Source: Phytophthora colocasiae (Eukaryota; Oomycota; Peronosporomycetes; Peronosporales; Peronosporaceae). Taken from it: 64,000 nucleotides of DNA. The DNA lies in assembly GCA_018806915.1 (NCBI GenBank), contig JAGKQI010000037.1, forward strand, positions 62,001 through 126,000, in the 5' to 3' direction. Positions 1-64,000 of the stretch are shown one piece after another. The position numbers were made by a program, and so were the translations under genes. The notes under the pieces were generated by a model. It saw only the letters and a program-made list of their open reading frames with translations, made no database searches and had not been told where the DNA came from. Within the stretch, counting starts at the first letter, position 1; every line of letters starts with the position of its first letter.

Positions 1-3000
1 GTTTGACTCGCCCCTTGACGGGGATGAGGTTTTCAGAAACCTCATCGAGGTGTTCACGGGGTGTAATGCCCGCTCCAAGAATAGCCGGGAGACCATCTTC
101 ATCTCGCTGGATCCTGCGAATCTCCAAGTTCCAGTTTGACAACTTCAATCCCCACTTCACGTTCCGACCATCAGCCGAACTGGATGACAGGAGCCATTTC
201 AGCACCGAATGTCTGGTGTACACCGTGATCACGGGACTCGTGTTTACCAGAGCCCGAAAGTTCTCCAGAACCCTGAGGATCGCTATGACCTCTTTCTCTG
301 CGATGTGATACCGGAGTTCTGCCTCATTCAACACACGTCCAGTGAACCGTACGGGGTGTATCACTCCATCGTACTCCTGTCCCAAGACGGCTGAAGCAGC
401 CCACGGGTTCGCATGAGGTATAATAACAAAGGGTCTGGTGCGATCTGGGTGTCTGAGGAGCGGTGTCGAGACAATCTTGCGCTTCAGGATTTCAAAGGCT
501 TCCTTCGCTCGAGCCAAATCTCGACCAGCACGAATCTGTTCATCAGACAACTCGTAGAGCACAGCAGCGATCACCGGTAAGTCTTCGATGAACTTGTTGT
601 AATAATTCAGACTTCCCATGAAACTCTGTACTCCCTTGAGTGTCGACGGGAACGGCAATTCCTCCACTCCCCTGACGATCTTCGGCGTGGCTCTCAGTCC
701 TTCAGCACTGATCTCATGTGACAGATAAGGAATCGTCAGCTTCCCGAACTCGCTCTTGGGCAAGCTCACAGAAATGTTCCAGTATCTGAGTCTGAAGAGC
801 AAGGCATTCAGGTCTTCACAAAGTTGATCCCAGGTGGGCGCCCCATGAGCAATGTCGTCAATGTAGGAACTTCGACCGAGTACCGGTCCCATGAAGGACG
901 GGACTGGGATGTTCCTCTGAAAGACAGTCATTTGGTCGGTGAGCACCGGAAACTCTGGCATGTGTTCATCAGAGTTCTGAAGTTGTTCACCGGACATCAG
1001 ACCATGTACGTCAGAGTTTAACTTCAGGAATTCCAGCACATCGGGATCAACGTCGGCTTCTTCTTCAGGTGACAGTCGCACAAACCCCCACAGGCAGTTA
1101 TCCAACATCGCCTGGTATACCAGGGGCGCGTTCTTCAGACCAAAGGGCATTCTTACCCACTGGAAGTGTCGATGAACGCTGAGATCAGCCTTGCACGCTC
1201 CGTCATTCGAATAGCCCAAAAACCACTCGCCATATCCAGACTCATAAACCACAGTGCTGCCTCAAAACCAATCAGCAGATCGTCTATCAGGGGCAACGGA
1301 TAACGCGACAACTGGATAAAACCATTCACCACTCGATAATCGATACACATGCGTATGTCCACACCATTCTTCTTGAGGACAATCACAATTGGTGATGCCC
1401 AAGGCGAAGTTGAGTACTCGATGAGTCCGGTCTCCAGGAGTTTCTTCAGAAGTTCGTACACCTTGATCATCAGGTGAGGGGCAACGGACCTCGGACGTTG
1501 GGCAACAGGTTTAGCGTCTCCCACGTCCAAGTCACAGACCACGCCCCTTGCCGGGGCAGGTGCGGCGTTGCCGTCTCCCAGAAAGATTTTCCGATGATAC
1601 TTCAGAATGTCCCTGAGTTTCTTCTCCATCCCCGGCGTTGTTCTCCCGGGTACTCCGACGTCAGCCTTGTCGATGTCACATTCGGGGGTCAAATCTTTCA
1701 ATTCAGGTAGCATAACCAGTTGGTCACGTAATTGAGATAGTAGGTCTGTTCCTTCCCGTATGTAGACACCGGGTTCCAGATCCAATTCCTCATTCGTGAC
1801 TCGCATGCACCGCTCGTACTCAGCTCGGAGCTTTTCCACAGGGGTGCCTGGCATACACTGGATTGGGATGTCCCATGAACAGTCTGTCGGCTCCTCATTT
1901 CCCATGAACAGTTCACCAGAAACACTCAGGGTGACTTCATCCTCGACCATGTTACTCGGAATTTCAGACGTGGTTCCAGAGTCTTTCGGAGTCATTTTCT
2001 CTGATGACAATCCCGGATCTCCGGTGTCCACAGCGGTATCCCGGGTCTCCTCTTCTCCGGCACTCACCCAGTCATCTGTCTGTGTAGCCACATCCAAAGC
2101 GAAACGAACTCGTTTTGTTCGTGGGACCGAAGTAGGCCTCACAAACTGTACTCGAGCATTATCCAGCCTTGGGCGCTGTAAGATCTTAGTGGGCCACGGG
2201 TATACCGGGTGATCCACACACGGAGGTTGAGGTATCAAATCCTCCAAGTCAGCTTCGGCCTTCAGGCGTCTCTTTGTCTCTGGTGACGGAGTGTTCTCCA
2301 GAATCAAAACTTCCCAGTCGCGGTAGGCTGCAGAGCCTGGCCGTACAAAGCGACCATGTCGTGGGAAAAATCCATACTCCACAATCCTTGCAACGTCAGA
2401 GAATTCGTTCACCCACGTATTCTTGTCCGAAATGTTCACCACGCGCACCGCCACAGGCCATGACCGGGCTGCATAAATCAGCTGAGTCACCCAACGGTCT
2501 CCACGTCCTGCCCACACGACTTCTCGTTGCGGGTTCGTCGGACCATAATCAATGCGAACAACAAATTCTTCACCAGGTCTCAGAAGTACAGCTTCACTTG
2601 GTCTGATGGACCTGTTCCTGCCGATATGATCACCGGGCTCCCAGCTGCACATCATCACCATAACTTCGTCTGGCATAGATACCAGTCCCTCACGGACGCT
2701 GATCCTCAGACCAGCAGCGAACATGAATCCCATTCCCAATAGCACGTTTATACCTTCGCCGATATTCGCAACCCAGACATCAACAATGTAAACCACTCTC
2801 GGTCCGAGAGTCAGTTTGATCTCAGCACTGGCACCAATGTACGTCGGAACACCTCCCATCCCAGACACCCTTGTTTGTTTGTGTGACTTAAGCCTGAGTC
2901 CGAGCTTACGCGCAAAGTCGTAACTCAGGATGTTGATAGTCGCACCGGTGTCCAGGAGAATCTTGGTCCGATGATCATTGACAGCGCCATGCACCATAAC

Positions 3001-3258
3001 CACATCACGCTTTGCAGGATCAGGGTAGTGATCCTCCCACCAGCCATAACATTCTCCGTCTTTCAGACGAAACTGGATTGTGTCGTCCGGAGGCGGTTCG
3101 TTGTCTCTCGGAAAGTCCGGTGAACAGTCTCTCGGAAAGTCCGATGAACTGTCTCTCAGACGCGGAATTTCTGAAGACATGGCTGATTCTTGAGCTAAAG
3201 CGGTCATGCAATGTTGATTTTTAGGTTGGGTTGTTTTCAGCTCCGGTCCTACGTACAC
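1..3258 (-). pseudogene. pol: gypsy A pol: protease-RT-RNase H, frameshifted, partial
   Basis: This encodes the polyprotein that would process Gag and copy the element RNA. The first frame (3258 down to 1153, 701 codons) has a retropepsin-like aspartic protease with a DTGAT active site at about residue 103. It then has a long linker and the start of the RT with the motif-A segment SLDMASGFW. At about 1169-1170 the frame breaks. Compared with gypsy B, two bases stand where twelve are expected between the ISAFI codons and the FQW/FEW codons, a 10-bp deletion. In the shifted frame I translated on to base ~180 without a stop, recovering MPFGLKNAP, the catalytic YIDD box (about 863-874) and RNase H-like sequence. 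Integrase is off the window. Pol is in the -1 frame relative to gag. Real but defective. Confidence 0.92.
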
Positions 3259-3323
3259 TAGAACACATAACTCTGGGGGTATGCCTTGCCCGGCGCGTTT
3301 CGGATCCCCATCCGACGGGCTTG

Positions 3324-6300
3324 CTAGTTTAACTGTTTCCCAGAGTCAGCCTCGTCACCCAGGAGTCTCTCCAGTAGGTGATCCGGCAGGTCCTTCAGTG
3401 TACCTTGACGGGCTAGTTTCTTGAGGGATTCCAGAGTCTTGATGTCTTCGCATGGTCTCCCAGAGTGCACCTTTCCGCAAACCTCACACGGCGGTACTCG
3501 GCACATCCTGCTCGGGTGACCTTTCTCCTGACATCTGTCGCAGACAATGTCCCTCCAGCAGTTTTCTTCTGAATGGCCTAAGCGACGACACTTCTCGCAG
3601 AACTTGTTCCAGTAGTCAGGGTTATCGCGCCGTGTCTGCTGGAAGTCTTGACCTGACGATCCTCGGGGAGACTGGGGCGGCGGTCGCCATCCCATGTTGT
3701 CCATGACCCGATAAACTTCGTTTGTCAGAGGCTGAGTCCAGTCAGCACTACCAGGCGCCTGAGAGGCAGATTGTACACCAGACGAAGATTGTACACCAGA
3801 CGTCTCGCGATCATATTCTGACGACGAGGCTCTGGTATCCTTTTCTTGAGTTCTGGTATCCGCGTCGACACCGTCAGAGGCATCCGGGTCTGCTTCTCGG
3901 GCAACGTAAGTCTTCCCCATACGCTTCGGCTTAAACTGTCCACGTGGGAGATTGTCCGCTCGGAAATCCCGATGTCTGGTGGTCGTAGTTTCCTGATCAG
4001 CCGTTCGCCAGACATCTTCGTCCTGTTGCAGAGCGTATTCCAATTCCGAGATGCTCTTGAACTTCCGGCCTTGTAACGCGATCTTCAGACGCTCGTCCTT
4101 CAGCTTGGTGATGTACCTCAGAACGTGTTTCTCCAGGCGTCTGGAGGATTTTCTGAAGTCCACCTCAGCTTTTCCGGCGGCCGAGTTCAGGCGATAGAAG
4201 AAGTCCAACGGAGTCTCGGAACTCTTCATTCCCATCGTGAAATATCTCTCGGAGTATGATGACCGGGCCTTGCAATAGCGCCTGCGAAACTCTGCTGACA
4301 ATTCCTTCCAGTCACGGGAAACGCTCTTCGGAAGCTGGTTGAACCAATCTCTGGCAGACACTGGGAGCTTCAGCTTGAGTTCCTGTATGCGGGTCTTGTT
4401 CGTCCACGCTCCCTGAGATGCCATGTTCACGAAGCGCTCCCACCAGTGAACACGCTCCCGTAATGCCGCTCGGGGATCAAATTCTCCGATGATACTTGAG
4501 TTTATGAAGGGCCTCATAGTCAGCAAGGTCGCTCCAGCTTGTCCCTGGGAAGCAGAAGTCAGGTTTACAACCTCCGGAGGATCCAAGTCATCAGAAGACG
4601 AATCACTTGAGTCCGAGCTTGAGTCACTTGAGCTTCCACCCGGGTCTGGGTCATTCCTACGTCTTCCAGGCCTTCGAGGAGCGTCCCGGCCATCTTCAGA
4701 GCGTCTTTCGCTTGGTTTCCGGTGTCCTTCGCGCCTGGGAGTCGCTGGGCGCCTTCCTTCAGCCTTTATCTCGGTCAGGGGAGCCGCTTGAGCCGTCTGG
4801 GTCGTCGTAGCGGCCGCGGTGGCCGCGCCATGCCTTCCAGCTTTCGCGCGCTTGGTGTCGGTCGTTCTCCGTAGGGGAAGAGGCGTATGGAAGGCCTCCG
4901 CCGTTTTAATGGGTGTAACCCTACCCCTACTGGCGACTCCTTCTGATCCCCTAACCCCAGGTGTGCAATCTCCCGTATCCCGACTGTTCACCAGAAATCC
5001 GGGTGCCGGTTTAGGGTCATGTTCACCGGAGATCCGACTTGAAGTTGCTACTTCAGGGTGGGCGACCCCTTGAACTTGGGACAATGTTGCACGAAGGTTC
5101 CTCAATTCTGCGGCCTGGAAACGCTGCATGTTCTGGGAACTTTCTCGCTTCCTGTCGCGCTCCGACTCCACATCGTGCACCCGCTGTCGTAAGGTCTCCA
5201 TTTGCGAAATCCAGTCACGTTTCAGCTCGTCTGCCCAACGCGCACGTTCGGCTTCGGCCTCGGCTTCCCGTTGTTTCCAGCGATCTGCAAACTCGGTCTC
5301 CAGACGCTGTACGTCGGAAAACTGTTCACCAGAAACTTGTTCGTCGGACACCTGTCTCTCAGACGACTTCGAATGGTACTTGAGCTTGGACTCTGACGCT
5401 TGACTCCGACGTTCTTCCAAGTCATCCACGCGTCTCTGGGCTTCCAGTCTGGCGCTCTCAGACTCAAGTAGTCGGTCGGTAAGTGTCTGGATCTGCTGGC
5501 GCGTATCAAGTTCCCGTTGTTCACGTCGACGTTCACGCTCCATGGATTCCAGACGTTCTCTGGCCAGAAAGTCCTTCTGCTCCTGTTCCATCCGACGCTG
5601 CCATTCCTGTTGCTGCCGCATAGCGTTCAGTTCGATCTGCGCTGGGCCTGATCTCTGGGAACTTCGTGTGTGGCTTGACGCAACGGAACTCAGACGTCTG
5701 GAAGACACTTTCTGGTGATCCTCGCTCTTCAGACTCTGGTGCCTGCTCTGGTGGCTTCTCCCACGACTCGAGACGGACGATGATGGAGCTTCTGGCGTCC
5801 GGTGAACAGAATCTCTGGTAGACAACTGTCTCTCGGACTTCACTTTTGGAAACTCCGGCTTCTCTTCCAACATCTCGAAGTCTTCAGGCTCCGACTTCAC
5901 CGGCATCAGTGTTCGTGTCACGTGGATTCCCATAGACTCTCCGGCGAGCATTCCTCCGGCTTCAGCACCTTGGGCAACCATCGCCAGACCCCCGACAGTC
6001 AACGGCATATGCGCAGACGCCCCTCGACTCATGGACATCAGCGACGAGTCTGTGGAACTTCCACGAAAGGTCTGGAGTCCCGACGAGTGCTCATCAGACG
6101 TACGCGAGGTCCCAATGACACTCGGCACAGGCGCATCAGTCGTCAGAGAGCTACCTCGATCTTCAGACATTGGCACACCAGACTCCAAGTGGGTGCTATC
6201 AGAGTGACTCTCGTATACCGGCAGCGAACTTAGCGACGGCGTCGACAGTGCAGATGGTGTCGACGAGACTTGCGGGCGTGGCGGACCATGTTGCAGGCGC

Positions 6301-7538
6301 TTGGACTGCGGCGGTTCTCCACTGCTGGACCCGTCAGAACTATGTGTGACTCTGAGTCCGGTCACCCGGAGTCTCATGATCAGCTGTCGTCCTTGTAGGT
6401 CAGCCTCCTCATCGCGTAATATACCATCAGCTTCGCCTTGACGTGCTTCGTTGCCTGCTTTTGTGTCTTCTGGGAGTCGATTGACCTGTGACCTGGCGGT
6501 CACAGTGGCCCACTCAACCAGTTCTTCAGCAAGTCGGCTCTGAAGCTCCGTCGCCACACTGCGCACTTGAGGTTCGAAGATAGCAGACGCCTGGGTCTGA
6601 GACCACCTCGGTAGCAGGTTCTGGAACGCAAATCCTGCTTCGTACAGCATCGTCTGAAGGACAGCGACGCATTCAGGTGCCGTCAGAGTACTCATCGAGA
6701 TCTCGACGTATGACAAGTCTTGGATTCGGCCAAAACTATGGCGCCTCAAGCGGAACTCCGATATCCACATGTCTTCTGGAAATACTGAAGAACACCGCCA
6801 CTTGATGTAGTCGCCCGTCGCTGCCGCAGCCTTCTGAAAGACATTTGCGTCAGGCTTCGCTGTTCGCCAGGCGTATTCGACGTTCGGCGGAACAATTCTT
6901 CCAGCGTCCATGTCCCTCCAGCGGCGGAACTCACGGCGTACGTACTTCAGGGCACGTTCTCCATCCAGAGAATCGGCCCTCCCAGACTCATCAGACGGTG
7001 TCTTCAGAGAATCTTCGGACTTCATCGGCATGTCGTCAGACATCGGAGTGTCTTCAGACTTTGGAGTCTTCGAGACACGTTCATCAACCAGTCCGGGTTC
7101 CGTCTTCACTTCCCCCACGGACTTCCCAGAAGCCGTCGACTCAGAACATAAGTCAATGACCTCCGGGGACTCAACCACGTCGGCGCCTCCCTCAGACGCC
7201 TCATCACCACCCTCACGGGCAGTGGCCACCTCGTCACCAGAAGCTTCAGCTTCGGACGGGCCTTCCTCAGAACCTTGTTCGCCAGACACATCGGGTGTCT
7301 CTTGGGCTTCAGGCTCCGCAGCAGGCTGGTCTTCGACCGCCGGTTCCGGGACGTTCACCTCCTCGGCTGCTTCCTTTTCACGTGCAGCCTTCCTCTTCTC
7401 GCGTGCCGCCTTCTGAACAGCATCCAAGTCGGGTTGTTCATCAGGCGGAAGACCTTGAAGACGCTTCGACTGACGTGTCGCCACACTGCGACCACCGCGT
7501 CCCCGACGTCCTCCTCTCGTAGTTCCATGTGAAGCCAT
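3324..7538 (-). CDS. gag: gypsy A Gag, unusually long, with CCHC zinc knuckles
   Basis: This is the capsid/nucleocapsid protein that packages the element RNA. The frame is open from 7649, inside the LTR and across the primer-binding site. The first sensible start is the Met at 7538, which gives about 1404 residues, far longer than usual gypsy Gags. The order is: a basic Gly/Arg-rich N-terminus, long acidic Ser/Glu-rich low-complexity sequence, a charged coiled-coil (about residues 650-850 of the open frame), a retrotransposon Gag domain (about 1090-1220), and two perfect CX2CX4HX4C knuckles plus a third imperfect one near the C-terminus. No internal stop. The low-complexity part is full of Ser-Gly/Asp-Glu steps that reflect the repeated DNA motif of this element. 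The exact start is uncertain. Confidence 0.9.
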   Translation of the reverse strand: MASHGTTRGGRRGRGGRSVATRQSKRLQGLPPDEQPDLDAVQKAAREKRKAAREKEAAEEVNVPEPAVEDQPAAEPEAQETPDVSGEQGSEEGPSEAEASGDEVATAREGGDEASEGGADVVESPEVIDLCSESTASGKSVGEVKTEPGLVDERVSKTPKSEDTPMSDDMPMKSEDSLKTPSDESGRADSLDGERALKYVRREFRRWRDMDAGRIVPPNVEYAWRTAKPDANVFQKAAAATGDYIKWRCSSVFPEDMWISEFRLRRHSFGRIQDLSYVEISMSTLTAPECVAVLQTMLYEAGFAFQNLLPRWSQTQASAIFEPQVRSVATELQSRLAEELVEWATVTARSQVNRLPEDTKAGNEARQGEADGILRDEEADLQGRQLIMRLRVTGLRVTHSSDGSSSGEPPQSKRLQHGPPRPQVSSTPSALSTPSLSSLPVYESHSDSTHLESGVPMSEDRGSSLTTDAPVPSVIGTSRTSDEHSSGLQTFRGSSTDSSLMSMSRGASAHMPLTVGGLAMVAQGAEAGGMLAGESMGIHVTRTLMPVKSEPEDFEMLEEKPEFPKVKSERQLSTRDSVHRTPEAPSSSVSSRGRSHQSRHQSLKSEDHQKVSSRRLSSVASSHTRSSQRSGPAQIELNAMRQQQEWQRRMEQEQKDFLARERLESMERERRREQRELDTRQQIQTLTDRLLESESARLEAQRRVDDLEERRSQASESKLKYHSKSSERQVSDEQVSGEQFSDVQRLETEFADRWKQREAEAEAERARWADELKRDWISQMETLRQRVHDVESERDRKRESSQNMQRFQAAELRNLRATLSQVQGVAHPEVATSSRISGEHDPKPAPGFLVNSRDTGDCTPGVRGSEGVASRGRVTPIKTAEAFHTPLPLRRTTDTKRAKAGRHGAATAAATTTQTAQAAPLTEIKAEGRRPATPRREGHRKPSERRSEDGRDAPRRPGRRRNDPDPGGSSSDSSSDSSDSSSDDLDPPEVVNLTSASQGQAGATLLTMRPFINSSIIGEFDPRAALRERVHWWERFVNMASQGAWTNKTRIQELKLKLPVSARDWFNQLPKSVSRDWKELSAEFRRRYCKARSSYSERYFTMGMKSSETPLDFFYRLNSAAGKAEVDFRKSSRRLEKHVLRYITKLKDERLKIALQGRKFKSISELEYALQQDEDVWRTADQETTTTRHRDFRADNLPRGQFKPKRMGKTYVAREADPDASDGVDADTRTQEKDTRASSSEYDRETSGVQSSSGVQSASQAPGSADWTQPLTNEVYRVMDNMGWRPPPQSPRGSSGQDFQQTRRDNPDYWNKFCEKCRRLGHSEENCWRDIVCDRCQEKGHPSRMCRVPPCEVCGKVHSGRPCEDIKTLESLKKLARQGTLKDLPDHLLERLLGDEADSGKQLN

Positions 7539-7610
7539 CTTGAATATAGACGCTTGACAGGAAACCCTCTCCTCAAACTCTCTTAGATCCGGTGATATCA
7601 CGATACCAAG

Positions 7611-7628
7611 ATCCGGGCACGCGCACCA
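7611..7628 (-). promoter_or_regulatory. primer-binding site of gypsy A
   Basis: Minus strand reads TGGTGCGCGTGCCCGGAT directly beside the LTR. Its complement splits cleanly into tRNA parts: two T-loop bases, a 5-base T-stem strand (CCGGG), a 7-base acceptor strand (CACGCGC), discriminator A and CCA. The same 18 bases recur beside the LTR of gypsy B. The tRNA species was not identified. Confidence 0.85.
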
Positions 7629-8694
7629 GTTGTCGCGAAGTCGGTGCAACTTTTACCGCGGTGCAGGGGCGTACAGTGAACCTGGAAGTGTGACTACCGG
7701 TAGTGATACCAGAGTCGCACAGCAAGGTGGGCGTGTGTTACCTTGTGCTGTCCTCGTAGGTTCGTTGTCTTGGTAATGAGACCCTCGCCGGGGTCGTGAG
7801 AGTGTTGATGAGAGTGAGGGTTCCTTGCGTAGACCGTCGGATGTCCTTCTGGTCCTCACAGGAGCGCTTGAGAGTCGAACGTTTTCCGGGGAACACTTGT
7901 ATACGCCGGAGATTTCTGAAGTCAAAAGAGAAATTAATACAAAGGGAAGTCCTGTCACTGGACTTCCGAGATAACCGCAATATAGAGTTTCGATATACAA
8001 ATATGTAGCTGCTCTTATTCTTTCCTGGCCCTTGAGCAGTGGGCTAATTCTCCAGGTCAACTAGGGAAATGTTCACCAGACACCTGGTCTGTCTGGTATT
8101 CCCGTAACTTTCGCGCACCACCCTCTAATATATAGTGGGAAAATAAACCAATACACTATCAGTTATATAACAGTCTACCGAGCGTCTTGAGAGCGACTGT
8201 CTAGCTCTCAAAACCTGTCCAAACGTACAACATGAAATGGGCTACCGCTAGAGACAAAACAAACGACCCAACTAGTAAATGGAATAGGTGGGTCCTCTCA
8301 GGTCTCTACGTTACGCTGACCTCCACCTAACGGGGCTTGATAGGTGAGAGATCACACGACTCAAAGCTTTGTCGTGGCCTTACACCTCCGAAGAACCGAC
8401 GAATCGACCTTGGGGTTGTAACGCAAATTTAACTCGGGGGTACCGATCAAATTGAACTCTGGTTATCTATCTCGTATCTCTCTGTCTTCTATCTTCCATA
8501 TTCTCATATACACTTGGTCTCAGTATAACTCAGGAATCTTCACTTGGGCTCACTATGGTAGTCGATGCTGCAGATCTTGTCGAGTCGACACTTAATGATG
8601 TCATTACAGGGATGAGCGGGTTGCGTTTCACTTGATTGCGTGAGGTCGTGTTGGGTACACTTGGTTTCAGTATGGGGTGGACTTCAGAGTGTCA

Positions 8695-9005
8695 GAGTCT
8701 GGTATCCTGTTCATCAGGGTCTGGAATCATGTGCGTCGGAGACATGTTCATCGGAACCATGTACTCCGGAATCATGTACATCAGAGTCATAAATACCAGA
8801 GTCGTGACACTTGGGTCTGTTCATCGGAGTCTTGTACGTCGGAGTCTGTTCATCGGAAACTGGTAAATGTCTGGAATATTGCTTGTATAAGCCGGACACA
8901 TCAGACTTGTTTACCAGAATCATGTTCATCAGACTCATGTACATCGGACTCATGTACGTCAGACTCATGTACGTCAGACTTCATGTACGTCAGACTTCAT
9001 GGTGT
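8695..9005. repeat. degenerate array of a ~14-16 nt motif in LTR A
   Basis: About a dozen imperfect copies of TGTWCRYCRGAVTC follow one another at irregular 14-30 bp spacing (for example near 8709, 8745, 8759, 8774, 8818, 8833, 8848, 8900, 8922, 8937, 8952, 8967). The same motif is scattered through gag and pol of the same element. Confidence 0.75.
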
Positions 9006-9368
9006 GATATCAGAGTTTCCATGCGTGATACCAGAAATCCATGAGTGTTTTTCGGGTGCGGAGCACGTATGCTGCAACGCACGAAGTCCAGTTGGGATAT
9101 GCGCGGGGTGCGCTACGTCCGGTGCGCGATACTTGGTATCTTGTGGGTATAACTGTATTCCTTGAACCATCATCGTCACACAGGACGGCAACGGGATGAG
9201 GTCTCTCAGAGATACATTCTTCTGAGAGACTTTCTGCCAACCTTTAGGCACTCATCGTCGGGGAAAGTCCGGTGATCAGACTGAGTGTTGTTGCTCTCGG
9301 AGTTCGTGCACTTTTCCGAGGAACACTTCTGATCTCTTGGGCCCCTTTGCAGTACAGGTGAAGGTTAA

Positions 9369-9376
9369 TATATATA
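9369..9376 (-). promoter_or_regulatory. TATA-like box in LTR A
   Basis: TATATATA about 150 bp inside the upstream end of the LTR, where a U3 core promoter is expected. Position and composition only. Confidence 0.4.
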
Positions 9377-9470
9377 GCAGTTTTCTTCCACAGATTCATC
9401 ATTGTCGCACGGGACATAACCTCGTCCCACATCTCCCTTTCTCCCACAATCCATTATATGTCCAATCACA

Positions 9471-12137
9471 TCACAGCGAAACGTCCATATCCACTCGAAA
9501 AATCGTAATTAGCAACGTGTCAGACACTTTGTGTCCGAGATATTCCACCTTATCCATGCCCCAGAAGCTCTTCGCCACACTGATCGAGAGATTCCACTTA
9601 TCACAGGCCTCCAATAGGTCTTCCACCCGATCGCACATTTGATCCCATGTTCCAGCCGTGATCAAGATATCGTCGATGTAGGATCTCCGTCCTAGGACCG
9701 ACGGGCGACCAGGATCTTCCGGGACCCCTGATTCAAACACATCTGTAGAGTCTTCCGTATTCCCTGACTGGGAGATCTTCAAAAATCCATATAGGGCGTT
9801 GTCCACAAGACGCTGATAGATCTGAGGGGCGTTCTTCAGCCCGAACGGCATGCGATTCCACTCGAAGAGGCCGAACGGGGTGATGAAAGCTGAGATCGCG
9901 CGAGCTCGATCGGTCATTGACACGACCCAGAACCCACTCGCCATGTCTAATGAACAATACCACAGAACCTTGTCAAGATCTTCTAACAGGTCATTGATCA
10001 GAGGCATTGGGTAGATCATCAGCCTCGTGAGACCGTTCACCAGCCGATAATCGATACATAGTCGGATGTCCACGCCGTTCTTCTTGATGATCACCACGAT
10101 CGGCGATGCCCATGGCGAGGTCGATGGCCGGATGATCTTGGCAGCTAGGAGTCCTTTGATGAGATCCGATACTTTCTCGCGGAACTGTGGCGCCACCTTT
10201 CGGACTCGTTGTGCGATCGGCTTTGCATCACCCACGTCGATATCGCATATAACACCCTTGGCCGCTGGAGGAAGTGCGTTTCCCTTTCCGATCAGGAGAT
10301 GTCGCTTCTTCCAAATAATCTGTCGAAGTTTCTCGATCTCCTCCGGGGTGGCCGATCCCGGATTTCCTACTTGCAGATCTTCGATCTTGACTTCTTCAGT
10401 GATGGAGATCTGGATTTCTGGTACTACTGCGAGATTATCGACTAGATCTTCGGCCGAAAAATCGCCACTTTCGTGTAAGTGGGTCTGATCGGCGTTCTCG
10501 ATCCCTTGCGGAGATGTCGGATCGGGTTCATCCGTTGATTGATCGCGCAGCCTATCGTCCTTGGCTGTCAAGATCGGGGTGGGGACGGCATCGGCGTCGG
10601 ATACATGTTGGATCTCGATTTTAAAATCTGGTTTTTCTGTTTTTACCTCGATCTCTTCTTCGCATGTCCGGTCTGTCCGATCTGGGGCCTGATCTGGCAA
10701 GCTCTCATTCGTCTCAGTCTCACCGCCCCCAGCTTCGCCACTCGGGGTCCTATCGGAAATGATCGTGATCGGTGGGGTATTCATGGGATCCTGTTTGGGT
10801 TCAAGGAAAGTGACCTCGACTTCGGCTGCGTCGGTCGATCGGGTTGATAATCGAGATTCCAATGTCGATATCGGTGCAGGATCAAGATCGGTCTTGGCCG
10901 TCCCACCTCGACGGAGTATAGATCGCGGCGTAACGTAGGTCGGCCGTTCGACCGACGGTAAGGGGATCTCTACGGTTTCCTGAGGTTCCGGTCTTGCGTC
11001 CACCGTCGCTCCTAGAGCTAGATTCTGCCACTCCATGTAACGCCGGGACCCGACCGACACAAACCCGGGGTATCGAGGAACTTTTTCTTGATCAAGTACC
11101 ATTCCGACATGTAATCTGTGATCCAGTCGTAAAATCTTCTCGCTCAAATTCGTGATCACTAAGTACCGAGTTCGGCCGGGTCCATTTACCACGGTAGGTA
11201 CCCATCGGTCGCCTCTAGTCACCCACAATTTCTCCGTCGCCGATAATTTCACTCTCGATGCGGTCTCTTCAGATCCCCCAACTGGGATATGTAGATCTTC
11301 CTCCAATTTTACCGATCTTACCTTCTCCCCGTATAATCTCTTGCGACCACTAAGTGGGATCCCCACTTCATTAGGTAAGCACATCGATCCCTTCGCAAGA
11401 TCCATCCGGACCCCAGCCGGGATCATGAAATCCATACCCAGGATCGCGTCCTGTCCGGATAGATCCCCGATCCAAATATCGAAAAAGTAGACCAAGTATC
11501 CCGCAAGCGTGATTTTGATCCTCGTTCTTCCCTCGGTGGTGTACACATTATCACCGATCCCAACACACTCCTGTCTCTGACTAGTGTCAAAGTGCTTACG
11601 AGCAAAGGTGGTATCCAGGATGGATACCTCGGCGCCAGTGTCCAGGAGCAAGATCGCTCTTTCATGATTAATCTTGCCTGAGATCTTGGCTTGGCGGAAC
11701 CATTTTCCTGGTGCGTGGTATTTCCAGTAACCCCTGGATTCTCCTTCCTTGAGATCCAAAGCCACTTCCGCACCAGATCGCGAGAACTCATCGATCCGGG
11801 GAAGACTCGCGATCTTAGCAGTATACGAATGCAACTTACATGTATTACCGCGCAGATCCGAATTCTCCCTATCTTGATCTCTCGATTTCTTGTTCACATA
11901 TGCATAGATGCAGTATTCAGAACGCTCGGCTCGTACCGGTTTCCAAACCGGCGAGCGTCCTAGTTTAACATCTTCTCCACCTTCTCGGGGAACAACCCAG
12001 CGTGTCAAGTCGGATCGTACCACTTGCGGATCTGGTTGTAAAATTCTTCCATGGGACATTCCCCAGCTTCGTGGATCTCCCCGCAACCACGGCAGGTATA
12101 CAAACAGCGATCCGTTGGGTGACCCCTCTTTCCGCAC
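9471..12137 (-). pseudogene. pol: gypsy B pol: protease-RT, truncated by insertion of gypsy A
   Basis: The 888-codon frame has a retropepsin-like protease with a DTGAEVSILD active site, a Pro/Glu/Asp-rich linker, and an RT with SLDMASGFW (motif A), the MPFGLKNAP block and the catalytic YIDD box (9669-9680). Homology stops after the EYLGHKV block at about 9527. The last ~18 codons to 9471 are read from LTR A and are an artefact of the insertion. RNase H and integrase are therefore separated from this part. The frame overlaps gag by 133 bp in the -1 phase, as expected for a Gag-Pol frameshift product. Confidence 0.92.
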
Positions 12138-14287
12138 TTGTCACAGGTTAGACGCCTCCAGCAGTCCAGATCCGTGTGCTTCCGCGATCCACAATGCGAA
12201 CAGCGACCTCGATCGTGATCTGATTGTCTGCGATCCGTGGTCCGGCCTCGGTCCTGCACGTTCGTGTGCGATCGCGACTGATCCTGTTGGTGGGGAGCGC
12301 CCCCAGTACCGATCGACTTGTCTTCTGACGCGGCAAGATATATCCTCCGGAGATCGCCTTCAGAATCGGATCCATCCGATCCGGATATTTCTTCTGATTC
12401 TGAGCTCGGATCTTGAGTTTGGATCGCCCGTATCACCGCTCGGGTGGGAGCTGCCGGGGCACTGGCCGGTGCCTTTTGTCTGTACTTCGATCCGAACGCA
12501 GATTTACGCTGTCTGCTTTTCGCCCGTTCCCGGGCACGGAGTACCTCCTCCAGCTCCTCGACGTCACTCAGTCGGAGTAGGGTCAGCCGATCAGCTAACT
12601 CCGGATCTCCCAATGTCTCTATGTAGTGGTCCACATGTTCTCGGCGGGCCTTAGGGCTCCCGTCCTTGATCTTCAGTCTAGCACGTAAAGCCGCCACGTT
12701 GAGCCGGTAGAGATAATCGAGAGGGGTTTCTTCCGATCGCTTGCGAGCGTGATAGTATTGCCACGCGACCGACATACCCAACCCACAATATTGGGTCTGG
12801 AAACTGTCCAACAGATCCGCCCACTTGGTTTTCGTCGTTCGACTGAGCTGCCTGTACCAGTTCTTTGCCGGTCCCACCATCAGATCTGCAAACGTGAGGC
12901 ATTTCTCTTCTTCCGTAGCCTGATCGCGCTGGAACGCCGACTTGATTTTACTGATCCAGGCCCGAGCGCGATCTTCGTCCAGATCTTTACCCGCAAAATC
13001 TTTCAGATCCGAGATCGCTGAGATCCGGACCCGCTGGATCATCGACGATCCTCCTTGACCGATCGCCGCGGATGCGATCGTGGCTCGGCTCGACATCTGT
13101 CCCCCGGAACTTGGTATGCCCAGATCGTCCGGATCGTATTCCCATGTATCCGGATCCGAGGCCGTGACGGACTCCATTTCAACATCCAACTCCCCTTTGA
13201 TCGGCGATCGGGGTGTCGCGAGATTTCGTTCTTTCAAGAAACGATCCATCGCCATTTGAAAGTAGTCGTCCAACTTGTTGCTCGATCCAGTGGAGTTAGT
13301 CGTCGGCGCGGTCTGGTCCGTCCGGATCCGGCGATTTTCTTGCTGATCGGGCATCTTGACCTCCAGCTTCGCAGCCACCGATCGCGTATCCTGTTTCTTC
13401 ATACGCGATTTCAGGAACTTGGCGCCGGAGGGCCCTAACGACATGCGTTGCAGTCTTCTCGGGCTATCTGAGTCTGGTTCCGAGGTCGCTGACGCGTAGC
13501 ATGACGACCCAGTCTGATAGCCTGGGTCGGGCGTCAGTGGGCGCTCGCCGACCAAGATCTTGAGGGAATCGAATAGATCCTGGGTCGCAGATTGAATCGC
13601 TTGCAGTTCCAAGTCAAATAGAGAGTTTGGGTCGGACTCTCCAGCCACCAAACCAGCTTCTTGGAGCAGATCAAGTAGGATCTTCACCGCGTTCAGGCGG
13701 TCAGAGCTAGTCCGGGGCTTCGACACTGGGCCTGTGAGGTTACCGATCTGGCGGACTTGTATGATCGTAAGAACAGGATCGTTAAGCAAGGTCTCGCTTA
13801 GCCTCTTCCTGTAGTAGGCCTGCTCGATCGCGTCCTTGGTGATCGTTGATCCTGGGTTGATCACATCTTCTGGCTCTGAGTCTGGAGCTTTCAATTTCGT
13901 CCGGGTGCTCTTGATCTTCTTTTTCTTGGTCGATCTTGAGGCAACAGTGGACTTGGTGAGCAGGTTAGGTTTCAGCTTTGCTGATTCCTTATCGCTCGTG
14001 TGCGGATCTCGATTCTCATCGAGATCCGCAATGGCCCTCGAAGGGGCCTTGGGAGGAATTCGAGGTTTTTCTTCGAGATATGGATTGCGATCCAGGTCCG
14101 CCTCGTGCCTGTCAGTAGAGATCCTCCCAGAACTCTGCTGATCTGTGGATCTTTCTGTTTTCAGTGGCGCCTCCGTCGATCCAACATTCGTAGGCACTTC
14201 TTCCCCTTGTTCTTCTTTTACCTTGACATCTTCTTGGGACTCACGGTGATATCCGAAGTCACCAGAAGATCCGGGCACGCGCACCAT
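12005..14287 (-). CDS. gag: gypsy B Gag with CCHC zinc knuckles
   Basis: The 760-codon frame is intact. The N-terminal third is charged and low in complexity. A retrotransposon Gag domain follows at about residues 440-590, and the C-terminus has two CX2CX4HX4C knuckles and a third CX2CX3HX4C-like one. The first ATG (14287) lies exactly on the primer-binding site: the TGG of the site supplies its last two bases. Either translation starts there, or the true start is further in or non-AUG. Pol overlaps the 3' end in the -1 frame. It would form the particle shell and bind genomic RNA. Confidence 0.9.
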   Translation of the reverse strand: MVRVPGSSGDFGYHRESQEDVKVKEEQGEEVPTNVGSTEAPLKTERSTDQQSSGRISTDRHEADLDRNPYLEEKPRIPPKAPSRAIADLDENRDPHTSDKESAKLKPNLLTKSTVASRSTKKKKIKSTRTKLKAPDSEPEDVINPGSTITKDAIEQAYYRKRLSETLLNDPVLTIIQVRQIGNLTGPVSKPRTSSDRLNAVKILLDLLQEAGLVAGESDPNSLFDLELQAIQSATQDLFDSLKILVGERPLTPDPGYQTGSSCYASATSEPDSDSPRRLQRMSLGPSGAKFLKSRMKKQDTRSVAAKLEVKMPDQQENRRIRTDQTAPTTNSTGSSNKLDDYFQMAMDRFLKERNLATPRSPIKGELDVEMESVTASDPDTWEYDPDDLGIPSSGGQMSSRATIASAAIGQGGSSMIQRVRISAISDLKDFAGKDLDEDRARAWISKIKSAFQRDQATEEEKCLTFADLMVGPAKNWYRQLSRTTKTKWADLLDSFQTQYCGLGMSVAWQYYHARKRSEETPLDYLYRLNVAALRARLKIKDGSPKARREHVDHYIETLGDPELADRLTLLRLSDVEELEEVLRARERAKSRQRKSAFGSKYRQKAPASAPAAPTRAVIRAIQTQDPSSESEEISGSDGSDSEGDLRRIYLAASEDKSIGTGGAPHQQDQSRSHTNVQDRGRTTDRRQSDHDRGRCSHCGSRKHTDLDCWRRLTCDKCGKRGHPTDRCLYTCRGCGEIHEAGECPMEEFYNQIRKWYDPT
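14269..14286 (-). promoter_or_regulatory. primer-binding site of gypsy B
   Basis: The same 18 bases as in gypsy A (TGGTGCGCGTGCCCGGAT on the minus strand), two bases from the LTR end. A match of the full 18-nt site between two elements with unrelated LTRs supports the use of one tRNA as primer. Confidence 0.87.
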
Positions 14288-15034
14288 TGTGGTGGAGCGG
14301 ATCTGCCAAAATCTCGTTGAGGCAGGTCTCGATCACCACTTGCGCCCAGACACCGACTAACGGAGGGGGTCCCCCGATGATCCGTGATCTAGCTGTGTGT
14401 AGTTTCACCTTGTGTACCCGTCGGTAGGCGGGTTACGCTCTTCCAGGTGACTTCTGAAGATGTCTTGTAGGTCGGAAGAAAGTCTTGCGTGACGCAGGGG
14501 TTTGAGGTAGCGTGGAAGTACTTCACTCCACCTCGGGGTACTTGATCCCGGTCGTAGGCGAGTTCTCGAGCCTTGATCCGGGTGCCTGATTCTTGATCCA
14601 GGTCTTCCAATAGTCCAGTATTAGGGATTCGGTCCCTTCCTTTACGTTGCTTGCCGCTTCCGATAGCGGGGGTCTTGAGAGGGCGAGATTCGACTGGATC
14701 CTTAGGCTAAACAACCAATTCCTTCCGATCCGATGTATGCACTTAAAGGATAGTTCACTAGATAGGGCAAAGCTGGCCAATATATTATCCAGACTTAACC
14801 ACTATACTAGGTCACGTATCCTTACCTTTCTGACGCTTGTAGTGCCAATGTAGTTCCCGGTTCCAGGCGTAGCGAAGACACTTGAGTGGTTCAAGGCAAA
14901 TTCGATTCTGTTTATGGTTATTCCTATGCCTACTAATCCCATCCTGATTTACTATCCTACGATCACATGACACTGGCTACAGAGCTCATCCCTAGCTTGG
15001 TTCCCCTAACCCTGATCTTGAGCCGATTCCGTAC

Positions 15035-15200
15035 TTAGCCGAAGCTTGATCTCGCACTTAACCGAAGCTTGATCTCGCACTTAACCGAAGATTGATCTCG
15101 CACCTAACCGAAGCTTGATCTCGCACTTAACCGGAGCTTGATCTCGTCGCAGCTTGATCTCGCCTTGCCGAAGCTTGATCTCGCACTTAATCGGGACTTG
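15035..15200. repeat. 23-bp tandem repeat in LTR B
   Basis: Five regular copies start at 15035, 15058, 15081, 15104 and 15127 (unit close to TTAACCGAAGCTTGATCTCG plus CAC), then degenerate copies to about 15200. Every copy holds a GATC. Confidence 0.9.
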
Positions 15201-15480
15201 ATCGCTGCCTGATCCCGCTTGGTGATCCTTCAAAGAATCCGGATCAGGCCACCAGAAGAGTCTGCGTCGCGCCTGGGGTTGACCTTGATCCGGAACTGAT
15301 CTCGTACTTATACGGGAGAGGATCATTGCGCGATCGTGATCTCGCTTCGTCGCCGCCCGGGGAAGTTGGATCGTGCTGTTAGAGGCTTCGGGGCGTCAGG
15401 GTAAGCTGATCGTGCTCGCTTGGGGCCCCGTCATCGTTGATCGCGCGAGAACATCCTTGATTTCCCCATTCTTCCTCCGG

Positions 15481-15566
15481 CAGGATTCGGATCACCCACG
15501 AACACCACGGCAGGATTCGGATCACCCACGAACACCACGGCAGGATTCGGATCACCCACGAACACC
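15481..15566. repeat. 30-bp tandem repeat in LTR B
   Basis: Three copies of a 30-bp unit begin at 15481, 15511 and 15541, the last cut to 26 bp. The first two are identical. Each contains one GATC. No spacers, so not CRISPR-like. Confidence 0.95.
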
Positions 15567-15746
15567 GCTCCACTTGCTTCTTCGCCGGTGTCTCCGTTGC
15601 CTGTTCCCGGCGGGACCCATCGTACCTTCGTCTGATTCGACCCAGATCTGGCGATCACAGGTCCCCCCTGTCGCTCGTTCCGACTCTATTCGGGTTCGTG
15701 GCTGACATCGCCTCTCCGGGAAAATTTTTTCGTCCGCTTCACCACA

Positions 15747-17950
15747 TAAGTATGGCGGATGGGTTAAGTTCGCTTACTACACATGACTTCAACAAGCCCA
15801 TTGACTGTCATGCGTGTAGACTGGCTAAGGCTAAGAGGATGTCGTACAAGCGTCATCACGGTAAACGAAAGTAAGACGTTGGTGCTCGACTGATGTCGGA
15901 TGTGTGCTACGTCGGCATTGAGACTCCTAGCAAGAACAAGTATTTCCAGCTGATACACGATGAAGCCTCGCGCTTCACCTGGGCATTTCTACTGCAATTC
16001 AAGAGCGAAGCTGCTGGAAATGTGATGGATGTAGTGCGTTTTGTGGAGAGGCGGTATACGGTAAAGACATTTTCGTGCGACCAAGGTGGTGAATTTGTCA
16101 ATGGAGTGCTGCTTGACTTTCTGCGTGAGCGTGGAATTCAACTGCTGACGACGAACCCGTACAGCCCTGAGGAGAACTGTCTGGTGGAAAAGATGAATGG
16201 CAAGCTCATGAGCAAAGTGCGTGCCATCCATGAGGTAAACGGTTTGCCGGACATGCTGTGGGGTGAGACTCTGTTGTATGTGGTGTACGTGGACAACATG
16301 AGTGCAACTAAGGCGCTGCAGAACAAGACGCCATTTGAAATGTACACACAAGAGAAACCCAATGCTAAACAACTGTTTGTGTGCGGTTGTGTGGGCTACT
16401 GCTTTGTACCCGCTGTGAAGCGTGCTAGCAAACTTGATCAGCGTTCACGACCAGTGTTAATGGTTGGATTTTCGGTTTACACCGATGGCTATCGTTTGCT
16501 AGATTTGGTGACAGGTGACTTGATTATACGCCGAGACGTAGAGCCAAAGGAAGACTTGACTGTTGACGGTGAGTACGTTCGCAAGCTTCTCGAGAAGCGG
16601 TACAATGGCAAGATGTTTGAATTGCCGAACGAGATTCCTTTTGTCACGCTGCCACGTAACAAATCCGCCTATAGTCCTTCAGCAATTGGTGGAAGTGACG
16701 AAGCTGGTCTTCCTGGCACTATTGAGGAGACAGAGTCGAGCGAGTCAAGTGACTCGAGCGAAGATTTTGGTGAATCTGGAGTCGACGTTGATGGCGACGT
16801 TGAAATGGAAGACGCCGATGTGGAATTTGATTTCGGTGGGAGCGATACTGCAAGTGTTGATGGAAATGGTGGGAGCACTGCAGGTGGTGCTCATGCATCG
16901 AGTAATGATGGGACAACAGCTGCATCGAGTGCGACAACGACCACAGGATCAACAGCGGCATCTAGTGTGGTAACGGCGCGGCGTGGTGGTGGTGCACGAC
17001 GACCACGACCACGACCAGTAGGTCCGGTACGGCGATCGACACGTACCCGACGGCCCAGCTCTCGCTATGATCCCAGCAACTACGTGATGGCTACGACGCT
17101 ATTGCAGTGCATGATGATTGGAGTGGTTAATGAACTGCTGAACCCGACAAGTGTGCGAGAGGCGTTGTCCTCGCCTCATGCAGCCGAGTGGAAGGCTGCA
17201 ATGGACTTGGAATATTCATCACTGATGCGGAACGGCACGTGGGAGCTTGTGCCAAGGCCGAAGACGACCAAGGCTAACCCTGTGAACATTTTGAAGTCTC
17301 TCTGGGTGCTAGTGGTGAAGTGGAATGAAAAAGGTGAAGTTGAGCGTCACAAAGCTCGGCTTGCGATCAAAGGCTGTATGCAGAAGTATGGTATTGACTA
17401 CTTGGCTACCTATTCTCCTGTCGTGCGCATTGAATCTGTGAGACTTGTGATGGTTCTAGCACTGATGTGGACGTTGGACCTGCGTCACATTGACTTCGTG
17501 ACGGCTTTCCTGAATGGTGTACTGACTGGTGTGACCATCTACATGGAGCAGCCCGAGGGCTACGATGATGGAACTGGTCGAGTGTGCATTTTGAGGAAAG
17601 GCCTGTATGGCTTGAAGCAAGCGTCACGGATATGGAGTGAAACCCTGAAAAAAGAGTCTTATCGAGCTATGCTTTCAACAGTGCACCTTTGACGTTGGTG
17701 TATTCTGGAGGAAGGGCATTAAAGCGATTGTGATTCTGACAGTGTACGTTGACGACATCGTCATTGCTGCGAAGCCCGAGGACTACAAGATCGTAGTGGA
17801 ACAGCTAGCTGATAAGTACAAGTTGAAGGACTTGGGTCGTGTGAAGCACTTGCTGGGGATGGAAGTTTCGTATGAGCCTGGAAAACTGCTGACGCTGGCT
17901 CAGACGGCTTGTGTGAGATCCTGTTGTGGACACGCAACGATGGATTGGTA
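15747..17950 (+). pseudogene. pol: Ty1/copia pol remnant (integrase-RT), interrupted and decayed
   Basis: Reading in frame from 15747, a pre-integrase zinc-finger remnant (CHAC near 15802) runs to a premature TAA at 15872-15874. Then a 599-codon frame (15893-17692) gives the integrase core, with candidate D, D (CDQGGEF) and E (in CLVEKMNGKL) residues. An acidic/Ser-Thr linker follows, then the copia RT start with the DFVTAFLNG and GLYGLKQA blocks. A one-base shift at about 17658-17670 moves the frame to 17730-17951, with the catalytic YVDDI box near 17745. Homology is lost around 17910, so the RT end and RNase H are gone. The left part of the gene was displaced by the gypsy B insertion. Confidence 0.93.
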
Positions 17951-18624
17951 GTCACTCCGGTTGCAGCACACTGGGTGCAATGGGTGCAACGGTTAGTATG
18001 ATTGAGGTGATGGAGTGAATATGATTGAGGTGATTGAGTGAAGGTTGTGATTGAGGCCGTGGTCATGGAGAGGTGTAAAACGACTGCTCTGACTGTTGTT
18101 GACTCTCCGCTGCTATAGGCAGCCTGCAGTGACCATCGGGGCCAAAAGGGGTTTTCCGCTCGGTGCGTTCCCCTTAGTGAACACAACACCACTGACAAAA
18201 GAAAATATATTCCTCACTTTGCATTTTGCCAAACACCTGACACTACTGCTAAACTGCCTACCAGCCCTTTCCCAACACATATTCAAGAAGGAGAACTCGT
18301 CACCGTGCGCCGCTAAACTGCCTGTTCTCGAAATGTTTGGGTCTTACAGAAATTTGCAAAGTGAGGAGACTGCTGGAGTGTCGAGCGCTACCTCAGAGCT
18401 GTCTCGTCGAAGTTGTTTACGTCGTACAGGCCCAGAAGACCACTGCTTGCTCATTATTGATGCGTTAAGAGTACTCAAGTAGCTCGTGACTTCACCAGAA
18501 CGCGAGCTAAACGCCACAGTGAAATGGAGGATTATTTGGACGTGATTGAGACCTCGCTCAATCAATAATTTAGTGTGTTTTAATTGAATTATTTGAAAGT
18601 CAAACACAACCTTGCTCATTTTCT
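17951..18624. other. non-coding stretch after copia remnant
   Basis: Probably the 3' or LTR remnant of the copia element, but no second copy is present to prove it. A perfect-spaced 23-bp direct repeat (17997-18019 and 18020-18042) is followed by AT-richer sequence. A 128-codon frame at 18096-18482 has no recognisable domain and I do not call it a gene. Confidence 0.5.
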
Positions 18625-18814
18625 TCTAATTATTATTATTCTGTTCTTTGGGGGGGATTGTTCGTATTGAATGTTCTTACAATTCAAAGCACTGCTAAAA
18701 TATAAAAAACATTTTCATTGAGAGTAATATTAGCGAAGCAACTTCATGTAGCAAATCCATAGTGCTTCAACTTACGACTACCGAGACAAAGTTGGCGTCC
18801 GGTTGCTTAAAGAG

Positions 18815-19189
18815 TTAAGCCGACGAAGACGACAGCGAAGCGCACGTCGATGAGAAGTTGTTCGCGTACGTGTAGACGTCAATCACCAGTCCACTCGTGG
18901 GCACCGTCAGGTCGCAGTCAGGAGGGTTCAGCGTGATGATCTCCGCGATCATCTCCTGACACGCCGTCGACGCGCACATGAGCTCGTACTGGGCCGTAGT
19001 GGGGAGGGCCGTGGCCGTGAGCATGGAATATCCGGAGTCGCTGGCGCACTGCGTGAAGTACGACTGGCTCAAGAGGGTCACCAGGGTCACGTAGGCGGCC
19101 GTAGACTGCGTGGAGGTGCAGGTGGTGGCCGAAGTGGATCCGACGAGAGCAGCAGCAGCAGCAGTGGCGAGGACGGCGGTGAGCTTCAT
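18815..19189 (-). CDS. elicitin, Ser-tailed type (unit A)
   Basis: A secreted sterol-binding elicitor family protein of 124 residues. The frame is open upstream to 19330, but the start is set at 19189, where a clean signal peptide begins (charged start, Ala-rich core, cut near residue 20 after Ser-Ala). The mature part has the six elicitin Cys in normal spacing and ends with a short Ser-rich tail absent from its partner. Residue 13 of the mature protein is Val, as in acidic (alpha) elicitins. It differs from its unit B/C counterparts at a few positions (for example Ser for Thr in the Asp-Ser-Gly region, and Asn-Asn-Phe-Ser near the end). Same strand as the second elicitin 0.6 kb upstream. Confidence 0.95.
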
Positions 19190-19774
19190 AACGGTAGTGA
19201 AGAGCTGGGAGTAGAGACTTGTGGTGGACAAGGTAATTGGAAGAGTGAGAGACTTTGGGGCAGGGGGCAGGGTGGATAACTCCAGGTAAACTCTAGTTGT
19301 GTAGGAATCCGTAGTTACCGGTACAATCATAATGGTGGCATGCCGAGCATATCCGGCACACTCCTCTTACTTCCTTGTGTTGGAGCAGACGCCGCTGCGG
19401 CAGGATAGGACGGGAGAACAGGAATCACACGGTAGTCCAGCAGCGTTACGCCGGTGAATGAGCTCTCTCGCTGTCCGACTACAGCATCGCGATGACTCCT
19501 CCGCCGATTGATCAGGCTTGTGGTCCTTTCACATTCGAATCGGTTGGCTCTGCAACGTCGCCGCCACCTCTCAAAAATATGCGCAACTGCACAATGAAGC
19601 ACAACACTTACCGAAGAACAAGAACTTTCATTCAAAACGAGTTGTTATACTAATACCGGGACAGAATCAATCAAAAAGCTACAGTAGCTGCAACTGCAGC
19701 GGTAGCAACCCACTTTTTGAAGCTGCGTCCTTAGGTCTGGAGACAAGTGAATCTGTCCACACGAACGAAGCTGC

Positions 19775-20131
19775 TTACAGCGACGCGCACGTGGTTGAGA
19801 AGCCGTTCGCGTACGAGTGCACGTTGAGCACCAGGCCGCTCGTGGGCACCGTCAGCTCGCAGTCAGGGGGGTTCAGCGACACGATCTTGGTGATCATCGT
19901 GTTGCACGCCGTCGACGCGCACATGAGCTTGTACTGCGCCGTCGTGGGCAGCGCCGTGGCCGTCAGCATCGAGTAGCCAGAGTCCGTGGCGCACTGGTTG
20001 AACGACGAGTCCGAAAGGATGCTCACCAGGGCGACGTACGCGGCGGTCTGCTGGGTGGTCGTGCATGTGGTGGCGGAGGTAGAGCCGACGAGGGCGGCGA
20101 CGGTGGCGGCGAACAGAGCACGGAAGTTCAT
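19775..20131 (-). CDS. INF1-like alpha-elicitin (unit A)
   Basis: 118 residues: a 20-residue signal peptide and a 98-residue mature protein with six Cys (about mature positions 3, 27, 51, 56, 71, 95), which form the three disulfides of class I elicitins. Val at mature position 13 marks the acidic alpha type. The family carries sterols outside the cell and is recognised by some plants. Compared with the unit B and C copies it has a few replacements, including His for Tyr near position 87 of the mature chain. A G-rich tract lies just upstream (plus strand 20151-20186). Confidence 0.96.
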
Positions 20132-20150
20132 GGTGAAGGTGAAGGTGCGG

Positions 20151-20186
20151 TGGGGTGCGGTGGGGTGGGGTGGGGTGGGAGTGGAG
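20151..20186 (+). promoter_or_regulatory. G-run tract upstream of elicitin (unit A)
   Basis: Repeated GGGGT/GGTGC units on the plus strand, about 20 bp upstream of the elicitin start (template strand). At least four G-runs are close enough for a quadruplex. The same tract is in unit B and missing in unit C. Confidence 0.55.
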
Positions 20187-20189
20187 TAG

Positions 20190-21659
20190 TGGGTCGTGGT
20201 GACGGGGCAAATTGCACAATGTCTGTCCGACTTGGACTCCGAGAGCTAGGACCGGTCGAGACAGCGAACTCTTGAGTCAAGAATCTTGACTACCCCGGTG
20301 AAGCTGCTCGGAGCAGTGGCATTGCGGGGCCTTTGCCTCTTCGGACGGCAAAGTATTGTACCTGCTTGGCTTTCGGCGACTACAGAGAGTTGTTACCCAG
20401 TCAGCAAAGCACCAAAAGCTGTAACGCCCTCGCGAGGATGAGAGAAGGACACACGCCTGGTCCTGCAGCAGAGGAACGACATTTAGCAAGAGAAGGGTCT
20501 GTCGGAGGATCCACTCGACCTGTCTGTGTATCGAAGTGTCCACCCTAGACACTGCCACGAGTATCTTTCGCGTTCGTCAAGAGGATCTACTCAATTCTGT
20601 TGAATGCCGAAGAGCAGAGTGCATCGACAACTGGAGGCTTCCGTGAAGTAGTGAAGCCGGTCCTTAATAAAAGATAAACACAGTTCACTCGAGAGTACAG
20701 TACTGTAGTAACTGTGTTTGAGACGAGTCCCATTGCATTCGTTTCGCTAACGAGGATGCAAGTGACCAGGATGGCATAGCTGGTTGGAGGCACACGACTG
20801 TCCCAGAGCAGTTTCTAGCATCGGTGGCTTGGTGACAGGTGTTCACAGTTCACTGTCTGCAGAATCTGCACCTGGGTGGCTGCTTCATTTGAGGATATGC
20901 TGGAAGCTCTGCGGCGACTTGCAGGATACATGCCACTCTACGGATACACGTGCAACTTGCACGCCGTGCACGTCTCAGCTGTTACACGAATCACCAGTGG
21001 TGATTCACCACCACTCGATTCTGCTTGAAGGGACCCGTTGGCTAACGCGTGGTGCAGCGGCTGTAGCTTTTCGGTTGCCACCAAAGCTCCTACAGTGCGT
21101 GCACATGTGCACAACTTGGTGAGCAACACTGTAGTTTGTAGACAATTTTGTCGTCTGCTGGAACGTGTTGCCTCAATGGCAGGCCATTCCGACTTTGCTG
21201 AATCACAGGTTATTGTTATTTGTTGTTGTTGCTGCTGTTGTTTTCGACAATTGCAAAACTACATGGCGAATCGAGGTGGATTGGTAAATAACGACTTCAA
21301 TTTGAGGATATCTTTTATTTCGGTGGTCGAATGTGCATCGCACTGTAGATTTACTGTACATTGTACAAGGGCCAGTCGTGCTTCCTGGGATATTAAGTAT
21401 ATGTGGCTCTGCGCTCTCTGAAATGAGTAAGGACATTATTCAACAACCTGATCCGCTAGTATCTGGGTAGATACAGAGCTCGCCTGAGTACTACAGGTGT
21501 CAACATTAAAAAATAAACGGAAAATATATTGTCCATGTTTTATTTGGCATGTAAAACCCAGGTTCAGGAGCATGTATTGGCCATGTTGGAAGTAAATAAC
21601 GGCGAAGATAAATTACAATACCGTCCGGATTATTTCACACACGTCCATTTTATTTCACG
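20190..21659. other. non-coding upstream flank of elicitin pair A
   Basis: Homologous over much of its length to 29.06-30.1 kb and its inverted copy. Short frames here are not kept intact between units, so I see no gene. After about 21340 homology ends and the sequence is AT-rich with nothing recognised. Confidence 0.7.
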
Positions 21660-24180
21660 CACGTGCCTGCACGTTCCCGCGCGCGGCCAGCGCCACTCAT
21701 TTCTCAACGTGCCGCGGACGCAAGAACCCTGCTTCCCCCGCCGCTGCTGACGCTCCCGTGGCTGCTGCTGAAGCTCCTGTGGCAGCTGAACGTACGTACA
21801 CAAGTGATAGACGACGGAATGACTCTATTCTCATCTTTTTGTGTGGATTTCTAGTGTGGAACGAGTATCTGGTTGCATCTGCACGGCTGAAGTCCGTTTT
21901 GTTCTCCGCACACGCGCCGCCCCAACAATTCGTCTTCGCTTTAGTCGGGTACGCACGCATGCTGGCACGGGAGCCTTCGTGTTGAAATCTTTATGCTGAT
22001 GCATCTGCCACGTATTTTGCAGGTATTGACCAGGTTTTACGAACACATCCAGATATAGCTCGAACTCGGAAAACTGGGCACATCCAGAGACAGCAAAAGC
22101 TGAAGGAGGAGAAGGAGATGGCTGCTGCCGCTTCAACGAAGACTGAAGATCACAAGGGTGACGTCGCTGCTGATGAGAATGCAAAAGATACTCAACCTTC
22201 TCAAGAAGTTGATGCTGGAAGTGCTTGCTGCGATGCTTCAAACGGCGACGATGTTTCGGGTGCTGATGAAGCAGAGGATGGTGACGCACAGGAAGAGGAG
22301 GATTCGTATGACGAGGATGACGAGGAGGAGGAGGAGGAGCGTGAAGAAGAGGGAGAGGATGCGGAAGCTGATGATGCTGGCAGCGACGGCGCTGCTCAGA
22401 GCTCTTCGAGTGGACGCAGCTCTCGTAAAAGATCTTCTTCGGAGCGTGACGACGTTATGCACTACGTACCCATGCCGAAGAAATTGCACCGCTCGTGGGA
22501 ACGCTTGGAGAGGCACTTAACAGAGTACGAGGATCAAACAAATACAGTTATGGTGGTCAATGAGACGGTGAACACGAAGCTCTATAACTCCAGACTAAAG
22601 AAACAGGTTCGTTTCAAAGGCGTACCAGAAGCAGATATACCTGTCGTCCCGAGTCGTTCGATCCGTTCAAGCGCGTGTACATTTGTACTATGGATGGAAA
22701 CCTCGGGCGCGCGCGTCGGGACGCCGTCCGGTGCAGCGAGTTCGCTACACGAGCTGTCCATTTCGGTTTGTCGCCCAGTCTGTCGAGCGGAAGCATGGCA
22801 AGTGGTATATTGAAGTGATGCACGCGTTCTACGGCCACAACCAGTAAGTGCCAGGCGAGATATTCATGAATTATCCAGGTAATCACCATGTTCCGGATGG
22901 ATCTCCAATGATGAGTGACGTGGAGGTTATGGTACGAGGCGGAAGCAAGGCAAGTCGCGTTTACGACTACATTCGGAGTAACTCGCCGCATCGTGCTCAC
23001 GTTAACTCAAAGCGCCATGCTGATCAAAAGGCATATAACAACAGCACGGCATTGCGCAAGGTACTCCGAGGCAAAAACGGTCGAGGATGGGGTGAAATAT
23101 CTCCAGAAAAACATACCGTCTTAAGGAAGCGACGTCGTTTCTCGATACTTTTGATACGCGCTTCAAGGAGCAGACCAAAAAGAAGATGAGCATACAGAAC
23201 AATGGACTTCCAGTTGCCGGCACTCTTTACCGACTTCCTGAGAGTTGGGTGAGTCACGCTCTACAGCTCATAAAGGATGAAAAGACAACGCATCCCCATG
23301 CCAACAAAGTGGATATTACGGAAGCCTCTGAGAATAAGAGACACTCAGAAGATACAGAAGTCGATCTGGTTGTGAAAATTGATGGAGTAGGAGATTTCAG
23401 CGAAGCTGCACTTTTGTCCATGCAATACCTGTGGAACATGGGCAATACATGTACAAGTGGATTACGCTGCTATTCGTTGCTAATGGGTAAGGTCGACTCC
23501 TCCTTTCCAGACGAGGGTGCCCAAAGCGTTGCTGGAGAGCTGTTGCGGGCGTGGCCAGAAACTGGATTACCGCTGGACGGTTTTTCTTTCGATGCCTTTT
23601 GGGCAAATCTATACTACTCACGGGAGAGTATATGGTATAACGAAGCTGTCATTCACGGATTTTGGAGACGTTAGCGCACGCGAACCTCAAGAAGAACAAG
23701 ACAGTGTTTTACCAGCTTTTTCCGGCCCGTTGAATAAGAAGAAAGGAGGCGAGCTGGAACCCAAGGCAGTTCACGAGGTATTGGAAACGGCTTCTGAAGA
23801 ATTTGTGTTCTTGCCCATCAACCTGAATAGTGTTCACTGGGCGTGCATTGTTATGGACCATAACAACGCTACGCTACTCGGCTATGATAGCCTTGACAAG
23901 CCCAAGAACCACAAGATTCTCAAAGCCCTCGCGATGGAGTTGATTGGCACCTCAATACCTGGGTTCGGATACAAGGCGGTGCATAGCCCACCGCAAAAGA
24001 CAGCGATAATTGTGGACTCTTTGTCTGTCTGTTTTGCTGGAAGCGACTATAGAAGGAGGCTGGTAGCGATTACTCCAGTGAAGGTCTCACGCGTCGCGGC
24101 TGGGATGTGTTGCGGGCGATCGTCGACTACAGCACGAAATGCGAAGGACGCAAGCTCTTCACAAGTTAGCTTGTCAGGTT
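21660..24180 (+). pseudogene. decayed FAR1/ZSWIM-like transposon gene with Ulp1-type C48 peptidase
   Basis: A likely first exon (Ala/Pro-rich) ends at a GTACGT near 21793. A second exon starts after TTTTGCAG at about 22022 and runs in frame into the 22118-22813 frame, which has a long acidic stretch. After that, homology-like blocks switch frame. A C/H-rich DNA-binding-like block (CTHGWK, then CPFRFV and YFGHN-type residues) lies near 22.67-22.85 kb, and a VYDYIRSNSPHR block near 22.96 kb. From 23186 to 24182 follows an Ulp1/SENP-like peptidase: catalytic HW near 23838 and Asp in YDSL near 23885. The catalytic Cys block DNCGLFVC near 24010 lies in another frame (one-base shift near 23998), followed by an in-frame TAG near 24054. 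A further shift is near 23650. Ulp1 domains are known in MULE transposons; TIRs were not found. Confidence 0.7.
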
Positions 24181-24183
24181 GAA

Positions 24184-24658
24184 CTTTACTCTGCCGAGCT
24201 AATACATTTGATATCTAGGTTTTCCCCAGTTTTTTTATTTTGGCTTGTCTGCGGAAAAGTGTCTCGCTTTTCATCTTCTGCTGTATGCAAATAGGACAAT
24301 TATGTATGAATGAAGAACAAATAACCTGACAGCCGACAAAAAGCTTTACTCATCAGTTTTCAATTTTGCGTGTGAACTGTCAACATGAATCCAGCACGTA
24401 TTTTTACATGTAAAATACATGGAGGAACTTTGATGACGTGACAGGAATCGAGACAGATCACGTGATGCCTATCAAGAACAGAAATAGTGCGATTCGTAAT
24501 ATTACCGTCATTTATTCTCTCCGAAATCGCGTCTGCCACATAAATTAGTTACATGGAGAAAACATGGCAGACACGTGGACAATACATACATGTCTTTAAA
24601 CCTAAACCTATTCAAATTTTAGAAAAACATGGGCAATATCACCTGCCAAAAATAAAAC
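24184..24658. other. AT-rich non-coding stretch
   Basis: No gene, RNA or repeat recognised between the Ulp1-like pseudogene and the left TIR of the Harbinger element. Confidence 0.6.
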
Positions 24659-24661
24659 GAT

Positions 24662-24678
24662 AAGGGGCTTCAGAGTTG
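24662..24678 (+). repeat. left TIR of Harbinger element
   Basis: AAGGGGCTTCAGAGTTG, perfect inverted match to 27376-27392. Confidence 0.93.
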
Positions 24679-24782
24679 AAACAGTACGCGCTTTTCGACA
24701 TAAAGAAATAAAAAGTCTGTCTCTCCCCGATTGGCTACTTTTTCATTTACCGTGAAGCCCCCCACCAACAACGCTAATACCG

Positions 24783-26066
24783 ATGCCGAAGGTGTCGCGT
24801 CGACAGCGCGCCCTGCGCAGCTTACGACGCGGAATCCGAGCTGCTGTGCTCGCTGAATGTGCTGAGTGGTTTTTCGACGAGGAAGATTCAGCCCTGCTGC
24901 ATGATGACGATGATTTTGTTATGCAGTTCATTGAGGCCTACTGGATGATCAACAAAGCTCGCTACCTGAACACACGTGAACCAGTGCCTCGTGCCCCTGA
25001 TTCGCTGGACTTTTGGCTCAATCAGCTCGATGATAAGCGGTTTAAAGAAGACTTTCGAGTTACGAGATTGCAGTTCACGCAAATTGTGGAGTTGATTCAG
25101 AATAATCCAGTCTTCTACAACGAGTCTAACATGCTTCAGACACCAGCATGGTGCCAGTTGTTGGTTGCTCTGTATCGCTTTGGATGTGATGGCAATGGGG
25201 CTTCCATTGGAAAGCTGGCTCGACACTTTCACTGCGCAGAAGGCACAATCGAGGTCTTCACGGATCGCTGCATTTCTGCTCTTGTTGATCTCGAATCACG
25301 TGCTGTAGTGTGGCCAGATGCAGATGAATGCGAGGAGATAAGTGCGAGGATAGAGGAGGTTTCTGGATTTCGGCAGTGCATCGGTTTTGTCGATGGCACG
25401 TTATTTCCGTTCGCCACCAAGCCTGAGCGTGATGGTGCCGACTACTACAGTCGAAAAGGGTGCTATGGGATGGCAGGGCTTGTCGTTTGCGATGATCACA
25501 AGCGGATTAGATATCTCTATACTGGATGGGCCGGTTGCTCACATGACGCCAGATTAATGGCCAACTCTGAGCTCCAGCTCTACAAGCACGAGATGTTTCA
25601 CGGCGACCAGTATCTTTTAGCAGATTCAGGGTTTGCACCTGACACAGTAGTTGTCCCCGTATTTAAGAAACCCAGGAACGGTCATCTTACCAACGATCAG
25701 GGCATCTTCAACAAGGAGCTTAGCAAAATACGTGTCTGGAACGAACACTGCATTGGTATTTTAAAAGGACGATTTTTTAGTTTGAAAGGACTACGGCTGC
25801 GACTTCGAGATGAACATGACGGAGAACGGGTTGTGGCGTGGATTCGAGCGTGCGTCGTCCTGCACAATTTATTGCTGTACGTCCCCGGCGTGGGCGACTC
25901 GGAAGATGATGATCCCAACGCATGGATTGCTATTGCAAAAGAACTCCCCGATCTCATGGACGACGGTAACTTTGATAACGCGTTGATTAGAGATGCTGAT
26001 ACTGAGGGTAAACCTAAACGTCTGCGCGTAATGCAGAGTTTGCTAGATCACGTTGCTAGCGATTAA
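24783..26066 (+). CDS. PIF/Harbinger DDE transposase
   Basis: A 427-residue intact frame starting 105 bp inside the left TIR. The N-terminal part is basic, then a helix-turn-helix-like region covers about residues 90-150. The DDE_Tnp_4 nuclease follows, with Asp in FVDGTLFPF (about 203), Asp in LLADSGFAP (about 280) and Glu in the RVWNEHCIG segment (about 320), then the HNLL block near the C-terminus. These are the expected acidic residues for cutting at the TIRs. No stop or frameshift, so this gene could still be functional; its partner protein is not intact. Confidence 0.95.
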   Translation: MPKVSRRQRALRSLRRGIRAAVLAECAEWFFDEEDSALLHDDDDFVMQFIEAYWMINKARYLNTREPVPRAPDSLDFWLNQLDDKRFKEDFRVTRLQFTQIVELIQNNPVFYNESNMLQTPAWCQLLVALYRFGCDGNGASIGKLARHFHCAEGTIEVFTDRCISALVDLESRAVVWPDADECEEISARIEEVSGFRQCIGFVDGTLFPFATKPERDGADYYSRKGCYGMAGLVVCDDHKRIRYLYTGWAGCSHDARLMANSELQLYKHEMFHGDQYLLADSGFAPDTVVVPVFKKPRNGHLTNDQGIFNKELSKIRVWNEHCIGILKGRFFSLKGLRLRLRDEHDGERVVAWIRACVVLHNLLLYVPGVGDSEDDDPNAWIAIAKELPDLMDDGNFDNALIRDADTEGKPKRLRVMQSLLDHVASD

Positions 26067-26074
26067 ATAAAACT

Positions 26075-27176
26075 TCACTGCTCATCGAACTGAGCCACAA
26101 CCATAGCCTTCACTTCATCCGTTGTGTAGATCCCGAGCTCCAGTAAGTCCTTTGTAAACTTCACCCTAGCCTGCGCTAGCTCAATGCGCGTGCGCTTCTG
26201 TGCCAGCAACGTACGCTCACAAATTGAGTTGTACATCACATCATCTAAGCTTTTCCGCTTCTTTTGAGGCTTGGCTGCAAGTGTCAATGGCTTGCCGCGC
26301 TTAGCGGCTTTACCGCCGGGCTTTTTGCTGTCACTGCTATGAAAAGGACGCGACGTCGATACAGTTGAGATAGCCTCCGTGGAACTTACAACAGGTCCAC
26401 CTCTCCCGGACTCACTAGCCACAATCGTAACAGGAGCAGTGGTGGGTTCGACTGCAGGTGCACCGCTCTCGCCGTGGTCAACCCCTCCTCTCTCGTCCGT
26501 ATTCTCGTCGCCACTTCTTGGGTAATCTTGGTCGCCAAATGGGAAGTCATAGTCACCTTCCAGATCATCCGACTTGCCAGCATCCGAATCGGCTGCAGCA
26601 AAAGACCTCGCAGGGGGCTTGAATGTCCCTGTAGGAGCAATTGGTTTCGCTGAAGCGCGGTCATGAAAAACGGGCTCAAGGACAACCCAGTGCTTGCAGA
26701 CTCCGACGAGCTTATCTTTACGGTAAAGAGGTGTTAGTAAAGATAAAATAAATGTTTTTAACAGCACAAATTACCGTGAAAGCTCTTCGCTTCGTCTTCG
26801 TCTGTGATTCCTTCCCCTGACTGGCGCTGTAGGTCTGCTGCTTTGTTGTAGGAATCTTGAATGTCGTTCAGCTTTTGTAAGACCCCTAGAGTACACGGAG
26901 TAAGCATGCTAGAGCGTTCTTCCACTGCTGTAAGCAACTTCATAAACATGTACCTTTGTACGTTCTGCCTTTGATACCAGCCTTCTCGATGAGCCCAGCA
27001 ATTTCAGTGGCCAACGCCTTCTTTGTCTTGCCACCGACAGTGTCTCCTCGCCATCTCTGAAGGTTTCCCTCCGTTGTTATCCACCTAAGGATGATCTTGA
27101 CACTTGAGAGGCCGCCGTTGACGCCGTCCTTCTCCCAGCTTACTGGACGTCTTCTGCCTAACCCCTTGGGAGCCAT
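26075..27176 (-). pseudogene. Harbinger partner, Myb/SANT-like protein, one intron and one frameshift
   Basis: In the superfamily this protein binds DNA and helps transposase into the nucleus. The first part (27176 to about 26950) has a Trp-rich trihelix-like region (SWEKDG, RWI, RWRGD) and a basic segment. Near 26945 the frame slips by one base to a frame containing GVLQKLNDIQDSYNKAADL. That frame runs into a clear GT...CTAAC...AG intron of 59 bp (26716-26774). Splicing joins AKSFH to DKLVGVCKHW and continues to the stop at 26075 through a low-complexity region and a basic C-terminus (KKRKSLDD). The intron is convincing; the slip looks like a one-base deletion rather than an intron, because any GT-AG there would be only 26 bp. 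Confidence 0.8.
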
Positions 27177-27375
27177 CTGCGCGCAGGTGTTGGTGCCACG
27201 GCGAATCTTAGGCCAGTGCGAACTGGGTGCGCTTCCTGCAAAGGAAACGAAAGTAAGGTGCTCAGGTCGTTTTGACTCGCTTCGAGCGTTAAAAAAACTT
27301 AACTTTTGGACATAAAAGCAAATCGATCTGATTACCTAATTTTACTTTTACGTGAATATGTTTTCATGATCAGCG

Positions 27376-27392
27376 CAACTCTGAAGCCCCTT
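27376..27392 (-). repeat. right TIR of Harbinger element
   Basis: Reverse complement of the left TIR, followed by the GAT target duplication. Confidence 0.93.
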
Positions 27393-27596
27393 GATATTTT
27401 TCAACGGTGGTGGAGGGCACCGTAGTCAGGCATGTTGAGTTCATTCATTTTTTCTGCTCAATAGATGTTGGCATCTGCTTTACAATACTCCACTCTAATT
27501 ATTATTATTCTGTTCTTGTCGTATTGAATGTTCTTACAATTCAAAGCACTGCTAAAATATAAAAAACATTTTCATTGAGAGTAATATTAGTGAAGC
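27393..27596. other. short non-coding link with repeat fragment
   Basis: About 27418-27475 matches, in inverted orientation and with differences, the inner part of the arms (near 30115-30180 and 37375-37440). From 27493 on it matches the tail of unit A. Confidence 0.65.
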
Positions 27597-27678
27597 AACT
27601 TCATGTAGCAAATCCATACTCCATAGTGCTCCCACCTACGACTACCGAGACGAAGTTGGCGTCCGGTTGCTTAAAGAG

Positions 27679-28053
27679 TTAAGCCGACGAAGACGACAGC
27701 GAAGCGCACGTCGATGCGAAGTCGTTCGCGTACGTGTAGACGTCAATCACCAGCCCACTCGTGGGCACCGTCAGGTCGCAGTCAGGAGGGTTCAGCGTGA
27801 TGATCTCCGCGATCATCTCCTGACACGCCGTCGACGCGCACATGAGCTCGTACTGGGCCGTAGTGGGGAGGGCCGTGGCCGTCAGCATGGAATATCCGGA
27901 GTCGGTGGCGCACTGCGTGAAGTACGACTGGCTCAAGAGGGTCACCAGCGTCACGTAGGCGGCCGTAGACTGCGTGGAGGTGCAGGTGGTGGCCGAAGTG
28001 GATCCGACGAGAGCAGCAGCAGCAGCAGTGGCGAGGACGGCGGTGAGCTTCAT
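27679..28053 (-). CDS. elicitin, Ser-tailed type (unit B)
   Basis: 124 residues. The same protein as the unit C copy at 39467-39841 and a close paralogue of 18815-19189. Signal peptide of about 20 residues, six Cys in elicitin spacing, Val at mature position 13, Ser-rich C-terminal tail. The frame is open upstream to 28227, but the conserved signal peptide fixes the start at 28053. Secreted sterol-carrier/elicitor family. An INF1-like elicitin lies 0.57 kb upstream on the same strand. Confidence 0.95.
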
Positions 28054-28627
28054 AACGGTGGTGAAGAGCTGGGAGTAGAGACTTGTGGTGGACAAGGTAA
28101 TTGGAAGAGTGAGAGACTTTGGGGCAGGGTGGATAACTCCAGTAGTTGTGGTGCACAACAACTTTTGTAGGAATTCGTAGTTACCGGTACAATCGTGGCG
28201 GCGGCATGCCGAGCATATCCGGCACACTTCTCTTGCTTCCTTGTGCTGGAGCAGACGCCGCTGTGGCAGGATAGGAAGGGAGAGCAGGAATCACACGGTA
28301 GTCCAGCAGCGTTACGCTGGTGAATGAACTCTCTCGCTGTCCGACTACAGCATCGCGATGACTCCTCCGCCGGTTGATCAGGCTTATGGTCCTTTCATAT
28401 TCGAATCAGTTGGTCCTACAACGTCGCCGCCAACTTTCAGAATATGCACAAGTAAACAATGGCGCAGGGCACTTATCGAAGAACAGGAACTTTCATTCAA
28501 AACGAGTTGTTATACTAATACCGAGACAGCATCAATCAAAAAGCTACTGTAACTGCAACTGCAGCCGTAGTAGCTCTGCGTCCTTAGGTCTGGAGACAAA
28601 TGAATCTGTCCACACGGACGAAGCTGC

Positions 28628-28984
28628 TTACAGCGACGCGCACGTGGCCGAGAAGCCGTTCGCGTACGAGTACACGTTGAGCACCAGGCCGCTCGTGGGC
28701 ACCGTCAGCTCGCAGTCAGGAGGGTTCAGCGACACGATCTTGGTGATCATCGTGTTGCACGCCGTCGACGCGCACATGAGCTTGTACTGCGCCGTCGTGG
28801 GCAGTGCCGTGGCCGTCAGCATCGAGTAGCCAGAGTCCGTGGCGCACTGGTTGAACGACGTGTCCGAGAGGATGCTCACCAGGGCGACGTACGCAGCAGT
28901 CTGCTGGGTGGTCGTGCACGTGGTGGCGGAGGTGGAGCCGACGAGGGCGGCGACGGTGGCGGCGAACAGAGCACGGAAGTTCAT
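28628..28984 (-). CDS. INF1-like alpha-elicitin (unit B)
   Basis: 118 residues: a 20-residue signal peptide and a 98-residue six-Cys mature domain, Val at mature position 13 (acidic type). Identical at protein level to the unit C copy. The open frame extends to 29077, but that extension is low-complexity Pro/His sequence read from the C-rich tract, so the start is set at the signal peptide. A long G-run tract (plus strand 29001-29037) lies within 20-55 bp of the start. Confidence 0.96.
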
Positions 28985-29000
28985 GGTGAAGGTGAAGGTG

Positions 29001-29037
29001 CGGTGGGGTGCGGTGGGGTGGGGTGGGGTGGGGTGGG
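29001..29037 (+). promoter_or_regulatory. G-run tract upstream of elicitin (unit B)
   Basis: Tandem GGGGT units give four or more adjacent G4 runs on the strand that serves as template for the elicitin. One repeat longer than in unit A; replaced by a short CA-rich stretch in unit C. Confidence 0.6.
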
Positions 29038-29059
29038 AGTGGAGTAGTGGGTCGTGGTG

Positions 29060-30755
29060 ACGGGGCAAATTGCACAATGTCTGTCCGAGAGCTAGGAGCT
29101 AGGACCAGTCGAGAAAGCAAACTCTTGAGTCAAGAATCTTGACTACCCTAGTGTCACTAGTAGTGAAGCACTGCTCAGAGCAGTGGTATTGCGGGGCCTT
29201 TGCCCCTTTGGACGGCAAAGTATGCACCATTGTACCCGCTCGGTTTTCGGCGACTACAGAGAGTTGTTACACAGTCAGCAAAGCACCAAAAGCTGTAACG
29301 CCTGTATCCTCGCGAGGGCGAGAGAAGGACACACGCCTGGTCCTGTAGCAGAGGAACGACATTTAGCAAGAGAAGGGTCTGTCGGAGGATCCACTCGACC
29401 TATCTGTGTATCGAAGTGTCCGCCACAGACACTGCCACGAGTATCTTTCGCGTTCGTCAAGAGGATCTACTCAATTCTGTCGCTGTTGATGCCGAAGAGC
29501 AGAGTGCACCGACAACTGAAGGCTTCCGTGAAGCAGTGAAGTCGATCCTTAATTAATAAAAGATGACACAGTTCACTCGAGTAGATGTACTAGTAGTAGT
29601 TCCTGTGTTTAGGACGAGTCCCAAGCACCCGTTTCGCTAACGAGGATGCAAGTGACCAGGATGGCATCGCTGGTACACGCCACGTTCATTTGCTCTGCAA
29701 CGACTGACAGGATACATGCCACTCTACGGATACACGTGCAACTTGTACGCCGTGCAAGTTTCAGTTGTTACACGAATCACCGCCACCCGATTCTGCTTGA
29801 AGGGACCCGTTGGCTAACGCGTGGTGCAGCGGCTGTAGCTTTTCGGTTGCCACCAAAGCTCCTACAGTGCATGCACATGTGGACAGCTTGGTGAGCAGCG
29901 CTGTAGGCCATTTTTGTTGGCAGCAGCGTTGGTTGCTAGTCTACATTGATTCACCATTTGATTTGCGGTTTTTATTTACATTGAATTGCCGAAAACAAAC
30001 AGCAACAACAACAATCTGCTGCAATGCGTCCAGCGGATTGTAAAACCACTTCAACTTGAGGATATCCTTTATTTCGGTGGTCGATTGTGTACAGATCCTC
30101 ATCGATGCTTGGTGATGCCGACACTTATTGAGCAGAAAAAAATAAATGAACCCAACGCGCCTGACTTAGGAAACGAAGGTACCTTTGACGAGAGAGAGAA
30201 GTAGTCTATTTAAGCTTAAACGTTATTAGCTACCTGAAATAATTTGCGACGTTTTGGCAGTTCCCGCACTCTCTGCTGGTGCCATTCCGCTGGTTCTGGA
30301 GGCGGCCTTGGAGATGGAACTTCCACTTTTCATACTCTCGATACTTTCTAGACATATCTAGAGATGCAATCCCTGTATACGAAGATTCGCCTTCATCCGA
30401 ATGGCGGTTGCCCTACACGATTTCTTCTACGCGGGTTGGGAGAATGAGGAGGGATATCTGGTAGACCAAGCCAAGAGCATGGCATTGTTGTCGTGCTCAA
30501 GCATGGTGGAAATGTGTTGGATCGGGTTTGAAGTCGAGCAAGAAGATATAAAATGCTACAAGGACTATTTCTCAACACGCATCGCGCCGCCTTTCGGCAA
30601 GCAGCTGAAACGGTGAATTTTATCACTGTAGGGACGTGGAAGTCGGAGATTGAAGGTCACCTTCAATGAAATTGTATTGGATTCTGAGCGAAAAATAATC
30701 CATCATTGCCGTATCCGTGAAAACAATAATAAGAAATTGAATTATTGAAATAAAT
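29060..30755. other. non-coding flank of unit B and start of inter-arm spacer
   Basis: Up to 30422 this is duplicated in the right arm. A 118-codon frame at 29183-29539 is also in unit C but is broken in unit A, so its intactness reflects recent copying. A 71-codon frame at 30401-30616 crosses the arm boundary and is not recognised. Confidence 0.6.
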
Positions 30756-30805
30756 TGGTAGGGTCAAAGCGGTGTAGTGCAGTAGTTTGGGATGACCCTA
30801 CCAAT
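30756..30805. repeat. perfect 12-bp inverted repeat (hairpin)
   Basis: TTGGTAGGGTCA at 30756-30767 and its exact reverse complement at 30794-30805, with a 26-nt loop. It abuts the BED-like relic, so it may be a transposon end remnant. Confidence 0.6.
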
Positions 30806-31034
30806 CCACTGCACAGGGTTGAAAAGCTGGTGGCTGCCACCGGGACTTTTGTCCTTGCTTACAGGTACTAATCGCAAACAAAAATGAGCCGGCAACGGCA
30901 ACACAGTCCAAGATGAGGTTTGTATACCCTGTCCCAGGCGCCTGCTTCTGAGTTGTCCCGCATTGCTTGCAGGAGAAGTGACCGTTGCTACAGTCCGTGA
31001 AGAAGAAGTTGGAGATTGCTCGAGAAGTCGACAT
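30798..31034 (-). pseudogene. BED-type zinc-finger fragment (hAT-like relic)
   Basis: A 78-codon frame whose first half looks like a BED finger: an aromatic start (FFF), CKQC, then KQ...GTGYTNL. The His pair that should complete the finger is missing and the rest is unrelated, so only a fragment remains. BED fingers of this form occur in hAT transposases. Assignment is by pattern only. Confidence 0.45.
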
Positions 31035-31257
31035 GACACTTGGAAGAAGAGGAAATGACCGATATCATAGCACTTTTGAGTATGCTTGTGAGCTCTTGAG
31101 TGCGTACGGGCACAATTGTATATTTTATGGAAAGTACTCCTTACCAATAATCCGTCAATACAATTGCACAATAACCATATTTTAACCCTTTAGAGGCCAT
31201 AAGGTGCATTTTGACCCCGTTGACATCTCCTCCGACTGAACCCATCAAAACTGCCAT

Positions 31258-31281
31258 GAAGGGGGTCATTTTGACCCCTTT
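31258..31281. repeat. subterminal palindrome, left end of piggyBac
   Basis: GAAGGGGGTCATTTTGACCC and following CCTTT form a quasi-palindrome about 75 bp inside the end; a related ATTTTGACCCC lies at 31208. The counterpart is at 36551-36576. Confidence 0.7.
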
Positions 31282-31591
31282 CGCAGAAGTTCAACGAGCA
31301 CATCACCTTCTCCAATTACAACCAATCCGGTCAAATAACGCAGGTTAATATTTTACGTGGTGTGGCAAACATCACGTAAGATACGCGATTAGGTACGAAA
31401 ACTATGGTGTTTGCGTCAGCAATATGCGTACTAAGTACGTAATTTTGGTGATGCGCCAGCGTAGTGAGGTGCTTTTGGTAAGGACCCTGTCTCCACACCA
31501 TTACTTCCACATTAGTTTTTCATACAAAACTGAAGTCAGTTGCCAACTTTCCCTACAAGGATTCAGTCTGTGGTGCCTGCTTGTCGACAAC

Positions 31592-32992
31592 ATGGCCACT
31601 TCGTTCACTTTTGAGGACGACAAGGAGGTCGTACAGCTAGCGTCATCCTACGTGCGCGCGAGGAAGCGAATATCATGGGCGGACATCGCTCAGCATATGA
31701 AGCGCACAGGCCACGGTGCGAGAGCGCTACGGGAGCGCGTTCGGACTCTGAAGAAGACATGGGGGGCGGACATCCAGCAGTTCCCGCCAAGCTTCTTTAC
31801 GCCGGTGCATCGGCCGCGGGGTCGGCCACTCACAGTGATACGTCAGTTGCGGCAAGCCGCTCCACGACAACAGCGCGAATCTGGAGGACGGATAACGCAA
31901 CAGCAACGCTCGAGTGATGGTGGTCAGGTGCGGCAACAGCGACCTGGCACGAGCGCTGCGCCACGACCGCCTCTAGTGCAGCATCCGGACACAAGCCACC
32001 ATCGTGTTGCCTCCACACCTCAGCACGTGACTTCTGCAGCGCCTCCAACATTTCATGTACCTTCAGAATCTCGGCCGCCTGGGACACCTGCGCCTCTACT
32101 ACTGCCAGCATCTCAAGCATCTCTAGCGCCTACGACCACCCAAACATGTTCCCCTTCAGCGTTACAAGGATCTCTCGGTACTCAAACAGCACCAGCGCCA
32201 GAACAGACATGTGGTCATAGCATCCCAAGAATTCAGGCAACAGCAGGAGGTTCGTTGGGGTCGCAAACCGCCCGGGATGAGGACGTGATCAGATCCCTTT
32301 GTGGTGGTAGCAGCTCACTAAGTTTTCCCGGTGTTCAAGAAGAAGCAATATCACCACCAATGTCCCCGCCAAGTGGAGAACGAGATGTAACAGCAATTTT
32401 TGCCGATGTCCCTCGCGAAGTTATTGTTCAAGGGACTATAAAAATGCCGCATCGCAACGCTGGAGAATTACTGCCAAGTGGAATTTCTACTCTGCTCCGT
32501 GAGATCGGCGAGATCAAGGCGTCTGACATCTTTCTCGACATCGGTGCTGGTGTTGGGAATGTGATCGCACATGTTGCCTTGACAACAAACGTGCATATGG
32601 CAATTGGCATTGAAATTCGTCGCGAGTTATGCACGGTGGGGTTGGAGATGATGTCCAGGAGCGTGAGATCGACACGGCTCATCGAAAGATCCCAACTTAT
32701 ATGTCAGGACATTGTTGGCCTGTCCATTTCGACCACACTACCCTACGCCGACGCTACAGTTGTATATTGGAACAATGTTCTCTTCGAACAGCGAGCTATT
32801 GAGTACGTGAAGAACGAGCTTTCTGGGATGTTCCTGCTGCGCGTATTGGTGAGCGCTCTAAACTTCTGTCCAAGACACCGCGACAGCTGCCACAACGATT
32901 TCTGTCGTGCGTTCAAGTTGGAGAAGGTGCTCGATCTCCCCTGTAGCTGGAAGGCCGACCTCCAGCAGATCTTTTTATACAAGTCGCTCTGA
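31592..32992 (+). CDS. Myb/SANT-like - DOT1-like methyltransferase (transposon cargo)
   Basis: 466 residues from the Met at 31592; the frame is open to an earlier Met at 31424, but that extension looks non-coding. Residues ~5-65 form a Myb/SANT-like DNA-binding region with conserved Trp (RISWADIAQHMKR, TLKKTWG). A long Gln/Pro/Ser/Thr-rich linker follows. The last ~190 residues resemble the DOT1 fold: PSGISTLLREIG, then the SAM-binding DIGAGVGNV (from ~316), GIEIRRE, and the WNNVLF block (~393) where DOT1 proteins have VNNFAF. DOT1 enzymes methylate histone H3 Lys79. Substrate here is inference. The frame is intact while the transposase beside it is broken. Confidence 0.85.
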   Translation: MATSFTFEDDKEVVQLASSYVRARKRISWADIAQHMKRTGHGARALRERVRTLKKTWGADIQQFPPSFFTPVHRPRGRPLTVIRQLRQAAPRQQRESGGRITQQQRSSDGGQVRQQRPGTSAAPRPPLVQHPDTSHHRVASTPQHVTSAAPPTFHVPSESRPPGTPAPLLLPASQASLAPTTTQTCSPSALQGSLGTQTAPAPEQTCGHSIPRIQATAGGSLGSQTARDEDVIRSLCGGSSSLSFPGVQEEAISPPMSPPSGERDVTAIFADVPREVIVQGTIKMPHRNAGELLPSGISTLLREIGEIKASDIFLDIGAGVGNVIAHVALTTNVHMAIGIEIRRELCTVGLEMMSRSVRSTRLIERSQLICQDIVGLSISTTLPYADATVVYWNNVLFEQRAIEYVKNELSGMFLLRVLVSALNFCPRHRDSCHNDFCRAFKLEKVLDLPCSWKADLQQIFLYKSL

Positions 32993-33124
32993 AGTGCGTA
33001 GTGAAATCACAGCAATATACATTTTTTGTTTCTATACTATATTCAAGTGTATTGCCACATTTAACCCACCGTAATTTTTCTTGTGCTGCTTTTACATACT
33101 TAGATCAAGATAAATACCCACAAC

Positions 33125-35836
33125 TCACAGAACTATTGACCTTACAACTGTACGACCTCCATCAGCTCTAAGTTCTTCGCCAGTGTCCACATTCTCTTGA
33201 ACCGCAGTTGATAGCAGACTCCGCTTTAGTTTATACAATTCTGAGCTTGTCCGTGCCTTTCCTCTTTGTGAAAAGAGCTTCTTGGGGAGATAGAAGCGGT
33301 GAAACTTCTCCCAACACGTCCAAGTGGTCTCTGGACAAGCAAACGGCTCCTTGGAGACATGGACATTCTGGCAAAGGCAAACGTTATGAAGCACACACAC
33401 GTCCGTCACTTCAGTAGCGTAGCGATCTTCCCAACGGCACACGACGCATTTCCTACGCTTGCGGTTCATGTCAGTATAGAATTGCTTCGAGGAAACAGCC
33501 GAGCATCTTTTCTGAGGACTCTCAGAGCATGGAGTTTCATTTGTTGATCGTGCAACCCAGACTGTGCTCGACGGAGATGAATGTTCAGGATCCATGCTTG
33601 CCGCACTGTCCGCGTAAAACATCAACCGTTCACTGGGGGCCTCCTTCCACTTCCCCGACAACAACTCGGAACAGAGTTCAACAACGAAATCTCGGTGTGG
33701 GTCTCGCACCTTACTAAAATCCACCGCCAACTTCCGGGTCAAATAAGCATTAGCTCGAGCAACGTCGATAAGAGCTAATGCTAGTTTCTTGTGCCATTTC
33801 TTGAACGAGTGCCCATCTGACAGCGAAAATCGAGCGCGAATTTGATCAAGGCGATCTACGCCTTGCATACTAGCGTTGTACTCCTTGATGCATGTCGGGG
33901 CCGAAAAACTTCGCTTTTCAGAGCGCACTTGTCGGGCTACTGAAGTAAGCGTTGACGGGTCGGCATTTGAGATCACGGTTACAATAGCGCTATCGTACCA
34001 CGACGCTGCAACCAGCGAGCTATCAGCCGAAACAGCCTGCCGGGAGGTTCCACGGGAGCAGTCTTTCTTCTCCAAAAGTACATGGCGAGGAAAATAGGAG
34101 CTGGTCTTCCGCACAGTGCCACGAGCGTAGAGACCCTTGAGACGTAGTGCCATCAGCAGCTGCACTGAAGTGTAGTAGTTGTCGGAGTTGACAATCCGAC
34201 GAGTAGCATACAGCGGCCGAACAACTTCTAGAACGCACTTCCGAATCGAGGACAGCTCTGCGACTTCATCGCTCAACGCCTGCGCTGCTTCAGGTGAAAC
34301 AACGCCATCCAAACGTTCGGTGATTTCGCTCACGCAATGCAACCGAAAGTTCAGCGATATCCAACTCGTAGCGCAACAGAGCATGTAAATCCGGAAGTGG
34401 TATTTCCCCGTCGGTTTCATAGGATTATATACAATGAGGGCCTTGCCGTACTTTGACCGGCAAGCAACACTTGCTTCGTCTAGCGCAACGTTACGACCGA
34501 CCTCCACGTATTTTGCCCCAGTTGTCTTCAATATATTCAGCAGTGGGCGGATCTTGGCGGCCTGGTCCTGTGCTCCCGCGTTGGTCTCAATACATTGAAA
34601 GCAGAAAGCTTTCCTCAGCTCTTGAATCGGCGCAGAGGCATCACGTTATCCAGCCCAACTGATGCCCCACCTAATATCAAATTCTCCACTTGTGTGCCCC
34701 AGTAGTTAGCGTATTCACCTTTGTCGACAAGAGATAGGAACAGCAGTATCCCCAAAAATATCATGAGTTCATCAAGTGAAAACGGTTTCCCGACTGCGAT
34801 ATTGTTCAGGCGTGCATAGGTATTCATCTCTCCAACAACTTGCTGCCAGAATGAAACCGGAATGTACGCGAAAAAACTCGACGAGGCCGAGAGCTGGAAG
34901 ATATGCTTGAATTCTGGTCGCAGTCGTGTTTTAGTTGATCCATCGGCATGTTCGTACAGGTCAGGAGGAGCCTCGCACTGGTTTTCGGGCTCAAATCGGA
35001 TGCTTTTGATAGCCTCTACCTCTGCTAATGACGTCGGAAGTTCCATCGGAGGGTCGAAAGGCTCCATGTACTCCTCTAGAATGTCGGTGTCATCATCGAC
35101 ATTGACTTCCTCACCGTCATCAACTGCACAAGCGCCCCCATCCAGCCCCAGTAGAACGTCCGTGTAGAGCCCGATAGTTAGCGTTGCCCCGCTGCACAGC
35201 GCTCAGATTCAAAGTCTCAACGTGGTTTTGGAACTGCGAGTCCAACCAGTTAATCTGGAACAGCGACTGCTTCAAAACTCGGCAGACTCTTCCAACCAGA
35301 TACGCACTCCCGACTCCAACATACTTCTTCTTTTGAGTAATAAAGCCCTCCTTCGCTGGAGCGAATGCTACCAGTGTGTCTACATACATAGACAACACTG
35401 ACGGCAGGTTTTTTTTCTTCGTACGTCGAGTAGCTGTACCATTAGGCGTCGGTGTACTTGGCTCGGTAACAGTGGCCGTAGAAGACAACCTGGTGGGCAG
35501 TCCCGTAGCATTAGCAGGTGACAATGCTGCGGCACGTAATAACGGCGACTCGTTGGTGTTGGTTGTGGTAGTGGGCAGTACGGCGTCTGTACTGGTGCTG
35601 GGTCGTTGTGAGGCTTCAGCGACGTCGTTCAAGATGAGGTCAAGACTTCGTCTGGGTTTAGTGGCCTGTTTGTTCACCACTGGCACTTCCTCTGGCGGCC
35701 GGCTTCGCTTTGACGCAGACTTTGGCTTGTTCTTTGACCCCCTCGGGCGGCCTCGCTTCCGCTTGGGTGGGGCGGCATCTGAATGCTGGATGTCTGGTGC
35801 TACGGCCCCCTCCTGTGCTGTCCTTCCACGGGTCAC
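33125..35836 (-). pseudogene. piggyBac transposase, two frameshifts
   Basis: Three frames joined by homology. The N-terminal part (35836 to about 35165) has an AT-hook-like KRKRGRPRGSKNK and Ser/Thr-rich sequence. The middle part (to about 34622) starts the DDE_Tnp_1_7 domain. The long part (34531 region to 33125) holds the catalytic acids: Asp in LDEAS (34478-34480), Asp in NSDNYYTS (34181-34183) and Asp in GVDRLDQ (33854-33856). A Cys/His-rich tail (CVVCRWEDR ... CLCQNVH ... CPETTWTCW) resembles the piggyBac C-terminal zinc domain. Each break looks like a single missing base, so the gene is probably dead, or the bases are assembly errors. Confidence 0.92.
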
Positions 35837-36022
35837 AGCTTCGAGCGTACGTGATTCATCGCTAGGTGCTGATGGGTGTCGCTACCTCCTGCATAGGCTC
35901 GATCGCTTGTGAGGGTGTAGTCATTGCAAGCCTCTGCCTTCCACGCGTCTTCGGTTTGTAAGTGGCAACTGAGACGCATTGCGTCCGTCGATTTGTATCA
36001 GTTGGTACAAGATCAAATTTGA

Positions 36023-36110
36023 GAAAATTCAATTTCAATACTGAAAACAAGTTACGTGCCACACTAGAAAATTCAATTTCAATACTGAAAACAAGTTACG
36101 TGCCACACTT
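36023..36110. repeat. 44-bp direct tandem repeat
   Basis: Two copies, starting at 36023 and 36067, upstream of the transposase start inside the piggyBac element. Nearly perfect. Confidence 0.9.
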
Positions 36111-36550
36111 ATTTATATTCATGCAACTGAGTGTTCATTGTGCCGCTGTAAGCAGGCTACAATATGGGTACGTTTCTACTGGGCCGATGGGGTTGGCTCG
36201 CGTTGCGGAGTGAAGGCGGATGCACTTCGTCATGTAGATCGTGTCCGCTCAGGGCCACTGACAGCACATCCGTTGAAGTTGAACGCGTAAGGTATGTAGT
36301 GGGATCCGTAATTTATCACGGATCCGCCTCTATCTGTCTCAGGTTTTGTGCATTACGTGAACACAGCTTGACCAATGACAAAACTCGCTGTCGATTTTGC
36401 TTGTGGCAGCTGTTATGTCAGCCAATGAAATTATTGCATAGAATATTGAGGAGAGTACAGTGGCTTATGAAAGGGATCAAATTGCCCTCCTTGATTGACC
36501 TATTGCCATATGTTCAGGACGACTCCGATCAGGCAAGTACCGTGTTTTAA

Positions 36551-36576
36551 GAAGGGGGTCATTTTGCCCCCCTTCG
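36551..36576. repeat. subterminal palindrome, right end of piggyBac
   Basis: GAAGGGGGTCATTTTGCCCC and following CCTTCG, about 65 bp inside the right end, matching 31258-31281. Confidence 0.7.
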
Positions 36577-36779
36577 TATGTTAACATGCTAACTTTGTAT
36601 ACCATAGTAGTCAAGGTCAATAAGCTCTGTTCGCGAAAGGGTTAATTATTTTTCCGAGCTCTGGTCTGTCATTGCTATTGCAAATCCGAAATCAAGTCGT
36701 ACACGAATCGTGTAGGGCAACCGCCATTCGGATGAAGGCGAATCTTCGTATACAGGGATTGCATCTCTAGATATGTCTA

Positions 36780-37192
36780 TGTAGTGTCTTGAGCTCGTTA
36801 AGGTCAATTGCGAAGTGAGATTAACATTAGAGCTAGGTTCAGACTTACATTCCTACCTACGAGCCGCTGGCAGGAACAGATCCACATCCTGGGCCTGCCA
36901 CTGCTCCTCCAATGATCGTTGTTGCCGCTCGCTCCCAGCCAGTCTAGGCTGTTGCCGCGTGCCACCACGTGCCGCTTGTCCATTGCCGTCACTGCTCCTT
37001 GCCTTTGCTTGTCCACTGCGCGTGCTTTGCCTTGCTATTCGCTGGGGCCTCATGCCCAGGCGATACACGCCGGAGATCTGCTGCTCGCTGCTGGCTGATT
37101 TGACAATGAGGCCAGTGTCCGACTCTGCACCGCGTCTCTCTAAATGTAGCCATGTAGCAGTGTCGTCTGGAGACTGAGCCTTGCGCTCAACA
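36780..37192. repeat. solo LTR, 413 bp
   Basis: Starts TGTAGTGTC and ends GCTCAACA (TG...CA), flanked by the 5-bp duplication GTCTA (36775-36779 and 37193-37197). The other arm has the empty site with a single GTCTA (minus-strand sense, near 30349-30353). The internal part of the retroelement is gone, so it is a recombination product. The family is not known. Confidence 0.9.
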
Positions 37193-38535
37193 GTCTAGAA
37201 AGTATCGAGAGTATGAAAAGTGGAAGTTCCATCTCCAAGGCCGCCTCCAGAACCAGCGGAATGGCACCAGCAGAGAGTGCGGGAACTGCCAAAACGTCGC
37301 AAATTATTTCAGGTAGCTAATAACGTTTAAGCTTAAATAGACTACTTCTCTCTCTCGTCAAAGGTACCTTCGTTTCCTAAGTCAGGCGCGTTGGGTTCAT
37401 TTATTTTTTTCTGCTCAATAAGTGTCGGCATCATCAAGCATCGATGAGGATCTGTACACAATCGACCACCGAAATAAAGGATATCCTCAAGTTGAAGTGG
37501 TTTTACAATCCGCTGGACGCATTGCAGCAGATTGTTGTTGTTGCTGTTTGTTTTCGGCAATTCAATGTAAATAAAAACCGCAAATCAAATGGTGAATCAA
37601 TGTAGACTAGCAACCAACGCTGCTGCCAACAAAAATGGCCTACAGCGCTGCTCACCAAGCTGTGCACATGTGCATGCACTGTAGGAGCTTTGGTGGCAAC
37701 CGAAAAGCTACAGCCGCTGCACCACGCGTTAGCCAACGGGTCCCTTCAAGCAGAATCGGGTGGCGGTGATTCGTGTAACAACTGAAACTTGCACGGCGTA
37801 CAAGTTGCACGTGTATCCGTAGAGTGGCATGTATCCTGTCAGTCGTTGCAGAGCAAATGAACGTGGCGTGTACCAGCGATGCCATCCTGGTCACTTGCAT
37901 CCTCGTTAGCGAAACGGGTGCTTGGGACTCGTCCTAAACACAGGAACTACTACTAGTACATCTACTCGAGTGAACTGTGTCATCTTTTATTAATTAAGGA
38001 TCGACTTCACTGCTTCACGGAAGCCTTCAGTTGTCGGTGCACTCTGCTCTTCGGCATCAACAGCGACAGAATTGAGTAGATCCTCTTGACGAACGCGAAA
38101 GATACTCGTGGCAGTGTCTGTGGCGGACACTTCGATACACAGATAGGTCGAGTGGATCCTCCGACAGACCCTTCTCTTGCTAAATGTCGTTCCTCTGCTA
38201 CAGGACCAGGCGTGTGTCCTTCTCTCGCCCTCGCGAGGATACAGGCGTTACAGCTTTTGGTGCTTTGCTGACTGTGTAACAACTCTCTGTAGTCGCCGAA
38301 AACCGAGCGGGTACAATGGTGCATACTTTGCCGTCCAAAGGGGCAAAGGCCCCGCAATACCACTGCTCTGAGCAGTGCTTCACTACTAGTGACACTAGGG
38401 TAGTCAAGATTCTTGACTCAAGAGTTTGCTTTCTCGACTGGTCCTAGCTCCTAGCTCTCGGACAGACATTGTGCAATTTGCCCCGTCACCAAGACCCAGT
38501 ACTCCATTCCCACACCACACCACACCACCTTCACC

Positions 38536-38892
38536 ATGAACTTCCGTGCTCTGTTCGCCGCCACCGTCGCCGCCCTCGTCGGCTCCACCTCCGCCACCAC
38601 GTGCACGACCACCCAGCAGACTGCTGCGTACGTCGCCCTGGTGAGCATCCTCTCGGACACGTCGTTCAACCAGTGCGCCACGGACTCTGGCTACTCGATG
38701 CTGACGGCCACGGCACTGCCCACGACGGCGCAGTACAAGCTCATGTGCGCGTCGACGGCGTGCAACACGATGATCACCAAGATCGTGTCGCTGAACCCTC
38801 CTGACTGCGAGCTGACGGTGCCCACGAGCGGCCTGGTGCTCAACGTGTACTCGTACGCGAACGGCTTCTCGGCCACGTGCGCGTCGCTGTAA
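38536..38892 (+). CDS. INF1-like alpha-elicitin (unit C)
   Basis: 118 residues, identical to the unit B copy: 20-residue signal peptide, six-Cys 98-residue mature domain, Val at mature position 13. The upstream region differs from units A and B. The long C-rich tract is replaced by a short run of CACAC/CCACACC, leaving about 25 bp of CA-rich sequence before the start. If the tract affects expression, this copy may be regulated differently from its twin. Confidence 0.96.
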
Positions 38893-39466
38893 GCAGCTTC
38901 GTCCGTGTGGACAGATTCATTTGTCTCCAGACCTAAGGACGCAGAGCTACTACGGCTGCAGTTGCAGTTACAGTAGCTTTTTGATTGATGCTGTCTCGGT
39001 ATTAGTATAACAACTCGTTTTGAATGAAAGTTCCTGTTCTTCGATAAGTGCCCTGCGCCATTGTTTACTTGTGCATATTCTGAAAGTTGGCGGCGACGTT
39101 GTAGGACCAACTGATTCGAATATGAAAGGACCATAAGCCTGATCAACCGGCGGAGGAGTCATCGCGATGCTGTAGTCGGACAGCGAGAGAGTTCATTCAC
39201 CAGCGTAACGCTGCTGGACTACCGTGTGATTCCTGCTCTCCCTTCCTATCCTGCCACAGCGGCGTCTGCTCCAGCACAAGGAAGCAAGAGAAGTGTGCCG
39301 GATATGCTCGGCATGCCGCCGCCACGATTGTACCGGTAACTACGAATTCCTACAAAAGTTGTTGTGCACCACAACTACTGGAGTTATCCACCCTGCCCCA
39401 AAGTCTCTCACTCTTCCAATTACCTTGTCCACCACAAGTCTCTACTCCCAGCTCTTCACCACCGTT

Positions 39467-39841
39467 ATGAAGCTCACCGCCGTCCTCGCCACTGCTGCTG
39501 CTGCTGCTCTCGTCGGATCCACTTCGGCCACCACCTGCACCTCCACGCAGTCTACGGCCGCCTACGTGACGCTGGTGACCCTCTTGAGCCAGTCGTACTT
39601 CACGCAGTGCGCCACCGACTCCGGATATTCCATGCTGACGGCCACGGCCCTCCCCACTACGGCCCAGTACGAGCTCATGTGCGCGTCGACGGCGTGTCAG
39701 GAGATGATCGCGGAGATCATCACGCTGAACCCTCCTGACTGCGACCTGACGGTGCCCACGAGTGGGCTGGTGATTGACGTCTACACGTACGCGAACGACT
39801 TCGCATCGACGTGCGCTTCGCTGTCGTCTTCGTCGGCTTAA
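39467..39841 (+). CDS. elicitin, Ser-tailed type (unit C)
   Basis: 124 residues, identical in protein to the unit B gene at 27679-28053. Start chosen at the signal peptide (the frame is open from 39293). Six Cys and a Ser-rich tail. It lies downstream of the INF1-like gene on the same strand, 0.57 kb apart, as in the other units. Confidence 0.95.
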
Positions 39842-39917
39842 CTCTTTAAGCAACCGGACGCCAACTTCGTCTCGGTAGTCGTAGGTGGGAGCACTATGGA
39901 TTTGCTACATGTAGTTG

Positions 39918-40538
39918 AAGCTCCCTTTTCGGAATCGAAACTTCCACCGGATAATACTATTTGTTTTTGTTCTCCTTTTCTTTAAAAGATAACTGAAAAC
40001 TAGCTAGTCTAAACCTTTGTTCGAATGGATCGCAGCAAGATGTTTCCCGACTCGGGAATCCCGAGAAAGTGCTGTGGCTGAACAGGGTCTCTAGTGTACA
40101 GTACTTAGTAAATTGTACAACTCGCACAATATACTCTATATAAATAATACTCTATATATAATAATATCTTTACGGCAAGCTCAAGTCAGTTGAACGGGTA
40201 TCTATGTAACTAATGGCAGTCGGCTATTTCTTGCAATGCACAACAGCAGTTTAAGCAGCATGGTGGGGTGGGACCACAAGCAAAGAAATCTTGAGGAAAT
40301 GGAAACTGCTCGTGCAGTGGGCCTCTATGGAGTGCAGCAAATTGCTGCACTCCATTGCTGCCAGCAATATGTTCCACATGAAGATCGGCCACTTCAATGC
40401 TGGTGAGTCAACGAAAGTTCCTGCTATTGAGACAGGGGCTACCACATAAGCGGTATCAACCCACGAGTTTCGTCCTCAACTTGCCACTGCTGTTGTCCAT
40501 TCTGCAATTTGCCTTGCCAACCACAAGCCCCACTCATC
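39918..40538. other. non-coding, AT-rich
   Basis: Beyond the right arm. It holds a long TATA-rich run near 40135-40170 and no recognised gene until the elicitin relic. Confidence 0.6.
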
Positions 40539-40643
40539 ATGTTGAAATTCTGTGCCTTCCTTGTCGCCACCGTCACTGCCCTGGTTGGAACTACTTCCGC
40601 CACTACCTGCACTGTCCTTCCGACTCATGAGCACTTGGAATAG
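40539..40643 (+). pseudogene. truncated elicitin relic
   Basis: A 34-codon frame starts with an elicitin-type signal peptide (MLKFCAFLVATVTALVG, then Thr/Ser-Ala). It runs through the first mature residues with the ATTCT start and first Cys, then leaves the family and stops at TAG. Only one of six Cys remains. It lies on the same strand as, and 0.7 kb past, the unit C elicitins, so it looks like a fourth, older elicitin cut off after its signal region. Too short to be a working elicitin. Confidence 0.75.
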
Positions 40644-40774
40644 TGATGCAGAGCAAAAATATATCTCGTTTTGTAAATATCCAAACTCTATTCCAACCAT
40701 AAAATCTACGTACACCACATCATCTTCTTTTATCCAACCCACTAATCGTTTTCACTCCAAAACCACTTATCGCT

Positions 40775-41273
40775 ATGATTGAGGAAGAAGAGTGGTCCAA
40801 GGAGCAGGAGGCGAACCGTAAGCCTGGACAGAAGCACCCGACACCTTCGCCTGTACGTCAACCCCCCTCAGCAGTGAATAGTTCTCGTTATTTACGTACA
40901 TCCTCTATTTTTTTAAAGGGTTTTGCGGATCGCGTCTTCTACGAGAGTCTTCTTCAGCAGCGACCGGACAGCTACATGGCGCAGAAGTGGTGTCTTGAGT
41001 ATGGAGTTCTTAAATGGGCGGAGGCTGAGGCTCTCTGCAAGAAGATGGGAGTGTCCAGCGTATGGAGAAGATTTTTTTTAGGATTATTTTGTCTTCTATT
41101 GCTAATTTTCGCTATACGGACAGAATGTGACTCGACCATCTAAATCGCCCAAGTCAAAGAAAACCAAAGGAGCATCAGCAGCTATTCTTAAGGCTATGGA
41201 TGAGTCGGCAGCGGCTGAAGCTATGGAAATCACAGGCGGTGGCTTTGAAGGTGTCGGGTTGGGAGCTCTTTAG
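40775..41273 (+). CDS. conserved-looking small protein, three exons
   Basis: Exons 40775-40852, 40919-41059 and 41124-41273 (26, 47 and 49 codons plus stop) give 122 residues. Introns of 66 and 64 bp have GTACGT...AAAG and GTATGG...GCTAAT...ACAG borders, and all exon lengths are multiples of three. The protein is acidic at the start, has a central globular-looking block (FADRVFYESLLQQRPDS, then AQKWCLEYGVL), and then a basic SKSPKSKKTK segment and an Ala/Glu-rich end. A single reading frame also crosses both introns by chance but would end in a hydrophobic tail read from intron 2. I do not recognise the family; a nuclear role is only suggested by the basic segment. Confidence 0.75.
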
Positions 41274-43948
41274 GGAGAAGGAAGACCCGTGTACGAGTAA
41301 TAAATGGAGAGTGACATCTCTATAACGAGTCAGAGCTGGTGGTTACTAGCGAATGGTGGTGGAGGTGCTTCTAATGCTTTTAGGCGGTATTATGGCAGGG
41401 GTTGCGTCGACGAGAGAATAACTTTCGGCTGGGGTGAGTCAGTCTAATGGATGAGGTCAGTTGAGTGGAGTGCGTTCTGGAATGGTCTGGTCTGCTAACA
41501 TTCGCTAGGAGGCTGATCATCTGATCCAAACCAAGACTCGGAAGAATTCGTGTGAGAGCAATAAAAACAGATAAACACGTAAGGTGAGAAAAGCTGCAGC
41601 TTAAAGCCCTGCATTGATGTGATTAACTTATTAACGATAGTGTATTTTAGTAAGTTGTAGACCTTGAGTCAAGAAGGGCTTTCGTCTCGATAAGTCTGGG
41701 TATGACGTCACTATCAATACGATACATTGATGATGGCACTCGAGTGCAGCACAATGTATTTTCACTGAAACCCATGGAGAACTGGGCCTGTCGCACGCTA
41801 AAGCGCTGAAGCGAAACTTTGATCATGCCAAGCTGCTGACTCGGTCTCATGTTGAATGAAATCGTAAAGGCTACGTAGTAATCGATGGAGCCCGAACTCA
41901 CCTGGTCAGTTCTTGAGCAACATTGCCTATCGTCGACCAGCGAAGTCCTTCGAAGCACCCGTTGTTGGTCGGTAGCTGACGCTAGTAGCCACTCAACCAC
42001 CTCTCAAACTGAACAGCGAGCGACTTACGGAGACGGCACGGGGCTCTAGAATGGCCGCGATATCGCGAAATGACTCGTCTTCTGCCAACGCGTTTTCGAG
42101 ACCGCAACCTCCTCGCTGAGTCGTCCCTTTTCCATTTTGTGATAAGCTGAAAATTCTTGGAACGAAGACCAGGCAGCGATTGGGCAAATGAACCACAAAG
42201 AGACCGATCACTTGCGAGATATAACCATCTTGTGGTCTCCATATTTCTTCACTGCGAATTCAAAGGGGGTGAGTTAGTATATCTTCTGCTAAATTTTAAA
42301 CCACTTCGTGCTCCACAAACACTTCCGCTTCAGATGGCGGCAGGGACTTGTCCGCGGATCCAGCAATGATGAGAACAAGCACTCGCCACGCATTCCTTGC
42401 CTTGCTTGGCCTGACGAATTTACTCTTCTGGGTTAACTGTGAGTGAGAAGCGAGATCGGATAAGTTGGCTACGAGGCAGCGCAATGAAGGAGATGCTGGT
42501 GGAATCAAGAGCGGCTGACAACGTGAGTGGCATGCCGATTAGTGTTGACCCGCGTAGGACTAAGAGTAGAGCCAACAGAGAGCGGGAGCAGATACTTTTC
42601 CAGGCACAATGCCGACATCAAGATCGGGTAGCCCACGCGGAAGAATTGCCATCACCGGATCGATGACGACCGGACAAGAGTAGAACAGTAACGCTGCTGC
42701 AGGCGCAAGGGGTGGAAGATAACCGATTACGTCCGTACTTGCCTCGTATACTGTATGTCACTCTCAGTTGAACTTGTGAAGCTATGGCCGACTTCCACCA
42801 AGTTCCGGTATGCATTATCGGTTGCATCAACTTTCTGTGCGAAGCATATAATATATGCGCCATGGTGACGTTAGCTTATGCTCGTTTCACGTCCCGGGCA
42901 GACCAGGTTGGTCCTTGATGTCATTTGTTCCATCTTCGCAATAGTCTAGTAATAAGTTCGTTTCCCTGCATGCTGTGTGACCAGCTGCCGAGTTAGCCTA
43001 CTCTGTAGCTTGTCAGCGAACTGGACGGAGATCTTGGGCCAAGCTGAGCTCGCCGCATTCCGCGTCGACGACGTACATTGTATTGTGTCTGTAAGTGCTG
43101 ACTGTGGCCACCATCTCCACTTTCACAAGCGAATACCTAGTGCCCTATTAAATGCTGAGCACCCACAGACTCGATATCTATCGCAACGGCACGTTGTGTC
43201 TCCGCTCAACCGTTACGAAGTACGGCTGAGTATCATCTCCTTATCGACCATCGGACTTTCGTTTATGTCTCTCTGTCGTAGGTCGAGTGCTTCATGTGGC
43301 GCAATCAAACGTTTGCTCTCAAAACGGACTTGAGCCGCAAAGGGGACAGGCGTTGTCCTCTGCTACACAATAGCCGCAACCATCAAAGCTTCGCTGTCTT
43401 GAGTGTCCTTTCGGTAGTCGAGCCACGTACGTAATTACCACAACTGGCTACCACGACGTTCAGTACGGCCTCAACGTGTCGCACTTTCGAAAGTATACTG
43501 GCCACTCGCTTGGCAGACCCCTTCCAACGCAAACTAGACCGCTTCCAGTCGGTTTAACCGTTCACCGAGCGCAAGAGTTCCGACGACTTGGCGGCCGCTG
43601 TTGCGCGAGAGTTCCGTCGAAGAACTGGGTCGGACAAAACCATCGCGTAGGGCACAGCTTGTAGGACAAACCAGCGCTGGAAAGACGCAAAAGGGTGGAA
43701 GACTGGTGCTGAAGTTACCGCTAGTGCCATGCCAGCCACGTCGAGCTCTACTTCTTCCACCGGTCTTTCCCCTAACGCATGTCGCCACCGTTCTTACTCC
43801 ACAGAATCTGGCCAAGTGGCCCTTCACTCGGCACTTTAGAATTTGCCGTGGCAGATCACAACCAAGGCATCGGTAGTTCAGCTCTCGGTCGTCACTTACT
43901 ATACTCAAACACAAGAGTCTTCAATTACCGGGAATCTCCACTTCAACC
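41274..43948. other. 2.7-kb stretch without a recognised gene
   Basis: Only short frames of up to 126 codons on either strand, none with a known domain. One minus frame (41647-42000) has a GTGAGTT at a possible exon edge, and a plus frame near 42530-42660 is basic. The right part is presumably the promoter region of the RWP-RK gene. I cannot support a gene here. Confidence 0.5.
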
Positions 43949-44968
43949 ATGACTTGCCCGTTACCTTCTGTGCACACGATCGCGCCGCCACCAGCAGCAT
44001 TCCCAGCCTTGCCAGGCATGATACGGCACCAAAATTCGCTCGCGGTATCTTACGCTTCGTATGTCGTCCGTGTCCACACAAGGCACGGTATCAAGACATT
44101 GTCTTTTGACGTTCTGGCTGAGCTGTTCACGTTCACCGCTAAGAAAGCTGCAGAAGATCTCGGTATCAGCAGCCGAACGCTCATCCGGGTGTGCCGTTCG
44201 CTGGGGATCCGTCGCTGGCCGTACTTGGGATTCCGAAGTGAGAAGAACGTGGAACGTATTCGCCTGGAGGCCATGGAGAATCTACGCCGCAAGCTGGAGA
44301 AGGAAGGCGAATCGTTGCCCACCGCAGTACTTCACCCCAACGCACCAAGCCTTCGTGGCGCCAGCGCAAAGCGCTTACTTCAAGTGAAGATGCCGCAGCT
44401 GGGCTTGCCGTCGCTGCAGAGGTCAGTACCAGCTAAAATATCTGCTGTGCGTACAGGCTCCTGGTGTTCCTCTCCAACGCTCTCCAATGCCACTTCAACC
44501 GTTTCCATCTCGGACGACGATGAGCGGATGTCTGAGTCGGATGATGGCGAGTTCTTAGCCAGCGCGCCGATGCCAGTGCAATCTACGTCATCGTTCCCTG
44601 CCCCATACGCCCCAGCAGCAGCCCCATTATTGACCCCACCGCCCAAGGTTCATGGATTCAATCTCGACCTTCAGCGTGTCAGTCCAAGCAAGGAAACAAG
44701 CGCCACCTTCCCGACTGTAAGCCCGTGTCTAAAAAGTAGCTCCTGGACAGCCCCGAGAATCTCCACGGAAACAACTGCTCCATCTAGGCCGGCGTCGTCA
44801 CCGATTCCTTCGTTAAACCTATTGGTTGACGCCTCCATCCTGACCAGCTTCAAAAACGACACGCCACCAGTGAACGCCACTCAAGAGAGCAGTGCCCGCC
44901 TGACGCACCAACTTCCCACCGGTCTTCGTACCATGTCCATGCAGGACATTCTGACGTTGCGTCACTGA
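43949..44968 (+). CDS. RWP-RK domain protein (putative transcription factor)
   Basis: 339 residues. At about residues 50-110 lies an RWP-RK-like DNA-binding domain: FDVLAELF, the helix KKAAEDLGISSRTLIRVCR, then RRWPYLGFRSEKN in place of the textbook RWPxRK, and an arginine-rich helix. The rest is Ser/Pro-rich and disordered with an acidic patch (SDDDERMSESDDGE). RWP-RK proteins bind DNA in plants, algae and oomycetes; targets here are unknown. It converges with the 7TM-INPP4 gene, with 113 bp between the stops. The N-terminal ~40 residues before the domain are uncertain. Confidence 0.85.
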   Translation: MTCPLPSVHTIAPPPAAFPALPGMIRHQNSLAVSYASYVVRVHTRHGIKTLSFDVLAELFTFTAKKAAEDLGISSRTLIRVCRSLGIRRWPYLGFRSEKNVERIRLEAMENLRRKLEKEGESLPTAVLHPNAPSLRGASAKRLLQVKMPQLGLPSLQRSVPAKISAVRTGSWCSSPTLSNATSTVSISDDDERMSESDDGEFLASAPMPVQSTSSFPAPYAPAAAPLLTPPPKVHGFNLDLQRVSPSKETSATFPTVSPCLKSSSWTAPRISTETTAPSRPASSPIPSLNLLVDASILTSFKNDTPPVNATQESSARLTHQLPTGLRTMSMQDILTLRH

Positions 44969-45081
44969 ACACTTCATGTCTTACCAGTGTCCTCCACTTC
45001 TCCGTTCGTACCGTTTGGTCTAGTTAACAATAATCAACTCAAAATCCTGCTCAAAATTCGTTCCAGAACACGCCGAACACC

Positions 45082-48000
45082 CTACGAATACGCCCGACTT
45101 CCACCTCCTGTGCCAGGTGGGCATTGGTAATCCTGGGGCAGCATGTAATTCTGGAGTGCACTGAAGCAATATTGTGCTTTGCCAATGTTCTTTCGTGCGT
45201 TTTCACGGCGGACGCCATACGTTCGAAGGAGGTTCGTGAAGGCCTCCATGTCCTCAGCCAACAAACCATGCGAGCACACAAGCAGATTCGCTTCTTCGAG
45301 CGTGATCGACATGGACGTGCGATCTTTGGCCGATTTGCACATCGTCACACGGCCGCCCCCAACAGATCGGGCGATGGAGGATGACAAACTAAGAATGGCC
45401 ATACGCTTAGATCGACCGGAGCGCTGTGTGCAGCCCTTAAGAGTCATCAGAGATGTCTGAATGCGATCAAGGTCCTCCGCATCGTAGATTGGAGCCGACG
45501 TATGATCTCTGCGCTGCTTCTTGGAAACCCAATCTGCGAATTTGTTAACGTACGCCTCCAATTCGACCACGTTCTCGGCATTGATTTCCTTCTGTAGCGA
45601 ATCCTTCCCGACTGTGTTAGCAACCGTCTGCATTTCATTCATCCCTTGCGAGAAGATCACGGGAACTACTCGAATCGCCCTCTGGAACAAGAACTTCGCA
45701 CGCATCTTCTGCTCTGGCGTCGATAACGACAAATAAATAGCTCCTGAGACTGCGTCCTGCCCTGGAACTCTGTGCATACTACGATCAGGGAAATCGCTTG
45801 CACGGCGTGTGATGATCGGAAGCTCGATTGTGATGCCTGAAGGCCCAGAAGTGATCGAGACACGGAAAGCAGCAGCGCGCGGTGATTTCACAGGCCGCAG
45901 CTTGATGTGGACTCGTCCGAGCTCTCTGACGGCCTCTACCGTGTCACCCAGCATTCCTAACTCGTTCCCGTAAGTTGATAGTAAACTTTCCACTGAAAAT
46001 AAAAAGCCAACCCGTGTCAGCATTTCGAGATAATCGATACCGCAGGCTTTCAGAGGGTGAGGACCGAAATCGCGGTGATCGTGCGTATGCACGTAAAGAG
46101 TTTGCTGGAAACACGTAACCAGTGCACTCATCGCCTGGCAAAAAGCCACTTCCAGCCGCCTCTCCACATCCCATTTGAGCTCATTGTACTTGCGTTCGAG
46201 CGCGTTCATTGTAAGATCGGAGCTTGCTTGTGCTTCATTCACTAAACGTGAGTGGAGTTTCTCCAGTTCATCGCGCTTTTGCCGAACACCACCCGTCTTG
46301 AAACCATAAACGTGGGCAGCAAAAGCTCCGACTGTTGTAGTACCGTACATTCGGTGTTTGTAAAAGGGAGGTCGGCCTTTTGCATTCGTATCAATCCTCA
46401 TCGATGTCTTCTTCATTTCAACTCCGGACACCGATCCTTGGGACGATGATAAACTTCCACTGTTCGGTTTTGCATCATCACTATCTAGCTCACTTAAGAT
46501 GACATCAGCCACAATGTCGATAGCATCCGAAGTATCAACATTGTCATCCAGTCCGTAAATGCTCTGAAACTCTTCTTCGGTGATTCCCATTGCAACAATG
46601 GTTTCTGCTAACTTCCGCTGCTCCGAAGGAACGCAAACATTCTGACCAGTAGCTCCCTTATTCACAATTGTTTCTGCAGAATCGAATGAGATCACACGCC
46701 GACGTAGCGCCTCAACAGGTTCCAGGGGCGATTCTTTAGCCGGCGACAGTAATTCTTCTTTTCCATCCTTGATATCGTCGTCTAAAAGCTGCACGAAATC
46801 ACGCATGCTTGACTCTCTGGACAGCTGTAAGGGTGAGGCCATGACGCTCCCCACGAATGAATTCACAAGACGAGCATAACGCGCGGCACTGGTTTGGTCG
46901 CCAATTTGGACATCCTTTTCTGATGTAGGATACGCGTTGCCCACTGTCATCAGTTGTTGGTGAAGGTTTAGCGCCAGAAAGCGCAGATCGGCGTCTGCTT
47001 TCATGGTGCTTGGTTTAAAAGTAAGCCCTGCATGCTGAGTAGCTCCATACCGCAAAATTGAGTCCTCCACCTCCGAAATATATTGCTCCATCGTCTTGAC
47101 AAGTTCTAACCGCCATTTCCGCTTTTTCCGCTCGACAACATCATCCTGTATCTGGATGATCATCTCAGACAGCATTCCAATGCTGGTTGCTGGCTTAGCC
47201 CGGTTCTCAAGAGTAAAGGAAGAACTCATGCCAGAAGTAGTCGATTTCAACGATTCCGATTCATCAGTCGACTGGAGCGGATGGGCTGTGTCATGTTCCC
47301 GCACCGTACCAAGGGATCTCGGAGAAGTTGGGATCACCGAGGGGAACGAGTAGCCACCAACACTTGGAGTTGACAGTTGACTAGAAGGAGTCGATGAGGA
47401 GCTTTCGTCGCCATCTTCCAGCGCGATCTCGCGTTTTAGAGAATCCAATTTCACCAGTAAGTCCGATAATATCAACTGCAAAAGTTGATAAGGTACCTCC
47501 CACGTGTACACACTTTCGATCAGCTCTTCTTCGACTAGCATTTTACCTTGCGTTCGTTGCGAGGTAGACGCAAGGTTAATCATCTGCTGAGCGATCTCTG
47601 AATACACTGAACCATCATGAGCTGAATCATCCTCCGCATCAGCACTTTTACATCCAATATACATGAACGACCGAGTGATGCGTTCAAGTCCATCAGTAGA
47701 CATTCCGGTATGCAAACCCTTTACTTCGGCTTCACATCGGATAACGATTTCACCCGAAGATCGCGTCCGAGATAAAGGGGAATATAGCGAAAAAATAGCT
47801 GCCCGGCCGACTGCTATGGTTGACCCCACCATAAACGAAGCCAGCGGAACAAGGGGGTCGCCAACAAGCCATTGACTATTCAAGTCCTCCAGCGAGTTCA
47901 GGTTTCGAACCGAGTACACTGAAGCGCGGAGCAAGTCTTGTTCGCGCATTTCAACAGCCAGCATCATGTGAAAACACGGATCTTCTGAGTAGGATATTTC

Positions 48001-49461
48001 AGTTCGACCGATCTCGGCCAGCACTCCGCCTGTCTCGGCATTCATCAAATGCAGAACCACGAACGACGATGACCTCACTGATGACATTGAGGGCAGCGTC
48101 AAGTTGAAGCACTGAAATGATAGCCATGCGCAGGGAGTCAGCGAACCAGACTGCGCTGGCCACCCGAATTTGTTGACCAATGATTCATCCATTCCGGCTC
48201 CCTGCTTCGCATGCATCTCGTATTCAAGCGAGCCCACTGATAAACTGCCACTGCACGTGGAGTCAAGCCCAGAAGATGATTGCTTCTCTTTGCTTCCACC
48301 GCCCAAATGGTGTCGGACGACGTGCTCCAGTCGACGTCTAGCCCGATCTAGCACGCCATTCCCGAGGCCTAACGACAGCGGACTCGGCCGACGACCAAGC
48401 GTTAAATATCTAACCTGCAAACCTGGAGGTGAATTCAGTCGTTCCTCTGGGCGATTCGTTGCCGCTACAAGTAGCGGTCGAGTCCTCACTTCCTGCTCCA
48501 GTAACGGCGTGGTCTCGGATGTCACTCTTCCATTGTTATAGCTGAGACTTCTTCTAGATGGGATCTCGAGTGTGGGCTCCACCTCCCACATAAGCACTAG
48601 GAACAGCACACACGGCACAATCTCTGGGATGGCATAACCCACCACGACACACACATCTGGGCTGTGAATATCTCCGCACCCTTGGTGTGAGAAGGGTCTC
48701 TGCACGTACATAATTGTCCTAAATAGAAACAACACAGAGCAGGCTCCCATCACGAAAATGGTGAACCTTAACGCTCTTGTCAGCTTCTTCTCCACTTTCT
48801 CGTCAAGTCTGCGCCGTAGTCCGTCCCCCGATGGCTTCAACACTCTCTCCACTCGATGGCGCATCTGCCACGTCGAGTACAAAAGCCCCAACGAGCTTGC
48901 CAAGCTTCCTGTAGCGATGAATAATACCGGCAGCACACCTGTCCATAAGGTCGACTTGTTGATCTTGGCTTGAGCATGCTTCGCCTCGGCCACTTTGGCC
49001 TCATGGAGTACTGATAGACCTAAAACCGTGGCGTAAAATAGACCATTGGACACGATAAAGGCTACCCAAAGTCTTCTGGAGCGTCGGGAGACCTTGGGGT
49101 TGGCGATATCGAGCCAGAACAACGTCTGGAACAGCACGAGGCTGAAGAAAAGACACAGAGAAGCTCTATTCAACAAATTGCGAGCCACATCTCGGCCCAA
49201 GAATGAAGCGGCGCGAAAGAAAGCGAATAAAACCATCCATTGCTGGAACGTGCTGCGTTGAGAGCGCTGCGACCGTGAAGACAGCGCACGACAGGCCGCA
49301 ACAAGCGCCAGCGTCAGGTACAAAGCCACACATAAAAGCTCCAGACCAGGGGACGCCTGTGGGAGGAACACGAGACCGTCGTCCGGCGCCGGCGCAGCTT
49401 CAGCTTCAACGGCAGGAGCGGGCATCCCGGTGGGAGAGTGATTGTATAATATTTTTTTCAT
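45082..49461 (-). CDS. 7TM - C2-like - INPP4-type phosphoinositide phosphatase
   Basis: 1459 residues, no introns seen. The N-terminus (about 25-325) has seven hydrophobic segments, TOM1/THH1- or GPCR-like. About 430-570 looks like a C2-type region. A long central region holds Ser-rich linkers and a UBA-like stretch near 985-1010 (EEFQSIYGL). The C-terminal third has the inositol polyphosphate 4-phosphatase domain with the exact CX5R active site CKSAKDRTS at about residue 1374. It should remove the 4-phosphate from phosphoinositides at a membrane. Fusions of 7TM domains to such effectors are known in oomycetes as GPCR-bigrams. An alternative start is the Met at 49425. Only 57 bp separate it from the stop of the upstream gene on the same strand. 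Confidence 0.9.
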   Translation of the reverse strand: MKKILYNHSPTGMPAPAVEAEAAPAPDDGLVFLPQASPGLELLCVALYLTLALVAACRALSSRSQRSQRSTFQQWMVLFAFFRAASFLGRDVARNLLNRASLCLFFSLVLFQTLFWLDIANPKVSRRSRRLWVAFIVSNGLFYATVLGLSVLHEAKVAEAKHAQAKINKSTLWTGVLPVLFIATGSLASSLGLLYSTWQMRHRVERVLKPSGDGLRRRLDEKVEKKLTRALRFTIFVMGACSVLFLFRTIMYVQRPFSHQGCGDIHSPDVCVVVGYAIPEIVPCVLFLVLMWEVEPTLEIPSRRSLSYNNGRVTSETTPLLEQEVRTRPLLVAATNRPEERLNSPPGLQVRYLTLGRRPSPLSLGLGNGVLDRARRRLEHVVRHHLGGGSKEKQSSSGLDSTCSGSLSVGSLEYEMHAKQGAGMDESLVNKFGWPAQSGSLTPCAWLSFQCFNLTLPSMSSVRSSSFVVLHLMNAETGGVLAEIGRTEISYSEDPCFHMMLAVEMREQDLLRASVYSVRNLNSLEDLNSQWLVGDPLVPLASFMVGSTIAVGRAAIFSLYSPLSRTRSSGEIVIRCEAEVKGLHTGMSTDGLERITRSFMYIGCKSADAEDDSAHDGSVYSEIAQQMINLASTSQRTQGKMLVEEELIESVYTWEVPYQLLQLILSDLLVKLDSLKREIALEDGDESSSSTPSSQLSTPSVGGYSFPSVIPTSPRSLGTVREHDTAHPLQSTDESESLKSTTSGMSSSFTLENRAKPATSIGMLSEMIIQIQDDVVERKKRKWRLELVKTMEQYISEVEDSILRYGATQHAGLTFKPSTMKADADLRFLALNLHQQLMTVGNAYPTSEKDVQIGDQTSAARYARLVNSFVGSVMASPLQLSRESSMRDFVQLLDDDIKDGKEELLSPAKESPLEPVEALRRRVISFDSAETIVNKGATGQNVCVPSEQRKLAETIVAMGITEEEFQSIYGLDDNVDTSDAIDIVADVILSELDSDDAKPNSGSLSSSQGSVSGVEMKKTSMRIDTNAKGRPPFYKHRMYGTTTVGAFAAHVYGFKTGGVRQKRDELEKLHSRLVNEAQASSDLTMNALERKYNELKWDVERRLEVAFCQAMSALVTCFQQTLYVHTHDHRDFGPHPLKACGIDYLEMLTRVGFLFSVESLLSTYGNELGMLGDTVEAVRELGRVHIKLRPVKSPRAAAFRVSITSGPSGITIELPIITRRASDFPDRSMHRVPGQDAVSGAIYLSLSTPEQKMRAKFLFQRAIRVVPVIFSQGMNEMQTVANTVGKDSLQKEINAENVVELEAYVNKFADWVSKKQRRDHTSAPIYDAEDLDRIQTSLMTLKGCTQRSGRSKRMAILSLSSSIARSVGGGRVTMCKSAKDRTSMSITLEEANLLVCSHGLLAEDMEAFTNLLRTYGVRRENARKNIGKAQYCFSALQNYMLPQDYQCPPGTGGGSRAYS

Positions 49462-49518
49462 GAAAAATAATACTAAAGATGGCTACATTTGTTTTTGTAT
49501 TATATGAGTCAGCATGAC

Positions 49519-52500
49519 TTATTTCTTGGACTGTTGCTTTTTGAGCGCCTTTAATAATGCGCTTTGAGCATCAGTTGGCTTGATTTTTTGTGTAGTTGTT
49601 GGACGTGGAGACGTTTGTGAGTCGTTGGGATTGATTGCACTTGGAGGTCGGAACGGAGGCTGTTTCGAGAGTAACATGTATGCACCGAACGGCTTGACCT
49701 CTTCAGCTTTTGGTAACGTTTTAGGACTTTCAGATGTTTCCGTTGCTGCCCGACTCTCGATGTCACTACTGGAGGTTTGATGAAACTCTTCGGATATAAC
49801 TGGTGTCACTTTATCACGGTCTCGTGGTTCGATCGAAGATATAAGCTCACTCTCGCTGTCGGATACTGGAATAGTTATCTTGTTGTCCATGTTCTTCTGT
49901 GCTCGTTTTGTTGGAGATAGCGTCACGGCTGCTCTGGCTGCTGTTGGAATGTCTGCACCACTTTCACCACCATATCGTACGGGATTTTCGGCGTGTAGTT
50001 GCTCCTGGTGCTTCTTCTTCAAGACCGACTCGAGCGCGCGTTTCTTGGGCGACAGTTTCCGATTCTGCCAAAACACGTACGTGCCAGTGGGGTTTAACTT
50101 CGCAGCAGTCTCTTCATCATTAGACAACAGGTGTTCATTTCCCTCGTGTATTGGTGCAGTTCTTGAACTCTTTCCTTGCTGCTGCACCGGCAGATTCCTC
50201 CCACTGACTTTCCGCATCAGTTTGTGCGCTAGGGATTCACGACGGTCTTGAAGCTCTCGCAGAAGATTTTGTCGCTTCACAACGAGTTCTGCCCGTGGAT
50301 CTGCACGAAGCCCGAACCGATCGGAGGGGCTCACGAGCTTTTCGTTGATGGATTTCTTGAATGTTGGTTGCTTGGCATTTTCTTGGCTTTGGGTCTCGAG
50401 CTGTTGATGATACTCGCGCACGCAGTGCATGCCATAGAGGAAGTGCTCAAAGTCCACGAGGTCAGCATACGCCGGGTCAAACGCTTCCAGCAGCTCTCGA
50501 ACTTTTGTCACTGGAACATGAACGCCCAAGTCGTACACCGCCTTCGCAATAGCCGTATACGAGATTAAGCCCAGCTTAGCTGCATCCACCGACGTGAACA
50601 ACAGTTTGAACGCATCAATCTCATCCTCAGTGAAGTACTTGAGTGTCTTTCGCAGCACATCCCTTCTGCGGACAGCTAGGAGTCGATGCTGCTCTTGTTT
50701 CCGATCTCGAAGTTGGCGAAGATACCGTGCACGGGTGACTCGTGTGAGCAACCAGCGTTGGATACGGACGGCAGCACTGTAGCGGAGGCGTTCATACAGC
50801 GTGAGTGATGCTCCGTGCTCAAGCGCTTTTGTGTCTTGTGGGCCAATGCGTAGTAGAGCACGCCCACGCCGGATGACTCTCGCTATTACCGTGTGAGACC
50901 ACCAGTGATGCAGTGTGCGAGCGACGATGGACGCGAAGATCACGATTGGCTCTGCTACCAGTTCCTGAATCGCTACACCGATGGACCAGGCAAGAACACA
51001 GCGCCAAGATGTCACCAAGCCAAGCTCCACTGCACTAATGGCGACTACGTACGCCATGACCGCCAACCATATCAGACAGATCGCGAACACCACGTACACG
51101 ATCGATGCTGGGTAGGGAACGTCTGTGGAATCTGCATCAGGAGGCGCATTATCTGCAAGGAGGGGCCCTTTGTTGTCGCTTTGACGCTTTAGACCTGGCA
51201 CAGGGCTGGAAATCTGTATCTGGTTACGGTTCAATGGTGCTGCAGCCAGCTCATTAGCCATCGAGGGTGCAACGCTGTCCAAACTCGATGCCAGTATTTG
51301 CGAGCGTAGTTTCCCGCGTGTAGGAGCAGCAATTTTCAGCCCAACAACAGTCTCAAACGTCTCACGTACGTCGCGCTTCTCGTCGTTAGTAGTGCCAGAA
51401 TCGGGCACTCGCACCTTGAGACTAGAATCTTTAGAAATGACTAGTTCACGCGCTAGAAAAAGCGAAGACAGGATCATCAAGAACAGAATTCCAGCCGCAG
51501 TTAGTGCACAGTACGTCGCTACGTCCGCTCCTGACTGAAACCGAGCGAGCATGCCTGCACGGCATCCCGGTAAGGTGGTGAACTCCTGCTTTGTTTCGGT
51601 CAAAACAGCACCGCTTACACTCAAAGCTTCGTACGTGACATCGACAAGATCTCCTTCAGGACAAGGCAAGAATGGAGCATTCGTAGCATCCCAGAACCCG
51701 CAACACCTCATTTCTTGCTGGACGTTGTCCTTCGCGTTACCTATGAGCTCTGTGTTCCATGCTTCCTCAAGGCGCTCGGCGACGCTGAAGCCTGTGGCAC
51801 GTACACTCCAGCTATTCAACGCACTGGCGTCATCCTGCACCACTTCGTGAATCATGAACACCGTTAAGAGAACTGCACCGAGTGCCAGCACAGCGGTAAT
51901 CGCTACAACGACCAGTATCACAATGGATGGAGCCGCCTTGCGACGATATGAGCGCTTGAGATGCTGCTCCCTCATGTCGTTAGCTACTGCACTAAGTAAA
52001 CCGACGATGATAAGCCCGCAAGCGAGGGCTAGAAGCTCGAAAACGTTCCCGTCAAGTGGCACTCCGTAGAGAGAATTGTTATAGCCCAGTCGAAGTATCC
52101 CAAGAAGCGTCGCAAGTGCACAGCCTCCAAGAAACAGGATCGCCCCGCATGTCTGGAATGTCACCGCTACGAACCGTGCAAGCCATACAAACCAGCGCTC
52201 CTCAGTCGTTGTTTGTGTAATTCCTAGCGTCGAAGCATCGCTCCTTAAGGCCGACTGCTCTGCCGTTGCAAATGAATTCGACCGACGTCGAAACCACGGT
52301 GTTCGGAATAGCAGAACTTTTTCCTTCCGCTGTCGAGCGGTGGCGACTTCCTGCGTTTCTTCATCAGATCGGTGACGAATATGTTCGAATAGAGCGACGG
52401 TAGCTGTCTGTACTGCAAGACCTACGGCTCCTCCATAGGCCAGACCAAGACCAAGCAATACTCCTGCACCTGGTTGCGAGCAAGACTTCAGTGCTGTACG

Positions 52501-55500
52501 ATAACATCCCTTTGTAGCAAAGTGACCGGCATACACAGCTAGTGATGTAGCCCACCCACAAAGTACACTCATGGCACGTTGCGTTCGTGTAAGGCGAGGG
52601 TCAAACCTTGCGCCGATTGAAACCAGTACGTGTCTCCGCTGGAAGTCCCGTCGAAAGCTACCGGCCACGTAACGAAGTCTGCTTTCGAGAGCAAACCAAG
52701 CCTCTCTTTCGTATTTTCGAACGTCACGTAGCGCAAGAGCCCCCATCAGCATGACCACGATCTCCAAGAGAGCAAGGGTCAGAAGAAACACAAACAACCA
52801 AGCAAACGAAGACTCGACACCGTTCATGAGAGGAACCTTGCACCCACGCGATATTGCCAGTGAGCAGCCAGGGTATCCAAGAGCGGGACGATCGAACACG
52901 ACGCCTTGCCCTGCTACAAGCATTGGATCGTTGAAACCACAGCACGAAAACTCGAGAGCTATCGCATTCTGTTTTGAAGGAGAAAGTAAACTCCATTGAC
53001 CATCCAGAAACTCTGCGAGTTGAGCGTGCCAGTGTTCATCGGAAAGGGAGGAGTAGCGCGATAGGTAAGCCGTGAACCCCACCGCAGCGAACAGAACAAT
53101 TGCCAACATGAATCGTGCCACACACTGCAAGAAGAGTTGGTGCACGCTGAGATACAATACTGCACGCATCGAATACGTATGAGTTAGTAGTGCTAGCACG
53201 CCATAGACCATCAGCGACGCGCCCATGGATTTTGCAAACACCATTTGGAACGCAGTCGAGCTAAAGAGCGTCCAGTTGGCAGCCACATCTAAACCAAAGA
53301 TGGAACAGGCCAACGCAGTGAATATCCCTGCTAGAATCAAAAGAAGTAGCACTGATTTCTCAATACGAAGGCCCCAGCCAGGTTTCCACTTCCTCTCGCC
53401 TTGGTCAGTGTCATATAAGCCAGACGCACAGAGTAGAGCTGCGACAGTAAAGCTAGCCAGTCCAGCGCACAATTTCCACGCTATTTGAGCCACTCGAGAT
53501 ACATAAAGCTTCATCGACGTAGCACATCCATCCGAAATGTCATGGGGGCACTGGGATTTACTATCCAGACGCACCGCCTCTGTATGAGTTTCTGTCAGCA
53601 TTCGCGTCTTGTTCGACTCTTTGGCCGCTTCGCTGTAGACACGATAAACAGACGTTGAACTGAGTCTCCGCCATCCAAATTCTTCAGCTTGTAGTGTGTA
53701 CGAGATCGAGCCGTTGGCAGCTGAAATTCGTTCATAACCACAGCATTTCAGTGAGTTCTGCACGAACAATTTAGTCGTTGAAGGAGCTGAGCTCCACAGG
53801 TCTTTCATGCGCATATCAACCGCCAGTTCTTGTACTGTCATATCGTCGCCATCCTTTGACAACATAAACTGCGTCGAAAGCTTGTGCCCCACACCAGCAA
53901 GCACAAGAGCGGTGACGAACAATACAACACACGCTAACGAATACGATATTATAAGCCACTTTCTAATCCATTTCCATCGTGATCGGTGCTGCTGAGTTCC
54001 TTGAAAACCGAGCAACGCAACAACACCACCGAATAACGCGAAAAGCTCCATTATCCCCCCGAAAATTAGCATATACACACCTAAACGGCGATCAAATACA
54101 CGCAGAAGGTAGGATAATTGCAGCACATTGAGTTCCAGCAGAATATCGACCCCTAGAAACAAAATCCCGACGCCAGATGCCGCAACCGTTACGGTCAACA
54201 GACTCAAACCACCTGCGCACAGCTTTTGAGCCATTGTAGGCGGCTGATAAGCCTCGGAAACTTCATTTTCCGCCGGAATTGATCGAACCCCAGATACATT
54301 GGAGAATCGTCGTAGCCGGAAACTCAGCCAAGTCAACAAAATGAGCACGACAGCTTGAGCAACTACGAAACCTGTAAGACGATCTTCTGCTACGGATAAG
54401 GCTCGCTTTAGAGATTTCTCGATTCGACCGCGGCATGTTGGAACGCCTGTATCTGATGTACCTTCAACGCAAGTTCCTTGCGAACTAGATTGAAATCCAC
54501 AACACTCAAAAGCCATCTCCAAGTTCAATAAAGTAGTAGATCGAGGCAACGCCACGTATTGCGCCTCCACCGCTTGGCTGATTAACGGGTCCAGGTGAAA
54601 GTCTGCAAGAAGGCGTCCGATATATGTGCGTACTGCGATTGTTAGTAGTATGAAAGCCAAGGAGAAGCCTATAATCCAGCGGAGAATTCGAACGTCGCGC
54701 CTACCCAGAGCATGTAGTGTCCACAGCGTAATAAATAAATACACACCGGAAGCCGAGGCGATAAATACACCAATCTCAACTCCGAACAACGTAGAGACGA
54801 CTGGATCTGCCATTGCTCCCCAATGAACCATCAAGTCCGCTCCGAAGATCACTCCACCGATTGCAGCACAGCTGAGCAACGCATACAGCGAAGGTAACGA
54901 ACACAAGAGTACAGTCGATATCAGTGACCGAACAATAGCCACCTCGGGACCTGAGGCAAGCTGTAACAATCGAATTTGCCGCCACCGGATAAGGAAATTC
55001 GCCACAGCTACGCACACAATCTCTACTAACAGTAGGACTTCCACATAGATAAACGAACTAGAGAATAGTGCGGATGCTTGTGAACCGAGGACTACTGAAC
55101 ACGTTCGAGGTGGAACTGCAGCCAAAGCTTCCTCGGGGCAAGTTTCCTCTTCTTTAATGTCCATAAACCCACAGCATCCATACGAAAGCTGTAGCCGCGT
55201 TTTGTCTCCCAGAGATAAAGCGTCCCATTTCGAGCGTAAAGCTAGAGCGACACTATGTGGAATGGCATCGAAATTCTCGAGTAAGTGAAACGTAAACAAC
55301 ACAACCAGGAGCTGGACCAACAATGAAAGACTTAGCGAGGTGAAATATGTCGTTCGTGCTGCGTTGGAAGCTTCTCGTCGCGCAAGTAGAACACCAGTGA
55401 CTCCTCCTGCTACCAACACTGCGCCACTAATTAGAAGGGTTACAGCTAGTGGTCCACCGTACAGATACAGCACTAATTCTGCCGGCGTTCGGCCAAGCAC

Positions 55501-58500
55501 GAAATGTACTTCGATACCAGCGAATACCAGCACAATTCCCAACAAAATTAGAGTCAAGTTGCTCACTCGGAATAACAGAGTCACGCGTTGGTACTGGTGA
55601 CTTACGAGGGCTGAAGACCCGAACAAGGTGCGTGCTTCATCAGGTAGCTCAGCAGTCGTATCTAGCGGCTCTTGGAGACGTTCAATGCCGTTCACATGCA
55701 CCTCATGCAGAGACGCAGAAGACTCGCTGTCCGTGGTTACTGTAGGTCTATTTTCCAGTCGTTTCTGCTTCTGAGCGACATAGTACGTGTCAAAATCTCC
55801 AAAGACGTTGTTGGTCTGAGTTCGAGCTTCAAGTTCGCCCCATTTAGCTCGATTGAGTTTCCGAATTGTTGTGGCTTTCTCGCGTTTAACGTCCCGAACA
55901 TCCAGTTGCTGCCCGACTTTAGCGATGAGGACAAACACACCCACCAAAACAGCGAGAGTAATGCTGACGACGAGTGAAGGCTGGTCATTCCGATACAGAT
56001 TCGGATGCAACGCGTAGAAATCCAAGCGTTCTTCCAGCGTTATCAGTACCTCGAGAGCCTCTTCGACTTGAGTGCAGTAGCAAACGGTAAAGTTCTTGGT
56101 ACTGGTGCTGTCATCTTTAAAGCACACGTCCACAGCCCATTCTAAAGCAGTGGCATCCCAAATCCGACATGTCGTGGAGAAATTACTCTGCTCAATAGCC
56201 GAAAGCTCTCGAGCATGTGGGATAGTGACTGCTAGTAGTGGCGTCCATTTCTCGGTTTCAGCTAGACGCCGGTTCATCTCAGAAGCAGCCTTGACACAAG
56301 AACTGGTACGAGGTAATCTCTGCATGCTCACACCTGTATCCGATGTGTATGCCGTGCGTTTAGAAGCGTTATCTAAAGCAGCTTGAGAGTGCACCGAGAA
56401 AAGTGTAAGTCTCGAAATCGTCTCGGAGTTGTTCAGCGTCGACGCAGGATGTGGACTTTTGCTGAACGATAACGAATCTAAGAAGAGATTGGAGTCAAGG
56501 CACGACACTGCAGTGGAAGTAAGAGCCATCGACACGTCACTGGAGCCTGCAAAGCGAACGCCTTTGGCCGAATAAGTGCGTATGTCACTTCCTTCTAATA
56601 CAGCAGGCGGTTCGTCTACAAGTAAGCCATCGCTGCTCATTGCAGCCAGGGATTGAAGCGTCCGTACCATATTCGCCCAGTTTGTTGCATTGCCTGCAGT
56701 AGAATTACCCAGTTCGAAAAGAATCGAAATCACTTCCAGCACCGTATCACTACTTGAATCCAAGAAATCACCAGGTGCATCGAGAGTAAGCGCGTTTCCA
56801 GCAATTCCGCTCGTGAGTTGTGCCACTAAGTTAAGCTCTTCAGCACCCACCACTTGGGCAGCTGCTCGCACAACGGACAGCAGTACTCGACTTTGCTGCC
56901 CCAGTCCCGAGCTGCTTGGCTCAACAGAACTGAAAGCAGTCGACACATAAGACAAGATAGCGCCAGTAATTTTCTGCACAAGGGAGATTTGTGTAGTACA
57001 GTCCGAGCCCATGTATCCATCTGGGCAAGTAGCAAGACGTCGAGCAGTAGATTTCGACGCGAACGCCTTCTCCAGCACCATAGCAGCAGCTAAAACCTGC
57101 CGAACGTTCTCTGATGCATCACTGCTGGTTTTAAGTGCTCCAGTATCGAAAAACATGTTGGAGACGAAAAGAGCTGGGGATGTCTTGGCTTGTTGAGGTA
57201 TCAGCACCTCGATATCATCATAAGCGAGTGCTGTAGCCCCAAGACGATCGTTAATAAATGCCAAAACTGTCACATTCTCACTGTCCGCCATATTCGTAGG
57301 TGGAAACATCTTCGCTGTGGCTTGAGGCGAAGCTTGATTCGTAACCAACGGCGTCATTACTTTCCGTAGCTGCGCGATCAACGTGTTAATATCTGCTGAA
57401 GAATTCTTCAGCGAGCGAAATGTAGCAGCAGAAACCACCCCAAAGTCGTAACTCAGCGGATAGTCGTCAATATCATCGCTCCACAATGAACATGCGAGTG
57501 TGAACAAGTCCTGCATGGCATAACCGGATTGCGGGCTCACAATAAAGATCCCTGAGGTAGGTGGAGAATTCACCGCTACAGACACCGACCCAAAGCCGGT
57601 ATTTCCCCCAGTATCAGTAGCTACGAGTCGGAAGGTGTACGTCAGTCCGGCTGTTAATGTGTAGCCTGGAATCGCGTTGTTCGCACTGGTAAGTGGTAGA
57701 GTGAAGGCATCGCTAGAATTGCTAACATCAGCAGTCGGAAGAACCAGATCCCCCAGTGTTTGCGTCCACCGTGTTGTGAACGGATAGTCCGAAGTTATCA
57801 CTCCTGAGAGTGTCAGGCGGCTCGCAGGATTAATTTTCCCATCGGACGCAGTGACCTGAACCACTGGGAGATAGCCAGCCACGGTCCAAATACTGCTGGA
57901 AGCGGTGGCACTGCGCGAACCTTTTGAGGCTGTTAACGAGAAATTGAGCTGGCGACTTGGTGCGAGATTAAAGGGAGCAATTCGCAGAACAGGCTCTGTC
58001 ACTCCACCTAACGCTAAAGGACTGGAAGGCGCTGAAGCGTTCATACAGGACGCCACTGCGGAAGAATTTGTCACGTCTTGGCAAGTCCATGTGTACGTGA
58101 ACGGAACACTAGAATAATCCGGATCAACTGTTGTAGACCCATCGAGCACCATTGTATCTCGCTGCCCAAGGGCGCAGTCACCACCCTTAATAAAGACTTG
58201 TGGCGAACTACTGGCGACGATCACCACGATAGACGTGAAGCTCGACGGACTGGACGTTGACGACTTCATGTAGGCTTCGGCTCGGAATGTGTACGTTAAA
58301 CCTGCTTGAAGAGATGAACGTAATACGCGGAACACTCGCGGGTCTCGAGCAGAATTATCCTTGCTAAAGTCCACCGCTGTTCCGTCATTAGTTTGACTTG
58401 TCCAACGAAACGCGACATCTGAACTAGACAACGTTGGACAACTCACTGAAGCGTCCACCTGCATCACCACAGGCGGTCCAACCTTCGTTACCATTTGGGT

Positions 58501-61500
58501 GGGTTCTCCTACGATAAACACTGCCGGACCGGGTAAAGTCTGCACCTTTACCGTCTTAACAACCACGGAAGTCTGCGCAAAAGCATTCACGAGTTTCAAG
58601 CCCACTTGATATGATACTCCTGGTTCCAGTAAGGACCCATTCACTTTGAGCTGGAACGATCCTGCTCCGGTTGAATTCTGAGCCACAGAACGTAGATAGC
58701 AAGCCGATCGGAGCTGCGCCATCGAAGTCAACACGGAAAAGCCCGATGCTGCAGCTACAGCCAGTGTAAGGTCTCCTGCTGGAACGTTGGTAGTACTGGA
58801 AGTGCCAGTAGTCCAGTCCGTCTTGTACTTTGGACACAGCACTGCAAAACCAGCTTCCAGTCTCTGAAAAAGTGCCAAACCCGCGTCTCCACTGGTCGGA
58901 TCGATCGAACTGGCATACAACGAGGTTGGTAACGCGAACCACATGAGCTGAGCGAACGGCCGTCCGCCCGCTCCACTTGAAAGAGAAGCATCAGCTGTCC
59001 AGGTGCCACAGCTACCGGCGTTTTCTGGAACATTAAGGACTCCATTAGGCCGAACGATCGTATCAGGAACCTGCACTGTAATGGTAGCTTGAGAGAACGA
59101 TCTGCTGGAGGGGAGAGCCCGAAGTACATCGGTAGCATTGCAGTATCCATCCGCGAACGAGCTACAGTCGTTTAGCACAAGCTTATCCCCGGCAGCTATC
59201 GTTGCTCCAGCACTCAAATCAATGCGCAAGGTCACCCCATCCACCCACAAACAAGCTGCTTGAGAACCTAAAACGTATTTTACCCCGGCGAAATTGAACA
59301 CCAGGCCACAAGGAAACGATTTAAGTCGAGTTACGAATGTACCAGATGACCCAACGTCCATGGAGGCTGCATGGTACACAGAGGAGTCAAAGGCGACGGA
59401 AATCTTGGCGCCAGAGCTGTCAAACATAGCAGTCACCGGTAAAGGTGGAGAAACCGCCTCCCTGTCATTAATCATGACAGATACAGCCCCAACACCGATA
59501 GAGCTACTGGAGATGTTATAAGCTGCATCAGCACTAGAGACAGAGTGAATCACGGTCGAGAACTGCGTCGCGGCTTCAGGGATTTCATCGTCAATAGCAA
59601 ATACGGTCACGATCCGTGGTCGGAACCAGTCCAAAGTTGTGAAGACCAGTTGGATACTCTGAATTGTATCCGCCCCCAGAATCTTTATTCCCGAAGACGA
59701 AGACCGGCCAAACGAAGTACCAACTTGCGGCTGAGTGAAAGTTCCTTTCGAGTCAAGACTTATGAAATTCTCTATCGCAGGACGCAACGTCACAGTCACG
59801 TATGCGTACGGCTCCGAGTTTAGAAACACAGCGTAGGAGTCGTTGAAGCTCCCTTCAGCAACGTGCAGCTGTTTTGCTGTGCTTTGAAGCGATATGTTAA
59901 CATACGATACGTCGTTGTCCGAAATCAACACCGTCACGTCCATCTTGTAGTCGCTCACAGCGTACAAACGATCAGAACTCACTGACGAGTGCGAGATTCG
60001 AGCAGAGTGAACATCCGTCTCGTCCAGCCAGTCGTCCACGGCAACGAACGACACGTTCTGCCACACGCTCCAGTTACCCGCTCCGAAATACATGGACGCT
60101 GACCCACTGGTCAGACTGACGTTGCACACGCGTTCGCTTTGAAGGCGCATGTAGCACTCGTTGCTAGCGTTTGGAAAAACAACTACGGGTTTCCAGGGCT
60201 CGGAGGTGAGCCGGACACTGTACCATAGAGTAGTTGTGTTTCTCTCGACAGCGTACATCTCTTTGGTGGACAATTCAATGCCAGACTTGTCGTTATCGGT
60301 GATTAAAACCTTCACGGAAGCTAAATTCCTGAACCCTGCATATATCAGATCGTTCGTCGTCAGAGTATGGTTTAGATAGCTAAAAGAGCCCGCCAAATCT
60401 TCTGTTTTATCATCAAACGCGGTCACTGTAACAAGTTGCGACACATTCCAGTTCTTCCACGTAAATACCAACTTCAAAGGGCTCACAGTTGCATAATTCC
60501 CCACTGTCCCGGTATTAGTCACTAATACAGTAACCTTGGCGAACGGCTCCGACAGCAGCACCACCGTGTACGTGTCCGTTGCGCCGCCTTCCGTCACGTT
60601 CACACTCACTTTGTTCACCTTGAACCCAGACACGTCGTTATCGCGCACGGTCACGTTCACCTTGGCGATATCAAGCATTGCGTTGTACTTCGGGTCGGCA
60701 CTGAACGAAGTGTGCGAGATCCCAGTCGGGTGCGTGTCGTATTCATCCAGGTCGTCGTCTGTAGCCAGCACGACCACTTTCTGCTCGATGTTCCAGTTCC
60801 GAGGCGTGAACACGAACTCAGAAACCAGCAGCGTCACGTTGCACAGACCGAATCGATAGCACTGCGTATTCTCCCCATCGAGCCACGGCAGAACCACGAT
60901 CTTCACGTCCGCCAGAGGTTCCGAGCTCAGAGACACGACGTAGGAATCGTTAGCGCCGCCTTCAGCAACCTCCAGCTGCTTCCTCTCGCTTTGGAGCAAG
61001 ACATTCACGTGCGACACGTCGTTGTCGGCGATCGAGACCGTCACGTCCATCTTGTAGTCGCTCACAGTGTACAAAGGATCGGAACTCGCTGACGAGTGCG
61101 AGATTCGAGCAGAGTGAACATCCGTCTCGTCCAGCCAGTCGTCCACGGCAACGAACGACACGTTCTGCCACACGCTCCAGTTACCCGCTCCGAAATACAG
61201 GGACGCTGACCCACTCGTCAGACTGACGTTGCACACGCGTTCGCTTTCAAGACGCATGTAGCACTCGTTGTTCGCGTTGGGATAAACCACCACAGGCTCC
61301 CACGGTTCGGACGTCAGCCGGACGCTGTACGAGAGCACCGTCGTGTTGCTTTCCACCGCGGATATCTCTCTCGTCGACAATTCAATGCCAGACTTGTCGT
61401 TATCCGCGATTAAGACCTTCACGGAAGCTAAATCCTGTAGTCCAGCATAGATGAGGTCGTCGGTCGCCAGCGAGTGGTTCAGCTGGCTAAAAGAGCCCAC

Positions 61501-64000
61501 GACGTCTTCCGTGTCGTCGTCAGTCGCCGTCACCGTCACAACTTGCGCGACATTCCAGTCCTTCCACGTGAAATCCAGCTTCGACGGACTCGGCACGGCG
61601 AAATTCCCACTGTCCCGATGTTAGTCACAGATACACTCACGTTGGCGAACGGCTCCGACAGCAACACCACCGTGTACGTGTCCGTTGCGCCGCCTTCCGT
61701 CACGTTCACACTCACTTTGTTCACCTTGAACCCAGACACGTCGTTATCGCGCACGGTCACGTTCACCTTGGCGATATCAAGCATTGCGTTGTACTTCGGG
61801 TCGGCACTGAACGAAGTGTGCGAGATCCCAGTCGGGTGCGTGTCGTATTCATCCAGGTCGTCGTCTGTAGCCAGCACGACCACTTTCTGCTCGATGTTCC
61901 AGTTCCGAGGCGTGAACACGAACTCAGAAACCAGCAGCGTCACGTTGCACAGACCGAATCGATAGCACTGCGTATTCTCCCCATCGAGCCACGGCAGAAC
62001 CACGATCTTCACGTCCGCCAGAGGTTCCGAGCTCAGAGACACGACGTAGGAATCGTTAGCGCCGCCTTCAGCAACCTCCAGCTGCTTCCTCTCGCTTTGG
62101 AGCAAGACATTCACGTGCGACACGTCGTTGTCGGCGATCGAGACCGTCACGTCCATCTTGTAGTCGCTCACAGTGTACAAAGGATCGGAACTCGCTGACG
62201 AGTGCGAGATTCGAGCAGAGTGAACATCCGTCTCGTCCAGCCAGTCGTCCACGGCAACGAACGACACGTTCTGCCACACGCTCCAGTTACCCGCTCCGAA
62301 ATACAGGGACGCTGACCCACTCGTCAGACTGACGTTGCACACGCGTTCGCTTTCAAGACGCATGTAGCACTCGTTGTTCGCGTTGGGATAAACCACCACA
62401 GGCTCCCACGGTTCGGACGTCAGCCGGACGCTGTACGAGAGCACCGTCGTGTTGCTTTCCACCGCGGATATCTCTCTCGTCGACAATTCAATGCCAGACT
62501 TGTCGTTATCCGCGATTAAGACCTTCACGGAAGCTAAATCCTGTAGTCCAGCATAGATGAGGTCGTCGGTCGCCAGCGAGTGGTTCAGCTGGCTAAAAGA
62601 GCCCACGACGTCTTCCGTGTCGTCGTCAGTCGCCGTCACCGTCACAACTTGCGCGACATTCCAGTCCTTCCACGTGAAATCCAGCTTCGACGGACTCGGC
62701 ACGGCGAAATTCCCCACTGTCCCGATGTTAGTCACAGATACACTCACGTTGGCGAACGGCTCCGACAGCAACACCACCGTGTACGTGTCCGTTGCGCCGC
62801 CTTCCGTCACGTTCACACTCACTTTGTTCACCTTGAACCCAGACACGTCGTTATCGCGCACGGTCACGTTCACCTTGGCGATATCAAGCATTGCGTTGTA
62901 CTTCGGGTCGGCACTGAACGAAGTGTGCGAGATCCCAGTCGGGTGCGTGTCGTATTCATCCAGGTCGTCGTCTGTAGCCAGCACGACCACTTTCTGCTCG
63001 ATGTTCCAGTTCCGAGGCGTGAACACGAACTCAGAAACCGGCAGCGTCACGTTGCACAGACCGAATCGATAGCACTGCGTATTCTCCCCATCGAGCCACG
63101 GCAGAACCACGATCTTCACGTCCGCCAGAGGTTCCGAGCTCAGAGACACGACGTAGGAATTGTTAGCGCCGCCTTCAGCAACCTCCAGCTGCTTCCTCTC
63201 GCTTTGGAGCAAGACATTCACGTGCGACACGTCGTTGTCGGCGATCGAGACCGTCACGTCCATCTTGTAGTCGCTCACAGTGTACAAAGGATCGGAACTC
63301 GCTGACGAGTGCGAGATTCGAGCAGAGTGAACATCCGTCTCGTCCAGCCAGTCGTCCACGGCAACGAACGACACGTTCTGCCACACGCTCCAGTTACCCG
63401 CTCCGAAATACAGGGACGCTGACCCACTCGTCAGACTGACGTTGCACACGCGTTCGCTTTCAAGACGCATGTAGCACTCGTTGTTCGCGTTGGGATAAAC
63501 CACCACAGGCTCCCACGGTTCGGACGTCAGCCGGACGCTGTACGAGAGCACCGTCGTGTTGCTTTCCACCGCGGATATCTCTCTCGTCGACAATTCAATG
63601 CCAGACTTGTCGTTATCCGCGATTAAGACCTTCACGGAAGCTAAATCCTGTAGTCCAGCATAGATGAGGTCGTCGGTCGCCAGCGAGTGGTTCAGCTGGC
63701 TAAAAGAGCCCACGACGTCTTCCGTGTCGTCGTCAGTCGCCGTCACCGTCACAACTTGCGCGACATTCCAGTCCTTCCACGTGAAATCCAGCTTCGACGG
63801 ACTCGGCACGGCGAAATTCCCCACTGTCCCGATGTTAGTCACAGATACACTCACGTTGGCGAACGGCTCCGACAGCAACACCACCGTGTACGTGTCCGTT
63901 GCGCCGCCTTCCGTCACGTTCACACTCACTTTGTTCACCTTGAACCCAGACACGTCGTTATCGCGCACGGTCACGTTCACCTTGGCGATATCAAGCATTG
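49519..64000 (-). CDS. giant Calx-beta/REJ/GPS/poly-tetraspanin membrane protein (5' end off window)
   Basis: More than 4800 codons are visible. From the N-terminal side there are Calx-beta-like extracellular repeats to about 59460, the last ~3.1 units nearly identical at DNA level. A PKD1-type REJ region follows (about residues 850-1330 of the 4025-codon frame). A GPS-like motif (CRIWD ... W ... C ... CYC, ~1810-1845) lacks the His-Leu-Thr/Ser cleavage triad. After one TM come five four-TM modules, each with a tetraspanin CCG loop motif (about 2141, 2365, 2618, 2885, 3298). A last TM pair resembles polycystin-type sequence, then an IQ-like helix (~3600), EF-hand pair (~3650-3730) and a disordered tail. 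One missing C at 61606-61608 breaks the frame; see findings. Confidence 0.9.
60536..64000 (-). repeat. 1107-bp coding tandem repeat, about 3.1 near-identical copies
   Basis: The anchor GGCACGGCG starts at 61592, 62698 and 63805 on the plus strand (steps 1106 and 1107; the short step holds the missing C). Each unit encodes 369 residues with three Calx-beta-like segments. Copies differ at only a few bases (for example 63039, 63161). A diverged older unit lies left of 60536. The array continues past the window edge. Confidence 0.95.

Follow-up and report, generated by a model that had tools for sequence, protein, structure and literature searches.

A piggyBac-type transposon lineage of Phytophthora colocasiae with a DOT1-like gene beside its transposase

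The 64,000-nucleotide stretch of the Phytophthora colocasiae genome analysed here, hereafter the window, contains a complete piggyBac-type element that holds a transposase gene and a DOT1-like gene between the same ends (Table 1). This DOT1 cargo is a trait of the whole transposase lineage, and the two genes have been inherited together through deep divergence and have diversified together. DOT1, commonly regarded as one conserved gene of the host, occurs here in many copies belonging to a selfish element and has been maintained by selection across that element's deep divergence. We consider it rather probable that an old, successful piggyBac lineage captured DOT1 and travels as a two-gene transposon, with the cargo acting as an anti-silencing factor.

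Architecture of the element and its two genes

The bounds proposed in the first-pass annotation, with TTAA targets and CCCTTT termini, proved exact to the base. Cargo gene and transposase are convergent, tail to tail. A long inverted duplication surrounds the element, which occupies its spacer; the arms (27620-30353 and 37193-39900) are 99-100% complementary and both bear ORFs that we take to be elicitin-like. The duplication is either a real palindrome or an assembly fold-back. Inverted duplicated gene blocks associated with piggyBac are reported from P. megakarya in a passage of PMC7341134.

Table 1. Features of the element, in window coordinates
Feature	Position	Strand	Remarks
Complete piggyBac-type element	31182..36645		Span including both TTAA target copies
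Left TTAA target site	31182..31185		Sequence
Left terminus CCCTTT	31186..31191	+	6-base terminal inverted repeat, partner 36636-36641
Left subterminal repeats CATTTTGACCCC	31207..31279		Copies at 31207 and 31267
DOT1-like cargo gene, 466 codons	31592..32992	+	Pfam DOT1, predicted DOT1 fold, between-clade purifying selection
N-terminal Myb/SANT-like three-helix domain of cargo	31592..31801	+	Predicted structure
DOT1 methyltransferase domain, residues 255-466	32354..32989	+	Motifs AGELLP, FLDIGAGVGN, IGIEIR, WNNVLF, CPRHR, CSWK
Transposase, catalytic and C-terminal part	33125..34531	-	DDE_Tnp_1_7, three Asp motifs
Transposase, middle piece	34615..35067	-	DDE_Tnp_1_7
Transposase, N-terminal piece	35120..35836	-	By itself no Pfam family
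Small beta-barrel, Tudor/SH3-like, residues 146-225 of transposase N-terminus	35162..35401	-	
AT-hook-like stretch KRGRPRGSKNK	35708..35770	-	Weak HMG-I/Y match, E 0.41
Right subterminal repeat GGGGTCATTTTG	36555..36566		Sequence
Right terminus, CCCTTT on - strand	36636..36641	-	AAAGGG as read on +, then TTAA
Right TTAA target site	36642..36645		Sequence

The cargo ORF, which has 522 codons when counted from its first in-frame ATG, upstream at 31424, is intact and faces the transposase, as first described, and its protein matches Pfam DOT1 with 48.2 bits (curated cut-off 23). The same family is matched at E 0.01 by all 31 members of a cargo alignment that takes in 30 of the 39 relatives found. 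The motifs GELLP, DxGxGxGN, GIE, NN.LF, and SW, which we presume to be those of SAM binding and the active site, are all present in the window protein and largely conserved among relatives, NN being lost in some (L080, L082). Structure prediction, proposed earlier as a check, returned the DOT1 fold, and by profile, predicted fold, and motifs the cargo can be classed as a DOT1-like protein. It shares these three properties with DOT1/DOT1L of yeast, human, and T. brucei (DOT1A) but differs in being multicopy and transposon-borne, in its Myb/SANT-like N-terminus, and in a CPRHR...C...FC insert ahead of CSWK. The Myb/SANT label given to this N-terminus agrees with three predicted helices (residues 7-22, 29-35, and 43-57, mostly with pLDDT >90). 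The Pfam Myb families each match just one or two of the 31 aligned relatives, and none matches the window protein at E 0.01; since the matches are so few and the window protein is without one, the label is plausible, not proven. No relatives were found in viral contigs.

The transposase is of piggyBac type with three Asp, as annotated: its main piece passes the DDE_Tnp_1_7 cut-off (E 1.6e-28) and contains the motifs LDEA, SDNYYTS, and GVDRLDQ (34469-34483, 34166-34189, and 33842-33865, minus strand), which we take to be the piggyBac catalytic Asp triad. Its division into three minus-strand ORFs, the last two matching DDE_Tnp_1_7, implies the two frame breaks already noticed at first pass; in the sister copy L010, the N-terminal stretch and the catalytic part form a single open frame. 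A Cys/His-rich C-terminal tail is visible in the translations. The small barrel is conserved, and its nearest structures include the Tudor domains of Spindlin1, SMN, TDRD3, PHF1, and 53BP1; no stronger fold match was returned, which carries no weight either way. KRGRPRGSKNK is presumably an AT-hook motif, and the sole match of the transposase N-terminus in a PDB sequence search was a weak one to an HMG-I/Y peptide. Pfam chromodomains occur in 6 of 23 transposase relatives; the piggyBac transposases P0030 and P0033-P0037 bear one to three of them N-terminally. The element thus has the TTAA target, the DDE_Tnp_1_7 transposase, and the three Asp motifs of the piggyBac superfamily, from which it differs by its second gene and by the small barrel ahead of the transposase.

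Copies, empty sites, and linkage across the genome

The left part of a near-identical element is found at nine further loci in the genome, all with different left flanks. Eight of the nine align to the window copy from 31182 on, and the ninth (C83) from 7 bases before the TTAA. Three copies (C9:1171609, C67:123704, and C19:730204) have AAAGGG-TTAA right ends and, like the window copy, TTAA at both ends, whereas the C58 copy (G000:C58:2265866-2271673) has TTAT on each side, a pair that looks like a true four-base duplication. Given the right ends of these four, five copies including that of the window are bounded by two ends that enclose both genes, so that homologues do sit between piggyBac ends, as the first-pass annotation had proposed to check, flanked by TTAA (TTAT at C58). 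A transposase-only fragment (C9:1214766-1219800) also has an AAAGGG-TTAA right end.

Places without the element were found with joined flanks. Those of C67 match 10 of 13 listed places at query 4-204 with 87-89% identity, and an eleventh over query 5-176. The joined flanks of the window element have their matches in a dispersed repeat. Of 27 listed places, 23 span the junction (81-94%), although these matches extend just 9-24 bases past it and the places are paralogous. A genome search with the C19 joined flanks gave no match spanning the junction. The DOT1 ORF is full-length in one frame in only 4 of the 10 near-identical copies; it is in pieces in five, and in C19:728427 its frame shifts near the end. 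These counts lend no support to the earlier hint that the cargo, intact where the transposase is broken, has been retained for its own sake.

A DOT1 profile search of the genome gave 135 matches (all 150 candidates scored) and an ORF search at least 110 (83 of 310 scored); merging all profile entries with 87 from the ORF search leaves at least 135 DOT1 loci. Three transposase searches (91 of 726, 116 of 1055, and 77 of 1212 candidates scored) merge into at least 186 loci: 83 of lineage A, that of the window, 71 of lineage B, and 32 others. As not every candidate was scored, these locus counts and the pair counts that follow are lower bounds. A transposase lies within 6 kb of at least 78 of the 135 DOT1 loci, from which C28:745855 is to be discounted, against 3.3 expected under uniform placement. 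At this distance a DOT1 partner accompanies at least 69 of 83 lineage A loci, 7 of 71 in lineage B, and 2 of 32 others, and the listed pairs are mostly convergent (51, with 23 on the same strand and 4 divergent). The claim that the element carries its own DOT1-like gene is borne out by this recurrence across the transposase lineage. Three unpaired DOT1 loci (C9:1187802, C5:640215, and C58:3047741) retain a TTAACCCTTT end and are decayed elements.

Both genes lie inside the same ends in two clades, with five copies and two copies. A second layout, at C42:237557 and C82:431672, has both genes on the same strand, enclosed by matching ends whose terminal repeat is 13 bases long. In the M clades left ends alone were seen; for the mid-clade copies C20, C9:1318549, and C10, the short stretches examined did not reveal a right end. 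No CCCTTT-type ends occur in the P and Q blocks examined, and in the sequence examined for clades P, Q, and X there is no trusted element end, so that the case there is one of linkage. DOT1 and transposase are separated by 1785, 1785, and 1778 bases at C29, C36, and C22. In this deep clade X (C36, C29, C22, C45, and C50), TTAACCCTTCC just upstream of DOT1 resembles a left end but is probably not one, because homology between copies runs through it. C36 diverges from the other four copies at block position 6133, where there is no TTAA; these four agree with one another past 6133 over at least some of the sequence examined.

Co-divergence and selection

Of 49 sequence blocks, 28 contain at least 120 DOT1-domain and 200 transposase residues; in these, the pairwise distances of the DOT1 domain and the transposase have a correlation of 0.94, a value reached by none of 2000 permutations, and the two trees contain the same clades. 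In comparisons between clades, the DOT1 domain has an omega of 0.13 for both W-M1 and W-M2 (dS 1.8 and 1.7, both close to saturation) and of 0.24 for M1-M2 (dS 0.28), compared with 0.09, 0.09, and 0.36 for the transposase. The middle region of the cargo evolves faster (0.25, 0.22, and 0.65, in the same order), and the P-Q and W-S comparisons are saturated for both the DOT1 domain and the transposase. The dN/dS check proposed at first pass accordingly reveals purifying selection on the DOT1 domain while the lineage spread, comparable in order to that on the transposase. Within clades, where changes are few, omega ranges from 0.21 (X) to 1.50 (M2, 4 pairs) for the DOT1 domain, with 0.76 in the window clade W, 0.56 in M1, and 1.10 in P, and from 0.25 to 0.60 for the transposase (W, 0.52). 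The W values are weak for both genes, which does not speak for a special retention of the cargo. Transposon genes usually experience selection during movement and decay once inserted, and selection that is visible between clades and weak within them is as expected if moving elements alone are selected.

Judged by sequence, the genome also has a separate host-type DOT1 gene, which groups apart from the element-type genes. This is L001 (C28:744355-747894; locus C28:745855), a 522-aa DOT1 frame that looks like the host gene because it lacks the Myb-like start and adjoins an ORF that we take to be PEX3. It has a Cys/His insert resembling that of the transposon copies. Four of the 26 loci tried for the tree, the blocks C9:1170351, C9:1318549, C55:1082665, and C6, have no frame with the motif and are absent from it, and the rows C20 and L081 were dropped.

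Possible role of the cargo and comparison with other transposons

Beyond the DOT1 fold, the selection, and the co-inheritance with the transposase, the mechanism is what we infer. The gene would have been captured from an oomycete host. The enzyme may methylate nucleosomes, with H3K79 or its vicinity as the most likely target; its Myb-like domain might bring it to DNA, possibly to the subterminal repeats of the element itself; and, by analogy, the mark may oppose heterochromatin and keep element copies transcribable or accessible. In yeast, H3K79 methylation opposes heterochromatin. Co-inheritance with the transposase suggests an element that modifies chromatin to its own advantage, and the most likely role of the cargo enzyme would be self-protection against silencing. 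Plant VANDAL elements, mentioned in PMC12730594, encode sequence-specific anti-silencing proteins. The analogy behind the proposed mechanism is that of a second gene countering the silencing of its element, as the DOT1 cargo would do. The VANDAL proteins, to our knowledge, are not histone methyltransferases, in which they differ from this cargo.

Chance neighbourhood of a DOT1-like gene and unrelated piggyBac ends has practically no probability left: it is ruled out by recurrence in independent insertions, and the shared homology start, the lineage-wide pairing, the correlated distances, and the empty sites all argue against it. Capture of a host gene in the window copy alone is likewise ruled out, by the DOT1-transposase copies across the genome. 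It is improbable that DOT1, caught once, is a tolerated or host-serving hitchhiker of no help to the element. The often weak omega within clades, the lack of a whole DOT1 ORF in 6 of 10 W copies, and one DOT1 clade in which the stretch examined contains no piggyBac transposase would fit such a passenger; purifying selection between clades at an order similar to that on the transposase, long co-inheritance, retention within 6 kb of at least 69 of 83 lineage A loci, and the existence of a separate host-type gene would not.

The DOT1-like mark might instead be read by the Tudor-like barrel of the transposase, steering integration or holding the transposase on marked chromatin. The conserved barrel with its Tudor neighbours and the chromodomains of relatives point in this direction, and 53BP1/Rad9-type Tudor domains are tied to H3K79 methylation, yet we regard this as doubtful; that the element uses a write-and-read system both to escape silencing and to choose its landing place, for which the chromodomains in relatives also count, seems to us unlikely as well. 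The sole point in favour of an enzyme that aids repair of excision breaks or times transposition is the general involvement of DOT1 in checkpoint and repair pathways of other systems. We think this very unlikely: nothing in the sequence points to repair, and piggyBac breaks are repaired without DNA synthesis, as stated in a passage of PMC7341134.

A DOT1 cargo serving against silencing, the reading we prefer, would join other epigenetic enzymes borne by mobile elements. SET histone methyltransferases are reported in Phytophthora HarbingerS and MuDR transposons in a passage of PMC12730594 citing Kojima and Jurka (2014); these, as described there, are also oomycete DNA transposons with a histone lysine methyltransferase gene, but they belong to other superfamilies, and the SET fold is unrelated to that of DOT1. 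The same source lists, in the part consulted, TET/JBP genes in 11 fungal DNA transposon lineages, piggyBac being absent from that list. There too the second gene is an epigenetic enzyme and, as the DOT1 gene may do, passes between transposon lineages, although its target is 5-methylcytosine. Part of PMC5890265 describes cytosine methyltransferases in retrotransposons of dinoflagellates and charophytes, where mobile elements took up a host-derived epigenetic enzyme, as the DOT1 lineage probably did; these differ in being retrotransposons and in acting through DNA methylation. For P. infestans, one DOT1-like gene is listed in the portion of PMC4030286 seen, and a passage of PMC7341134 mentions a gene family associated with piggyBac, its function unnamed there. 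Searches of the open-licence PMC literature, a scope outside which Repbase Reports falls, listed no paper seen to describe DOT1 on piggyBac. They agree with the first-pass remark that no description of the pairing was known, and what would be new is DOT1 on piggyBac, methyltransferases of the SET type on other Phytophthora transposons being already on record. The element offers a natural system for finding out whether transposons escape silencing by writing histone marks.

Many Phytophthora proteins annotated as H3K79-specific methyltransferases may be transposon genes. One DOT1-like protein of Phytophthora rubi (P0054) is annotated with ubiquitin-type domains (PF00240 and PF11976), a combination that could be a gene-model fusion; ubiquitinated H2B stimulates DOT1L. 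L080 (C105:1053800-1057600) and L081 (C48:1081800-1085200) belong to a dispersed repeat, 98.8% alike across 2.9 kb, whose DOT1-like ORF has kept DxGSGxGN and lost the NN motif; no piggyBac transposase was seen in the stretches examined. At L079 (C8:116600-118300) and L082 (C8:118900-120300), DOT1 lies beside a second, distant piggyBac lineage. That lineage has convergent DOT1 neighbours at six loci, which suggests that the gene changed elements.
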